A DNA stretch of 49,584 nt from Candidatus Zhuqueibacterota bacterium. Lineage in GTDB: Bacteria; Zhuqueibacterota; Zhuqueibacteria; Oceanimicrobiales; Oceanimicrobiaceae. The DNA is taken from assembly GCA_029262005.1 (NCBI GenBank), contig JAJDAG010000189.1:1-49584 (forward strand), read 5' to 3'. The translations under genes were made by a program, and so were the position numbers. Under the pieces are notes generated by a model that saw only the letters and a program-made list of their open reading frames with translations, did not search any database and had not been told where the DNA came from. Within the stretch, counting starts at the first letter, position 1. Each line of letters starts with the position of its first letter. Below, in pieces: positions 1 to 49,584 of this stretch.

Positions 1-28
1 CAATGAATCAATCGATAAAACTGAAGCT

Positions 29-35
29 GTTGAAC
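29..35 (+). other. Possible integron R' core site (cassette boundary)
   Basis: The heptamer GTTGAAC matches the integrase crossover consensus GTTRRRY exactly. If it closes the attC of a preceding cassette, the TIR gene cassette would start here. The matching R''-L'' half would lie before the window, so the palindrome cannot be tested. A seven-base match alone is weak; it is listed only because clearer attC-like palindromes follow at 1141-1269 and 3045-3121. Confidence 0.2.
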
Positions 36-43
36 CGAAAAAC

Positions 44-143
44 GGTGGAGTGGGACTCCACCAGCATGGCTGTCTATTTGACAAAAACCGCCTTAGGAAA
101 ATTGTCTAAGTATAGACATTTTTTTGTTTACATTTAGACAATT
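44..143. promoter_or_regulatory. Cluster of inverted repeats upstream of the TIR gene
   Basis: Three inverted repeats sit in the 215 bases before the TIR gene. A perfect 8-bp stem (44-51 with 55-62, loop GGG) is GC-rich. A perfect 10-bp repeat, AATTGTCTAA at 100-109, is mirrored by TTAGACAATT at 134-143. A nested repeat GTCTA (104-108) pairs with TAGAC (113-117). Symmetric pairs spaced like this are typical of operators for dimeric repressors, but no promoter can be placed with confidence. A hairpin function in the transcript is equally possible. Confidence 0.35.
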
Positions 144-216
144 GAAAATGATGAGCAAACGGGTCAGTAATAAGTTAGCTCTAACGCAATGTAAGTGCCT
201 CAAAGGAAAATAATAG

Positions 217-1125
217 ATGACAAAAACGGATTTGGACTTTGCTCTATCATATGCGGGAGAAGATTCGGGAATTGCAGAGGAGATCTCGCAACGACTTAGT
301 GAATTAGGGTTTTCAATCTTTTTTGCGGAAGCGCAACGTCACCTTTTGGTAGGCCTCGACGGTGAGAAGCTTTTCGAAGAACTGTTCTCAAAGTCGAAAC
401 AAGTGATAGTTTTCATTTCAAAGAACTACAAACGTAAAGAATGGACAAGGCTTGAATGGGATATTATTAAAGAGCGGGAACTCACCAATCGATTTATTCC
501 AATTCGAATCGATGACACAAAAATCATGGGCTTACCCTCCAACATTTTTTATATTCGTTTTTCCGGCAAAAATTATGATGAAATTACTCGTGCTTGCGTG
601 ACCAGACTTATACAATACGAAAGAGATCAGGGTATTGAAAGGCCGAATGAGTTCGAACAGATGCTAAGTGCCATACAAAACGAAAGTAAAGGTGCTCTGG
701 CGAAAGCTTTTCAACTTGTCAATGACCAAAGAAAACGTGATCCTCTTGGCGATTGCGCCCTTCCGAACGAAGATTACGAGCCGTGCTACGAAATTATTAA
801 CACTGAATTGCTGAACTTTTCAGTGGTGAAACGCCGAGCAGTCAAAATTCTTGTTCCTCCGAGACTATCACAAGACGAGCTTCGTTTTAACTTGCAGCAC
901 TGCGCAGCGTTGCAATTTAATGCCTTCAAGCCTGATGCCATTTCAGTTTTAGCGTACAGTAAGAATCCAGATGGGGTTAATGTAAATGGAGCTTTCACAG
1001 CAGGAAAGGTAGATTTCGCTCCATTTGGTCAATGGGGAAAGGCCCAAGATGGCGTAGCTTACAATATTCCTGTAAAGGAATACGATTACTCAGTGAAATT
1101 CGCGCCAGATTACTTTGTCAAATAA
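217..1125 (+). CDS. TIR-domain protein with an uncharacterised C-terminal domain
   Basis: A 302-residue protein with no signal peptide. Residues 5-135 form a TIR domain: the opening ALSYAGEDSGIAEEI strand-helix, then VIVFISKNY and W76-TRL-E80-W. Glu80 falls where NAD+-cleaving TIR domains carry their catalytic glutamate, so NADase activity is plausible. Residues 190-302 form a second domain that ends in a pattern of the type AFTAGKV-FAPFGQW. I have seen similar stretches at the ends of small uncharacterised proteins but cannot name the family with certainty. Bacterial TIR proteins often act in anti-phage abortive infection by depleting NAD+. No ThsA, Argonaute, CBASS cyclase or other partner gene is adjacent, so this may be a stand-alone effector with its own sensor domain. 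ATG 217 is the only sensible start. The gene appears to occupy a cassette ended by the attC-like site at 1141-1269. Confidence 0.85.
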   Translation: MTKTDLDFALSYAGEDSGIAEEISQRLSELGFSIFFAEAQRHLLVGLDGEKLFEELFSKSKQVIVFISKNYKRKEWTRLEWDIIKERELTNRFIPIRIDDTKIMGLPSNIFYIRFSGKNYDEITRACVTRLIQYERDQGIERPNEFEQMLSAIQNESKGALAKAFQLVNDQRKRDPLGDCALPNEDYEPCYEIINTELLNFSVVKRRAVKILVPPRLSQDELRFNLQHCAALQFNAFKPDAISVLAYSKNPDGVNVNGAFTAGKVDFAPFGQWGKAQDGVAYNIPVKEYDYSVKFAPDYFVK

Positions 1126-1140
1126 AACATTCGAGTTTGG

Positions 1141-1269
1141 AGCTAACAATTCATTCACCTAACAAAAGGACGCCGTTTTTTTTAGTTAACTCGTGCTCCT
1201 TCAAAGCCTCACTTGAGATTCGAAGTTGAGTGAAATCAATCCCTTTTGCAGGTGATGATCACGTTAAAA
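1141..1269 (+). other. attC-like integron recombination site
   Basis: A long imperfect palindrome follows the TIR gene. TAAC (1144-1147) pairs with GTTA (1263-1266). Each is separated by exactly 7 unpaired bases (1148-1154 and 1256-1262) from a second paired block, TCACCT (1155-1160) with AGGTGA (1250-1255). After an asymmetric AA/C bulge, CAAAAGG (1163-1169) pairs with CCTTTTG (1242-1248). This reproduces the attC plan: R box, unpaired central spacer, L box with extrahelical bases, and a variable terminal loop (here about 72 nt). The left half, GCTAACAATTCATTCACC, also resembles classical cassette attC left arms, and GGACGCCG follows. The right core GTTAAAA deviates from GTTRRRY only in the last base. 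Confidence 0.6.
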
Positions 1270-1342
1270 ATACTTCAAGGGTCTTGGAAAAAATGTCGTG
1301 CTCGTCTCTTTGCCAGAAATCAGTACATAGTCTCTATTGCGA

Positions 1343-2074
1343 ATGAATAGTTCTCTGAAAACAGCAATTCCAATTCTCGTAAGCACCCTTTTCTTGAGTT
1401 GTGTTGAAGTTGACAGGCATGCCGAAGGCCCGAGCGAAGAAGTTATCAATGACAGCACGGCCATTTTCACTCTTGCACGGCAAGATATTGAAAAGACACA
1501 CAATGCATCGTTTGACATTGAAAAAGCTAGGCTTCCCCAAAACAGCTACGTCGTAGACACAACGCACTCGTCGATTCAATTTAGAGTAAGACACTGGGGC
1601 ATCTACGATATCATCGGTCGCCTCGAAAGTTATGAGGTTGTGGCCTACAGCGATAAAGATGACTTTGCGGACATGGTTGTCGAAGCCCGGCTTAGGCCGG
1701 CAAGTATCAACATGCCAAATATGGAAATGGCAAATAACCTGAAAGGAACAGGTTTAGGATTTTTTGAAGTAAATGAGCATCCTGAGATTCTCTTCAAAAG
1801 CACGAAGGTGAGCATGATTTCGGACAGCGTTTATCATTTGATAGGGAATATGACCGTTAAAGACATCACTCAGGAAGTTACGTTTGAAGTAAAATTTAAT
1901 GGATTTACGCACCCACCATCGAAGACGATTCCTGGTTTCACTATGAATGGCACCATCAACAGACTTGATTTCAATCTTGGGGGTACGGATCTGTTGCCAG
2001 GGAATGGGTTGCCAATGATCGGTGAAGAAGTCCATATTACAAGTAACTTAAGACTCATTCGCAACTACGATTGA
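1343..2074 (+). CDS. YceI-like lipoprotein
   Basis: A 243-residue protein starting at ATG 1343; a TTG six bases earlier is less likely. The N-terminus is a lipoprotein signal with the lipobox LFLSC, so the mature protein starts at about Cys20 and is membrane-anchored in the periplasm. Residues about 70-242 match the YceI lipocalin-like barrel: the signature strands DTTHSSIQFRVRHWGIYDIIG, the GTGLGFFEVNEHPEILFKS block and the GNMTVKDITQEVTFEVKF strand pair. YceI-family proteins bind isoprenoid or other amphiphilic ligands in an extended barrel; the ligand here cannot be told. The gene lies between two attC-like regions and may be carried as a cassette gene, which would be unusual cargo for this family. 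No strong ribosome binding site is visible. Confidence 0.85.
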   Translation: MNSSLKTAIPILVSTLFLSCVEVDRHAEGPSEEVINDSTAIFTLARQDIEKTHNASFDIEKARLPQNSYVVDTTHSSIQFRVRHWGIYDIIGRLESYEVVAYSDKDDFADMVVEARLRPASINMPNMEMANNLKGTGLGFFEVNEHPEILFKSTKVSMISDSVYHLIGNMTVKDITQEVTFEVKFNGFTHPPSKTIPGFTMNGTINRLDFNLGGTDLLPGNGLPMIGEEVHITSNLRLIRNYD

Positions 2075-2399
2075 CAAAATACATTTTGCCCGAGAATCGA
2101 AGCTAAGCCATTGAGAGTTGAATCAGCAACGGAGGGAGAGAGAAAGGGGACTCAAAGCAGAGAAGAGTTCGTCCTGCAACTGACAAGTAGCCGATGCAAA
2201 TAACAGTTGTCGCTAACAATCGGAGGAGGAGCAATCCACAAATTTCGCTCGCCCTGGGATTCCTCACAGGCCGAGCGAAGTTGGCTGGTGCGACTGAGCA
2301 TAAAGTTATATTGTAGATCAGATAGTTCAGCTCTGCGTTTTCATAGAAAGCGTACTTGCTAAAACGGCTGTGTTAATCTTGCAATTTGGAGATACTCTG
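2075..2399. other. Gene-free stretch with a palindromic element
   Basis: This 325-base gap holds no convincing ORF. Its main content is the GC-rich hairpin at 2244-2279, a copy of a dispersed repeat (see separate entry), nested in a looser palindrome. In that palindrome ATAAC (2200-2204) pairs with GTTAT (2305-2309) and GTCGC (2209-2213) with GCGAC (2290-2294). The outer pairs could be a decayed attC with the hairpin as its terminal structure, but the spacers are unequal (4 and 10 bases). This call is therefore much weaker than the sites at 1141 and 3045. Confidence 0.4.
2244..2279. repeat. Dispersed palindromic repeat, copy A
   Basis: TTCGCTCG (2244-2251) pairs perfectly with CGAGCGAA (2272-2279). 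After one C/C mismatch, CCTG (2253-2256) pairs with CAGG (2267-2270), leaving a 10-base loop. The 28 bases at 2246-2273 match 48971-48998 at 25 positions, including the loop sequence TTCCTC. The two copies lie 46.7 kb apart in intergenic DNA, suggesting a REP-like dispersed element. Confidence 0.6.
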
Positions 2400-3005
2400 G
2401 TGTTAACATTCCGATGTACGAAAAAAGCTCGTGATTACTTTCAGATCAATCCTCAGGAAATCAATGAATCCTCAACCGCGATTTTAAACGAATGGTATCT
2501 CAATATCGCCCCTACAGTTTTGGGTAACTTCTTGCTCTTCGTAGATGCTCCGACCAAGCTAACCGTTGTTGTGCCTTGCGACGCGATAACCGATGTGGGG
2601 GCTGCTTTTTGTAGAAGTGCAATCGCGTTGTATGAGAGACTTGAGTTTCCAGACGAACTTATCTCAGATGAAGCGCAACAAATTGTTACAGCTATCTATA
2701 CGAAGACCAAAAGCAGGAGTGTTCTCGGTTGTATGAATGATATTGCTTATCACGTTCAGTTCTGGGCGGAGACGGCACTTGATATTGGAACAACTATCGA
2801 AGCATTGGAGGAAAGCCTTAGTCTGGTGTTGCATGGCCCGGCCCCTTACAAATATCCGCTCGAGACGGTTTGGTCACAGATAGCAGAGCGGTATCCTACT
2901 TATGATAACAAAGTAAAAGTAGAGCGCGTCACGAAACGTGTTTGGTCTGAGAAAGAAAAAATCAAGCCTTTCTTTGAAGATCTTTCGGATGATTACGGCG
3001 AATGA
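2400..3005 (+). CDS. DUF6933-like protein of unknown function
   Basis: The start is placed at GTG 2400, preceded by GGAG at 2388-2391 with 8-base spacing, rather than at the in-frame GTG 2370, which has no ribosome binding site. The resulting 201-residue protein begins VLTFRCTKKARDYF. This fits my recollection of the DUF6933 family, which opens with a short strand plus 'RCTxK', then an 'SSTAxLxxWYxN' block, here ESSTAILNEWYLNI. A 'PTKLTVVVPC' strand follows. The family is found across bacteria as small cytoplasmic proteins of unknown role, often in mobile or accessory DNA. Residues 150-201 form a charged tail. There is no signal peptide or membrane segment. It sits directly before the second attC-like site, consistent with cassette cargo. 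Confidence 0.7.
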   Translation: MLTFRCTKKARDYFQINPQEINESSTAILNEWYLNIAPTVLGNFLLFVDAPTKLTVVVPCDAITDVGAAFCRSAIALYERLEFPDELISDEAQQIVTAIYTKTKSRSVLGCMNDIAYHVQFWAETALDIGTTIEALEESLSLVLHGPAPYKYPLETVWSQIAERYPTYDNKVKVERVTKRVWSEKEKIKPFFEDLSDDYGE

Positions 3006-3044
3006 CAGACCGCTGCGCCTACATTTGAAGATAGATACGATAAC

Positions 3045-3121
3045 ATAACAACGTTTACACCGGACGCATACTTTAAATAAATTTTATGTACAAAACGAGC
3101 GCGGCATAGCTGAGCGTTATT
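3045..3121 (+). other. attC-like integron recombination site (second)
   Basis: ATAAC (3045-3049) pairs with GTTAT (3116-3120). After near-equal spacers (10 and 11 bases), CCG (3060-3062) pairs with CGG (3102-3104) and CGC (3065-3067) with GCG (3099-3101), with GA bulged on the left arm only. One-sided extrahelical bases in the L box, next to a GGACGC block, are a hallmark of attC bottom-strand folding. The total length of 77 bases is within the usual attC range. The right core GTTATTT departs from the GTTRRRY consensus. The site separates the DUF6933-like gene from mazEF. Confidence 0.45.
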
Positions 3122-3134
3122 TGAAAAAAAATAC

Positions 3135-3169
3135 TTGTAATTCAACTGTACTGTAGATACATTGTAATT
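3135..3169 (+). promoter_or_regulatory. Candidate mazEF promoter and operator
   Basis: The octamer TTGTAATT occurs twice, at 3135-3142 and at 3162-3169, the second directly abutting the mazE ATG. Between them is a -10-like TAGATA (3154-3159) and an inverted pair TGTA/TACA (3147-3150, 3158-3161). Repeated sites around the promoter are typical of antitoxin autoregulation. No ribosome binding site precedes mazE, and the -10 lies only 10 bases from the start codon, which suggests a leaderless mRNA. The spacing to the left TTGTAA (13 bases) is too short for a normal -35, so the -35 is uncertain. Confidence 0.4.
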
Positions 3170-3427
3170 ATGAAAACAAGAATAATACAAATAGGGAACT
3201 CGCAGGGCATCCGTATCCCTAAGGTCATGCTTGAACAAAGCGGTTTAAGCGAATATGTTGAGATCGATGTTAATAAAGAGCAAATAACCATAAGGCCAGC
3301 GCGGAAAATACGTGACGGATGGTTTGAAGAGTTCAAAAAGATGGCTGCAGCAGGCGATGCTCAACTTCTGGATGAAGAAAATTTGGGCACACAAAGTAGC
3401 TGGGACGACACAGAGTGGACTTGGTAG
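3170..3427 (+). CDS. mazE: MazE-like antitoxin (SpoVT/AbrB fold)
   Basis: An 85-residue protein with an N-terminal AbrB/MazE swapped-hairpin DNA-binding domain, TRIIQIGNSQGIRIPKVML followed by YVEIDVNKEQITIRP (residues 3-45). The acidic, tryptophan-rich tail (residues 50-85, ending in WDDTEWTW) is the type of flexible segment that plugs the toxin's RNA-binding groove. The stop codon is directly followed by the toxin ATG with no spacer, so translation is probably coupled. The product should neutralise the downstream MazF and repress the shared promoter through the repeats at 3135-3169. Confidence 0.9.
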   Translation: MKTRIIQIGNSQGIRIPKVMLEQSGLSEYVEIDVNKEQITIRPARKIRDGWFEEFKKMAAAGDAQLLDEENLGTQSSWDDTEWTW

Positions 3428-3751
3428 ATGGCAGTCAATCGGTTTGATATCTATCTGGTTAACCTTGACCCGACACAGGGAAAGGAAATTAAGAAAACAC
3501 GTCCATGCCTGGTGATTTCGCCCGACGAAATGAACCATTTCATTTCAACGGTTATCATTGCGCCTATGACCACGAAAGGACGTAACTATCCAACAAGGAT
3601 TTCTTGTAAATTTCAGGGCAAGGCAAGACAAGTCGTACTCGACCAAATTCGTACAGTTGACAAAAGTCGCCTGGTTCGGAGATTAGGAAAGATTAGCCTG
3701 AAAACTAAAATGCGCGTAATTTTGGTGCTTAACGAAATGTTTGCTCTTTAG
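3428..3751 (+). CDS. mazF: MazF/PemK-family endoribonuclease toxin
   Basis: A 107-residue protein of normal family length. The order of motifs is canonical: RFDIYLVNLDPTQGKEIKKTRP with Arg25 of the catalytic region, LVISPDEMN, then VIIAPMTTKGRNYPTRI with Thr48 near the active site, and VVLDQIRTVDKSRL. MazF toxins cut single-stranded RNA at short sequence motifs and halt growth when the antitoxin decays. The ATG begins immediately after the mazE stop codon. The pair follows an attC-like palindrome; toxin-antitoxin modules are common stabilising cargo in integron arrays, which would explain a promoter carried inside the cassette. Confidence 0.92.
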   Translation: MAVNRFDIYLVNLDPTQGKEIKKTRPCLVISPDEMNHFISTVIIAPMTTKGRNYPTRISCKFQGKARQVVLDQIRTVDKSRLVRRLGKISLKTKMRVILVLNEMFAL

Positions 3752-3925
3752 TTGAAAGGGCGCACTTGAAGCTAAAAACTGTGAATTTGTGAATGACACA
3801 CCTTTGATACCTCTTCCAGGAACTACAACGATTCGGCAATCGCATTCACCAGCACAGCTTTAAATAACCTAAATTTCGCCAGAATTTAAACATCCCTTTG
3901 AGCCGGGCTCGCGGCACTCACAACA

Positions 3926-4438
3926 ATGCCACGTCAAATAACAATTGAAGATGCCAATCAAGTTGCGCGTCTGGCTGCGCAAGAAATCGAAGTCTGGTTG
4001 CGAGATTTTAAAGAAACCATCGATGTTGTGAACGTTGAAAATAAGCCTGAATATCAGGCCAAAGATATTGACTTGCTCTGGACAACAAACAAGCGTACTT
4101 TTAAAATTGAAATTAAAGGCGATCGCTGGCATAAGACAGGCAACTTTTTTTTTGAAACTCACAGTAATAAAGAGCGGGGCACACCTGGCTGTTTTATGTA
4201 TACGGAAGCAGATTATGTATTTTACTATTTTATTGAGCCGGGCAAACTGTATTGTTTGCCCATGCCTGCCACCAGAGAATGGTTTGTTCTACATAAAAAT
4301 AAATTCAGTGAGCGTGAAACAACAACCCCGGTCTCAGGCGGTATTTACACTACTGTCGGGAGATTGGTGCCCATTTCGAAAGTTTTGCAGCAAGTAAAAG
4401 GGGTGCGAACTGCGGAATTGAAAAGTTTAACATCTTAA
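3926..4438 (+). CDS. PD-(D/E)XK-like nuclease-fold protein
   Basis: A 170-residue soluble protein that I do not recognise as a named family. Residues 48-75 carry a likely PD-(D/E)XK active site: DIDLLWTTNKRTFKIEIKGDRW, i.e. Asp on the first strand and Glu-Ile-Lys (EIK) on the second. The rest (TGNFFFETHSNKERGTPGCFMYTEADYVFYYF) resembles the core of restriction-like or repair-like endonuclease domains that read the state of DNA ends. No methyltransferase or specificity subunit is nearby, so a classical restriction system is unlikely. No attC-like palindrome is seen in 3752-3925, so it is unclear whether this gene belongs to the cassette region. The next gene starts 16 bases downstream but is of different character. 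Confidence 0.6.
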   Translation: MPRQITIEDANQVARLAAQEIEVWLRDFKETIDVVNVENKPEYQAKDIDLLWTTNKRTFKIEIKGDRWHKTGNFFFETHSNKERGTPGCFMYTEADYVFYYFIEPGKLYCLPMPATREWFVLHKNKFSERETTTPVSGGIYTTVGRLVPISKVLQQVKGVRTAELKSLTS

Positions 4439-4454
4439 TTAAAGGAGCGTGGAG

Positions 4455-6371
4455 ATGAGAAAAGCAATTGGTTTGATGTTTGGTGTTTTGGTTTTGTTTG
4501 TCGGTTGCCAAAAGAGCGATTACAAAGAGGTACAGCAATACACCATTGAGCAGTTTATGAATACGACAACGATTTTCGGTAGCGCCTTTTCAGCAGACGA
4601 GCAGAATATTTTGTTTTCAAGCAACCAGAGCGGTGTGTTCAATGCATACACAGTGCCTGTTGCCGGTGGTGAGGTAACGCAGCTCACTCATTCGGACGGT
4701 GATGCGGTTTTTGCTATTTCATTTTTTCCAAATGATGGGCGCATCTTGTTCAGGGGCGATAAAGGCGGGAATGAAATCTGGCATATTTATCTCCGCAATG
4801 AAGATGGCAGCATCAGTGATTTAACACCGGACGAAAATGCCCGGGCTGTGTTTTACGGTTGGAACCGGGACAAAAAGAGTTTCTACTTCGGCTCAAATAA
4901 GCTGAATCCAAAATTTATGGATGTTTATGAGATGAATGTGGAGACGTTTGATGCGGAACTCATTTACCAAAATCAGCAAGGGTTAAATTTCAGTGATATT
5001 TCAAATGACCGAAACTACATTGCTTTCAGCAAAACCATTACGACGAATAATTCTGAGATGTACCTTTATGACACTCGGTCGCGCGAGTTAAAAAATCTTA
5101 TTCCTCATGATGAAGACATCAGTTTGAACCCTCTGGGTTTCAGTAATGATTCAGGCAGTCTCCTTTTTCTGACCGACGAAAATGACGAATTCCAGTATCT
5201 TATGAAGTTCCAGCTTGAATCAGGAGAAAGCGAACTGGTAGAAAAAGCGGACTGGGATATCATGTACGGCGCATTGTCTTACAACGAAAAATTTCGTGTA
5301 GTCGGCATTAATAATGATGCTCGCACCGAAATCAAGATCGTAAACACCGAAACCGGATATCCAGTGCGCATTGACAACTTGCCGGATGGAGACCTCACAT
5401 CAGTTAATATTTCTGAAAGTGAAAAACTGATGACTTTTTACCTGAGCGGCTCCAGGTTTCCTCGCAACCTTTATGTTTTCGATTTTGAAACCGGAGAATC
5501 GCGTAAGTTGACAGATTCTCTCAACCCGGAAATCAAGGGCGATGATTTAGTTGATGCTACGGTAATAAGATATAAATCTTTTGATGATTTGGAGATTCCA
5601 GCCATCCTTTATAAGCCGCACCAAATTAAACCTGGCGAAAAGGCACCGGCCCTGGTCTGGGTGCACGGTGGTCCGGGTGGTCAGTCACGAATCGGCTATG
5701 TCGATGTTATCCAATACCTGGTGAATCATGGTTACGTTGTGTTGGCAGTTAACAATCGCGGCAGTTCCGGCTATGGCAAAGCCTTTTTCGCACTGGATGA
5801 CCAGAAGCATGGTGAGGATGATTTGCTTGATTGTGTCAAGGCCAAGGACTTCCTGACCGCAACAGGATATGTGGATGAAAACAAGATCGGTATTATCGGT
5901 GGTAGCTACGGCGGTTACATGGTGCTGGCGGCGCTGACTTATCAGCCGCAAGCATTTGATGTGGGTGTTGATATTTTTGGTGTAGCGAATTGGGTGCGTA
6001 CGTTGCAGAGTATTCCTCCATGGTGGGAGGCATTTCGGTTGGCGCTGTACAAAGAAATGGGCAATCCCGAAACAGACCTGGAATATCTGAAGAGAATTTC
6101 GCCTTTATTTCATGCGGAAAATATTGTTAAACCACTTATTGTTTTGCAAGGCGCCAATGACCCGCGTGTGCTGAAGGTGGAATCCGATGAAATTGTTGAA
6201 GCGGTGAGAAAAAATGAAGTGCCTGTTGAGTACGTTGTTTTTGACGACGAGGGCCATGGTTTTCGAAAGAATGAAAACAAAGTTCGCGGCTATAAGGCCA
6301 TTCTCGAATTTCTCAATGAACATCTGAAAGGACAGGATGGTGCACCGGCGATGTCCAGCAAAAGTGAATAA
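4455..6371 (+). CDS. S9-family prolyl oligopeptidase-like lipoprotein
   Basis: The start is ATG 4455, with GGAG at 4444-4447 seven bases upstream; an in-frame GTG at 4449 is less likely. The 638-residue protein begins with a lipoprotein signal (LFVGC, Cys18), so it is anchored in the cell envelope. Residues about 35-355 are a seven-bladed-propeller-like region with TolB/DPP-type repeats. Residues about 370-630 are an alpha/beta hydrolase of the S9 type: WVHGGPGGQSR oxyanion region, NNRGSSGYG, nucleophile Ser484 in GGSYGGY, Asp569 in NDPR and His601 in EGHGF. The catalytic triad is therefore complete. The family removes dipeptides or cuts after proline in small peptides. The signal and lipobox suggest a role in periplasmic or surface peptide scavenging. 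Confidence 0.93.
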   Translation: MRKAIGLMFGVLVLFVGCQKSDYKEVQQYTIEQFMNTTTIFGSAFSADEQNILFSSNQSGVFNAYTVPVAGGEVTQLTHSDGDAVFAISFFPNDGRILFRGDKGGNEIWHIYLRNEDGSISDLTPDENARAVFYGWNRDKKSFYFGSNKLNPKFMDVYEMNVETFDAELIYQNQQGLNFSDISNDRNYIAFSKTITTNNSEMYLYDTRSRELKNLIPHDEDISLNPLGFSNDSGSLLFLTDENDEFQYLMKFQLESGESELVEKADWDIMYGALSYNEKFRVVGINNDARTEIKIVNTETGYPVRIDNLPDGDLTSVNISESEKLMTFYLSGSRFPRNLYVFDFETGESRKLTDSLNPEIKGDDLVDATVIRYKSFDDLEIPAILYKPHQIKPGEKAPALVWVHGGPGGQSRIGYVDVIQYLVNHGYVVLAVNNRGSSGYGKAFFALDDQKHGEDDLLDCVKAKDFLTATGYVDENKIGIIGGSYGGYMVLAALTYQPQAFDVGVDIFGVANWVRTLQSIPPWWEAFRLALYKEMGNPETDLEYLKRISPLFHAENIVKPLIVLQGANDPRVLKVESDEIVEAVRKNEVPVEYVVFDDEGHGFRKNENKVRGYKAILEFLNEHLKGQDGAPAMSSKSE

Positions 6372-6393
6372 CAGTTTGTGATTTCATAGAAAA

Positions 6394-6428
6394 GGCTCAA
6401 ACACAGCGCGTGTTTGAGCCTTTTTTTT
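6394..6428 (+). terminator. Intrinsic terminator between convergent genes
   Basis: An 11-bp perfect stem, GGCTCAAACAC (6394-6404) with GTGTTTGAGCC (6410-6420), has a 5-base loop and is followed by eight T residues. It ends the S9 peptidase transcript. On the minus strand the same stem is followed by TTTTCT, so it may also stop the convergent SDR operon. Confidence 0.92.
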
Positions 6429-6556
6429 AATGTGTTTTGGATGAATCGTTGCTCAAGCTGCTTGCCAAAAGGCTTGCCAGTGCCAAGCGTTCTGCATCGG
6501 CATCTCCCATTTGATTGCCCGCAGTTGACCTACTGTCTGAGCTTGCAACGTAATTT

Positions 6557-7321
6557 TCAAGCCGGCATGAGGGCCCCATTGTTAATATCAAATGTCTGGC
6601 CGGTGATTGAGGTTTGATTGTCGGCCACGAGAAACTGTATAAGATGGGCGATTTCATCCGGCGTGCTCATTTTTCCAAGTAAAACATCAGACATTGCTCT
6701 TTTGAATACATCTTCATAGGATGAGCCGGTAGCGTCCGCGGAGTGTTGTAACCCTTCTTTGGCCATTTTTGTTTCAACCCATCCGGGGCAGACCGCGTTT
6801 ATCAATATTTTTTCTATAGCAAACTGGACGGCCCAGGAGCGCATCAAACCCAGCAATCCTGATTTTGCAGCGCAGTAGGCTGAGTAGTTTGGTACGCCCA
6901 ATTTTGCTAGAATTGAAGATATTAAAACGATATGCTTGAAGGTTAACCGACTCCGGCGCAGGTAGGGCAAACATTCATTGACGAGTACATAAGTACCTGT
7001 TAAGTTGATGGATAGCACTTCATCCCATCGATCGTTTTTGCCATAAGTGTTCGCGCCGCCAACACCGGCGTTTGCTACTATCCCGTCAAGACTTTCGAGG
7101 CCCGCCTGTTGCAGTCCGGTCGCAATGGCTGCACCATCCCGCACATCAGCCACAATAATGGCGTGACGGTCAGGGTCACTCAGTTCAGCACGGGTGGATT
7201 GTAATGTCTCAACAGTTCTTCCTAATAATAAGATGCTGTGCCCTGCTTCAGACAGTCGTTTTGTGATTGCCGAACCAATGCCGGTGCCTGCCCCGGAAAC
7301 CAAATAGGTTGCCATTTTCAT
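6557..7321 (-). CDS. SDR-family oxidoreductase
   Basis: A 254-residue classical short-chain dehydrogenase/reductase. The Rossmann cofactor motif is SGAGTGIG (residues 9-16), NAG occurs at 84-86, the catalytic Ser is at 135/136 and the YxxxK pair is Tyr149/Lys153, followed by CPGWVETKM. The C-terminus (TGQTFDINNGALMPA) is the usual SDR end with 'G' before the last strand. An arginine in LLLGR after the second strand is compatible with NADP(H), which is an inference. The substrate is unknown; a beta-ketoacyl reductase or hydroxyacyl dehydrogenase activity is possible. The ATG overlaps the stop codon of the upstream phosphoesterase gene by four bases (ATGA), so the two are translationally coupled. 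Confidence 0.9.
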   Translation of the reverse strand: MKMATYLVSGAGTGIGSAITKRLSEAGHSILLLGRTVETLQSTRAELSDPDRHAIIVADVRDGAAIATGLQQAGLESLDGIVANAGVGGANTYGKNDRWDEVLSINLTGTYVLVNECLPYLRRSRLTFKHIVLISSILAKLGVPNYSAYCAAKSGLLGLMRSWAVQFAIEKILINAVCPGWVETKMAKEGLQHSADATGSSYEDVFKRAMSDVLLGKMSTPDEIAHLIQFLVADNQTSITGQTFDINNGALMPA

Positions 7322-8382
7322 TCTCCAATGTTAATAAATTTGAATCGCATAACCACCGGCAAATGGTCGGATGCCTGCCCTGCTTCATGGGCTACAAAAG
7401 CCTCGATTGCTTTCATTCGGGTAGTATCGTAAAAAATGTAGTCAATCTTCATTGCAGGGTTCGCAGATGACCATGTGAAGCCCTGGGACTCGGACTCGGC
7501 AAAAGTTGCGGGTGAAAATGCCGCTGCCATGCCTAGTTCCTGCAGAATTGTTTTGATGGTGGGATCGTGCAGGTCGTTCTCCAGAGGCCGGCTACCAGTG
7601 CCGGCAGCAAGTCCGGCGTAAGGTGAGAGACTGTTAAAGTCGCCGATGAGCAGTACTGGATAATTTTGTTTGTATTGCCGCAAAAGCGCTAAGATCGCCA
7701 CTGCCTGACGCGCTCGAGTTGCTTGCTCGTAGGCTTCAAGGTGAACATTAATAATGATCAATTCCCTGCCAATATCTATTTTTACGATTTGCGCAAGACG
7801 ATCAATGTAGAACGCATTCCAGTAAAATGGCATCTCAGTTGGCCTCTCAAGAACCACTCTTTGGTGAAAGGAGAGCGGAAATTTACTTAGAATCGCTTGC
7901 CCTGAAAGCACTTTACCAAAATGTGATGATGGGGGCCAGTACGGATAAGCCACATAGTTCTTGTCCCAGTTGACCGCATAGGCCATGTGCGGGAAAGATG
8001 CCTGTCGTGAAAGTGCGTCCGCCTGATTTATATTGTGTGAGCGGTGCGAGCGTAGGTCGATTTCCTGCATTCCAACAAAATCCGGTTGCACTGTTTGCAG
8101 CAAGTGGACAACGCTGTTGAGATTTTTCTGGTAGAATTCTCTGTTTTCTCGCACACGGGCACCATTTGACATGCCGGCCAGGAATCCGACATTGTATGTC
8201 ATGACGGTAAAGGTGTCATTTGCGGCTGTTTTGTGGGCAGTTTGTTCAGAGGTGGAAGTGAGCTGGGTCAAACCGGGTTCAGTCAATGTACCTGAGCTTG
8301 CCCAGACAAAAATAAGAATGACTGTAAGACTAGTGAAGGCACCGGCAAGAAATGCATATTTGACTCTATTCATGGTGAACAT
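7318..8382 (-). CDS. Membrane-anchored endonuclease/exonuclease/phosphatase-fold protein
   Basis: A 354-residue protein with an N-terminal membrane anchor (residues about 8-28, AFLAGAFTSLTVILIFVWA) and an EEP (DNase I-like) domain from about 58 to the end. Metal and catalytic residues are intact: Asn64 in TYNVG, Glu107 in MQEID, Asp248/Asn250 in GDFNS, Asp314 in KIDYIFY and Asp339-His340 in SDHLP. Family members cleave phosphodiesters in nucleic acids, sphingomyelin or phosphoinositides. Attachment to the membrane facing the periplasm suggests a lipid or extracellular nucleic acid substrate, which is inference only. The start could be ATG 8382 or 8373. The stop overlaps the SDR start. Confidence 0.88.
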   Translation of the reverse strand: MFTMNRVKYAFLAGAFTSLTVILIFVWASSGTLTEPGLTQLTSTSEQTAHKTAANDTFTVMTYNVGFLAGMSNGARVRENREFYQKNLNSVVHLLQTVQPDFVGMQEIDLRSHRSHNINQADALSRQASFPHMAYAVNWDKNYVAYPYWPPSSHFGKVLSGQAILSKFPLSFHQRVVLERPTEMPFYWNAFYIDRLAQIVKIDIGRELIIINVHLEAYEQATRARQAVAILALLRQYKQNYPVLLIGDFNSLSPYAGLAAGTGSRPLENDLHDPTIKTILQELGMAAAFSPATFAESESQGFTWSSANPAMKIDYIFYDTTRMKAIEAFVAHEAGQASDHLPVVMRFKFINIGE

Positions 8383-8509
8383 AAAGAGTGGTTAAATTTA
8401 AGAAAATGGTAGATGGAGAACATCTTTTTCAACAAGCAAGTTGATTCAATAACACTGAGCGTACCTGAAAGCCTGGCAAAAATACTCAGGGCAGAGCAGC
8501 GTTGTGACA

Positions 8510-9070
8510 TCACGTCAAGCCAACAATGAAGACGACATTCGCGATCAGATTAATTGCCGAAAGAAGCGCATAAAATGCGAACACTGTTTCCATACGAAAG
8601 AGCGCGAAGGTGAACATGTTCATCTTCACACCCGCCGATTGATATTGGTGACTTCCATAAAACAGGATATCGCTGCTTTTTTTTATTTTTGACTCACTGT
8701 TCAACCACAGTTTTTCAAGTTCTGCGACCCGCAGCTCCATGATTTTCATGTGACTGGCCTGCAGGCCCTCTATGATCCAAAACAACACTATGGGCAAAAA
8801 GGTCATGACCACGCCTGGGGCGTAAGCCTGGGTGAATCTGCCGGAGATGAGTACTGCGAGCAGCAAAAGCCAGACGGTGAGACACCAGTTTTTGGTTATT
8901 GTTCTTTGCGTGTTCTGCGTATCGATGCTTTTGTAATGTTGCTCAATTGCCCACTCCAAACGTTCAATCGCCACCATAAGCGCCTCTCTCTCTTTGACAA
9001 TGAATGACTCACCGAAGGTACAAATTGTTGCACTCTGTGTCAAATGATTCCGTGTATTTGGATTATTCAT
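8510..9070 (-). CDS. Three-helix membrane protein of unknown function
   Basis: The start is set at ATG 9070; a TTG 18 bases earlier is possible. The 186-residue product has a soluble helical N-terminus (about 60 residues, rich in E/R/K), then hydrophobic segments at about 62-79 and 87-105, a charged amphipathic stretch at 108-135, and a final hydrophobic segment at about 157-184. No catalytic motif is visible. The layout, with two close membrane helices followed by a charged coiled region and a C-terminal helix, resembles small structural membrane proteins, but I cannot assign a family. It is the first gene of a minus-strand run, 127 bases before the phosphoesterase gene, so co-transcription is possible but not proven. 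Confidence 0.65.
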   Translation of the reverse strand: MNNPNTRNHLTQSATICTFGESFIVKEREALMVAIERLEWAIEQHYKSIDTQNTQRTITKNWCLTVWLLLLAVLISGRFTQAYAPGVVMTFLPIVLFWIIEGLQASHMKIMELRVAELEKLWLNSESKIKKSSDILFYGSHQYQSAGVKMNMFTFALFRMETVFAFYALLSAINLIANVVFIVGLT

Positions 9071-9377
9071 GAAGTCCAAAATTCGCAATTAATCTGTTAC
9101 ATCGGGACTAACATCCCTCTGCTTTTCGCTCTGGACCAGCGAAAACCTGTCTCCCTTCAAAGAGAGACGATTTGTGAATTATTCAGGTGTCATAACCAGG
9201 CACTTTGAAAGTCCAAATTGTCACCCCGCAGGCCGGCATTGCTGTGATCTATCTGCCGGTCTGGTTTAAACATTAAACTTTCTTTGTTTTTCTTGCAATT
9301 AAGGTCGCGTTTAGATAAATTCGGTTCGATTTAAACTGAATATTGACTTACTCACTTTAACTATAAAGGGAACATCA
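9071..9377. other. Divergent intergenic region with three consecutive hairpins
   Basis: No gene is seen in these 307 bases. Three adjacent stem-loops lie at 9104-9117 (GGGA/TCCC), 9123-9145 (8-bp stem TTTTCGCT with AGCGAAAA) and 9149-9168 (GTCTC/GAGAC). ATC at 9101-9103 could pair with GAT at 9169-9171 to enclose all three as a multibranch junction. None is followed by a T run. The rest is AT-rich upstream DNA of the nucleotidyltransferase gene. A -35-like TTGACT and a -10-like TATAAA occur just before it but are only 13 bases apart, so no promoter is claimed. Confidence 0.35.
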
Positions 9378-10103
9378 ATGAAAGGTGTCATACTTGCCGG
9401 TGGCTTGGGTACACGTCTGCATCCATTAACGAAAATCACCAATAAACACCTTCTGCCGATTTACGACCGTCCGATGATATACTACCCACTGGATGCCCTC
9501 GTAAAGGCAGGGATTACAGATATTCTGTTGGTGACTGGTGGCAACAATGCGGGTGATTTTTTACGATTGCTTGGTAATGGCAAAGAGTTTGGCCTGCGCC
9601 ACTTGAATTACACTTACCAGGAAGGTGAGGGTGGCATTGCCGAAGCTCTCAGTCTGGCCGAGTATTTCGCTGAGGGTGAGCCCGTTGCTGTGATCCTTGG
9701 TGATAACATTATTGAAAAAAATATTAAGAATGCGGTACAATCCTTCAAGAAACAAGGTGAAGGGGCGAAGATACTTCTAAAAGAAGTAGAGGATCCGTGG
9801 CGGTTCGGCGTCGCTGAGCTCGAGGGAGACAAAGTGGTTAACATCGTAGAGAAGCCAACGAAGCCAAAGTCTAATCTCATTGTCACCGGAATCTACATGT
9901 ATGACACCACTGTTTTTGATTACATCAAGAAGTTGAAGCCATCGGAGCGCGGCGAACTTGAGATTACAGATGTAAACAACTTATTTATTGAACGTGGCAA
10001 CATGACTTATGAAATCCTTGATGGCTGGTGGACTGACGCGGGTACATTCGAATCATTGTATCGCGCAAATTCATTGGCGGCTGCTCAGGCTGACAGACGG
10101 TAA
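9378..10103 (+). CDS. RmlA-type sugar-1-phosphate nucleotidyltransferase (short form)
   Basis: A 241-residue enzyme with the nucleotidyltransferase signature GGLGTRLHPLT (residues 8-18), Lys23 before HLLP, the metal-binding LGDNI block, EKP (residues about 158-160) and the GWWTDAGTFESL end motif. It joins a sugar-1-phosphate to dTTP (or another NTP), releasing pyrophosphate. Glucose-1-phosphate thymidylyltransferases are usually about 290 residues; this protein lacks the C-terminal allosteric helices. It therefore belongs to the short group found in surface polysaccharide pathways. No other rhamnose or dTDP-sugar gene is in the window. The ribosome binding site AAGGGAA precedes the ATG by a few bases. 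Confidence 0.88.
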   Translation: MKGVILAGGLGTRLHPLTKITNKHLLPIYDRPMIYYPLDALVKAGITDILLVTGGNNAGDFLRLLGNGKEFGLRHLNYTYQEGEGGIAEALSLAEYFAEGEPVAVILGDNIIEKNIKNAVQSFKKQGEGAKILLKEVEDPWRFGVAELEGDKVVNIVEKPTKPKSNLIVTGIYMYDTTVFDYIKKLKPSERGELEITDVNNLFIERGNMTYEILDGWWTDAGTFESLYRANSLAAAQADRR

Positions 10104-10182
10104 GCCCATTTTGTCTCCGGGGTTTCAAATACAGGAAGTTATAGCAAATTAAAGGGAATTAACTTATTTTGGAGGCAAGGCC

Positions 10183-11355
10183 ATGGAGTTTCGGCAAGTA
10201 GCATCATCGTTGGCAGTTCTTTTTTTCACTGCAGTTAGTGCGTTGGGGCAGGTTAATTTGAGTGGTGGGACTGGTTTGCCCAATGTTCAATCTGCCTGGG
10301 GCTTGCAGCAAGGGTATTTGATTGTAAACAGCAACTCACGCGTTTTTGGCCAATCGACCAGTCCGGCAGGCCGCAGCCCTTTTACAGTGTGGGACGTTAC
10401 AGGCCGGTTGAACGTTAGCTATGGATTAAGTGAGCATTTTGAAATATCTGCTAATCCGATTGTCTATCAGGACGTCAACAAGGCCAGTTACAGCTTTAGC
10501 GCTCCACACGATATCTTTCTCTCCATGAAAGCCGGCTCTTTCGTTTCGCCCGGCCGCTCTGTCGCTTATGGCGTTTCCGTGGCAACGAGAATTCCTGTCG
10601 GTGATACGCACAATATTCCTTTTGAGCGGTACGCCACCGACCGTGTTGGTTGGGGTTTAACAGGCTTGCTAAGTTATTCAAAAGATCCTCTTTATCATGA
10701 TCAAGCCACCAGTTTGTATGTAAATATTGGCTATTGGAACCACAATGATGCCGGCGCGCTGAGCTCAACGGCCAGCGGGATGTCACAGGAATTGCTTTAT
10801 GGTCTTGCCGTTCAAATGCCAAAAGGCAAGATGTCTTTTTCTTTTGAACTTCATGGAAATGCTTTTCTGCATGAGCCCCCAGCCGTGGCGTACAGCCGTG
10901 AGAGTTATCTCTACTTTACACCGGGGGCTTCGTATCGGCCGATTAAGTGGCTGTCGGTCAATTTGGGGCTGGACTTGCGCTTAATTGACTCCGCAGACAA
11001 AACTTCATATTCATCAATAAATAACAACGTTGGTGTCGATCGCACCATGTCCGACAGCCAGCCGAACTACCCTGGTTGGCGGTTCAATTTTGGCACCACA
11101 TTTAATCTGCTGCCAACCAGTTCTTACCGGATGAGCGAACGTGATGTTCTAATGCGCAGGGCAGATTCACGCCGTGAATTGTTTGAGGAGATTGTGCGTG
11201 AACAGCGAGAAACAGAATCAGCCGAGGCCGAGCTGGAGCGAATTCGAGCAGAGCGAATTCGTGCTGAAAAAGAGCTGGAAAGACTACGCAGAATTCTTGA
11301 AGGTGAAACGCCGCAGGCTAATGAGGAAAAAGAGGAAAAGGAGGAAGAGAAATAG
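10183..11355 (+). CDS. Outer-membrane beta-barrel protein with C-terminal coiled coil
   Basis: A 390-residue secreted protein preceded by a good ribosome binding site (TGGAGG). Residues 1-23 form a signal peptide ending ALGQ. Residues about 25-310 alternate polar and aromatic residues in strands (for example YLYFTPGASYRPIKWLSVNLGLDLRL split over several strands), as in transporter-like outer-membrane barrels. Residues about 325-390 change abruptly to a charged coiled coil rich in R/E, with heptads of the type AELERIRAERIRAEKELERL and then a Lys/Glu-only tail. A barrel with such a tail may hold a periplasmic rod or partner, but no family is recognised. The terminator at 11454 follows. Confidence 0.7.
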   Translation: MEFRQVASSLAVLFFTAVSALGQVNLSGGTGLPNVQSAWGLQQGYLIVNSNSRVFGQSTSPAGRSPFTVWDVTGRLNVSYGLSEHFEISANPIVYQDVNKASYSFSAPHDIFLSMKAGSFVSPGRSVAYGVSVATRIPVGDTHNIPFERYATDRVGWGLTGLLSYSKDPLYHDQATSLYVNIGYWNHNDAGALSSTASGMSQELLYGLAVQMPKGKMSFSFELHGNAFLHEPPAVAYSRESYLYFTPGASYRPIKWLSVNLGLDLRLIDSADKTSYSSINNNVGVDRTMSDSQPNYPGWRFNFGTTFNLLPTSSYRMSERDVLMRRADSRRELFEEIVREQRETESAEAELERIRAERIRAEKELERLRRILEGETPQANEEKEEKEEEK

Positions 11356-11453
11356 CGGATTTGCTTTTTCGCATACTTCTATTTTTATCTTTGGCCAACC
11401 CCTTTCTGTAAAAGTCTGCGAAAGGCAATGTTACTCTCTTCTTTGCTCAAATG

Positions 11454-11490
11454 AAAGTCGCAACAAAAAATCGTTGCGACTTTTGCTTTT
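11454..11490 (+). terminator. Intrinsic terminator after the barrel/coiled-coil gene
   Basis: AAAGTCGCAAC (11454-11464) pairs perfectly with GTTGCGACTTT (11473-11483) around an 8-base A-rich loop, followed by a T-rich run (TTGCTTTTTC). It lies about 100 bases after the stop codon of the barrel gene. Confidence 0.88.
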
Positions 11491-12002
11491 TCTGGTTGGT
11501 TGCCCTGGCAACTCAGGGTAGATATGTGACGCGAGGATGACATTCACCGGATTGGTCTGCACGTATTTTTTTGAGTTCATGAGGTCCAATTTATGTAATA
11601 TTCATCAAACTTACTTGCGGTAAACCTCCAGATTTAGATGACGATCTGACTTGGCGATTTACTCACAGAAGAATGGGTAAGACTTACTCTAAACCTCTTT
11701 TCCAACCTGACCTGCCCTTATTTCTCCAACCATAAATTAGCCAACCTAAAAATAATCCGGCAATTTAGATTTTTTATAATTCAAGCCGCGCTATCGAAAC
11801 ATGCTTGAACAGGGTCATTGCAGCAGGGTGCCCATTTTCATCGTTGGTGTGGGATTTAATCTACCGATGCTGCTGCAAAATTAAACTGACTTTTGGTGGA
11901 GCAGGTACCCGGCCAAAGCTATTGCAAAAGATAAACATATCCATTGTGCAGGCCGATACTTAAGGCGATACAGGGTAGTCACTATCCCAAAAAGGACTGT
12001 TC
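11491..12002 (+). promoter_or_regulatory. Structured leader region of the hybrid histidine kinase gene
   Basis: No gene is seen. A perfect -10 hexamer TATAAT lies at 11775-11780, without a good -35. Downstream, a composite stem forms. TTGCAGCAG (11818-11826) pairs with CTGCTGCAA (11870-11878), a 12-base bulge follows on the left, then CATCG (11839-11843) pairs with CGATG (11865-11869), closing a 21-base loop. If the TATAAT is used, this stem sits within a leader of about 215 bases before the kinase start codon. Confidence 0.4.
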
Positions 12003-15000
12003 ATGCGCAATGCTTCCATGCTAATTGTTGACAATGAGGCGGATATCATAGAGTTGCTCCGCAGGATGTTGAAAAATCGATACCAGATTTTCTCTGCCCG
12101 CAGCGGAGATGCTGCGCTCAAGCTGCTCAAGGACAATGACATACAAATTATTCTATCCGACCAGCGCATGCCCAAAATGACTGGTTTACAACTCTTTAAG
12201 CGTGCACAAGTGGTTTCCCCACGGTCCGTACGTATTTTATTTTCCGGCTTTGGTGATTTTGCTGCCACGACTGCGGCTGTCAAGTCAGGTTTAGCCTGGA
12301 AATATCTGCGAAAGCCCATCGATGCAAAATTACTAAGAGAAATGTTGCGCGAGGCTGAAGGAACATTTTACAGTAAATCTGTGCAACAACAACCCGCACT
12401 TCCCGGTTCGGCCAAGACAGAATCATTTTTGTCCACGGTTTCGGAGTGGGCATTTGCGGAGATGCCGGGCATCGGTCCCACAGCACGCCTGGTCATTCAG
12501 CAGGCCAAAGTTGTATTTTGCAACAGCACGGTGAAGAAAATTTTGGGCTACAATAAACAGGCTTTGATTGGCGAGGGCGTGCTGGCTCTGGCAGCGAGGG
12601 GGCAAAAATCCAATTTCAAGAAAGTGCTGAATAGCAAAAGGGCGTGTGAGTTCAAAGCAAAAGAGCTGATCTGGCAACATGCTGACGGTCACTCAGTCGT
12701 GACTGATATCCATGTGCAGCACCAAGTTATTGACGGTAAAGTGACAGTGCTCGTTACCATCCTTGATGTGACACGGCAGCGACAGCAAGCGTTGTTGGAA
12801 TCTGTCAGACATGAAATTATGCTGGGCGGTCTAAGTGGACTGCTGCTTAAGGATCTACTCAAACTTATTCATTTTCAGCTTGGCCGGCTTTTGGATGTAA
12901 GAAATTTCACTATTTGTGCCTACAACAAAGCAGAGCGGACCTACTCCACGCTTTTTCAGAGAGAAACACGCAAATCAACTAATAAAGGACTCATTTTGTT
13001 GCGTCGCAGCTTAACCGATTATGTCCGCAGTTCAGGCAGGGCCAATATCCTGACTGCAGCCAAGCAAAGTAAGCTGGTGGAAAAAGGTAGTATTCAAATG
13101 GATGGCGCTCTGTTGCCGATCTGGTTGGGTGTTCCTCTCCGCTCCGACAATCTTACGTTTGGCGTCTTGTCGGTTTGGCAAAATGAGGACGTTTATGAAT
13201 TCTCCCGTGCTGACCTGAACTCTCTGAAATTTTTGTCCTGTGAAATCGCAATGGTCATAGCCGCTGCCGGAAAAACCGATGAGTTTGGACGTGCAGTAGC
13301 CAGATTGACAAGCTTGGGTAAGAGTTCATTGGACGCGATGTTCATAGTGGATGCTCGAAACGGTAAAATTCTATTTTCGAATACGAAAATTAACACGCTC
13401 CTCGGGTATGAGAAAGATACTTTGCTTGGTGAAAGTTTTACCAAATTCCTCCAAGCGGATGCCGGACACACACTTAAAACGGTTCTGAAAACGCTTACAA
13501 GACCGGGTTCCGGGTTTGTACGACAGGCTCTGGTTAGCTCAAATGGTGAACGCATACCCGTTGATATTTGTGGACAGTCTGTACCCTGGGGCAGTGGGAA
13601 AGCCATTCTTGTAAATGCAAGGGATGTTGCAGGACGGGTTCAACTACAGAGGGCGGTCAAGGATTCGGAGAACCGATATCGTAATTTGTTTAACCAGGTC
13701 ACGGACCCAATTTTTATCTATGACCGTGAAACGTCGCTGTTTTTAGACTGCAACAAGGCGGTAGTTAATTTATACGGTTACAGCCTGCCCCTTCTCAGGA
13801 AAATGAAGCCGGCCAACCTGTATGCATTGTCCGATTATAAGAAAATAATGCGTTTACTTTCTGTTGATAACTGCGGCAAGCTGCTTGAACAAACACATGT
13901 TACCAGCCAGGGTCATCAATTCGATGTGGAAGTTCTTTCGGTGCCGACTGAACACAAGGGACGACCTGCTATCATGAGTTTCGTTCGGGATATAAGCGAT
14001 AGACAGACCACGACCCGAAAGTTGACGGCCCTCAATCAGGAACTGGAGGCGAGCAAGCAGCAGTTGAATTCGGCGATGCAACAGTTGGTTGCAAACAATT
14101 CTCAACTTCTGGCAACTGAAAAAGCACTTCGGCAGAATGAGGAATTGTTTAGACTGATCTCAGAAAATGCAACGGATCTGATTGCTGTTATTGATAGAAA
14201 AGGGCACTGCATTTATGTTAGTCCATCATTCAAATGCATTCTTGGTTATTCTTCAGACCACATAAAAAATGCCTGGTTTTTTGATTTCATTTTTGACGGT
14301 GACCGCCCCCGGACAATCGAGCGGTTTCATGAGGCGCTTAAAAATCGGCGTAGCTACGTCATGGAATATAGCGTTGTGCACAAGAACGGCACGCGACATC
14401 TGGTGGAAGCTTCCCATAACATCAGTTGTGAAAACGCGCCACGGCAGGAAAAAATTGTGCTGGTAGCACATGATATTACTCACAGAAAAGAGGCGGAGTT
14501 TGCCATAATCAAAGCCAGAGAAGAATCTGATGTTGCAAATCAGGCAAAAAGTCAATTTCTTGCAAACATGAGTCATGAAATTCGGACACCTCTTAATGGA
14601 ATTATTGGCTACACAGAGCTCCTCCTGGAGGAGGATTTACCGGATGAACAGTATGCGTTTGCAAAGGTCATTTTTACTTCAGCCAATTATGTTCTTCATT
14701 TGATTAATGAAATCCTTGATCTGTCAAAAATCGAATCACAAGGGGCTGAGTTATTGGAGGAGAGGCCATTTTATCTTACTGATATACTGAATGAAAAAAT
14801 TCAAGTAATGCGGCCTCAGATATCTGAAAAATCAGTTGAACTTTTTTTAAACATCGACGGAGACGTCCCCAATTGTTTCGTTGGTGATGCAAAGCGTCTG
14901 GGTCAGGTGTTGTTGAATCTGCTGGCAAATGCTTCTAAATTCACACTCCAGGGCAGTATCAATGTGACTGTCAGGCAGGCCCGCGATTTTACTGTTGAGA

Positions 15001-16088
15001 AAAACCAATTCGCTCTTGAAATATCTGTTCGTGACACGGGAATTGGTGTTCCAGAAGAGAAGCAAGGGCAAATATTTAACACATTTAGCCAGGTGGTGAG
15101 CAGCTCCACCAGCAAATATGCGGGGAGCGGACTCGGTCTCGCAATTACCAAAAAGTTGATTGAGTTGATGCATGGTACCATTGAAGTTCGAAGTAAAGAG
15201 GGGAGGGGCTCCGAATTCATAGTACATATTCCTTTAAAAGATGCGTCTGCCGGCCGGAATAATATTATCTTGGCCGCCGAGCAAGCTCGCAAAGATTCAC
15301 CTGATGTCTTTCCGGCCGGCGCCCGACAGGTGCGAGAGGTTGAAACCAGGCAACCACAATATGAAAGGATCCATTCAGGCAATGTACCCAAAATTCTGAT
15401 CGCTGAAGATAATGAGGTGAATTGGCGCCTGTTTCAACAATTCTTATGCAGATTGGGTTACCGTGTCACAGTTGTGGACAATGGCCGAAAAGTCTTGCAG
15501 GCGTTGAAAAAAGAGAAGTACGATTTGATACTCATGGATATGCAAATGCCTGTTATGGATGGTTTTGAAACCACAAAACGTATTCGCCAACAAACCAGGT
15601 ATCGTACAATTCCAATTATCGCTCTCACTGCTTATGCTATGACAGGTGATGCGGAGAAATGTCTTAACACGGGTTGCGATGATTATTTAACAAAACCAAT
15701 CGGTAAGCAACATTTCCTCGATGTCATTCATGCGCACCTGCAAGTACGCCAACCGGAAGCGCCTGAAGAACTCGGTGATGCGGACCAGTTTGAACAAGAG
15801 ATTGAGCGAGAGATGAAAAGTCTTAAAACTTATTATTTGCGAAACCTGGCAGAGTCCTGTCGAGAGCTAAAGGCTGCATTGAAAAACGCGGATTTTTCGA
15901 AAATTGGTTTTATTGGTCACAGTTTGCGGGGCAGTGGTGGCAGTTACGGCTTTGATGAAGTGTCAAAAATAGGCGGTGATATTGAAAGTGCGGCATCCCG
16001 GGAAGCGACAGCAAGTATTGCAGCGCTTGTGAGTGCCCTGGAGTCATTCTTGCGCCACATTAATGCCACGCTTCTCAACGAAAAATAG
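12003..16088 (+). CDS. Multi-domain hybrid sensor histidine kinase (REC-PAS-GAF-PAS3-HK-REC-Hpt)
   Basis: A 1361-residue cytoplasmic protein with no membrane segment. Order of domains: receiver 1 (residues 4-118, phospho-acceptor Asp53 in SDQRMP); PAS (about 140-258); GAF (about 265-420); PAS (432-548); PAS (553-670); a short coiled coil; PAS (712-835); HisKA with His858 in [11 protein letters not shown]; HATPase with the N box [18 protein letters not shown] and GSGLGLAIT; receiver 2 with Asp1179 in [11 protein letters not shown]; and an Hpt domain with His1306 in [13 protein letters not shown]. All phosphorelay residues are present, so the protein can run a His-Asp-His relay. The N-terminal receiver could accept an input signal from another kinase. 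No partner response regulator lies nearby. Soluble PAS/GAF inputs suggest redox, light or small-molecule sensing. Confidence 0.93.
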
Positions 16089-16441
16089 TGCGTTCAAAAG
16101 AAAGTTGTGGCGCTTTTTTGCTTTTCCCGGGATATGTTGGTATATTGCAACCTGGGAAGACAGAAATTGGGCTGCTGCGAGGAAAGCCTGACTGAATACA
16201 AGATTGAGCTCAGAAGTTTTACCATTTTGTCGAATAGTGCCTGCCGTCGTCTTATCCCCTTACGATAAACAAAAATAAGTTGATTTTTTGTAAATCTTCG
16301 GTTATATTGAGCGTTGTTTTAAATGTCCATCCTGTACATAAAAAGAAACTCTTACTCGACTTGTTGATTCGATAACACGAAAGCATGATTTTTTTACATC
16401 TGTTACGTGTGTCCTGAGTCAGTAAACAATTAGGAGTCGGT
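16089..16441 (+). promoter_or_regulatory. accB upstream region with sigma-70-type promoter
   Basis: These 353 bases hold no gene. TTGATT (16280-16285) and TATATT (16303-16308), separated by exactly 17 bases, form a good promoter for accB-accC-gcvH, leaving an untranslated leader of about 125 bases. Near the start, AGTGC pairs weakly with GCGCT, followed by a run of six T residues, and may terminate the kinase transcript. A ribosome binding site TAGGAGT precedes the accB ATG. Confidence 0.65.
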
Positions 16442-16924
16442 ATGAAAGAAGATGAAATTAGACGATTGGTCAAGATCGTCGAAGAAAGCAATATTGGCGA
16501 ATTGGAAATTACGCGTTGGGGGCGTACCATAAAAATTTCTAAAGGAATTTCCGGTGTACCCGCAGTAAACAACTCTGGTAGCCTATATCACGCGGCACCA
16601 CCTCAGCCTTTGCCGGCGGTATTGTCTGGGCAATCCACGCCTGCAGAAACGACACCCGAGCCTGTTCCAGTCAAAACTGCATCAGGTGTTGAAATGAAGT
16701 CGCCCATGGTAGGTACGTTTTACCTCGCCCCGGCGCCTGACGCCGATGCTTATGTGGAGGTCGGCAAAGTAGTAAAGAAAGGTCAGGTGTTGTGTATCAT
16801 TGAGGCGATGAAGTTGATGAATGAAATTGAATCAGAGTATGATGGTAAGATTGTTGAGATCCTTGTTGAAAATGCTCAACCTGTAGAATACAACCAACCT
16901 CTTTTTCTTGTTGAACCTGCTTAG
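16442..16924 (+). CDS. accB: Biotin carboxyl carrier protein of acetyl-CoA carboxylase
   Basis: A 160-residue protein with the three-part BCCP layout. It has an N-terminal helical/strand region (MKEDEIRRLVKIVEESNIGELEI), a Pro/Ala/Thr-rich linker (about 45-80) and a biotinyl domain (85-160). The biotin-accepting Lys124 lies in the motif EAMKLMNEIE. BCCP carries CO2 as carboxybiotin between biotin carboxylase and the carboxyltransferase in the first step of fatty acid synthesis. It is followed after 24 bases by accC, the usual arrangement. The carboxyltransferase genes accA and accD are not in the window. Confidence 0.97.
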   Translation: MKEDEIRRLVKIVEESNIGELEITRWGRTIKISKGISGVPAVNNSGSLYHAAPPQPLPAVLSGQSTPAETTPEPVPVKTASGVEMKSPMVGTFYLAPAPDADAYVEVGKVVKKGQVLCIIEAMKLMNEIESEYDGKIVEILVENAQPVEYNQPLFLVEPA

Positions 16925-16948
16925 TCGCACCAAAAAACCGAGGTCTCA

Positions 16949-18292
16949 TTGTTCAAAAAAGTACTGATCGCCAATCGCGGTGAAATAGCACTGCGTATTA
17001 TAAGAGCCTGTAAAGAACTGGATATCGCGACTGTCGCAGTCTATTCTGAAGCAGATGCCGACTCTTTGCACGTGCGTTTTGCTGATGAGGTTGTCTGCAT
17101 CGGTCCTGGCCAAAGCAATCAAAGTTATTTGCAAATACCACGCATAATCAGTGCTGCCGAAGTCACGAATTCCGAAGCCATTCACCCGGGATATGGATTT
17201 TTGGCGGAGAATGCTAATTTTGCTGAAATTTGTGCGTCCTGTAACATCAAGTTTATTGGCCCGGGACCTGAAATGATAAACCGTCTTGGTGACAAAGCGT
17301 ATGCCAAAAGGACGATGAGAGATGCCGGTGTGCCTGTAATTCCGGGTAGTGACGGTATTTTGCGCGACCTTGATGATGCAAGAAAAAATGCAGAGAGCTT
17401 CGGGTATCCGGTTATTGTCAAAGCATCAGCAGGTGGTGGTGGCCGTGGAATGCGGATTGTTCGCGACCCCAATAACCTGGAAACGGCATTTGGCCAGGCT
17501 CGGTCCGAGGCCGAAGCAGGCTTTGGAAATCCAGACGTCTACCTTGAAAAGTACTTTGAAAATCCCCGTCATATTGAAGTGCAGCTTTTGGGTGATTCGC
17601 ATGGAAACGTTGTTGCGTTGGGCGAACGCGAGTGCTCAATTCAACGGAAGCACCAAAAATTAATTGAGGAATCTCCATCGCCGGTTATCACACCGAAACT
17701 TCGCAAGAGGATGACTGAAGCCGCGGTTCGGGGTGCCAAGGCTGTCAATTATGAAAGCGCCGGAACAATTGAGTTTCTTTATGACGCCGGGGAATTCTAT
17801 TTCATGGAGATGAATACCCGTATTCAGGTGGAACATCCTGTGACTGAGATGGTTTTCGGGACCGACTTGATCAAGCGACAAATTGAAATTGCAGCCGGCC
17901 TCGAATTCAAGTGGAACAAGGACTACAAGATGCGCGGGCATGCCATTGAATGCCGAATTAATGCTGAGGATCCTTCTAAAGACTTTCGTCCATCGCCCGG
18001 GAGGATTACTAGTTTTCATGTGCCGGGCGGCCCTGGCGTTCGTGTGGATACACATGCCTATGCGCAGTACTTGATTCCGCCATTTTATGATTCGCTGGTT
18101 GCAAAAGTGATAACGCAAGGGAAAAATAGAGAAGAAGCGATAACGAGAATGAGCCGTTGTCTGGAAGAGTTTGTAATTGAAGGAATCGCAACAACCATTC
18201 CTTTCCACCAGATGGTTATGGAAGATCCGGATTTTATTTCCGGTGATTTTGATACGAAGTATGTTGAGAACTTGCATGACAGGAAAAAGTGA
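16949..18292 (+). CDS. accC: Biotin carboxylase subunit of acetyl-CoA carboxylase
   Basis: A 447-residue ATP-grasp enzyme, of standard length, that carboxylates biotin on AccB using ATP and bicarbonate. The start codon is TTG 16949; the encoded [17 protein letters not shown] is exactly the conserved N-terminus, so no ATG alternative is needed. A ribosome binding site (CGAGGT) precedes it. Visible motifs are the glycine-rich loop [12 protein letters not shown], the HIEVQLLGD strand, [17 protein letters not shown] and the active-site block [15 protein letters not shown]. The weak start codon could keep AccC below AccB in amount, consistent with the excess of carrier needed; this is inference. 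Confidence 0.97.
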
Positions 18293-18327
18293 GTGTTTGA
18301 CAGCGAGAACAACAGGAGGGATAAAGA

Positions 18328-18705
18328 ATGAATTTTCCTGAGGCACTCCAGTATACCTCAGAGCATGAATGGGTCTCGATTGAAAACAACATTGCTACCA
18401 TTGGGATCACTGACTATGCGCAAGGCGAGTTAGGGGATATCGTTTTTGTTGAATTGCCTGATATTGGCGAGGGAACTGAGAAAATGGTACCTTTTGGCAC
18501 AATCGAAGCAGTCAAGGCCGTTTCTGAGCTGTTCGCACCAATTAGCGGTGAAATAACAGCCGTGAACACGAACCTTGAAGATCAACCGGAGTTGATCAAT
18601 AGCGATCCGTATGGCGAGGGTTGGTTGATCAAAGTGAAGATCGAAAATGAATCAGAGTTAGGGGATTTGCTTTCGGTAGAGGCGTATCGAGCGGAAATAG
18701 AATAA
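18328..18705 (+). CDS. gcvH: Glycine cleavage system H protein (lipoyl carrier)
   Basis: A 125-residue protein, typical length, with a strong ribosome binding site (AGGAGGG). Residues 9-15 are YTSEHEW, and the lipoyl-accepting Lys63 lies in IEAVKAVSEL. Further conserved features are GELGDIVFVELPDIG and the NSDPYGEGWLIK block. H protein shuttles the aminomethyl group between the P, T and L proteins, and in several bacteria also serves as the source of lipoyl groups for other enzymes. Its place 35 bases after accC, with no gcvT or gcvP nearby, makes co-expression with fatty acid synthesis likely. A role as the lipoyl relay protein is therefore worth considering. Confidence 0.96.
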   Translation: MNFPEALQYTSEHEWVSIENNIATIGITDYAQGELGDIVFVELPDIGEGTEKMVPFGTIEAVKAVSELFAPISGEITAVNTNLEDQPELINSDPYGEGWLIKVKIENESELGDLLSVEAYRAEIE

Positions 18706-18744
18706 CCTGAACTGTCTCGCGCTGTTCAAATGTGTAACCGGAAG

Positions 18745-18788
18745 GTACAAAATCGAAATCAAAGTCTGCGAATAATGCGATTTTGTAC
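18745..18788. other. Perfect inverted repeat after gcvH
   Basis: GTACAAAATCG (18745-18755) is mirrored by CGATTTTGTAC (18778-18788) with a 22-base loop. There is no T run after it. It could be an mRNA 3' hairpin that blocks exonucleases, or a binding site. Confidence 0.45.
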
Positions 18789-18827
18789 ATTGGCTGTTAG
18801 TGCTAAAAATTGGCTAAGTTATTGGTA

Positions 18828-18855
18828 AAATGCTTGTTACAAAAAACAAGCATTT
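18828..18855 (+). terminator. Possible terminator of the accB-accC-gcvH operon
   Basis: AAATGCTTGTT (18828-18838) pairs perfectly with AACAAGCATTT (18845-18855) around a 6-base loop. The stem ends in three T residues but no longer U tract follows, so termination may be weak. It is the best hairpin between gcvH and the strong promoter at 18932. Confidence 0.45.
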
Positions 18856-18931
18856 CCGTGGCATGAGATTTGAAGTCATCTTTACGGTTCTTGAAATTGT
18901 GGGGATTCATTCCAAAGCCAAGAAAAATTGC

Positions 18932-18960
18932 TTGACATCTTTATTTGAAGTGTCTATATT
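18932..18960 (+). promoter_or_regulatory. Strong sigma-70-type promoter
   Basis: TTGACA (18932-18937), a 17-base spacer and TATATT (18955-18960) make one of the two best promoter matches in the window. Transcription should start near 18967, giving the structured RNA annotated next. Confidence 0.85.
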
Positions 18961-18966
18961 AATAAG

Positions 18967-19171
18967 TTAAAATAATGAGGAGTGCGCCTATATAAGTTTC
19001 GTTAAAGGTTTTGGGTTTTAACTTTGAAGTTCAGCCTGCATTGCAGCTTGAACAAATCGTAATTTGTAGAATACCTTAGTACCTTTGAACGAATCTTGTT
19101 AGGTGGTGATCCGAATGTTTGAAGGTAATTCTACGATGCGTAGAGTTGAGACCTCAGCATTCGGTTTTTTT
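18967..19171 (+). ncRNA. Structured RNA of about 205 nt, sRNA or attenuating leader of porV
   Basis: This unit runs from the predicted start to a U-tailed terminator and contains no ORF of note. Predicted helices: GTTAAA (19001-19006) with TTTAAC (19017-19022); a long hairpin GTTCA-CTGC (19029-19039) with GCAG-TGAAC (19043-19053); and GTAGAAT-ACCTT (19066-19077) with AAGGT-ATTCTAC (19122-19134, one bulge). TGAGG (18976-18980) pairs with CCTCA (19152-19156), bringing the two ends together. The 19066/19134 helix excludes both the small hairpin CTACG/CGTAG (19131-19143) and the terminator stem (19111-19164), as an antiterminator would. An 11-base near repeat, TTGAACAAATC and TTGAACGAATC, occurs at 19048 and 19085. 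I do not recognise a known riboswitch. A divergent 6S-like RNA (similar size, own promoter, paired ends) is an alternative. Confidence 0.6.
19111..19171 (+). terminator. Intrinsic terminator of the structured RNA, upstream of porV
   Basis: CCGAATGTT (19111-19119) pairs with AGCATTCGG (19156-19164) with one G-T wobble. The stem encloses a second hairpin (CTACG 19131-19135 with CGTAG 19139-19143) and is followed directly by seven T residues. The porV start codon lies only 38 bases further, so read-through would be required for expression from the 18932 promoter. Confidence 0.75.
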
Positions 19172-19209
19172 ATTTAATGAATAATATTAATGTTTTTGGA
19201 GATAATGCA

Positions 19210-20244
19210 ATGAAGAAACTCACATCTCTCATCACCATCCTCCTCGTATTGGTGATAGGTGCCCCAAGTGTGTTTGCTGTTAGTGAGGCCGCGGTGCTGT
19301 TTTTGCTGATCTCGCCACATGCACGTGTTGGTGGAATGGGTGAGGCTTTTGTTGGACTGGCTGATGATGTTTCTGCCATCTATTGGAATCCTGCAGGACT
19401 CGCTTTTCAAAGAGGCAAGCAGTTCACTAGTATGTATCAACCTCTGTTACCCCAATTTAACCTCGATGATTTATATTATTTATTTGGCGCTTACAGGCAA
19501 TCGTATGAGGGGCTCGGCACTGTCGGGTTTAATGTGACGTATGCCAACTATGGGCAGCAGATCATAACAGACGAAACCGGCCCGGATGCATTGGGAACCT
19601 TTAACAGTAATGAGTACGCCCTGACATTCTCCTATGCGACGCTACTTTCTGAAAATACTGGTGTTGGTTTGAACATCAAGTATATCCGTAGTAACCTGTC
19701 AGAGGTCGGGGCAGGCGTAGAGAAAGGGGATGGCAAGGCCAATGCTTTTGCCGTCGACATTGGTTTTCTGCAGAAAAATTTGCTAATAAATCGACTGAAT
19801 TTTGGGTTGAATATCGCCAACATCGGTTCGAAAATTACTTACATTGATAATGCTCAGGCTGATCCTTTGCCTACTAACCTCAAGGCCGGTTTTGCCTACA
19901 TTGCCCTGGATCAGGAGTATAATCGACTTACTTTTCTGGCGGATGTCAATAAATTAATTGTCAATCGCCACGAAGATGGTTCTGTTGACTCTGTAATTAA
20001 AGCATTTGGAACGGCTTGGCAGAACAGCAACTACATTTTAAATTTTGGTGCAGAGTACTGGTATGCCAACCTGATTGCGCTTCGCGCGGGATACTATCAT
20101 GATCCCGATGGCAAAGTAAAATATCTGACCATTGGTGCCGGCCTGGTATACTCCATCTATCAATTTGATTTTGGCTACATTTCGGCTGGGGACTCACATC
20201 CTCTTTCAGACACCATGCGTTTTTCATTGACGATTGGCCGATAA
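19210..20244 (+). CDS. PorV/PorQ-family outer-membrane protein
   Basis: The start is ATG 19210, preceded by TTGGAG; the in-frame ATG at 19177 overlaps terminator DNA and would spoil the signal peptide. The 344-residue protein has a signal peptide (residues 1-23, ending SVFA). The family signature follows: ARVGGMGEAFVGLADDVSAIYWNPAGL appears in separate blocks at residues 38-64. The remainder is a FadL-like barrel of amphipathic strands (for example FGLNIANIGSKITY and FGAEYWYANLIALRAGYY). PorV is the outer-membrane component that receives type 9 secretion cargo; other members of this family are of unknown role. Proteins with T9SS-type sorting domains at 20455 and 45245 make a secretion role sensible here. 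Confidence 0.88.
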   Translation: MKKLTSLITILLVLVIGAPSVFAVSEAAVLFLLISPHARVGGMGEAFVGLADDVSAIYWNPAGLAFQRGKQFTSMYQPLLPQFNLDDLYYLFGAYRQSYEGLGTVGFNVTYANYGQQIITDETGPDALGTFNSNEYALTFSYATLLSENTGVGLNIKYIRSNLSEVGAGVEKGDGKANAFAVDIGFLQKNLLINRLNFGLNIANIGSKITYIDNAQADPLPTNLKAGFAYIALDQEYNRLTFLADVNKLIVNRHEDGSVDSVIKAFGTAWQNSNYILNFGAEYWYANLIALRAGYYHDPDGKVKYLTIGAGLVYSIYQFDFGYISAGDSHPLSDTMRFSLTIGR

Positions 20245-20454
20245 CAAAATACTGCTTTATAAATTGTGGCGCAGAGACACGGTTGCGAAGACTTTTAGCT
20301 TGCCGGCGCAGCCGTGTCTCATGATGGTCACGCGACACTACATTCCAATTTCAAAAATGAGCCTTCCCTTGTGTTAGGACTACGCTCCAGGCTGACGCTT
20401 ACGAGGAGGTGGTGTTTTAATAAAAATATCAATGTTCGGTTGGCTGGGAGATTT

Positions 20455-23400
20455 ATGCGGTTCTTAAATTCGTTGTTGCTCGCAAGTTGTTTTCTAATGC
20501 AAACCTCAACCCCTTATGCCAAGGGACTGGTTCCTGCTTATCACACAAATCGACATTCAAATCGCAACATACTCGGTGCCGGCTCTAATGCATTAGAAAA
20601 AAATGCACATGAATCCGTTACATTGAAAGTACTTGCTATTCGGGTTGATTTTCAAGAGCAGGAAAATCGTTTAACCACGGGTAATGGCAAGTTTCAGTTT
20701 TCCGCAGATACTGCCAAGACTATTGATGTGCCGCCGCACAATTTGAAGTACTTCGCAGATCAATTGACTGCATTGTCCAATTATTATCATGTGGCATCGC
20801 GTGGTCAGTTAACGATAGCAACAACCGTATATCCGAGTTTGTCGGAGAGCAGCTTCACCGTTTCTCAGCCAATGAGTTATTATGTGCCTGCAGGTGATGA
20901 CAAGTTGCTGGATACACGCCTGGCTGAGTTTTTTCAGGAGGCTTTTCAGGTTGCGGATTCGGTTGGCAATATTGATTTTTCTGCATTCGATGCCTTTATT
21001 GTTTTTCATGCGGGTGTTGGGGGTGATTTTGCATTCGACTTCGATTCAACACCCCAGGACATGCCTTCCGTGTTTTTGGATAGCAAAACCCTCACAAAAG
21101 AAATCGGAAATGCAGATCCAACCTACCGGGGCATATCTGTAAATGGGGGTTCATTTTTCATTCAGGATGGTATTATTCTTCCTGAAACCCAATCACAAGA
21201 CGGGTTTGAAATTGGACTTCTGGGCACGATGACCATCATGTTTGGCAATCAATTGGGTGTGCCCTTGCTTTTTAATCCCGACAATGGACGGTCTGGAATT
21301 GGTGTGTTTGGTTTGATGGATCAGGGGTCTGGTAATTTTTTTGGCCTGGTTCCTGCCTTGCCGTGTGCCTGGACAAGGGTTTTTCTTGGCTGGGAAACAG
21401 CTATTGAAGTCACGAACGGTGAGAACTTCATGGTCGCTGCGCCGGGCGCTGCAAACGAAAACAAAATTTATAAAATCCCAATTAATTCTCAAGAATATTT
21501 CCTGATTGAAAATCGGAACCGCGATATCAATGGCGATGAAATTGCTCTGGGCAGCGATGCTGACGGTCGCCGCGTTGAGTTTCACTGGGATGACAACGGG
21601 CAACGACTCCTGGGCGAAAGTCCGGACGGACAACCGATTGGTGTAATAACACAAATTAGTGAATATGACTTTGGCCTGCCTGGTTCTGGAATCCTGATTT
21701 GGCATATTGATGAAAATGTCATTGCAGCGAATTTTTCCGCCAATCGTGTTAATGCCAATCCTGAACATCGTGGTATTGACCTTGAGGAAGCAGACGGGGC
21801 TCAGGATATTGGTCAGTTTTATGGTTTTTTGAGTGCGGGCTCAGGCGCAGAAAATGGTGTTGTCGAAGACATGTTCTGGGATTCCAATACAATAAATATT
21901 TGTATCAATGCAGCAAATCCGCAAGAATGTTTTTCCGGGACTGCCCCTGAAGGTAGTGCTGTGGAATTCACACCGTTCACCATGCCAAACAGTCTCTCGA
22001 ACAGCGGAGCAGATGCGCAGATTTTTATTACTGACTTCAGCCAACCTGATTCGATCATGACGTTCACTGTGAAAAGCGGGCTATCCCAGGCAGGGTTTCC
22101 AGCCCCAACAACTGTGACGGGACATGGAATGACGGCTACCGTAGCTGGTGACTTAGATGGCAATGGTAGCCAGGAAATTGTTGTTGCGGAGCGTGAGGGT
22201 GGTAGAGTTTTCGCATGGCGCGTTGACGGTAGTAAAGTGATTGAAAATGACGATGAGGTTGCTGTTTTTGCACAAGTGCAAGGGAACGCATTCTCTCCGG
22301 CACTGGCAATGATGAATGGTCTGCAACTTGTAGTCGTTTCATCGACTCAAGGTGTTTCTGGTTTTACAACCATTGATAGTGATTCTGATGGGCGTGCGGA
22401 TTTGTCCTTTGAATACACTTCTTCCGATACAATCCGAACGGCCCCAATGATAGTGCAAGGCGCCACAGATTTTGATGTCATTGTGGGTACGGAAAGCGGA
22501 AGTGTTGTCCGTATTTCAAGTAGTGGCGCGGGAATTGTTTTGCAGGATGTTGGTGCTGAGGTTGTGGGTTTTGCCTTGTTGCCGGGTGGCGAAATTTGTT
22601 ATACTGCCGGCAGTAGCGCGGGTTTGATTTCTTCTTCAGGAGAAGCGCTGTGGCAAATTCAAACTGATAACAAGATTTTACATGCTCCTGTTGTCGCAGA
22701 TCTTGATCAGGACGATGAGATTGACGTTGTTTTCATAAGTGAGAATGGTGAGCTGTCTATCGCGGGTGCCAATGGTCAGCTCAGGGACGGTTTTCCACGC
22801 AATTTGGACGTTGCGATTGGCTCCCAACTTGCCGTTGGCAATATAGATGAAGATGGCTTTCTTGAAATTGTTTTTATGTCTCGTGCCGGGCATTTGCTCT
22901 CTGTAAATCATCAGGGCTTCCTGACCGACAATTTTCCCGTTGAGGTTGATCGGCGTTCGACATTAGGTGAAAATGAAGCAACATTTGCTTCACCGGTTTT
23001 GTTTGGGCGACCCGGCCAAGAACAGGCTGAGATTGTTGTTGGGACTGTTGGGAATTCCGTCATGGCGTTTGGGGCAAACGGGCGTTTGGCATCTGGTTTC
23101 CCAATCGCAAGCGGCAATACATCTGTTTCCACGCCATTCATTAGCGATCTCGATGGTGATGGGGATGCAGAGATGGCGATTGCGGCCGCTGATGGATTTA
23201 TGTATGTTTACGACCTTGACCGGGCATTTAGCTCGGGTGCTGTACCCTGGCCAGGTCTCTTTGGTGGTAAAACACATGCTAACTTAAACTTAAAACAGCA
23301 CACAGTTGTTCATCCCGGAGGGAGTCTTTTACCTGCGAAACTTGCTTACAATTATCCGAATCCCACTGAAGGCAGGCAAACAACAATTAGGTACACTTTA

Positions 23401-23607
23401 ACAGGCCAGGCTCAAGTCAAAATACGGATATTTGATCTGAGTGGCTCATTTGTTGATGAGCTTGCAGGACCAGGTTTTGCAAACGTTGAAAATGAGGTAG
23501 TCTGGCCATTGCTGAATGTTCAAAGCGGTGTTTATCTTGCACGTATTGAAGCAGAAAATGACAACGCGAGTGGGCTCGCCATCATAAAGATTGCCGTGGT
23601 GAAATAG
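20455..23607 (+). CDS. Secreted M6-like protein with inactive zinc motif, FG-GAP repeats and T9SS sorting domain
   Basis: The start is ATG 20455 (GGGAG at 20446-20450), which gives a signal peptide MRFLNSLLLASCFLM; the ORF extends upstream without a signal. The 1050-residue protein has an M6 (immune inhibitor A-like) protease fold at about 55-420. The line GTMTIMFGNQLGVPLLFN (residues about 257-274) aligns with the family's AHEFGHxLGLPDLYD, and the next block FGLMDQGSG aligns with WDLMGxG. The HEXXH residues are replaced by Ile-Met-Phe-Gly-Asn, so both zinc histidines and the glutamate are missing and catalysis is not expected. Residues about 560-930 hold FG-GAP/VCBS-like repeats with calcium-loop motifs DLDGNGSQEI and DLDGDGDAEM. 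Residues 960-1050 are a sorting domain (NYPNPTEG, SGVYLARI). It is probably a surface adhesin or binding protein. Confidence 0.85.
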   Translation: MRFLNSLLLASCFLMQTSTPYAKGLVPAYHTNRHSNRNILGAGSNALEKNAHESVTLKVLAIRVDFQEQENRLTTGNGKFQFSADTAKTIDVPPHNLKYFADQLTALSNYYHVASRGQLTIATTVYPSLSESSFTVSQPMSYYVPAGDDKLLDTRLAEFFQEAFQVADSVGNIDFSAFDAFIVFHAGVGGDFAFDFDSTPQDMPSVFLDSKTLTKEIGNADPTYRGISVNGGSFFIQDGIILPETQSQDGFEIGLLGTMTIMFGNQLGVPLLFNPDNGRSGIGVFGLMDQGSGNFFGLVPALPCAWTRVFLGWETAIEVTNGENFMVAAPGAANENKIYKIPINSQEYFLIENRNRDINGDEIALGSDADGRRVEFHWDDNGQRLLGESPDGQPIGVITQISEYDFGLPGSGILIWHIDENVIAANFSANRVNANPEHRGIDLEEADGAQDIGQFYGFLSAGSGAENGVVEDMFWDSNTINICINAANPQECFSGTAPEGSAVEFTPFTMPNSLSNSGADAQIFITDFSQPDSIMTFTVKSGLSQAGFPAPTTVTGHGMTATVAGDLDGNGSQEIVVAEREGGRVFAWRVDGSKVIENDDEVAVFAQVQGNAFSPALAMMNGLQLVVVSSTQGVSGFTTIDSDSDGRADLSFEYTSSDTIRTAPMIVQGATDFDVIVGTESGSVVRISSSGAGIVLQDVGAEVVGFALLPGGEICYTAGSSAGLISSSGEALWQIQTDNKILHAPVVADLDQDDEIDVVFISENGELSIAGANGQLRDGFPRNLDVAIGSQLAVGNIDEDGFLEIVFMSRAGHLLSVNHQGFLTDNFPVEVDRRSTLGENEATFASPVLFGRPGQEQAEIVVGTVGNSVMAFGANGRLASGFPIASGNTSVSTPFISDLDGDGDAEMAIAAADGFMYVYDLDRAFSSGAVPWPGLFGGKTHANLNLKQHTVVHPGGSLLPAKLAYNYPNPTEGRQTTIRYTLTGQAQVKIRIFDLSGSFVDELAGPGFANVENEVVWPLLNVQSGVYLARIEAENDNASGLAIIKIAVVK

Positions 23608-23608
23608 C

Positions 23609-24301
23609 ATGGCCGATGTTCAAAGGGTTCAATCAGATAAGCGCTGTCGGCGGTATTTCAGTGTTTCTTGCATTTTGTTCTGCTGCCTTGTTGGTATTCT
23701 CAATGCACGGCCTAAAAAGGATAATGAACGCTTCCAGTTTGGCTTGTTCAGCAGATTCGCTCCATTTTTGCACTTACATGATCAGGGAAGTCATAAGCAG
23801 ACTTACGGTGGCTTTGTCAGCTACAAGATAGCTCGCAAAATTTGCCTTGAGCTGCAAATGGACCGGCACGGCCCTTACAAAGGAGCAGGCGTTTGTTTTG
23901 AGAGCGGCCGTCCCTGTATTGTCGAATCGCTTCAGAAACGAGATTGGTCTACAAATTTTGCAGTCGCTTATCATTTGCGGGACATTGGCGCTGTTCTGTC
24001 GCCATACATTGGCCTTGGGGTTGGCGATTATTATCTGCAAGATAGCAAGATGCACATCTCAACAGCGAGGGATAATGAAAGTGAACGGAATATCGATTTT
24101 GAGATGCGTCGGTATTTCAAACGGCCCGGTCTTTTCGGTACCATGGGGGTACGCTTCCGAACAGTGCAAAGAGCCGTGTTCTTTCTCCAGGCAAAATGCT
24201 CGGTGCTGTTTGAGCGGGACAATATTTTTATCGTTGGAAAAACTTCTTCATTCTCAGATTGGCTTAATATTTCTACCGGCATTCGGCTCAAACTAAACTA
24301 A
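23609..24301 (+). CDS. Small outer-membrane beta-barrel protein
   Basis: A 230-residue protein starting one base after the upstream stop codon. The N-terminal hydrophobic segment (residues 16-33, YFSVSCILFCCLVGILNA) is a signal peptide preceded by a rather long basic region. The rest shows alternating strands such as YGGFVSYKIARKICLELQM, NFAVAYHLRDIGAVLSPYIGLG and LFGTMGVRFRTV, ending in an aromatic-containing strand (STGIRLKLN). This is the pattern of an 8-stranded OmpA/OmpX-type barrel. No specific family is recognised. Its tight position between the M6-like protein and the peptidase-propeller-barrel gene suggests a shared surface assembly. Confidence 0.65.
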   Translation: MADVQRVQSDKRCRRYFSVSCILFCCLVGILNARPKKDNERFQFGLFSRFAPFLHLHDQGSHKQTYGGFVSYKIARKICLELQMDRHGPYKGAGVCFESGRPCIVESLQKRDWSTNFAVAYHLRDIGAVLSPYIGLGVGDYYLQDSKMHISTARDNESERNIDFEMRRYFKRPGLFGTMGVRFRTVQRAVFFLQAKCSVLFERDNIFIVGKTSSFSDWLNISTGIRLKLN

Positions 24302-24316
24302 CTAATATTGAATATA

Positions 24317-27300
24317 ATGCAGATTTATTGTTTTTCATTTCTTTTGGCTTGTTTTACGCTCTGGCCCGTCAACCCTGTTTTCTCACAATACGCCCAGGAC
24401 AACCATCCCGAGCTTAGCTGGTATTCAATCGAAACCGAGCATTTTCACGTGCATTTTCATAACGGTGCTGAACGAACAGGACGGTTAACCGCGAAGATTG
24501 CAGAGGAAATTCACGGCACGATAACGTCATTGTACAAATATCAACCGAGTGGTAAAGTGCATTTTGTCATCCGGGATCACGACGATTATTCAAACGGGGC
24601 CGCTTATTATTACGATAACAAGATCGAGATTTGGGCGACTGCTATGGACTTTGATTTGCGTGGGTCACACAACTGGCTTCGCAATGTCATAACCCACGAA
24701 TATACCCACATGATCCAAATCGGAGCTGCGCGTAAGATTACCCGGCGAATCCCTGCTTTTTATGTGCAGGCCATTGGCTATGAAGATGACAAACGAGAAG
24801 ATGTATTGCATGGAGGGCCTAATGCAATTGCATCATACCCCCTTGCAATGACGATTATGCCGAGTTGGTTTGCAGAGGGCGTTGCACAATATCAGCTTCC
24901 GGGGTTGGACTATGACACATGGGACACACATCGGGATATGATTTTAAGAACCGCCACGCTTGATGGTGAATTGCTTTCTTATAGCGAAATGGGCGGTTTT
25001 GGCAAGAACAGTTTGGGTAATGAAAAGTCATATAACCACGGGTACGCATTTGTCGGCTACATTGCTGATAATTATGGCGTTGAAGCCCTTCGTGATATTT
25101 CTAAAGCCATGAAAGGTTTTTTTCGGCTTACATTGGATGGCGCTATCCGAAAGGTAACCGGGAAGAAAGCTTCGGAACTTTACAGGGAGTGGGCCGGGCA
25201 TTTGCAGTTGAAGTATGAAAAGGCCATTCAGCACATCGCCGATAATCGGGTTGAAGGCGAATTGGTTGAAGCAAACGGAATTGGAAATTTTAATCCCTCC
25301 TGGTCTCCGAATGGCGATAAACTTGCCTATTTAACAACTGGCGACAACGATTTTTTATCGCAAACCAGCCTGGTCATAAAAGAACTGTCTACTGATAAAA
25401 CAACAAAAATTAGCCTTGGCGTGCGATACGGAATTGGCTGGTCTCCGGACGGCAGCAAGCTCGCTTATGCCCATCGAAAAGCACGCGGTAAAGGTGGTTC
25501 CCGCTTCTACGATATTTATATTTACGATCTCAACCGGAAAAAGGAAAAAAGGCTGACGAACGGCTTGCGAGCGTTTGCTCCAAATTGGTCCCCGGACGGC
25601 AGTCGCCTCGCCTTTGTTAAAGCGCATGACGGCACTGAGAATCTGGGGCTAATAGAGCTGCAAACAAACAAAGTGACTTATTTAACCAATCATAAAAATG
25701 GCGAGCAAATTGTTAACCCGCAGTGGTCTCCGGATGGTAAATCCATTCTCTTTTCCATGTTCACCAGCAGCGGGCAAGACCTCAATCTGCTTTCGTTGGA
25801 GTCGAATCAGATAACCGAGCTTGTCGCCGATGAATTTGACTCGCGCGATGGAAGTTTTAGTCCTGATGGCAAGAAAATTTATTTCAGCTGGGATAAGACC
25901 GGTATTTTTAATGTTTATGAATTTGATCTGGCAAGTGGGGAGTCGCACCCGGTGACCAATGTCGTGGGCGGCGCATTTATGCCTTCTGTAAATAGAAATG
26001 GCGAATTGGCTTATTCGAGCTTTACTTCTGATGGCTATAAAATTGCTCGCTTAAGTCAGCTTGCTAAAATTGATCCTCAGAATTCGCACAGTTTGACTCA
26101 AAGTAATGGTGTTAAATTGGCCTCGGCTGGCAAAAATTTACCGCCTTATTTGCGCAAGCAGGTAGGTGCCAGGCGTGATTATGACGACAAACAGATTCCC
26201 GAATATGAAGTGAATTCTTATAAGAGTCAGTATTCTTCGTTGGCCTTTCTGCCGCGAGCAATGCTTGATTACGGTACGCTGAAGCTCGGTACATACCTCT
26301 ATTCTTATGATGTACTTAATAAATATGGATTTCTTGCCGGATTTGACATCAATAGCCGTGGGGATTATGACCTGTTCGCCCTGCTTGAGTATAGAAAATT
26401 TGGCCCTACTTTTTTCTTTGAAGGCTATAATCAGGTTCAGGGCACCAGCAGCAAAGTCGATTCTTTATCTTTGATTCAGCGTGGACTGTTTAATATCGAT
26501 AGCGCCACGGACAAGTTCAAATATAATTTGATTGAGGCCAACCTTGGAGTTAGTTTTAAATTGGGTGCCACCAATGAACTAAAGGCTTCATTCATAATGA
26601 GCCGCTACAGTGCGACAGCGAGGTTTCAGCAAGCCGTAGGTGATGCAAAACTGAGTTACCGCTATTTTGTCGGTCGGGATATCTCATTAGAATTTATGCA
26701 TCGGAATCTGGCCCCTTCATTGTATTCGGATATCAACCCGTCCGGCCGAACGATCACAGTTGGTTATGATCGTGAGTATAATAGATTTCTGGTGGATTTC
26801 GCCACCGATCGCATTGTCGGCATTGAGGTGTTCAAGAATTATAATTTCAACAAATTTACGTTGTCGTGGCGGGAACACCGTGCATTGCCGCTCAAGAATC
26901 ACAGTTTGAACTTTGCCCTTGATGCCGGTTTTATCGATACGAAAGTAGACAGCTTTTTCAATTTCTTTGGTGGCGGCATTATTGGCAATCGTGGCTATCC
27001 GTATTATAGCATCGAAGGCAGAAAGATGGTCCGGGCTAGCGCAACATATCGCTTTCCCGTGTTTCATCATCTGGATATGCAGTTTTTGCACCTTTATTTT
27101 GACAAAGTTTTTCTCGGCGCATTCTACGATTATGGCAATGCCTTTGACGGCGGCCTTGATTTCAATAATTTCAAGTCAAGTGTTGGTGCTGAGCTCAGGT
27201 TGGATAGCTATTCGTTTTATGCTTTTCCAACGCGCATTTTTTTTAATGCGGCTTATGGTTTGGACCGGTTTGCCAACTCCGGCGTGCAATATGGGAATGA

Positions 27301-27343
27301 GTGGCGCTACTACTTTGGCATTTCGTTTGGGTATCTCGATTAG
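24317..27343 (+). CDS. Surface zinc peptidase - beta-propeller - Omp85-like barrel fusion (paralogue 1)
   Basis: The start is ATG 24317 (a TTG at 24308 is possible), giving 1008 residues. Signal peptide 1-24. Residues about 30-300 form a gluzincin peptidase domain with HEYTH (127-131) and the third zinc ligand Glu187 in WFAEG. Residues about 315-575 are a TolB/PD40 propeller with WSPNG or WSPDG repeats (NPSWSPNG, GWSPDGSKLAYA, NWSPDGSRLAF, QWSPDGKSILF, SFSPDGKKIYFSW). Residues about 640-1008 are a beta barrel with a GGGIIGNRGYPYYSIEG block that matches the R-G-(F/Y) lid-loop motif of the Omp85/BamA superfamily, followed by a strand ATYRFPV. No POTRA domain is seen. The architecture suggests an active protease held in the outer membrane by its own barrel. 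A paralogue lies at 34462. Confidence 0.82.
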   Translation: MQIYCFSFLLACFTLWPVNPVFSQYAQDNHPELSWYSIETEHFHVHFHNGAERTGRLTAKIAEEIHGTITSLYKYQPSGKVHFVIRDHDDYSNGAAYYYDNKIEIWATAMDFDLRGSHNWLRNVITHEYTHMIQIGAARKITRRIPAFYVQAIGYEDDKREDVLHGGPNAIASYPLAMTIMPSWFAEGVAQYQLPGLDYDTWDTHRDMILRTATLDGELLSYSEMGGFGKNSLGNEKSYNHGYAFVGYIADNYGVEALRDISKAMKGFFRLTLDGAIRKVTGKKASELYREWAGHLQLKYEKAIQHIADNRVEGELVEANGIGNFNPSWSPNGDKLAYLTTGDNDFLSQTSLVIKELSTDKTTKISLGVRYGIGWSPDGSKLAYAHRKARGKGGSRFYDIYIYDLNRKKEKRLTNGLRAFAPNWSPDGSRLAFVKAHDGTENLGLIELQTNKVTYLTNHKNGEQIVNPQWSPDGKSILFSMFTSSGQDLNLLSLESNQITELVADEFDSRDGSFSPDGKKIYFSWDKTGIFNVYEFDLASGESHPVTNVVGGAFMPSVNRNGELAYSSFTSDGYKIARLSQLAKIDPQNSHSLTQSNGVKLASAGKNLPPYLRKQVGARRDYDDKQIPEYEVNSYKSQYSSLAFLPRAMLDYGTLKLGTYLYSYDVLNKYGFLAGFDINSRGDYDLFALLEYRKFGPTFFFEGYNQVQGTSSKVDSLSLIQRGLFNIDSATDKFKYNLIEANLGVSFKLGATNELKASFIMSRYSATARFQQAVGDAKLSYRYFVGRDISLEFMHRNLAPSLYSDINPSGRTITVGYDREYNRFLVDFATDRIVGIEVFKNYNFNKFTLSWREHRALPLKNHSLNFALDAGFIDTKVDSFFNFFGGGIIGNRGYPYYSIEGRKMVRASATYRFPVFHHLDMQFLHLYFDKVFLGAFYDYGNAFDGGLDFNNFKSSVGAELRLDSYSFYAFPTRIFFNAAYGLDRFANSGVQYGNEWRYYFGISFGYLD

Positions 27344-27361
27344 CAACCACTGGAGTTTTCT

Positions 27362-28246
27362 ATGGGAAGTAAGTTTTTTTTGATAGTCACTTTGCAGTTT
27401 TTCGTTAGCGTGAGTGCGGCTTTTTGTGTTGAGGGCGAGAAGACTGCTGCTGAAAATTTGGCTATGCCCACAGCCCGTTCCGAATTTAGAGTCAGCCTGG
27501 CTGAACGTTTTGAAGGCGTAACGCCTGCATCTTTTGAGGTCGAAAAAAAGGCACCAGAAAGAACGAAGTCCATCGCCAAGAGTATTTTATTCTCTGCGGT
27601 CGTCCCCGGTGCAGGCCAGTTCTACGCCGGTTCATACATCAAAGGGGCTGTTTTTTTTGTGCTTGAGGTGGTTGCTGTCGTTAGCCAGGTTCATTTCACA
27701 AATAAAGCCAATGATTATGAAAATCGGTTTGAAGCAGTGGCCGATGCGGAGTGGAGTGAAGACGCATATTGGGACTGGATTGCCAGGGTTAGCAATGGCG
27801 ATCGAAATGACTTGATTTCGTTGCGCAAATGGGAGGGGGAGAACTTTAGTCATTTTTTACCTGAGAACAAAAATCAGCAGTATTATGAGAATGTCGGCAA
27901 GTACAACCAGTTTATAATGGGGTGGCGAGACTTTCGTGAAGATGTTGTGGGAACAGGGACACTCACCTATGAGGCTTATCTGGATAGTGAGTTTCAAGGA
28001 ATGGATTTAGGGACCTCATCCTCAACGCGCAATATCTACGTTGTAATCCGCAAAGATTCAAACGATAATTTCAGGCGTGCATCAACTTTTGCAACTGTAA
28101 CCCTGTTCAACCATGTTCTGAGTGCATTGGATGCCGGGTTTACTGCTCGACGGTTTAACCGGAATATGAGTGCTGAATTTCACATTCAGGGAATGCGGTA
28201 TGAAGACAGGGTTGTTCCAGCATTAGCTCTTGGGGTATCATGGTAA
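27362..28246 (+). CDS. DUF5683-family membrane protein (first of a pair)
   Basis: A 294-residue protein with TGGAG six bases before the ATG. A signal-like N-terminus (1-22) is followed by a disordered stretch, and then the DUF5683 core AKSILFSAVVPGAGQFYAGSYIKGAVFFVLEV appears in pieces at residues 72-104. Its first part is a helix-turn with the conserved 'PGxGQxYxG' motif and a membrane helix. The middle (110-235) is a charged, tyrosine- and aspartate-rich soluble region. A final hydrophobic helix (ASTFATVTLFNHVLSALDAGFTA) precedes a barrel-like strand end. The family is common in FCB bacteria and has no known function. The stop overlaps the start of a paralogue by seven bases. Confidence 0.82.
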   Translation: MGSKFFLIVTLQFFVSVSAAFCVEGEKTAAENLAMPTARSEFRVSLAERFEGVTPASFEVEKKAPERTKSIAKSILFSAVVPGAGQFYAGSYIKGAVFFVLEVVAVVSQVHFTNKANDYENRFEAVADAEWSEDAYWDWIARVSNGDRNDLISLRKWEGENFSHFLPENKNQQYYENVGKYNQFIMGWRDFREDVVGTGTLTYEAYLDSEFQGMDLGTSSSTRNIYVVIRKDSNDNFRRASTFATVTLFNHVLSALDAGFTARRFNRNMSAEFHIQGMRYEDRVVPALALGVSW

Positions 28247-29052
28247 ATACAAAATATTTGACAATTTCTGTCTGGTTTGTGCAGTTGGCGCTGGTGGCAA
28301 CAGTCTATGGCGCTATTGGAAGCGGGGCAAAAGAAAACCTTGTTTCCGCCAGAATCTGGCCGTCGTCCCAGGAACGCTTTTTCGTGAAAAAAGAGGGACT
28401 AAGTCATGCCTTGGCACAGCATCCTGCATCCATTGAACCGACGATGAATATTGTGTCTGCGCCCGATGCTGTCGTAAAATCGCGTGGTCGGGCATTCCTG
28501 ATGTCTTTGCTACTACCGGGATGGGGACAGCACTATGCTGGGTCCAAAACCATGATGAAAATTTTTGCTGTTACCGAGGCCCTAACTTGGGGTAGTTATC
28601 TGGGGTTAAATCGGTGGGGAAATTGGCTTGAAGATGATTCCAGGACTTTCGCTGCAACGCATGCAGGTGTAAACTCTGCGGCCAAACCCGGAATTTATTT
28701 TGTTGATATTGGCAGATTTGATGACATAATTGCCTACAATCAGGCGCAGTTACGTGACCGGGATGTTGCTGATCTCTACCCTGAGTCGGAAGATTTTTTT
28801 TGGCGGTGGGATAATGATGAAAACCGTACGAAATATGATGACATACGAAAACGGAGCGCACGCGCCCTAAATCGTAGTGAATTTGCAGTCGCTGCGATTT
28901 TTGTAAATCACGTCGTCAGTGCCATTCACTCAACGCTCGCGGTTTATAAATCGAATAAACGGCAGGCTGAGAGCAAAGTAGGGTTTAAGTTTAAATTGGA
29001 TGGAACTTCCCCCAATTCGCGTGTAATGTTGTCACTCACAAAACGATTTTAG
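28240..29052 (+). CDS. DUF5683-family membrane protein (second of a pair)
   Basis: A 270-residue paralogue of the preceding protein, starting inside its last codons. A signal or membrane helix (residues 5-25) is followed by the family core LMSLLLPGWGQHYAGSKTMMK with PGWGQxYAG, a membrane helix (FAVTEALTWGSYLGL) and a charged aspartate/tyrosine-rich middle domain (100-205). The second hydrophobic helix is FAVAAIFVNHVVSAIHSTLAVY. The shared 'NHVxSAxxxxxAxxxxN' block near the end confirms duplication. The overlap implies translational coupling and probably a 1:1 heteromeric unit, which is an inference. Confidence 0.82.
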   Translation: MVNTKYLTISVWFVQLALVATVYGAIGSGAKENLVSARIWPSSQERFFVKKEGLSHALAQHPASIEPTMNIVSAPDAVVKSRGRAFLMSLLLPGWGQHYAGSKTMMKIFAVTEALTWGSYLGLNRWGNWLEDDSRTFAATHAGVNSAAKPGIYFVDIGRFDDIIAYNQAQLRDRDVADLYPESEDFFWRWDNDENRTKYDDIRKRSARALNRSEFAVAAIFVNHVVSAIHSTLAVYKSNKRQAESKVGFKFKLDGTSPNSRVMLSLTKRF

Positions 29053-29309
29053 TTTGCCTTCCGCATTTTTCCTTTTCCAGGCCGGCGTTACATGTAGTGT
29101 GCGAAAGAAGCCAAACAGATTGGTGTTTGGGCTGTGTTCGCAGGAACAGCCAGTATCAGTCTTTTTGCACAGGAAAGTATTTTGGGTTTGATGTTTTCCG
29201 GGTTAACGAAATTCGCCAATCTTCACAGCCCTTCGAAATGATTATTATTGCTTTTTTCTCATGAATTGATTACCCTCGTTGCATTATTTTCAAACAGAGA
29301 GAGGGCGTT

Positions 29310-29987
29310 ATGTCAGGAATACAGGCCGCTAAAAAGGCAGCTGCCGAGCATGCTGTTAGTTTTGTCGAAGAGGATATGGTTGTCGGATTGGGCACTGGAT
29401 CGACAGCTTATTTTGCCATTCAGCGCCTTGGTGAAATGGTAAGTGCCGGTTTTAAAATTCAGGCAGTTGCCACTTCTTTGCAGACTGAAAAACTAGCACG
29501 TGAGAATTGTATTCCACTGATGGAAAGCTTTGAGCACGTTGATGTTACAATTGATGGGGCCGATGAGGTCGATGGCAATGGTTATTTGATAAAGGGCGGG
29601 GGCGGCGCTTTGACACGAGAGAAAATTGTGGCTGCTGCCAGCTCGCTGGAAATCATAATCGTAGATCCGACGAAGCGCGTGGACCGAGTTGGTGAGTTCC
29701 CGCTTCCGGTCGAAGTCATACCCTTTGGACATGCTTATGTTGCGACTGTTTTACGGAATATGGGGTGCAGTGTGCAGTTGAGGGAGCAGGATCAAACTAT
29801 CTTCAGAACAGATAACGAGAACTACATCCTGGACTGTTCATTTGGTGCCATTGATAGTCCGGAAACGCTTGCATTGGGAATTAATAGCATTCCAGGGGTT
29901 GTAGAAAATGGCCTGTTCATCGGCTTAACCGACCTCGTTCTAATCGGTAGTGACGAGGGGATGGTTGAAGAAGAATGGATCGATTAA
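29310..29987 (+). CDS. rpiA: Ribose-5-phosphate isomerase A
   Basis: A 225-residue enzyme of normal length with ribosome binding site GAGAGAGG. Family motifs are complete: GLGTGSTAYFAI (residues 26-37, phosphate loop), DGADEVD with the catalytic aspartates (residues 81-87), KGGGGALTREKIVA with the catalytic lysine region, and ENGLFIGLTDLVLIG at the C-terminus. It interconverts ribose-5-phosphate and ribulose-5-phosphate in the pentose phosphate pathway. It stands alone between envelope genes and a convergent regulator, and the gap of 257 bases upstream holds two small hairpins but no clear promoter. Confidence 0.97.
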   Translation: MSGIQAAKKAAAEHAVSFVEEDMVVGLGTGSTAYFAIQRLGEMVSAGFKIQAVATSLQTEKLARENCIPLMESFEHVDVTIDGADEVDGNGYLIKGGGGALTREKIVAAASSLEIIIVDPTKRVDRVGEFPLPVEVIPFGHAYVATVLRNMGCSVQLREQDQTIFRTDNENYILDCSFGAIDSPETLALGINSIPGVVENGLFIGLTDLVLIGSDEGMVEEEWID

Positions 29988-30051
29988 CTGTTGTACGTTT
30001 GGCGGTTTTTCTCACATGCGCTATTTATATGCGGGCCAACCGGTCATTATT

Positions 30052-31017
30052 TCAATCTTTTGGAATTGCGTATTTCTTCATTTTAAAGCGTAAGGTCGCT
30101 TCGGGAATACCAAGCTGGCGAGCCGCTTTAACTTGGTTGCCGGCATATTTACCCAGAGCTTTTTTAATGAGATAGGTTTCGACCTCGGAAATGACGCCTT
30201 TAAGATTTTTTACTTCAAGGAAATCAAGCGGGTGACGTTTTATTTCAAAAGGTAGAAACTCGGTTGATAGCTCACCATTCCGTGACATCATTACCAAATT
30301 TTCGACGCAGTTCTTAAGTTCCCTGACATTACCTTTCCAATCATATTCAAGAATAGATTCGAACATTTCCGCCGGCACTGCTGGAATTTCCAACTCGTTT
30401 TGTTTACAGTAATTTTTTAGAAAGAAAATGAAAAGTTCAGGAATGTCTTGTTTTCTTGTTTTGAGGGCAGGAATATTGATGGACAGTGATTTCAAGGCAT
30501 AGTATAAATCTTTTCTAAACTCATCTTTTTCAATTTTTTCTTCAATGTCGCCAGTCGCGGTTGAGATGACCCGAACATCGATTGCAATGTTTTCCGTGCC
30601 ACCAATTCGCCTCAGCTTTTCCTCGCGTAGAACTTGTAGAAGTTCGAACTGGTAAGGCTCCGGCAAATCATCGATATTGTCGAGAAAAAGAACGCCGCGA
30701 TTGGCCTTTTCCAGCAGACCAATTGTGCGTTGAATATTTCCGGCATGTTCTGTTTCTGCACCAAGAATGTCACGCCTTTCCAGGGTGTACCCGAGAGCTG
30801 AACAATTCAGCACAACAAATGGCCGGTTTGCTCTTGCACTCAGTGCGTGTATTTTTCTCGCTGTGTGTTCTTTGCCGGTTCCTGTATCCCCAACGATCAA
30901 GATGTTGTTTTCGGCTTTTGCAAACTTTCTTATAGCTCTGTTGATGCGTTTTGCTTCGGGACTATTCCCGGTAAAATGTTCTTCTGCAACGTCGACAAAT
31001 TGCTGATTCGTTAACAT
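30052..31017 (-). CDS. Sigma-54-activator-like AAA+ protein with degenerate GAFTGA and Walker B
   Basis: A 321-residue protein with AAA+ and Fis-type HTH domains but no receiver or other input domain. Walker A GDTGTGKE is intact at 43-50. The loop that should read GAFTGA, which touches sigma-54, is replaced by GAETEHAGN (86-94). The Walker B motif is FLDN (111-114), with Asn instead of the catalytic Glu. The arginine-finger region reads FRKDLYYAL, keeping only one arginine (Arg168). The C-terminus GNQVKAARQLGIPEATLRFKMKKY (in parts, 293-316) is a normal Fis-like helix-turn-helix. It probably binds ATP and DNA but should not activate sigma-54 in the usual way; a repressor or co-regulator role is likely. 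Transcription probably starts at the strong promoter at 31342, with a leader of about 290 bases. Confidence 0.88.
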   Translation of the reverse strand: MLTNQQFVDVAEEHFTGNSPEAKRINRAIRKFAKAENNILIVGDTGTGKEHTARKIHALSARANRPFVVLNCSALGYTLERRDILGAETEHAGNIQRTIGLLEKANRGVLFLDNIDDLPEPYQFELLQVLREEKLRRIGGTENIAIDVRVISTATGDIEEKIEKDEFRKDLYYALKSLSINIPALKTRKQDIPELFIFFLKNYCKQNELEIPAVPAEMFESILEYDWKGNVRELKNCVENLVMMSRNGELSTEFLPFEIKRHPLDFLEVKNLKGVISEVETYLIKKALGKYAGNQVKAARQLGIPEATLRFKMKKYAIPKD

Positions 31018-31313
31018 TTGCTTTAACCCTTTAGTTTAGTTTGCCTAACAATAACAGAGCCTCATCTTTCCGGCAGACCCTGTCTGTGAGTGCACATTAA
31101 TAAACAGGTCGAAAATATACTACCTGAGAATTAGCTTAATTATCACTGACATTTGATACTGTAAGCCCGATTCCTACATACTTGCAGTAAATACGCTACT
31201 ACATTACTCTCAAGTCAAGACGCGTATGATTCTACGAGTTTAGCAAATGTTATCGCTTGTCATAACTTGAGCTGGGAGGCAAGCTGAACTGACGCTCTCT
31301 GCGTATTTTTAGT
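31018..31313 (-). promoter_or_regulatory. Long 5' leader of the activator-like gene
   Basis: If transcription begins about seven bases after the -10 at 31314-31319 (minus strand), about 290 bases of untranslated RNA precede the start codon. No ORF of note occupies it. One hairpin is visible close to the gene: CCTGT pairs with ACAGG around positions 31079-31110. No known riboswitch is recognised. Confidence 0.4.
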
Positions 31314-31342
31314 AAAATATAAAACAGTTACGGCATTGTCAA
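31314..31342 (-). promoter_or_regulatory. Strong sigma-70-type promoter on the minus strand
   Basis: Reading the minus strand, TTGACA (31342-31337), a 17-base spacer and TATTTT (31319-31314) form a near-consensus promoter. It lies about 50 bases after the ctpA stop codon and points to the activator-like gene, so that gene has its own transcription unit. Confidence 0.78.
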
Positions 31343-31394
31343 CAAATTTTTGGGGGAATTCGCTATTTTTTGATGCTTTTTCCAGCAGTTATTG

Positions 31395-32996
31395 CTAAAA
31401 ATTTGTCATTGACAGTAACGTGTTGGCTTCGTGAAAGTGTTTTAGAGCAACATTTAATTGCCGGTCGCGTTTCATGTTGACTTTGAAGCGGGCATCATTT
31501 CCCCAAAGTAAATAAGCCAGATCTCGTTTAATCAGAAATTTTGCATCCTCCCGATTCTTGGGCGTATTCAAGGTTGCGTGATGAAATGCCGGGTTGTTGG
31601 CTTTAATGAATTGTGCGAAGTCGTAATAAATTCGATCAGTAATTATAAAATTGTTTATGAAATTTGTTTGATTTCGCTTTAGGTGCGGATATTTTTTCGC
31701 TAAAATTTCAGCGAATAGATAAAAATACCGCTCCTCTGAAAAGTATAAAGCTCTCACCTGATGCGATAGCACGTTGTTTTTCGTGTCAATTTGAACATCC
31801 GGTTTTATGCCACCTGCTCCATAAACAATTCGACCCAAGCGTGTCTTAAAAGGTTTTGCATGAGAAGATTCTGTCTGAGTTTGCGAATTTTCCAGGTAAG
31901 GCTCTCGATAGTAGTCATCCTTTGATTTACCTGCAAAGTCTCTCTGGATAGGCCGACCACTGGGTGTGTAATATTTTGCCGTTGTAATCAGAAGCGCTGA
32001 ACCATCGTGAAATCTGTACTGACTTTGTACCAGCCCTTTACCAAAAGTGGTTTTGCCGGCAATGAGACCTCTGTCCAGGTCCTGAATGGCGCCGGCAACA
32101 ATTTCGGAGGCGCTTGCAGAACCATGGTCGATCAAAATAATGAGTGGACGGAGTTTATGCGTTCCTTCGTCGGTTGAATAGAATTCCTGAAATGAGCTTG
32201 ATAGTCGACCCCTTGTAGATACAATACTATTTCCACCCGGGATAAATTTGTCTGTGACCTCTACTGCCGCATTAAGATAACCACCACTGTTGCCACGTAG
32301 ATCTAAAATTAGAGAGCGCATACCTTTACGCTCAAGTGTCTCCAGGGCATCTTCAAGTTCTCTTGACGTGGTTGAAGTAAAGCGGTTAATCGCTATGTAA
32401 CCAACTCCAGGCCTAATCATCATTGAATAGGGAATGCTGTTAAGCAGGATTCTTTCCCGGATTAGCTGGATCTTTTTCGGTGCTGCCCATCGCTTGCTTT
32501 TTATTGTAAGACTGACGGGCTGCCCTAATGAGCCGTTGAATTGCTCGGCAGCCTCTTCTTTGGTGAGACCCAAAGATGAGGTACCGTTGATTTGCGTGAT
32601 CTTGTCACCTGCAAAGATGCCTGCTTCCTCAGCCGGGCTGGATTTCATGACTGACATCACCGTCACAACGCCACGCAATATTTCGAAACTTATGCCGATG
32701 CCGGTGTAGCCTTCGAAGCTTTGGTTCCATGATTTAAAGTCATCGGCCGGTAGAAAAACTGTATGCGGATCCAGATTTGAGATTACGCCTTTAAGAGCGT
32801 CTTCAAGGAGTTCATCAGATTCCTTTTCTTCAATGTATGAACGCTGGATGGTTTCTAAAACCGATGTAAATATTTTGATTTTGGCGTAGAGATGCTCAGA
32901 GTTGGCCAACAGGTCAGTTACTTTTGGCGCATAAGATAATATCGAGAGAGTGAATCCAAAGAGCACGACCAGACTTAGTACTTTTTTACATTTCAT
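31395..32996 (-). CDS. CtpA-type C-terminal processing serine protease (S41)
   Basis: A 533-residue envelope protease. A signal or anchor helix (4-22) is followed by an N-terminal helical region and a PDZ domain (about 95-170, GYTGIGISFEIL, EEAGIFAGDKITQINGTS). The S41 catalytic core has LDLRGNSGG at 231-239, the nucleophile Ser295 in HGSASASEI and the general base Lys320 in TTFGKGLVQ. A C-terminal extension of about 120 residues (410-533), rich in aromatic and basic residues, goes beyond the usual end. Such proteases trim C-termini of periplasmic proteins and control cell-wall hydrolases. The gene follows a diguanylate cyclase gene by 39 bases on the same strand, so both may share one mRNA. 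Confidence 0.94.
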   Translation of the reverse strand: MKCKKVLSLVVLFGFTLSILSYAPKVTDLLANSEHLYAKIKIFTSVLETIQRSYIEEKESDELLEDALKGVISNLDPHTVFLPADDFKSWNQSFEGYTGIGISFEILRGVVTVMSVMKSSPAEEAGIFAGDKITQINGTSSLGLTKEEAAEQFNGSLGQPVSLTIKSKRWAAPKKIQLIRERILLNSIPYSMMIRPGVGYIAINRFTSTTSRELEDALETLERKGMRSLILDLRGNSGGYLNAAVEVTDKFIPGGNSIVSTRGRLSSSFQEFYSTDEGTHKLRPLIILIDHGSASASEIVAGAIQDLDRGLIAGKTTFGKGLVQSQYRFHDGSALLITTAKYYTPSGRPIQRDFAGKSKDDYYREPYLENSQTQTESSHAKPFKTRLGRIVYGAGGIKPDVQIDTKNNVLSHQVRALYFSEERYFYLFAEILAKKYPHLKRNQTNFINNFIITDRIYYDFAQFIKANNPAFHHATLNTPKNREDAKFLIKRDLAYLLWGNDARFKVNMKRDRQLNVALKHFHEANTLLSMTNF

Positions 32997-33035
32997 GGCA
33001 TCATCCTGACGTTGATTGTGAGCCTCCTGGCTTTA

Positions 33036-34142
33036 CTATTTGCTGAATTTTTCAGCCCGATTCTTTCCACTTTTTTTGGCCCTGTACATAGCAATGTCTG
33101 CTTTCTCAACCAATTCCCTGGTCATTTGTGCATCCATTGGGTAGGTGGCAGTGCCAAGACTTACAGAAATATGACCATTGGGCTGGACTTCTCTTTGCTC
33201 AAAGGGATGCGAGAAAACAATATCACGCAAGCGCTCAGAAAACTGATATGCCCCCTCCGGGGAAATTTCCGGTAGTATTACACAGAACTCTTCACCCCCG
33301 TATCGAGAAATAACGTCGGTACTGCGGGCGGTATTATTCATAATTTTTGCCAGTTTTTTGAGTAAGCGATCTCCATTAAGATGGCCTAGTTGGTCATTGT
33401 AGTTTTTGAAATTGTCGACATCCAGCATCACGAGAGACAGAGGGTGATCGAACCGCCTGGCACGAGCAATTTCTGTATGCAGATAGTTTTCAAAGTAGCG
33501 TCTGTTGAAGAGTCCGGTGAGTGGATCGGTAAGAGAGATGCGTTCCATTTCTTTGTACATGCGCGCATTGCTAAGCGCCACGGAAAGGAAATTTGTGAGC
33601 AGAGAGAAGATTTCTATTTCGGATGCGGAATAAGGACTTCGGTTGTGTTTGTTTCCAACAATGACAAGACCAAATCGCTGGTCTCTATGGATAAGCGGGG
33701 CAAGTAGCTGGCCCTCCTGTTCAACCACGGATTTTAGATATTCTGAATTCTCGAGCAAATGCTGCTGTTTATCAATGACAAGGCAATTGTTGTGTAGTTG
33801 TAGAATTTTAAAGATAGGATCTGCATTTTCAATTGTGAGGTTTTGTGCCTTTTTTTTGCTAACACCCTGGAAGTAAACCGGAGTAAAATTTTTCGAATAT
33901 GGGGTTTTGGCGGTAAAAATAAGAATGCTGCGTGTGCTTATGAGGCCAAATAGATTGAGCAAGTAGGTGTTGATAATTTCCGGTTCATCCATGGCTGAGT
34001 TTAGCTTGAAGGAGATTTCGACCAGATTGTGAAGGCGGTAGACGCGTTTTCGCAGCAATTTGTTGAGCGCCGATAAATTCCGGATCTGCCCATTGTCATT
34101 GTTGAGGGTTTCTGTAAATTTGGGTTTGCGAACAGAGTTCAT
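33036..34142 (-). CDS. GAF-GGDEF diguanylate cyclase
   Basis: A 368-residue cytoplasmic protein. A short N-terminal coiled coil (15-50) leads into a GAF domain (about 45-195) and a GGDEF domain (200-368) with SLTDPLTGLFNRRYF, LDVDNFKNYND and the active site GGEEF at 282-286. The product-inhibition site RxxD is present as RSTD (273-276), five residues before the active site, so the enzyme should make cyclic di-GMP and be subject to feedback inhibition. The GAF domain probably senses a small ligand. It lies directly upstream of the CtpA protease gene. No EAL, HD-GYP or PilZ gene is nearby. Confidence 0.94.
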   Translation of the reverse strand: MNSVRKPKFTETLNNDNGQIRNLSALNKLLRKRVYRLHNLVEISFKLNSAMDEPEIINTYLLNLFGLISTRSILIFTAKTPYSKNFTPVYFQGVSKKKAQNLTIENADPIFKILQLHNNCLVIDKQQHLLENSEYLKSVVEQEGQLLAPLIHRDQRFGLVIVGNKHNRSPYSASEIEIFSLLTNFLSVALSNARMYKEMERISLTDPLTGLFNRRYFENYLHTEIARARRFDHPLSLVMLDVDNFKNYNDQLGHLNGDRLLKKLAKIMNNTARSTDVISRYGGEEFCVILPEISPEGAYQFSERLRDIVFSHPFEQREVQPNGHISVSLGTATYPMDAQMTRELVEKADIAMYRAKKSGKNRAEKFSK

Positions 34143-34461
34143 TAGTCAATCAAAGAAATTTGGGTTCTACGAGTTGAGATGTGTTCGGTATCGACAAAAT
34201 CACACAAAAATTAACTTGATAAACAGACCATTTATATTAAATTGTATTAACTAGATAGCCAAAGTGGGACTGCCTGCCGTTGAATACTAACGTAGTACAA
34301 TTCCTGTTTTAGGAATAAAAGCAGATCTTCCTTGTAGAGTTAATACGTTCATGCAGTGGCAGTCTTTAAATAGTATCCTTAGAACCACCTCCTGCCTCTC
34401 ATTTACTCCAGGTACGCACTTCGTAATACGTGCCAAACCTAAATTATAGTGGGTTAGAATT
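34143..34461. other. Divergent intergenic region with inverted repeats
   Basis: This 319-base stretch separates the cyclase gene from the second peptidase-propeller-barrel gene and has no gene. A hairpin ATTCCT/AGGAAT occupies 34300-34316. It lies within a wider pair GACTGCC (34268-34274) and GGCAGTC (34358-34364) that could enclose an RNA domain of about 97 bases. No canonical promoter with both hexamers is seen. Confidence 0.35.
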
Positions 34462-37437
34462 ATGAGATTTAAGACTCTTCTCCTTTTGGTCGTTTTTCTT
34501 TTGATTGGGCTATTAAGTCCACGCCAGGGCTCGACTCAATATTACTTTGGCAGAAATAAAATTCAGTACGACAGGTTTCAGTGGAATATTCTCCGGACAG
34601 CCCATCTTGATGTCTACTTTTACCCGGAGATGGAAGAGCTGGCCAAGATTGGCGCATCTTTGGCTGAAGAGGCCTACAGCCGGTTGGAAGGCATTACCAA
34701 TCACAATCTGACCAAAAGAGTCCCATTAATTTTTTACTCAAATCATTCGCATTTTCAACAGACAAACACAACACCTGGATTTTTACCGGCAGGCGTCGGC
34801 GGTTTTTTTGAGTTTATCAAAGGTCGGGTTGTGATTCCGTCTACTGGTTCGTTGCATGCATTTAAAAAAGTCATCAACCATGAAATGGTGCATGTTTTTA
34901 CGCGTAGCAAAATGAATCGCATATACAAAGATCACAACAAAACATTGTTTCCGGGTCTGCCGCTGTGGTTCACAGAAGGGATTGCAGATTATTGGGCATC
35001 CAATTGGAATTCAGAAGCTGAAATGTTTATTCGGGATGCAGTGCTGAGCGGTTATTTGGTGCCAATTTCCCAGATGGATCGGATTTATGGTAGCTTTCTA
35101 ATGTATAAAGAAGGTCAGGCCATTTGCAAATATATTGCTGAGAATTTTGGTGAAGAGAAGCTTATTCAGCTTTATGAAAACGCCTGGAAAGAAAGTAGTT
35201 TTTCCGATGTCATGAAGTTGACTATCGGTCTCAATTACAAAGAATTTGATGAAAAATGGATCTATGATCTGAAGAAAAAGAAGTATCCTTTGCTGGAAGG
35301 TAGTGATTCTCCAAGCATGATCACCAGGCGAATTACCCGTGAGGGCGTAAATACAAAACCGGCTGTTTTTACAAAGGATAACGAGAAATGGGTGGCATTC
35401 ACCGCCAACCGTCTCGGCTATTCAAATATTTATGCAAAACCACTTAACGGCTCCTCAAAGCAGCTTGAAGTACTGGTAAAAGGCGAACGCACCCCGGATT
35501 TCGAAGCTTTTTACCTACTCATGAGCAAGCTTGATGTCAACGACCGGCAGCAATTGACGTTCATTTCCAAAAGTGGGGCCAGGGATGCCCTTTACGTTTT
35601 TGATATTGAACAAGAAAAAATACTGAAGAAATTCATCTTCCCGGATCTCGTTTCACTTGCATCGCCCAGTTGGTCGCCGGACAATATGCAAATTGCATTT
35701 TCCGGAATCAATTTTTCCGGATTGCGGGATATCTATGTTGTTGATGCTGAAACAGGCACAGTCACCCGGCTCACAGACGATTTTTTTAATGATCGTGATC
35801 CGGTCTGGTCGCCGGATGGTAGTAATCTTGCATTTAGTTCCGACCGTTCTCATTTTGGCAAGGATGGTTTTAGCAACCTGTTCGCATACAACATACAGAG
35901 CGGCAGAATTTTTCACCTCACCCAGGGCAGATTTAATGATTTTTACCCTGCTTGGTCGCCTGACGGAGAACGAATCGCATTTACTTCTGACCGGGACGGT
36001 GCATTTAACGTCTGGATGATCGAAAACAAAGCTGCAAGCATTGCTGCAAATTCGAACGATGAGTTTTTTGTGGCATCGCTGACCAGCGGTGGACTTGATG
36101 AGTATGAGAATGAAGCCGGCAAACTCGTGGGTTCAATTGACAGCCCGGGGCGGGTTCTTGACCTCCCATCCGCCATTGATAAAACTGACCGGATCAAGCA
36201 GATTACTCACTTTACAACAGGGGCGCAGGACCCGGAATGGGTTGGCAATGATACCCTGCTTTTTACCACATTTCAGGATTTTTCATTTCAGATCAATGAG
36301 ATTGATAGTGTGAAGAGTCGGTTTGATGCGGCAGACTTTGTGGAAAATGACACGCTCATGATTGGCGAAGAATCCTGGGCCGCCAACCAGCTCGCCGGTG
36401 AAATCGAGACAACAACCATCAGTTACAAAAAAGATTTCGAGCTGGATATTGCCCAGAGTGCCATTGCCCACGATCCGCTATTCGGCACTACCGGGGGGGC
36501 GCAGCTTGCAATGAGCGATATGCTCGGCAACCAACGCTATTATTTTCTGATTTATAACTATGCGCAGACCAGAGGTGATTTTTGGAAGAGCTGGAATGTG
36601 GCGGTTACCAAAGTTGATTTGTCCAGGCGGGTAAACTACGCCTATGGTGGCTACCGTATTGCCGGCCGGTATTATGACCTGGTGGATAGTTTTTTCCAGC
36701 AAAGAAGCGTTGGAGGGTTTGTTTCTGCAAGCTATCCTTTTTCGGTTTTTCACCGTGTTGAAGGGTCGATAAACCTGCGGCACGAAAAGCGCGAGTACGA
36801 TGTCCGTGGGCAAACGGTGAACGGGCTCGTTGCCACCAATACTTTGTCGTATGTAAAGGACAATTCGTTATGGGGGGCCACTGGGCCGATTGATGGTGAA
36901 CGTTTCAATTTTACCGTTGGGCACACACTCGATATTCAAAATAATGACGTAAGCTTTGTTACAGTTACGGCAGATTACCGCAAGTATTTTCGTGTCGGAC
37001 GCCGCAGCGCCTATGCTGTTCGGGCTCTGGGTCGGTTTAACCTTGGAAAAGAGTCGTTTCGGTATTTTATGGGCGGTAGCTGGGACTTGAGGCTCTATCC
37101 GCGTTGGCGAATATGGGGTAGAAAACTCTTTCTTCTCAACCAGGAACTCCGGTTTCCATTCATGGATCGGCTAATTTTTAGGTTTCCGTTTGGAGGCTTG
37201 GGTTTTAGCGGGTTTCAAGGCGCTACATTTCTCGATTTTGGCCAGGCTTGGGACTCAAATTATCAATTCAACGAAGTTTTGGGAAGCCTTGGCTTCGGGC
37301 TACGCCTGAGGTTGGGTGGTTTTCTTGTGCTGCGTTATGAGTTTGGTCGTCGTTTCCAGGTTCGTGATTTAGATAATCCGGATTTCCATCTCGAAGATGG
37401 AATAAAACAGGCATTTTGGTTTGGATTTGACTTTTAA
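34462..37437 (+). CDS. Surface zinc peptidase - beta-propeller - Omp85-like barrel fusion (paralogue 2)
   Basis: A 991-residue protein with the same architecture as the product at 24317. Signal peptide 1-26. Peptidase domain about 30-285 with HEMVH (140-144) and third ligand Glu172 in WFTEG. A WSPDG propeller at about 300-530 has repeats SPSWSPDNMQIAFS, PVWSPDGSNLAFS and PAWSPDGERIAFTSDRDG. A linker (530-660) follows, then a C-terminal barrel. In the barrel FMGGSWDLRLYP followed by LLNQELRFPF matches the Omp85 'GG...LRGY...LNxELRFP' pattern, here with Leu in place of Gly. The spacing from the zinc motif to Glu172 (32 residues) differs from the other paralogue (60), so the two are distant. It is followed after 11 bases by a BamB-like lipoprotein gene. 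Confidence 0.83.
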   Translation: MRFKTLLLLVVFLLIGLLSPRQGSTQYYFGRNKIQYDRFQWNILRTAHLDVYFYPEMEELAKIGASLAEEAYSRLEGITNHNLTKRVPLIFYSNHSHFQQTNTTPGFLPAGVGGFFEFIKGRVVIPSTGSLHAFKKVINHEMVHVFTRSKMNRIYKDHNKTLFPGLPLWFTEGIADYWASNWNSEAEMFIRDAVLSGYLVPISQMDRIYGSFLMYKEGQAICKYIAENFGEEKLIQLYENAWKESSFSDVMKLTIGLNYKEFDEKWIYDLKKKKYPLLEGSDSPSMITRRITREGVNTKPAVFTKDNEKWVAFTANRLGYSNIYAKPLNGSSKQLEVLVKGERTPDFEAFYLLMSKLDVNDRQQLTFISKSGARDALYVFDIEQEKILKKFIFPDLVSLASPSWSPDNMQIAFSGINFSGLRDIYVVDAETGTVTRLTDDFFNDRDPVWSPDGSNLAFSSDRSHFGKDGFSNLFAYNIQSGRIFHLTQGRFNDFYPAWSPDGERIAFTSDRDGAFNVWMIENKAASIAANSNDEFFVASLTSGGLDEYENEAGKLVGSIDSPGRVLDLPSAIDKTDRIKQITHFTTGAQDPEWVGNDTLLFTTFQDFSFQINEIDSVKSRFDAADFVENDTLMIGEESWAANQLAGEIETTTISYKKDFELDIAQSAIAHDPLFGTTGGAQLAMSDMLGNQRYYFLIYNYAQTRGDFWKSWNVAVTKVDLSRRVNYAYGGYRIAGRYYDLVDSFFQQRSVGGFVSASYPFSVFHRVEGSINLRHEKREYDVRGQTVNGLVATNTLSYVKDNSLWGATGPIDGERFNFTVGHTLDIQNNDVSFVTVTADYRKYFRVGRRSAYAVRALGRFNLGKESFRYFMGGSWDLRLYPRWRIWGRKLFLLNQELRFPFMDRLIFRFPFGGLGFSGFQGATFLDFGQAWDSNYQFNEVLGSLGFGLRLRLGGFLVLRYEFGRRFQVRDLDNPDFHLEDGIKQAFWFGFDF

Positions 37438-37448
37438 TCAGGGAAGAT

Positions 37449-38627
37449 ATGATTATGTTTCGCATTTTTCGCCACTACACCAAACACCCGACAATTCTTC
37501 TGTTTTGCATTCTGTTAATTTTGAGTTGTCGCAAGGGGCTCCGCATTGAAGAGGAGCTGAAGGACAACGCGCACGCGAACTGGACGCTCTTCGGAGGTCA
37601 GTCTGAACGGGGAAATAGTATGTATTCCGGATTGACCCCGCCTTTAGAAACGGCCTGGGTTTACAAAGCAACCTCGGCCATTGGCCCGACTTTACTTGCG
37701 GTTGATGGTTTGGTTTACTTTGTTACGTTGGATGGCAGGCTGGATGCGGTTGATATCGCAACCGGAGAGCGGGTCAATCGCCTGAAACTCTCTGCTCAAA
37801 CTGAGGGAACCTGCGCGTATTTTGATGGCGATCTTTATGTTGCTTATCGTTACGGTGAAAAGACCTTGGGCCGGATCGACCTTGCTAAAGGAAAATATCT
37901 TTGGAATATTGACGCTGGAGACATTGCCAGCGAGCCGCTTGTTACGGATGACGGTGTATTTGTTTCTGCGCTTTACAAACACATAGACAAATATGACTTG
38001 ACTACTGGTGACAAGAAGTGGCGCTTTGAAACAGAAGATCAGCACCGTTCCTCTCCGGCTTTAAGCGATGGAATCCTGGTTGTTGGTTGCGATAACGGCA
38101 CTATTTACGCGCTAAATGCCGACAGTGGTAAGTTGGTGTGGAAAGTGCAAAGTGGTGCCAGTGTTTTTGCTACACCGGCAATTGTGGACCAAAGCGTTTT
38201 TGTGGGGTCAGCAGATAGTGTATTTTACGCGCTCAACCTGAAGACGGGCGAGGAGTTGTGGCGCTCGAAGGTTGAAGCACCAATTATCCAATCTGCGGCC
38301 GGCAATGGGGAAAAGGTTGTTTTTGGCTCGACAGATGGCGATATTACTTGTCTGTCTGCCGCAACCGGGGAAACACTTTGGCGTTTTTCGGCCAAAAGTG
38401 TTGTCAGCACTGCTCCGCTTGTAGCATCAAAGGTTGTTTATTTCGGGTCTCTCGACAATAATTATTACGCGTTAGACCTTGAGAACGGTGAGGAGTTGTG
38501 GCGTTTTACCACACGTGGCCGAGTTAGAACTTCGCCCGTCATCTGGGGTGATTACCTGCTGGGAGCATCAGAAGACAAATTCTTGTTTGCGTTTTCAGCG
38601 TCTGGTGAGCGCGCATCCAAAGAATAA
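37449..38627 (+). CDS. BamB-like PQQ-repeat beta-propeller lipoprotein
   Basis: A 392-residue protein with a lipoprotein signal (ILLILSC, Cys27) and an eight-bladed PQQ-type propeller (about 45-385). Repeats have the form 'LYALNxxTGExxWxxxx', for example IYALNADSGKLVWKV, FYALNLKTGEELWRS, TCLSAATGETLWRF and YYALDLENGEELWRF. BamB is a lipoprotein of the outer-membrane protein assembly machine. Other proteins with this fold are PQQ dehydrogenases, but no dehydrogenase residues are obvious. Coupling to an Omp85-like barrel gene 11 bases upstream supports an assembly or scaffolding role for that barrel. ATG 37449 has AGGGAAG at 37440-37446; ATG 37455 is an alternative. Confidence 0.85.
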   Translation: MIMFRIFRHYTKHPTILLFCILLILSCRKGLRIEEELKDNAHANWTLFGGQSERGNSMYSGLTPPLETAWVYKATSAIGPTLLAVDGLVYFVTLDGRLDAVDIATGERVNRLKLSAQTEGTCAYFDGDLYVAYRYGEKTLGRIDLAKGKYLWNIDAGDIASEPLVTDDGVFVSALYKHIDKYDLTTGDKKWRFETEDQHRSSPALSDGILVVGCDNGTIYALNADSGKLVWKVQSGASVFATPAIVDQSVFVGSADSVFYALNLKTGEELWRSKVEAPIIQSAAGNGEKVVFGSTDGDITCLSAATGETLWRFSAKSVVSTAPLVASKVVYFGSLDNNYYALDLENGEELWRFTTRGRVRTSPVIWGDYLLGASEDKFLFAFSASGERASKE

Positions 38628-38831
38628 TGGCGAATATTGGGCCGTAAAGCAAGATGGTGATCCAGGTTTGAATTTATCCGTAGCCACAATGGCAAAGCGT
38701 TGCTCCCATAAAACATTGGGGTAGCTGCAGCGAACAATTGCATTCAACTTATTGCAATTATCCTCACTTTTTTAAACGTAATTCCTGTGATTTTTACTTC
38801 GGTAAAGAGAATACTAATCAGTTCGAGTTTA

Positions 38832-39686
38832 ATGAAAACTGCATCAATAATAAGGGGCGTCGTCGGCTTTCGTGGCAGTGTAATTCTATTTCTGACTTGC
38901 TTTCTGAGCACATTCTGTTTTTCACATCCGGATGCGGGTGCTCATCAGAAAGGTGGTATGCAGTCAAACGGGTTTCTGAAAGTCGAGACGGAACACAGGA
39001 ATTTGGTGGTGGTCATCGATGGAATTCAGGTTGGAACCACACCTTTGTCTCAGCAGGCGTTGCGCCCTGGCACGCACCGTGTCCGGATTAGTCATCCGGA
39101 CTATGGTAGTTGGCTGGCTCACGATTGGGCTAGTGATGTTGAAATTCTTCCAGGCCAAACCCGGATGCTATCGGTTGTCTTTGATCGCTATGTGGCTATT
39201 AACTCCCAGCCGTATAATGCGACTGTTTTTGTCGGCGGTTCCGAGATGGGTAAAACGCCCTGCTATTTGAAAATCAAAGACAATGAAACCCTTATAGTCA
39301 CATTGAGTACCGTTGGCTATTCTGACTCTACTTTTGCAGTTACCAGCAAAGCGGATCAGTCATATCGAATCACACTTGTCCCTGATAATGTCCCTGCAGC
39401 TAATTTGAATTTGGATTTTTTCGAACCTCGGAATAAGAAAAATCGCAAGTCGACGTTTTGGCTGACGGCGGGTCTTACGGCAGCGTCGAGCGCCCTCGCA
39501 TTTTACCTTAGAGATAAAGCAGATAGTAAATACGACCGTTATCTTCGAACCGGTGAGCCCAATGCAATGAAAAAATATTACAATGAAGCACGAAAATATG
39601 ATAAATTTGCTGGTGCCGCTTTTGCCACATTCCAGGTGAGTTTTGTTGTTTCGTTTTATTTGTATCTAAAGAAAGTGAATAAATGA
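38832..39686 (+). CDS. PEGA-domain envelope protein
   Basis: The start is placed at ATG 38832 (a GTG at 38787 extends the ORF but lacks a ribosome binding site). A 284-residue protein with a signal helix (residues 9-32, SVILFLTCFLSTFCFS), then two PEGA domains. The first is at about 48-120 (LKVETEHRNLVVVIDGIQVGTTPL), the second at about 124-190 (VAINSQPYNATVFVGGSEMGKTP). A C-terminal membrane helix pair (about 210-230 and 257-280) flanks a short charged loop. PEGA domains bind glycans or partner surface proteins, usually outside the membrane. Its substrate is unknown. It is transcribed toward the amylase-fold gene, 180 bases away. Confidence 0.8.
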   Translation: MKTASIIRGVVGFRGSVILFLTCFLSTFCFSHPDAGAHQKGGMQSNGFLKVETEHRNLVVVIDGIQVGTTPLSQQALRPGTHRVRISHPDYGSWLAHDWASDVEILPGQTRMLSVVFDRYVAINSQPYNATVFVGGSEMGKTPCYLKIKDNETLIVTLSTVGYSDSTFAVTSKADQSYRITLVPDNVPAANLNLDFFEPRNKKNRKSTFWLTAGLTAASSALAFYLRDKADSKYDRYLRTGEPNAMKKYYNEARKYDKFAGAAFATFQVSFVVSFYLYLKKVNK

Positions 39687-39866
39687 ACTTTTCCCGTACT
39701 CGCCTCGTTGTCATGATGATGCTCTGAAGCAGCAAAACTCAAATCTCTAACGGTATCCCGAAAACTTCAGGTGTAAGCACGTTTCGCAGACGACTTGGCA
39801 AAGAGCAGAGAATTGGGTTGATCCTTTCTTTTGTTTTTTTAAATTTATTAATTGTTCCAATAATCG

Positions 39867-41678
39867 ATGAGAATTTGCATGCTTAAAAAACTGTTTTTCA
39901 TTTTTCTGCTCACTCTTGTGACATCAGGGTGGGCAAAGAACGACGTGCCGAATTGGGCACGCGGTGCTCTTTGGTATCAAATTGTACCGGAGCGATTTAG
40001 AAATATCAACCCGAAAAATGATCCACTGCGGCAGCGGATTGTTGGCAAGGATGTCAAAGATTGGCAGATCCATCCCTGGGCATCGGACTGGTTTAAAAGG
40101 CAGGTTTGGGAAAAAGAGCGCGACGTACCCTTTCGCCAACTTCTGACTGAGCGAAGGTACGGCGGCGACCTGATTGGCGTTATCGAGAAATTGCCTTACT
40201 TGAAGGATTTTGGCGCTAAGGTTCTCTATTTTACCCCTGTTTTTGAATCGCCTTCTGTTGAAAAGTATGATGCTGCCACACTGCACCATGTAGATAATAA
40301 TTTCGGCCTGGACAGCGTGGGTGACTGGGAGGTATTATTCTCAGAACGTGAGGACCCGAATAATTGGACTTTGACCAAGGCAGACGAAACCTTCCTGGAG
40401 TTGGTTAACCAGGCCCACATGTTGGAAATGAAAATTGTTATTGAGGCGGTTTTTAATTATTGCAGCATAGAATTTTGGGCATTCCAGGATCTGGTTGAAA
40501 AGCAAGAATCGTCCGACTACAAAGATTGGTTTGAAATTCTCAGTTGGGATGACCCAATGACGCCGGACACGGTGGAGTTTGCGTATAATTGTTGGCAGGG
40601 TGACAAGCGTTTCCCTCTTTTCCGAACGGATGAAGAAAACAGCCTTGCTGCTCCGGTCAAGCAATACGTTTTCGATATCACAAAACGTTGGATGGATCCC
40701 AATGGTGATGGCGATGCAACCGATGGTATCGATGGTTGGTCAATAAAAAACGCCGATGATTTGCCCGGCGCTTTCTGGCAAGAATGGCATGCGCTTGTCA
40801 AAAGCCTGAACACCAATACCCTGACAATTTCTGACCGCGAGGAGAAGGGGGAGGGCGAACTGAATGACAATGAGTTTGACTTGAGCTTCAATAGCAATCT
40901 CGCTGACGCCATGAAAGATTTCTTTTTTCATCATGGTGCTGATATTTCAATAAGTGAGTTTGCAGCTCAGTTGGAACGGTTTGGCGATATGAAGGCCATT
41001 GACCCGCGACATCCGAGTGTTAATAAATTGGATGATAACGGAATTGGAAGAATCGCCAGCCAAATACTTAGCGAGAAGCTGAAGTCAAGCAACCGGGCAG
41101 GAGGCAATAATGGCCACGAAACCAGTATCAGCCCGGTAGCCCCGGATTCCAGTCATCGCAAAATCCAGATGCTGCTCACCCTGTTTCAACTTACTGTTCC
41201 AGGCTCACCCATGGTTTATTATGGTGACGAAAGTGGCATGTGGGGTGGAGACTATCCGGATAACACCAAACCGATGCTATGGCAGGAGTTTGGCTATGAA
41301 CGCGAGAGTTACAGCACAGTTCTTCCTGGTCTGAAAAGAAAGTGTGAGAATGCATTTGACCGCAGCATCTTTAATCTCTATCGTAGTATCAACAATGTGC
41401 GGGCTGCCAATGCTGCTTTGACAATTGGCAGCTTCAAAACGCACATTGCAGACGATGAACGTAAGATACTTGTATATTCTCGGCAGTATTACTTGAGTGA
41501 AGTTTATGTATTTATGAATCTGAGTGATGAGAAACAAAAAGTATCGGTCAATCCAGGCTGGAAGAAGAACTTGAAAGTCGTGGATCCATTTAGTCCGAGT
41601 AAATATAAACTGAAAAAACATGAGATCGTGTTGGATTTGGAACCGATGGCCGCAAGGGTGTTGGTGAAGGAAAAATGA
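39867..41678 (+). CDS. Secreted GH13 amylase-fold protein lacking catalytic residues
   Basis: A 603-residue protein with a signal peptide (ATG 39879 gives the tidier MLKKLFFIF start). The GH13 barrel is clear: GALWYQIVPERF, YGGDLIGVIEKLPYLKDFGA, FTPVFESPSVEKYD and PMVYYGDESGMWGG all match neopullulanase/amylase landmarks. Yet all four conserved regions are altered. Region I reads IEAVFNY (Asp to Glu, His to Tyr). In region II, DGWRLDVA becomes DGWSIKNA, with Lys294 at the nucleophile position and Ser292 for Arg. In region III, GE is replaced by SD (Asp323 for the acid/base Glu). In region IV, SHDTE becomes GHETS (Glu418 for Asp). Hydrolysis of glucans by the usual mechanism is not expected; glycan binding or another activity is possible. 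The stop overlaps the ABC ATPase start (ATGA). Confidence 0.88.
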   Translation: MRICMLKKLFFIFLLTLVTSGWAKNDVPNWARGALWYQIVPERFRNINPKNDPLRQRIVGKDVKDWQIHPWASDWFKRQVWEKERDVPFRQLLTERRYGGDLIGVIEKLPYLKDFGAKVLYFTPVFESPSVEKYDAATLHHVDNNFGLDSVGDWEVLFSEREDPNNWTLTKADETFLELVNQAHMLEMKIVIEAVFNYCSIEFWAFQDLVEKQESSDYKDWFEILSWDDPMTPDTVEFAYNCWQGDKRFPLFRTDEENSLAAPVKQYVFDITKRWMDPNGDGDATDGIDGWSIKNADDLPGAFWQEWHALVKSLNTNTLTISDREEKGEGELNDNEFDLSFNSNLADAMKDFFFHHGADISISEFAAQLERFGDMKAIDPRHPSVNKLDDNGIGRIASQILSEKLKSSNRAGGNNGHETSISPVAPDSSHRKIQMLLTLFQLTVPGSPMVYYGDESGMWGGDYPDNTKPMLWQEFGYERESYSTVLPGLKRKCENAFDRSIFNLYRSINNVRAANAALTIGSFKTHIADDERKILVYSRQYYLSEVYVFMNLSDEKQKVSVNPGWKKNLKVVDPFSPSKYKLKKHEIVLDLEPMAARVLVKEK

Positions 41679-42442
41679 TCCACTTTGAGAATCTAACAAG
41701 AATATTTGGCGACAATACAGCCGTGGATAGCATTTCACTGGATGTCTCTCCTGGTGAGATTCTTGGCTTTCTTGGGCCAAACGGCGCAGGGAAGACCACA
41801 ACCGTCAAAATGCTTACGGGAATGCTTCTGCCAACTTCCGGCAAAGCGGAAATAGCCGGATTTGATGTGGTGGAACAACCCAATGAAGTAAAGAAGCGTA
41901 TCGGCTATGTGCCGGAATCAGGCGCAGTGTTCGACTCGCTTACTGCCTGGGAATACCTTGAGCTTGTCTCTGAGCTCCACCATATTTCGCGGGACATTGC
42001 CTCCAGACGTATTTCAGAGTTGTTGTCCCGTTTCGGAATGCAGGATAAAATTGACACGCAGCTCAGTCAATTTTCTAAGGGAATGAAACAAAAGATGTTG
42101 CTGGCAGCGGCGTTTTTACATAACCCTGAGGTGCTCTTTCTTGACGAACCTTTGAATGGACTGGATGCCAATGCAGCGTTCGTGATTAAGGAATTGTTAA
42201 AAAAATGGGCGGCTCAAGGTAAAACCATCATGTTTTGTTCCCATATTCTCGAAGTTGTGGAGCGTATCTGCACCCGTATTGCAATCATCGACAAAGGCAA
42301 AATTGTGGCAGTGGGTTCTCCCGGTGATATTGTCTCAGAGACCCATCAAGTCAGCTTGGAACGCGCCTTCAACAAATTGACCGGATCTCCCGATATTGAG
42401 CGCTCTTCCGAGGCGTTTTTGCAAGCCTTGGAACGGGCTTGA
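41675..42442 (+). CDS. ABC-2-type transporter ATP-binding protein
   Basis: A 255-residue ATPase with Walker A GPNGAGKTT (34-42), the Q-loop region, signature LSQFSKGMKQKM, Walker B VLFLDEPLNGLD and a switch histidine in CSHILE. It belongs to the group of ABC exporter ATPases paired with ABC-2 permeases (multidrug, lipid or polysaccharide export). Its start overlaps the stop of the amylase-fold gene by four bases, and its stop overlaps the permease start by one base, so the three genes are translationally linked. The substrate is unknown; a role in exporting a component recognised by the amylase-fold protein is a guess. Confidence 0.95.
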   Translation: MIHFENLTRIFGDNTAVDSISLDVSPGEILGFLGPNGAGKTTTVKMLTGMLLPTSGKAEIAGFDVVEQPNEVKKRIGYVPESGAVFDSLTAWEYLELVSELHHISRDIASRRISELLSRFGMQDKIDTQLSQFSKGMKQKMLLAAAFLHNPEVLFLDEPLNGLDANAAFVIKELLKKWAAQGKTIMFCSHILEVVERICTRIAIIDKGKIVAVGSPGDIVSETHQVSLERAFNKLTGSPDIERSSEAFLQALERA

Positions 42443-44079
42443 TGCTCCAATCCTTATTTGAAAAAATCGGCGCTGATTATCGCCAATGGCGCGCCCTCAC
42501 CAAAAGCTGTATTCAACGTGACATGCGTGAGTCTTCCATGTCGGCAATGTTGCATCACGGCCGCACAGGCGGTAGAAGCTTTCTGACCATGGTCTTTTTT
42601 TATCTGCTCACGGGCTTGATTTTCATTCCCATTGTGCTTGCTAGCAACAGCTTGTTTATATCTGCAACCCTCCTTACGACCTACACAATGCTAATGATTG
42701 GCAGCCTCATCCTGGTTGAATATCACTCTGTGGTTATTTCGCCCGGCGATTACGAGGTGCTTGGATATCATCCCATAAATTCGCGCACATTTTTCCTTGT
42801 AAAACTCACGAATCTGCTTTTTTATGTCATTATTTTTACTTCAGTTCTTGCTTTGCCGGCTGTCATTACATTTTTATTCGTGCACGGATTTGACCCATTC
42901 ATTGGCATGGCAGCTTTTTTAAGCGTCTTCCTGGCCAATGTCACGGTTGCACTCTGGATTGTGCTGTTCTACACATTTATTCTAAGAAAAATATCGGCTG
43001 ACAGATTGCAACATCTGCTTACTTTTTGTCAGATTGGCCTGGCTCTGTTTGTGTACAGCGGCTTTTTCATCTTGCCGCGTTTTCTTGAGGAGCAGGCGTT
43101 CTTGCAAATGGACTTAAGGAACACGCGCTGGCTTATTTTTCTGCCGGCGACCTGGTTTAGCAGCTTCTTGAGTATTGCTGAAGGTACGGCCGCAACCATA
43201 CACTGGTGGCTCGCGACGCTGGCCGTATCTGTGTTTGCCGTTGCGTTAATCGCTTCAGTTGGAAAACTTTCTTTGGACTATTCAGCGAACCTTTCCCAAT
43301 TGGTGACGACATCTGTCAAAACACGGGTAAAGAAACGTGGCGGTCGCAAGTCATTTATGTGGTTTTCACTCTGCTCCGAGGAGCAGGTGGTAAGCAAACT
43401 TATTCGCAGCCAATTTCTCAACGACAACAAATTCAAGATGGCTGTACTCGGCATTTTGCCTTTGACCATTTTCTATCTGTTTCTTGGAACGCAGAGTGGT
43501 GGACTTTCCGATCCATTTGTGGATTCTAATATTGAGCTGTCACGCTCAGGACTGCTTTATCTGATCATTTTTTTGTTTCCAATGATGCTACGCTCTTATG
43601 TTACACAAAGTGATTCATATCACGCGTCATGGATTTTTTATACGGCGCCTGTGGACCTTCCCAGGCTCATTTTGGCAGAAAAGAATTTTTTGATGCTTTA
43701 CTTTGTGTTACCATTTCTCATTATTCTTGGTGGTGTATTTGGTTACTATTTTGATAATATTTTGCACGTGTTGCTTCATTTACTCGTGTTGGGTATTCTC
43801 TCACATTTCTTTCTGCAATTCGCCTTTCTTTATTCTCCCGACCTGCCTTTCTCGCAACCGAATGTTAAAGGTCAGCGTTCGAGTAATTTCGCATTGCTCA
43901 TGATTTTGGTTCCGTTCTTACTCTATCTGGTTCTGCCACTGATTTTTAAATTTGTATATTCCAATATAGTCAGTTACATTGTGCTTGTTGGCACCTTCAT
44001 GTTTGTCTCCTATTTGCTTGAACTTCTCATCAAAGTTCGGGTCAATCATTATCGCAAAAGTCTGGAGTTTCTCGCCTGA
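42442..44079 (+). CDS. ABC-2-type transporter permease
   Basis: The start is ATG 42442 in the TGATG junction (a TTG three bases earlier is the longest ORF). The 545-residue integral membrane protein has about 12 hydrophobic segments arranged in two halves, with a soluble loop around residues 280-335 that contains many basic residues. No periplasmic-binding partner is present, consistent with an exporter. It pairs with the ATPase encoded immediately upstream. The half-and-half layout suggests that one polypeptide supplies the whole membrane part. Confidence 0.85.
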   Translation: MLQSLFEKIGADYRQWRALTKSCIQRDMRESSMSAMLHHGRTGGRSFLTMVFFYLLTGLIFIPIVLASNSLFISATLLTTYTMLMIGSLILVEYHSVVISPGDYEVLGYHPINSRTFFLVKLTNLLFYVIIFTSVLALPAVITFLFVHGFDPFIGMAAFLSVFLANVTVALWIVLFYTFILRKISADRLQHLLTFCQIGLALFVYSGFFILPRFLEEQAFLQMDLRNTRWLIFLPATWFSSFLSIAEGTAATIHWWLATLAVSVFAVALIASVGKLSLDYSANLSQLVTTSVKTRVKKRGGRKSFMWFSLCSEEQVVSKLIRSQFLNDNKFKMAVLGILPLTIFYLFLGTQSGGLSDPFVDSNIELSRSGLLYLIIFLFPMMLRSYVTQSDSYHASWIFYTAPVDLPRLILAEKNFLMLYFVLPFLIILGGVFGYYFDNILHVLLHLLVLGILSHFFLQFAFLYSPDLPFSQPNVKGQRSSNFALLMILVPFLLYLVLPLIFKFVYSNIVSYIVLVGTFMFVSYLLELLIKVRVNHYRKSLEFLA

Positions 44080-44370
44080 GACTACGTTTTTGTCTCACAA
44101 CCAGACAGTTGTTTCAAGCTAACCCAGTAGATTGATGTTGTGTGTAGACATCTTGACATTATTGGTTTTGCGCATCGATTTAGACTTTGTCTTCCCCTGA
44201 ACGAGGTTGGCCTCAGTTCAGTACCGGCCTTGCTATCTCAATTGATTTGTCTGCACACATTCACCCTTTCTTTTCTGGTGGCACCAAATTTGCCAACGCT
44301 CATCTGACTGTTTTTCCTTCAGTTCATAATTACCCGTTGTTTTTGCAGCAACCAAATTTTGAGGATTCCC

Positions 44371-45174
44371 ATGCGCAGCTTTGTACTAGGTTTTACTTTT
44401 CTATCCTTAGCAATTACCCTGATGGTTCCAAGCGAAATGTTTGCACAGCGTGGCTTACAAAAGTATTCGCTTGCCGTACTAAATTTTGCCACCGCCAGCG
44501 ATATCCTGACTGATGGAGATGCACAAATTGTGACCGAAGGGTTGACTGAAGAAATCTCCGATGCCGGCTTGTTTTATACCATGTCACAAAAAAACATGGA
44601 GCGCGGACTGCAAAAAAAGAACTTCGATCCAGGCGGCTGCAATACGATTGACTGTGCTGTGGAGGCAGGGCGTGCACTCGGCGTGCAGTTGGTGGTCATT
44701 GGCTCCATAAAAGAGAGCGGCTCACTTTCCAGCATTGATGCAAAAATGGTGCATGTTTCAAGCAGGGAAATCGTAAAATCACAAAGCCGGGACTATTCCG
44801 GTGACCTTGGCAAAGTCTATGATGACTTGCGTAGTTTTGCGCGCAAACTGCTTGGCCTGGATGCAGCACGAACGGCCACCAAATCTCAACGCGGTGAGTT
44901 GGTTCCGAACCGGTCTTCCGAAAAGGACTTGAACCTGGATTCTACAATTGAATCAGAGCCGGTTGACAGACGGCCTTATGCAGAACCCGACTTTAAGGAA
45001 GGACGCGGCGGTGGTTTCAATTGGAAATATGTGGGTCTTGGATTGCTGGTGGCAGGAGGCGTAGGCGCCGGACTTTTATTGGCAAACGGAAGTGACAGTG
45101 GTGGCAGTAGTGGTGGCACCACAACACCACCGCCGGTTCTAGGTGATCTTCCGGGGGCACCTACTTTTCCGTGA
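44371..45174 (+). CDS. CsgG/LpoB-like envelope protein with C-terminal membrane helix
   Basis: The start is ATG 44371 (GAGG at 44361-44364; a TTG at 44359 is less likely). The 267-residue protein has a signal peptide (1-26, ending EMFAQ). A domain at about 30-165 has the CsgG/TolB-N/LpoB alternating fold: KYSLAVLNFAT, VTEGLTEEISDAGLFYTMSQKNMERGLQKK, VEAGRALGVQLVVIGSIKESG and VHVSSREIVKSQS. A linker precedes a glycine-rich hydrophobic helix (about 225-245, YVGLGLLVAGGVGAGLLLA) and a Gly/Ser/Thr/Pro tail. CsgG proteins are outer-membrane channels, whereas LpoB-like domains activate cell-wall synthases. Lacking a lipobox cysteine and ending in a membrane helix, this one is neither in the classic form. 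Confidence 0.72.
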   Translation: MRSFVLGFTFLSLAITLMVPSEMFAQRGLQKYSLAVLNFATASDILTDGDAQIVTEGLTEEISDAGLFYTMSQKNMERGLQKKNFDPGGCNTIDCAVEAGRALGVQLVVIGSIKESGSLSSIDAKMVHVSSREIVKSQSRDYSGDLGKVYDDLRSFARKLLGLDAARTATKSQRGELVPNRSSEKDLNLDSTIESEPVDRRPYAEPDFKEGRGGGFNWKYVGLGLLVAGGVGAGLLLANGSDSGGSSGGTTTPPPVLGDLPGAPTFP

Positions 45175-45244
45175 AAATCCTTTTAATAAGACAATCTGAA
45201 ATATAAATTGATATTGGAACTTTAGAATCCGAGGAAATTCATTA

Positions 45245-48200
45245 ATGAACAGGCTTTCTATTTTATTGCTTTTGTCAATCGTTTTCGTAACCGGAAACCT
45301 TGGGGCACAAACAAAACCTAAACTAACTGCTATCAATTTTCTTGTTTCCGGACAGGAGGTTGACTCCACCGCATTCGCTGATGTAACAGTCGAGTTGCAG
45401 TTTGATATGGATATGGATTCAACCGAAATACCCCAGGTGAAATTTGGCCTGCTGGAGCCCTATTCATTGACGGTTCCGGAAGGCAGTGGCTGGTTGACAA
45501 GACGGTTGTGGCAAGGATTTTTTACAGTTTCGAACAGCAACCCTAACACCGGTGATGGTTTGTACCTTTTTCAAATTATGGATGCGAAGAATGGCAGCGG
45601 GGTTGTTATGGATACAACGCTCAGCTCCGCCCCGGGATTGGGAAAGTCGCTCTTTATTTGCCGATCCGGCAAGTTGGAACTGTCAACAACAGCGCTTGAC
45701 TTTGGAACGATTCGACTAGGTGAAAACAAGAATTTGTCCTTTACTGTTTCAAACATAGCGCCTGATGTCGCGACTTGTGCAGGCTGTCTGGATTTGAACG
45801 TGACTGGGATAGGCGTTTCAGGTTCAGCGTCATTTTATCGTAATGCAGGCAGTCCATCGGTGTTTACCCTTGCTCCGGGACAGTCACAGGTCGTCAACAT
45901 TGTTTTCGATCCGCTTGACAGGGATGACTTTGCAGGTACGGCGACTGTTTCAAGTGACGATGGGAGCGCCTCAGCGAACACGGTTGATTTTGAAGGAACG
46001 GCCATCGGCGCCAGAATTGCACTGATCGCCGATTCTCCTTTAAATTTTGGCAAAGTTGAAGTTGGTTTTGATAGTACCCGAACAATTCGTCTCACCAATG
46101 TTGCTGCCGATGTTCCGGGGCATGATGAAAATCTGATAATAGGCAGCATTTCAACTTCGTCTGCGGTTTATTCGGTGGATCCCGCATCAACGACAATTGC
46201 GCCAGGCGACACGCAAGATGTGGCTGTGAAATTTACACCTGCGGACCGACTGGTTTACAATTCCAAACTTCTGACTATCACACATAATGATCTTACACAG
46301 TCAAATCGCACATTGACTTTAAACGGCAATGCCAATGATGAAAGCCCGCCGTCTGCACTGACTAATTTGTCAGCCACCTGGAGCGGGTATGGTGGGTATG
46401 TCAGGTCAGGCGCCTTACCAATTTGTTGGGATAATCCAAATGACCCAAGCGGCATTGCCGAAGTATGGTGGAAGTTTTCCACCACAGCCACCGCACCTGT
46501 AAGCGCTAATGACACAACCGCAAACGGCGGTCGCATCGTTTTGGCGCCGGGAGCGACTTGCGCAAACCTGCAATTACTCGGCCGGCTGACTTCCGGTTAT
46601 TGGTACTGTTACGTCTGGTTAGTCGATGGCAGTGGCAATTCCGGTTATGCTAATGCCGTCCAAACAGCATTTGTTTATGACATTAATTCACCGGGCGTTC
46701 CAGCTATTTCGGGGAGATCCATTCCGGCAAGTAGTTGGTTTACTTCATCTTCGAATTTTAAACTGACTTTTACTATTCCAGAGGATGCGACGCGTGGAAT
46801 CCGGGATGCTGCGGAGGTGCGCTGGAAATATGCAGCGCAGCCCGTTACCGGCTCTGATTATGATGGCCGCCTGGTGTTCACCGATGCCAATCCTGAAACG
46901 CGGACGCTTTCGTTTCCTTTCAGCTCGGAAGAATTATGCGGAGATGACTCCCTCTATATTTGGCTTGTGGACTCATCGGGTAACTTTAATACAGAAAATT
47001 TCAACCAGGCACGTTATCGTTTTGATATTTGTGCCCCGAAGATTGAGCGTGTTCATGCCGACAGCAACGACATTGCGATTCTTGGTGGCGTTTTTAGAGA
47101 TACGCTGAAAATTACCGATCATGTTGGTGTTGATACAGCCTGGGCTATTTATCGTTTTGGCGGCGCCGAGGCTGAGGAACCACCGCGACCATTAACTCAA
47201 ATCGATAACACGGATCTTTATGCTATCGAGATTCCTGTGGCGGGCGTAACACGCCGAGGCATTGAGGTGCGTGCGGTGGCACTGGATTCTCTGCAGAACC
47301 GTGGCTATGCGCCGGATGAGTATTGCGGCGATGGCATGGACGACGATGATGATGAAAATATATTTTTCCCAATTCGTACCCGAATTGAGGGAGAGGGAGA
47401 CTTTCGAGTGGACGCCGACGGCAGACCTGTTGCACTCATCGCCGGCGCTGATTCTACAAATTATCAATTATTTTCAATTCCATATGCGCTCGACTCCAGC
47501 GATGTGATGACAGTCCTAAAAGATGATCTTGGGACGTACGACAAAACAATGTGGCGCTTGTTTGATTACAACCCGTCAGCGGCCGCTGGAGAACGATTTC
47601 TTGAAGGCGCTGCAGCCCGTGCGTTTGCGCCGGGCCGTTCTTTTTTCATAATTTCCCGGCAAGAGAACATTGTAGTTGATAGCGGTCCGGGTGTAACCAC
47701 AGCCACGGCTTGTTATGATTCTATTCAAGTTTATGATGGATGGAACCTCATTGCGTCACCATTTAATTTCCCTGTGCACCGGGAGTCTTTGTCGTTACTC
47801 AATTCTGAAACAACCATTTCACTGCGTTCTTTTGAGCGCGGCTGGAACATTGTTGATGTAATGGACGCGTGGAAAGGATATGCCTTGTTTGTAAGCAAAC
47901 CAGCAGAACAATCAAGTGAAACAAAAATGTATTTGTTGGTCGAGCCCAAAGCAGCGCCTGGCCGGGTGTCGAAAGTGAACGGTTTTGTGACCAACAGCCC
48001 GGATGACTGGCGTGTTCGTATTGCCGCCTCCAGCGGCTCGTTGCACGACCGCGACAATTGGGTTGGTATAAAATCCGGCGCTGATGTAAACTATGATCGT
48101 TTTGAACTGGCAGAACCGCCTGTAATCGGCAACTACCTCAAAGTGTCATTTCCGAGACCAGAGTGGAATCTCGCTGCGGCGGAATTCAGTACTGATTTTC

Positions 48201-48760
48201 GACCGGTGGGTGATGACCAGCAAGTGTGGCAATTTGAGGTGAGCACAAATCGTTCCGGCGCCAATGTAGATTTGGACTTTGAATTCCTCGGCGCCTTGCC
48301 GGTGAATTCGGAGATATTCTTGATTGATGAGGCATTGCAGCAATCGTTGAATTTGCAGGCGAGCAAGCATTATCGTTTTAAGGCTGGAAAAGCCGGCAGT
48401 CGCAAGCTGCTTAAGCTCATCGTTGGCAGCACTGAATTTGCTCAGGAACAGGCCGGCGATTTTGGTTTAACCCCGGCTGAGTTTGCGCTTCTGCCCAATT
48501 TTCCAAATCCGTTCAATCCTGAGACCAGCATTCGTTACAATCTCCCTGAAGCCGGTGCAGTTACCCTGGAAATATTTGATTTGCTTGGCCGCCGTGTTTC
48601 AACACTGGTGGACCGCCGAAACCACGCGGCAGGGTTTCATAATACCACCTGGAATGGTCGGGACGCGCACGGACAACCTGTGGCCAGTGGCGTCTATATT
48701 TACAGATTGCGCAGCAACAATAACTTGTCGGTTGTACGCAAAATGATCTTGATGAAATAG
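45245..48760 (+). CDS. Large secreted protein with choice-of-anchor-D domains and T9SS sorting domain
   Basis: A 1171-residue protein with ribosome binding site GAGGAAA and a signal peptide (1-21). Residues about 140-255 and 258-362 are two choice-of-anchor-D/ASPM-SPD2-Hydin-like repeats (LDFGTIRLGENKNLSFTVSN and LNFGKVEVGFDSTRTIRLTN). Residues 370-700 look like Ig- or fibronectin-like beta modules with Trp/Tyr-rich strands. Residues about 1085-1171 are a sorting domain with FPNPFNPETSIRYNLPEAG and SGVYIYRL. Proteins of this type are exported by the type 9 system or a related route and attached to the surface. No enzyme motif was found, so a structural or adhesive role is likely. Terminators follow at 48766 and 48869. 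Confidence 0.86.
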   Translation: MNRLSILLLLSIVFVTGNLGAQTKPKLTAINFLVSGQEVDSTAFADVTVELQFDMDMDSTEIPQVKFGLLEPYSLTVPEGSGWLTRRLWQGFFTVSNSNPNTGDGLYLFQIMDAKNGSGVVMDTTLSSAPGLGKSLFICRSGKLELSTTALDFGTIRLGENKNLSFTVSNIAPDVATCAGCLDLNVTGIGVSGSASFYRNAGSPSVFTLAPGQSQVVNIVFDPLDRDDFAGTATVSSDDGSASANTVDFEGTAIGARIALIADSPLNFGKVEVGFDSTRTIRLTNVAADVPGHDENLIIGSISTSSAVYSVDPASTTIAPGDTQDVAVKFTPADRLVYNSKLLTITHNDLTQSNRTLTLNGNANDESPPSALTNLSATWSGYGGYVRSGALPICWDNPNDPSGIAEVWWKFSTTATAPVSANDTTANGGRIVLAPGATCANLQLLGRLTSGYWYCYVWLVDGSGNSGYANAVQTAFVYDINSPGVPAISGRSIPASSWFTSSSNFKLTFTIPEDATRGIRDAAEVRWKYAAQPVTGSDYDGRLVFTDANPETRTLSFPFSSEELCGDDSLYIWLVDSSGNFNTENFNQARYRFDICAPKIERVHADSNDIAILGGVFRDTLKITDHVGVDTAWAIYRFGGAEAEEPPRPLTQIDNTDLYAIEIPVAGVTRRGIEVRAVALDSLQNRGYAPDEYCGDGMDDDDDENIFFPIRTRIEGEGDFRVDADGRPVALIAGADSTNYQLFSIPYALDSSDVMTVLKDDLGTYDKTMWRLFDYNPSAAAGERFLEGAAARAFAPGRSFFIISRQENIVVDSGPGVTTATACYDSIQVYDGWNLIASPFNFPVHRESLSLLNSETTISLRSFERGWNIVDVMDAWKGYALFVSKPAEQSSETKMYLLVEPKAAPGRVSKVNGFVTNSPDDWRVRIAASSGSLHDRDNWVGIKSGADVNYDRFELAEPPVIGNYLKVSFPRPEWNLAAAEFSTDFRPVGDDQQVWQFEVSTNRSGANVDLDFEFLGALPVNSEIFLIDEALQQSLNLQASKHYRFKAGKAGSRKLLKLIVGSTEFAQEQAGDFGLTPAEFALLPNFPNPFNPETSIRYNLPEAGAVTLEIFDLLGRRVSTLVDRRNHAAGFHNTTWNGRDAHGQPVASGVYIYRLRSNNNLSVVRKMILMK

Positions 48761-48765
48761 TGCGG

Positions 48766-48794
48766 AGTGGCTTCATAAGAAATAAGCCGCTTTT
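48766..48794 (+). terminator. Terminator-like hairpin after the large secreted protein
   Basis: AGTGGCTT (48766-48773) pairs with AAGCCGCT (48784-48791) with one T-G wobble around a 10-base loop, followed by TTTTGC. Probably the first stop for the upstream transcript. Confidence 0.6.
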
Positions 48795-48868
48795 GCATCA
48801 ACATGTCTTTGGCTCGCTTACACAAAGGCGCTGACATTTCAACTTCGCTCTATTATTTTTACCAAAGT

Positions 48869-48899
48869 TGGGAGAGGCAAACCGCTTCTCCCATTTTTG
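48869..48899 (+). terminator. Intrinsic terminator
   Basis: A 10-bp stem, TGGGAGAGGC (48869-48878) with GCTTCTCCCA (48884-48893), contains one G-T wobble and has a 5-base loop, followed by TTTTTGC. A strong second stop for the transcript from 45245. Confidence 0.85.
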
Positions 48900-48970
48900 C
48901 GTTTAGAGCAGACCATGTCTCATTCTGAAATATTTCATTCAATCAGCGCCCCGGCAGTCGAGGGAATTTA

Positions 48971-48998
48971 CGCTCGCCCTGGGGTTCCTCTCAGGGCG
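48971..48998. repeat. Dispersed palindromic repeat, copy B
   Basis: CGCCCTG (48975-48981) pairs with CAGGGCG (48992-48998) around a 10-base loop that includes TTCCTC. It matches copy A at 2246-2273 in 25 of 28 positions. In each copy the two arms remain complementary, though outer stem bases differ. Confidence 0.6.
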
Positions 48999-49203
48999 CA
49001 ATTTGAAAGGGCTTTTGCCCCACAAAGTTGAGTATAGGAGCCTGATAGGCCACCCAATGGGCATGCTTTATTCAGGCGAAAACGATTGTGAAACTGTTCA
49101 ATGTTTGGCCGCTGCCTAATCGGAAATATTTGTTTAATTGCCTGACACTACCTTTTTCTGCCTGCGAATGACTTTGAAAGCAACGCATTTTAGTAACTGA
49201 CAA

Positions 49204-49236
49204 GTAATTTTCTGCCATTTTTTGGCAGAAAATTAC
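49204..49236. repeat. Perfect 14-bp palindromic hairpin
   Basis: GTAATTTTCTGCCA (49204-49217) pairs perfectly with TGGCAGAAAATTAC (49223-49236) around five T residues. It lies 440 bases from the nearest gene. The T residues are in the loop rather than after the stem, so it is not a normal terminator. It sits directly next to the left arm of a large AT-rich inverted repeat, and may belong to the same element. Confidence 0.6.
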
Positions 49237-49423
49237 AAATAGCAAAAATCAAAAGTCAAATAAAGTGCAAAATCCAATGTCAAAAATTCCAATTGACTGG
49301 TTGCTTGCAGTCAGCCACCTCGAATGCTTTAGCCAAAGATTCAGCGCCGGGCACGAGGACAAGTTTGGATTTTGAAATTTTTAAATTTGGCATTTATTTG
49401 GGCTTTGTATTTGTTGTGATTTG
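49235..49423. repeat. Large imperfect AT-rich inverted repeat
   Basis: The segment 49235-49295 is rich in CAAAAT/CCAA words. It aligns with the reverse complement of about 49357-49423, sharing ACAAAT, CAAATAAA, GCAAA, TCAAAA and TCCAA blocks in the same order. Between the arms are about 60 bases of normal composition. The shape is that of a small non-autonomous mobile element or a palindromic intergenic repeat; no target duplication or ORF was found. Confidence 0.5.
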
Positions 49424-49475
49424 TCTTTTCCAGTTTATCTGGGTTAGGTTTACGCCGGCAAAAATACGGTTTGCA

Positions 49476-49584
49476 TTTGCTTTTAGACGGTTACAATTGC
49501 CTTTTAGACGATTACAATTTGCTTTTAGACGATTGCAATTTGCTTTTAGACGATTGCAATTGCCCTTTAGACGGTTACAATTGC
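49476..49584. repeat. 21-bp tandem repeat, five full copies, cut by the window end
   Basis: Five units of exactly 21 bases start at 49476, 49497, 49518, 49539 and 49560. Units 3 and 4 are identical; the others differ by one to four bases. Each contains TTTTAGACG or a one-base variant and ends in AT(T/A)(G/A)CAA. Four bases of a sixth unit reach the window edge, so the array continues outside. There are no spacers, so this is a minisatellite and not a CRISPR array. Confidence 0.9.

Follow-up and report, generated by a model that had tools for sequence, protein, structure and literature searches.

The porV gene in the DNA analysed here is preceded by a promoter, a structured leader RNA and an intrinsic terminator, and the leader is likely to be a cis-acting transcription attenuator of porV, phylum-wide in occurrence, OFF by default and ON when the conserved 5' strand of the RNA (strand 1) is occupied; there are no expression data. 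The parts of this arrangement, their conservation and covariation, the conserved competition of two strands (1 and 3) for a third (strand 2) and the position before porV are shown by the comparisons that follow. An initial annotation, made from sequence alone, had proposed an attenuation layout with mutually exclusive stems at this place. That observation is confirmed, and comparative evidence (covariation, alignment-free conservation of the strand 2:strand 3 pairing and the absence of a known Rfam family) gives good support to the attenuator reading; the reading is probable rather than proven, there being no experiment and the sensing step not having been identified.

The promoter, the leader RNA and porV

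The window is the entire 49,584-nucleotide stretch of DNA that was analysed, and positions are counted from its first letter. Its relevant features are:

18932..18960, + strand: promoter TTGACA-17-TATATT, 11/12 consensus; most relatives have a SigA-like promoter in this position
18977..19012, + strand: strand 1, the conserved 5' strand, GGAG-N3-GCCTATA...TTCGTTAAAGGTTTT; strong sequence conservation across families
18985..19105, + strand: lower helix of the rod (helix B), 18985-18990 with 19100-19105 and 18992-18996 with 19095-19099, from the minimum free energy (MFE) fold
18998..19093, + strand: upper helix of the rod (helix A), 18998-19009 with 19081-19086 and 19088-19093, G19087 bulged, also from the MFE fold
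19010..19080, + strand: apical part of the rod; in alignments neither its sequence nor its length is conserved
19066..19134, + strand: antiterminator, 19081-19090 with 19117-19126 (10 bp) and 19066-19072 with 19128-19134 (7 bp)
19081..19105, + strand: strand 2, the 3' strand of the rod, whose own 19081-19090 is also complementary to strand 3
19111..19171, + strand: intrinsic terminator, with stem 19111-19117/19158-19164 (CCGAATG/CATTCGG), an inner hairpin and a T-run at 19165-19171
19117..19135, + strand: strand 3, GTTTGAAGGTAATTCTACG, within the 5' half of the terminator hairpin, mimicking strand 1 (own-versus-swapped pairing and shuffle tests)
19210..20244, + strand: porV (type IX secretion outer-membrane protein family), with its ATG at 19210 and GGAG at 19198-19201

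The structural claims of the initial annotation hold. The promoter that it called near-consensus ranks first among promoter-like sites over 10 kb and is the sole 11/12 match there; transcription is inferred to start at ~18967-18969. The 205-nt RNA (18968-19172), said to contain several helices, is structured beyond chance: its folding energy is -63.8 kcal/mol, compared with -43.7 +/- 4.0 for dinucleotide shuffles (z = -4.98), none of which is equally stable. The MFE architecture is a long rod (18985-19105) followed by the terminator (19111-19171). The terminator stem at 19111-19164, the seven T (19165-19171) and the gene 38 bases on are as described, and the antiterminator at 19066-19134 holds too, better split into its 10-bp and 7-bp pieces. 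A generic terminator scan did not flag the 19111..19171 terminator, presumably because it admits loops of 3-8 nt only; the structure is backed instead by its conservation in relatives.

The gene 38 nt past the T-run starts at the ATG that is also where the alignment to relatives begins. Its product matches NCBIfam PorV_fam (288.5 bits, cut-off 90) and Pfam PorV (PF19572); for the strict T9SS_OM_PorV equivalog, at 221, it does not reach the cut-off of 250.

A model of the proposed switch

An attenuator should have its own promoter, a leader and an intrinsic terminator 5' of the gene, as well as conserved mutually exclusive pairings. Both sets of criteria are met. In the proposed mechanism, RNA polymerase starting at the 18932-18960 promoter would produce the leader. 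In the OFF state strand 1 and strand 2 would form the long rod, so that a free strand 3 would fold into the terminator hairpin and transcription would halt at 19165-19171. In the ON state strand 1 would be kept unpaired, strand 2 would pair instead with strand 3, the strand 1 mimic, the terminator would not form, and porV would be transcribed. Switching in the cell, including regulated read-through, the ON/OFF polarity and a strand-1-binding factor as the trigger are all inferences.

Covariation and sequence conservation

Two outcomes would have refuted the initial annotation: no conserved covariation in relatives, or a clear match to a known Rfam family. A covariance model of the relatives and a comparison with Rfam bear neither out, covariation being present and an Rfam match absent. 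In an alignment of 27 sequences, 87.4% of cells are paired. Over the rod and terminator, both partners have changed in 18 pairs (shuffles, 12.0) and in 76 cells (shuffles, 26.0), and neither figure is reached in any of 500 shuffles. A one-column slide of the partner lowers pairing to ~48%. Helices B and A of the rod (helices 1 and 2 of the analysis) covary in relatives, and the terminator is covered by helices 3-5 as well as by the MFE fold. These counts come from an alignment fitted to the model and are hence biased towards structure. Some double changes can be read directly: GTTCGAT/ATCGAAC in L018, as against GTTCGTT/AACGAAC elsewhere, and GTGAGCC/GGCTCAC and GTAAGCC/GGCTTAC in L012 and L014. 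The terminator arms CCGAATG/CATTCGG are unusually invariant in sequence.

Strand 1 is more constant than pairing demands, its consensus being GGAG-N3-GCCTATA, a short variable stretch and then TTCGTTAAAGGT. That it is conserved although unpaired is possible but weakly supported: just six RNAs have a predicted GCCTAT pairing of <0.3, and the exact motif is retained in three of them.

Strands 1 and 3 compete for strand 2

Strand 3, inside the terminator, resembles strand 1, and both are complementary to strand 2. In family f1, to which the window belongs, strand 3 is GTTTGAAGGT and strand 1 is ACCTTTGAAC. The target of strand 3 within strand 2 differs by family (GCTCACTTG/CAAGTGAGC in L019, GCTTCTTGC/GCGAGAAGC in L025) and complementarity is retained. 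An alignment-free measure of this relationship takes every strand 2 and compares its duplex energy with the strand 3 of the same RNA and with those of other families. For 73 RNAs in 21 families, the values are -15.15 kcal/mol with own and -11.27 kcal/mol with other families' strand 3 (reached in 0/5000 resamplings), and the own strand 3 is favoured in 19/21 families. The two without an own-pair advantage are f12, in which the arm call is doubtful, and f20. A control stretch further upstream shows no own fit (-9.71 vs -9.60). Strand 2 read backwards also beats its swaps, more weakly (z -3.5 vs -10.5), so that composition explains part of the signal; pairing strand 2 with the terminator's 3' half gives a z of -6.5. 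Dinucleotide shuffling of the 2:3 pairing, from which RNAs with doubtful or miscalled terminator arms (L022, L026, L040, L092, L113, L117 and L118) were excluded, gives a mean z of -1.6, with 22/66 at p<=0.05 (upstream control, -0.09).

Left unconstrained, the window RNA favours the rod and terminator (-63.8 kcal/mol) over the antiterminated form (-55.0 kcal/mol). With the OFF form better by 9 kcal/mol at equilibrium, switching requires a trigger or co-transcriptional kinetics. When strand 1 is barred from pairing in silico, the MFE structure is instead the antiterminated form with its 19066..19134 helices, and no terminator forms. With strand 1 blocked in 54 RNAs, 12.2 strand-3 bases pair with strand 2 in the nascent transcript, up from 4.3, and the mean terminator-stem probability drops from 0.95 to 0.54, as against 0.91 when the apical stretch is blocked; the drop exceeds 0.3 in only 26/54. 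The 2:3 helix encloses one terminator arm only, and a pseudoknot keeping both may be possible, not having been excluded. Since, moreover, equilibrium folding ignores co-transcriptional kinetics, the ON/OFF polarity is inferred, not shown. A further pairing, of strand 1 with a terminator arm (TTCG with CCGAA), was considered and dismissed as coincidence, the terminator being unchanged where strand 1 changes (L019, L026, f16, f17).

Distribution across the phylum

A DNA search with the leader yields six relatives, each with the conserved 5' strand and terminator and with porV next. A covariance model built from seven sequences (R1) detects the RNA in 35/63 genomes of the class, and one built from 27 sequences (R2) in 52/82 genomes of the host phylum (KSB1/Calditrichota-labelled). 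In several genomes missed by the models (f2, f3, f5, f7, f8, f16 and f22) the RNA is visible by eye before porV; in f9 and f11 the same by-eye reading suggests that the element is absent. A strict sequence pattern run over ~85,000 species returns 17 stretches, of which R2 recognises 14; the records of these 14 bear the label candidate division KSB1, Calditrichota or Caldithrix, or no taxon name. Exact-pattern matches in Enterococcus, Ornithomonoglobus and a Deltaproteobacteria MAG fail the RNA model and are probably due to chance. R2 matches are thus far confined to the host phylum, with the proviso that other phyla have been covered by the strict pattern only and not by the model.

Relatives preserve the promoter-RNA-terminator-porV arrangement as a whole. 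Of the 62 loci inspected, 55 have porV directly 3' of the RNA, usually within 20-120 nt, a spacing that leaves little or no room for another promoter. Six of the remaining seven RNAs precede other genes, mostly for surface or secretion functions, and one is at a contig end. Four of the six (L039, L040, L041 and L095) belong to family f10 and precede a lipoprotein (with a choice-of-anchor X domain in the one tested) and then a propeller protein, which hints at a small regulon. The others lie before a UDP-glucose/GDP-mannose dehydrogenase with a polysaccharide export protein next (L080, f18), and before a C25 (gingipain-type) peptidase (L092, f21).

Relation to known systems

The initial annotation could match the RNA to no known riboswitch, and that held for the window and for 20 relatives: at gathering scores Rfam gives no match in the whole window (at a loose threshold, only chance matches well under the cut-offs) and none to the 20 relatives. 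Neither the T-box consensus nor an Rfam T-box match is found in the window RNA or these 20 relatives. In the trp and his leaders, pyr, T-box and transcriptional riboswitches, as in the porV leader, one upstream pairing leaves the terminator free to form and another, alternative to it, blocks it (1:2, 2:3, 3:4). The porV leader differs from them in being without a canonical leader peptide, a T-box match or an Rfam aptamer, in having a strand 3 that mimics strand 1, and in being confined, as far as searched, to one little-studied phylum. The put and EAR processive antitermination RNAs are promoter-near RNAs that allow polymerase past terminators; the porV leader, in contrast, has a single terminator, relies on direct strand competition and has no Rfam match of any kind.

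The known control of type IX secretion runs through an ECF sigma factor together with a two-component system (PMC4800418). In Porphyromonas gingivalis, gel shifts show SigP, the ECF factor, bound to the porV promoter region, and PorXY controls porV (PMC4800418). There too porV expression is controlled, but at transcription initiation, and the relevant sections of PMC4800418 contain no leader RNA. Some of the relatives studied here have an ECF-sigma-like motif, GGAACTTTT and then often, after ~13 nt, GTTTTA or a variant, 5' of porV (L101, L103 and L106 in f9; L043, L044, L045 and L097 in f4; L022 and L023 in f7). Most of the lineages that carry it have no clear SigA promoter. Since it precedes the RNA in f4 and some f7, and occurs also in f9, which has no leader RNA, initiation control and attenuation may be layered.

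What might the leader sense?

The initial annotation spoke of an RNA sensor. Taken as a ligand-binding riboswitch this is unproven; a conserved ligand-binding loop is not seen. A small-molecule riboswitch nevertheless remains possible, its ligand being neither shown nor excluded: the rod would be the aptamer, the ligand would stabilise the 1:2 pairing (OFF) or loosen it (ON), and the 2:3 helix and terminator would be the expression platform. In its favour, the sequence conservation of strand 1 far exceeds the needs of pairing and the platform resembles those of transcriptional riboswitches; the absence of an Rfam match would imply a new class, which by its nature would match no known aptamer. 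Against it, no conserved unpaired core, loop or junction is seen, conservation being centred on one rod strand and the apex free in length and sequence, and the associated genes (porV, C25 peptidase, lipoprotein, sugar-nucleotide dehydrogenase/polysaccharide export) indicate no single metabolite. A sensor of 30S subunits or translation initiation, in which a 30S subunit bound at the Shine-Dalgarno (SD)-like GGAG and AUA/AUC/AUU of strand 1 would permit the 2:3 pairing, is less likely. GGAG is present in 52/57 RNAs, and AUH, never AUG, follows the GGAG-like motif by 5-9 nt in 52 RNAs (by exactly 7 nt in 43), with no canonical start 4-10 nt past the motif. Yet the GCC preceding AUH is also conserved and is not needed for initiation, the frame after AUH is not conserved (a frame to TAA is kept in only ~30/52), and AUH is absent in some families (f2, f3 and f15).

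Two rivals dispense with regulated attenuation of porV. One is that the RNA is a separate regulator, 6S-like or a trans-acting sRNA, that merely lies 5' of porV with a terminator of its own. It is a compact ~200-nt rod with its own strong promoter, as 6S RNA is, and with a strong, conserved terminator. But it does not match RF00013, and the host genome has its 6S match elsewhere, outside the window (G000:C45:33769-33949, L008; 47.4 bits, barely above the cut-off of 46.4). This RNA, unlike 6S RNA, precedes porV, to which it remains attached across the phylum, and contains an antiterminator; in a separate RNA the mimicry of strand 1 by strand 3 would serve no purpose. The idea is accordingly improbable, and the 6S-like alternative offered in the initial annotation is not supported. 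Least credible of all is the reading that the terminator is constitutive and partial and merely fixes the porV level, with no regulation. Equilibrium folding does favour the terminator, and a trigger has yet to be identified, but the conserved rod and the complementarity of strand 3 to strand 2 would be left unexplained.

Translated leaders of other kinds were considered and rejected. As to a trp-type leader peptide with a canonical start, none of 57 RNAs has an ATG, GTG or TTG 4-10 nt past the SD-like motif. A non-AUG mini-ORF (AUH NNN NUU CGU UAA), noted in f7, f10, f18 and f23, has a broken frame in f1 (several), f4, f6, f8 and f19. As an observation in itself, the GGAG-like motif followed by AUH at 18979-18992 of the window, and in relatives, looks like a ribosome site that avoids AUG. 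Searched for in the host genome, a perfect trans-acting complement of strand 1 (CTTTAACGAAN{3,7}TATAGGC) turns up nowhere but at the element; imperfect complements were not covered by that search.

Significance

If the attenuator reading is right, an undescribed structured RNA family is kept in most of a phylum, nearly always before one gene, and a component of type IX secretion is under RNA-level control, which would be new to the open literature searched. That search turned up no description of a porV riboswitch, type IX secretion attenuation, a KSB1 structured RNA or KSB1 type IX secretion. A bolder reading, which taken as a whole might as readily prove wrong as right, is that the leader belongs to a novel class of sensory leader RNAs, so far seen in a single phylum, and that a metabolite, a protein or the 30S subunit, bound to GGAG-N3-GCCUAUH...GUUCGUUAAAGG, acts as the switch that turns on porV and, in certain lineages, further genes for secretion or surface functions; type IX secretion would then be controlled at the RNA level. 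The strands and base changes for a direct test of the attenuator are now defined, and the strand 1 consensus provides a handle for the search for a trigger.

Neighbouring sequence

Between gcvH and the promoter (window 18829-18856) lies a palindrome, AATGCTTGTTACAAAAAACAAGCATT, without a T-run, which may be the end of the gcvH transcript. The gene 3' of porV (20314-23607) scores 597.7 bits, against a cut-off of 600, as a T9SS-dependent M6-like inactivated metalloprotease; its product also has a type A C-terminal sorting domain and is likely to be type IX cargo.
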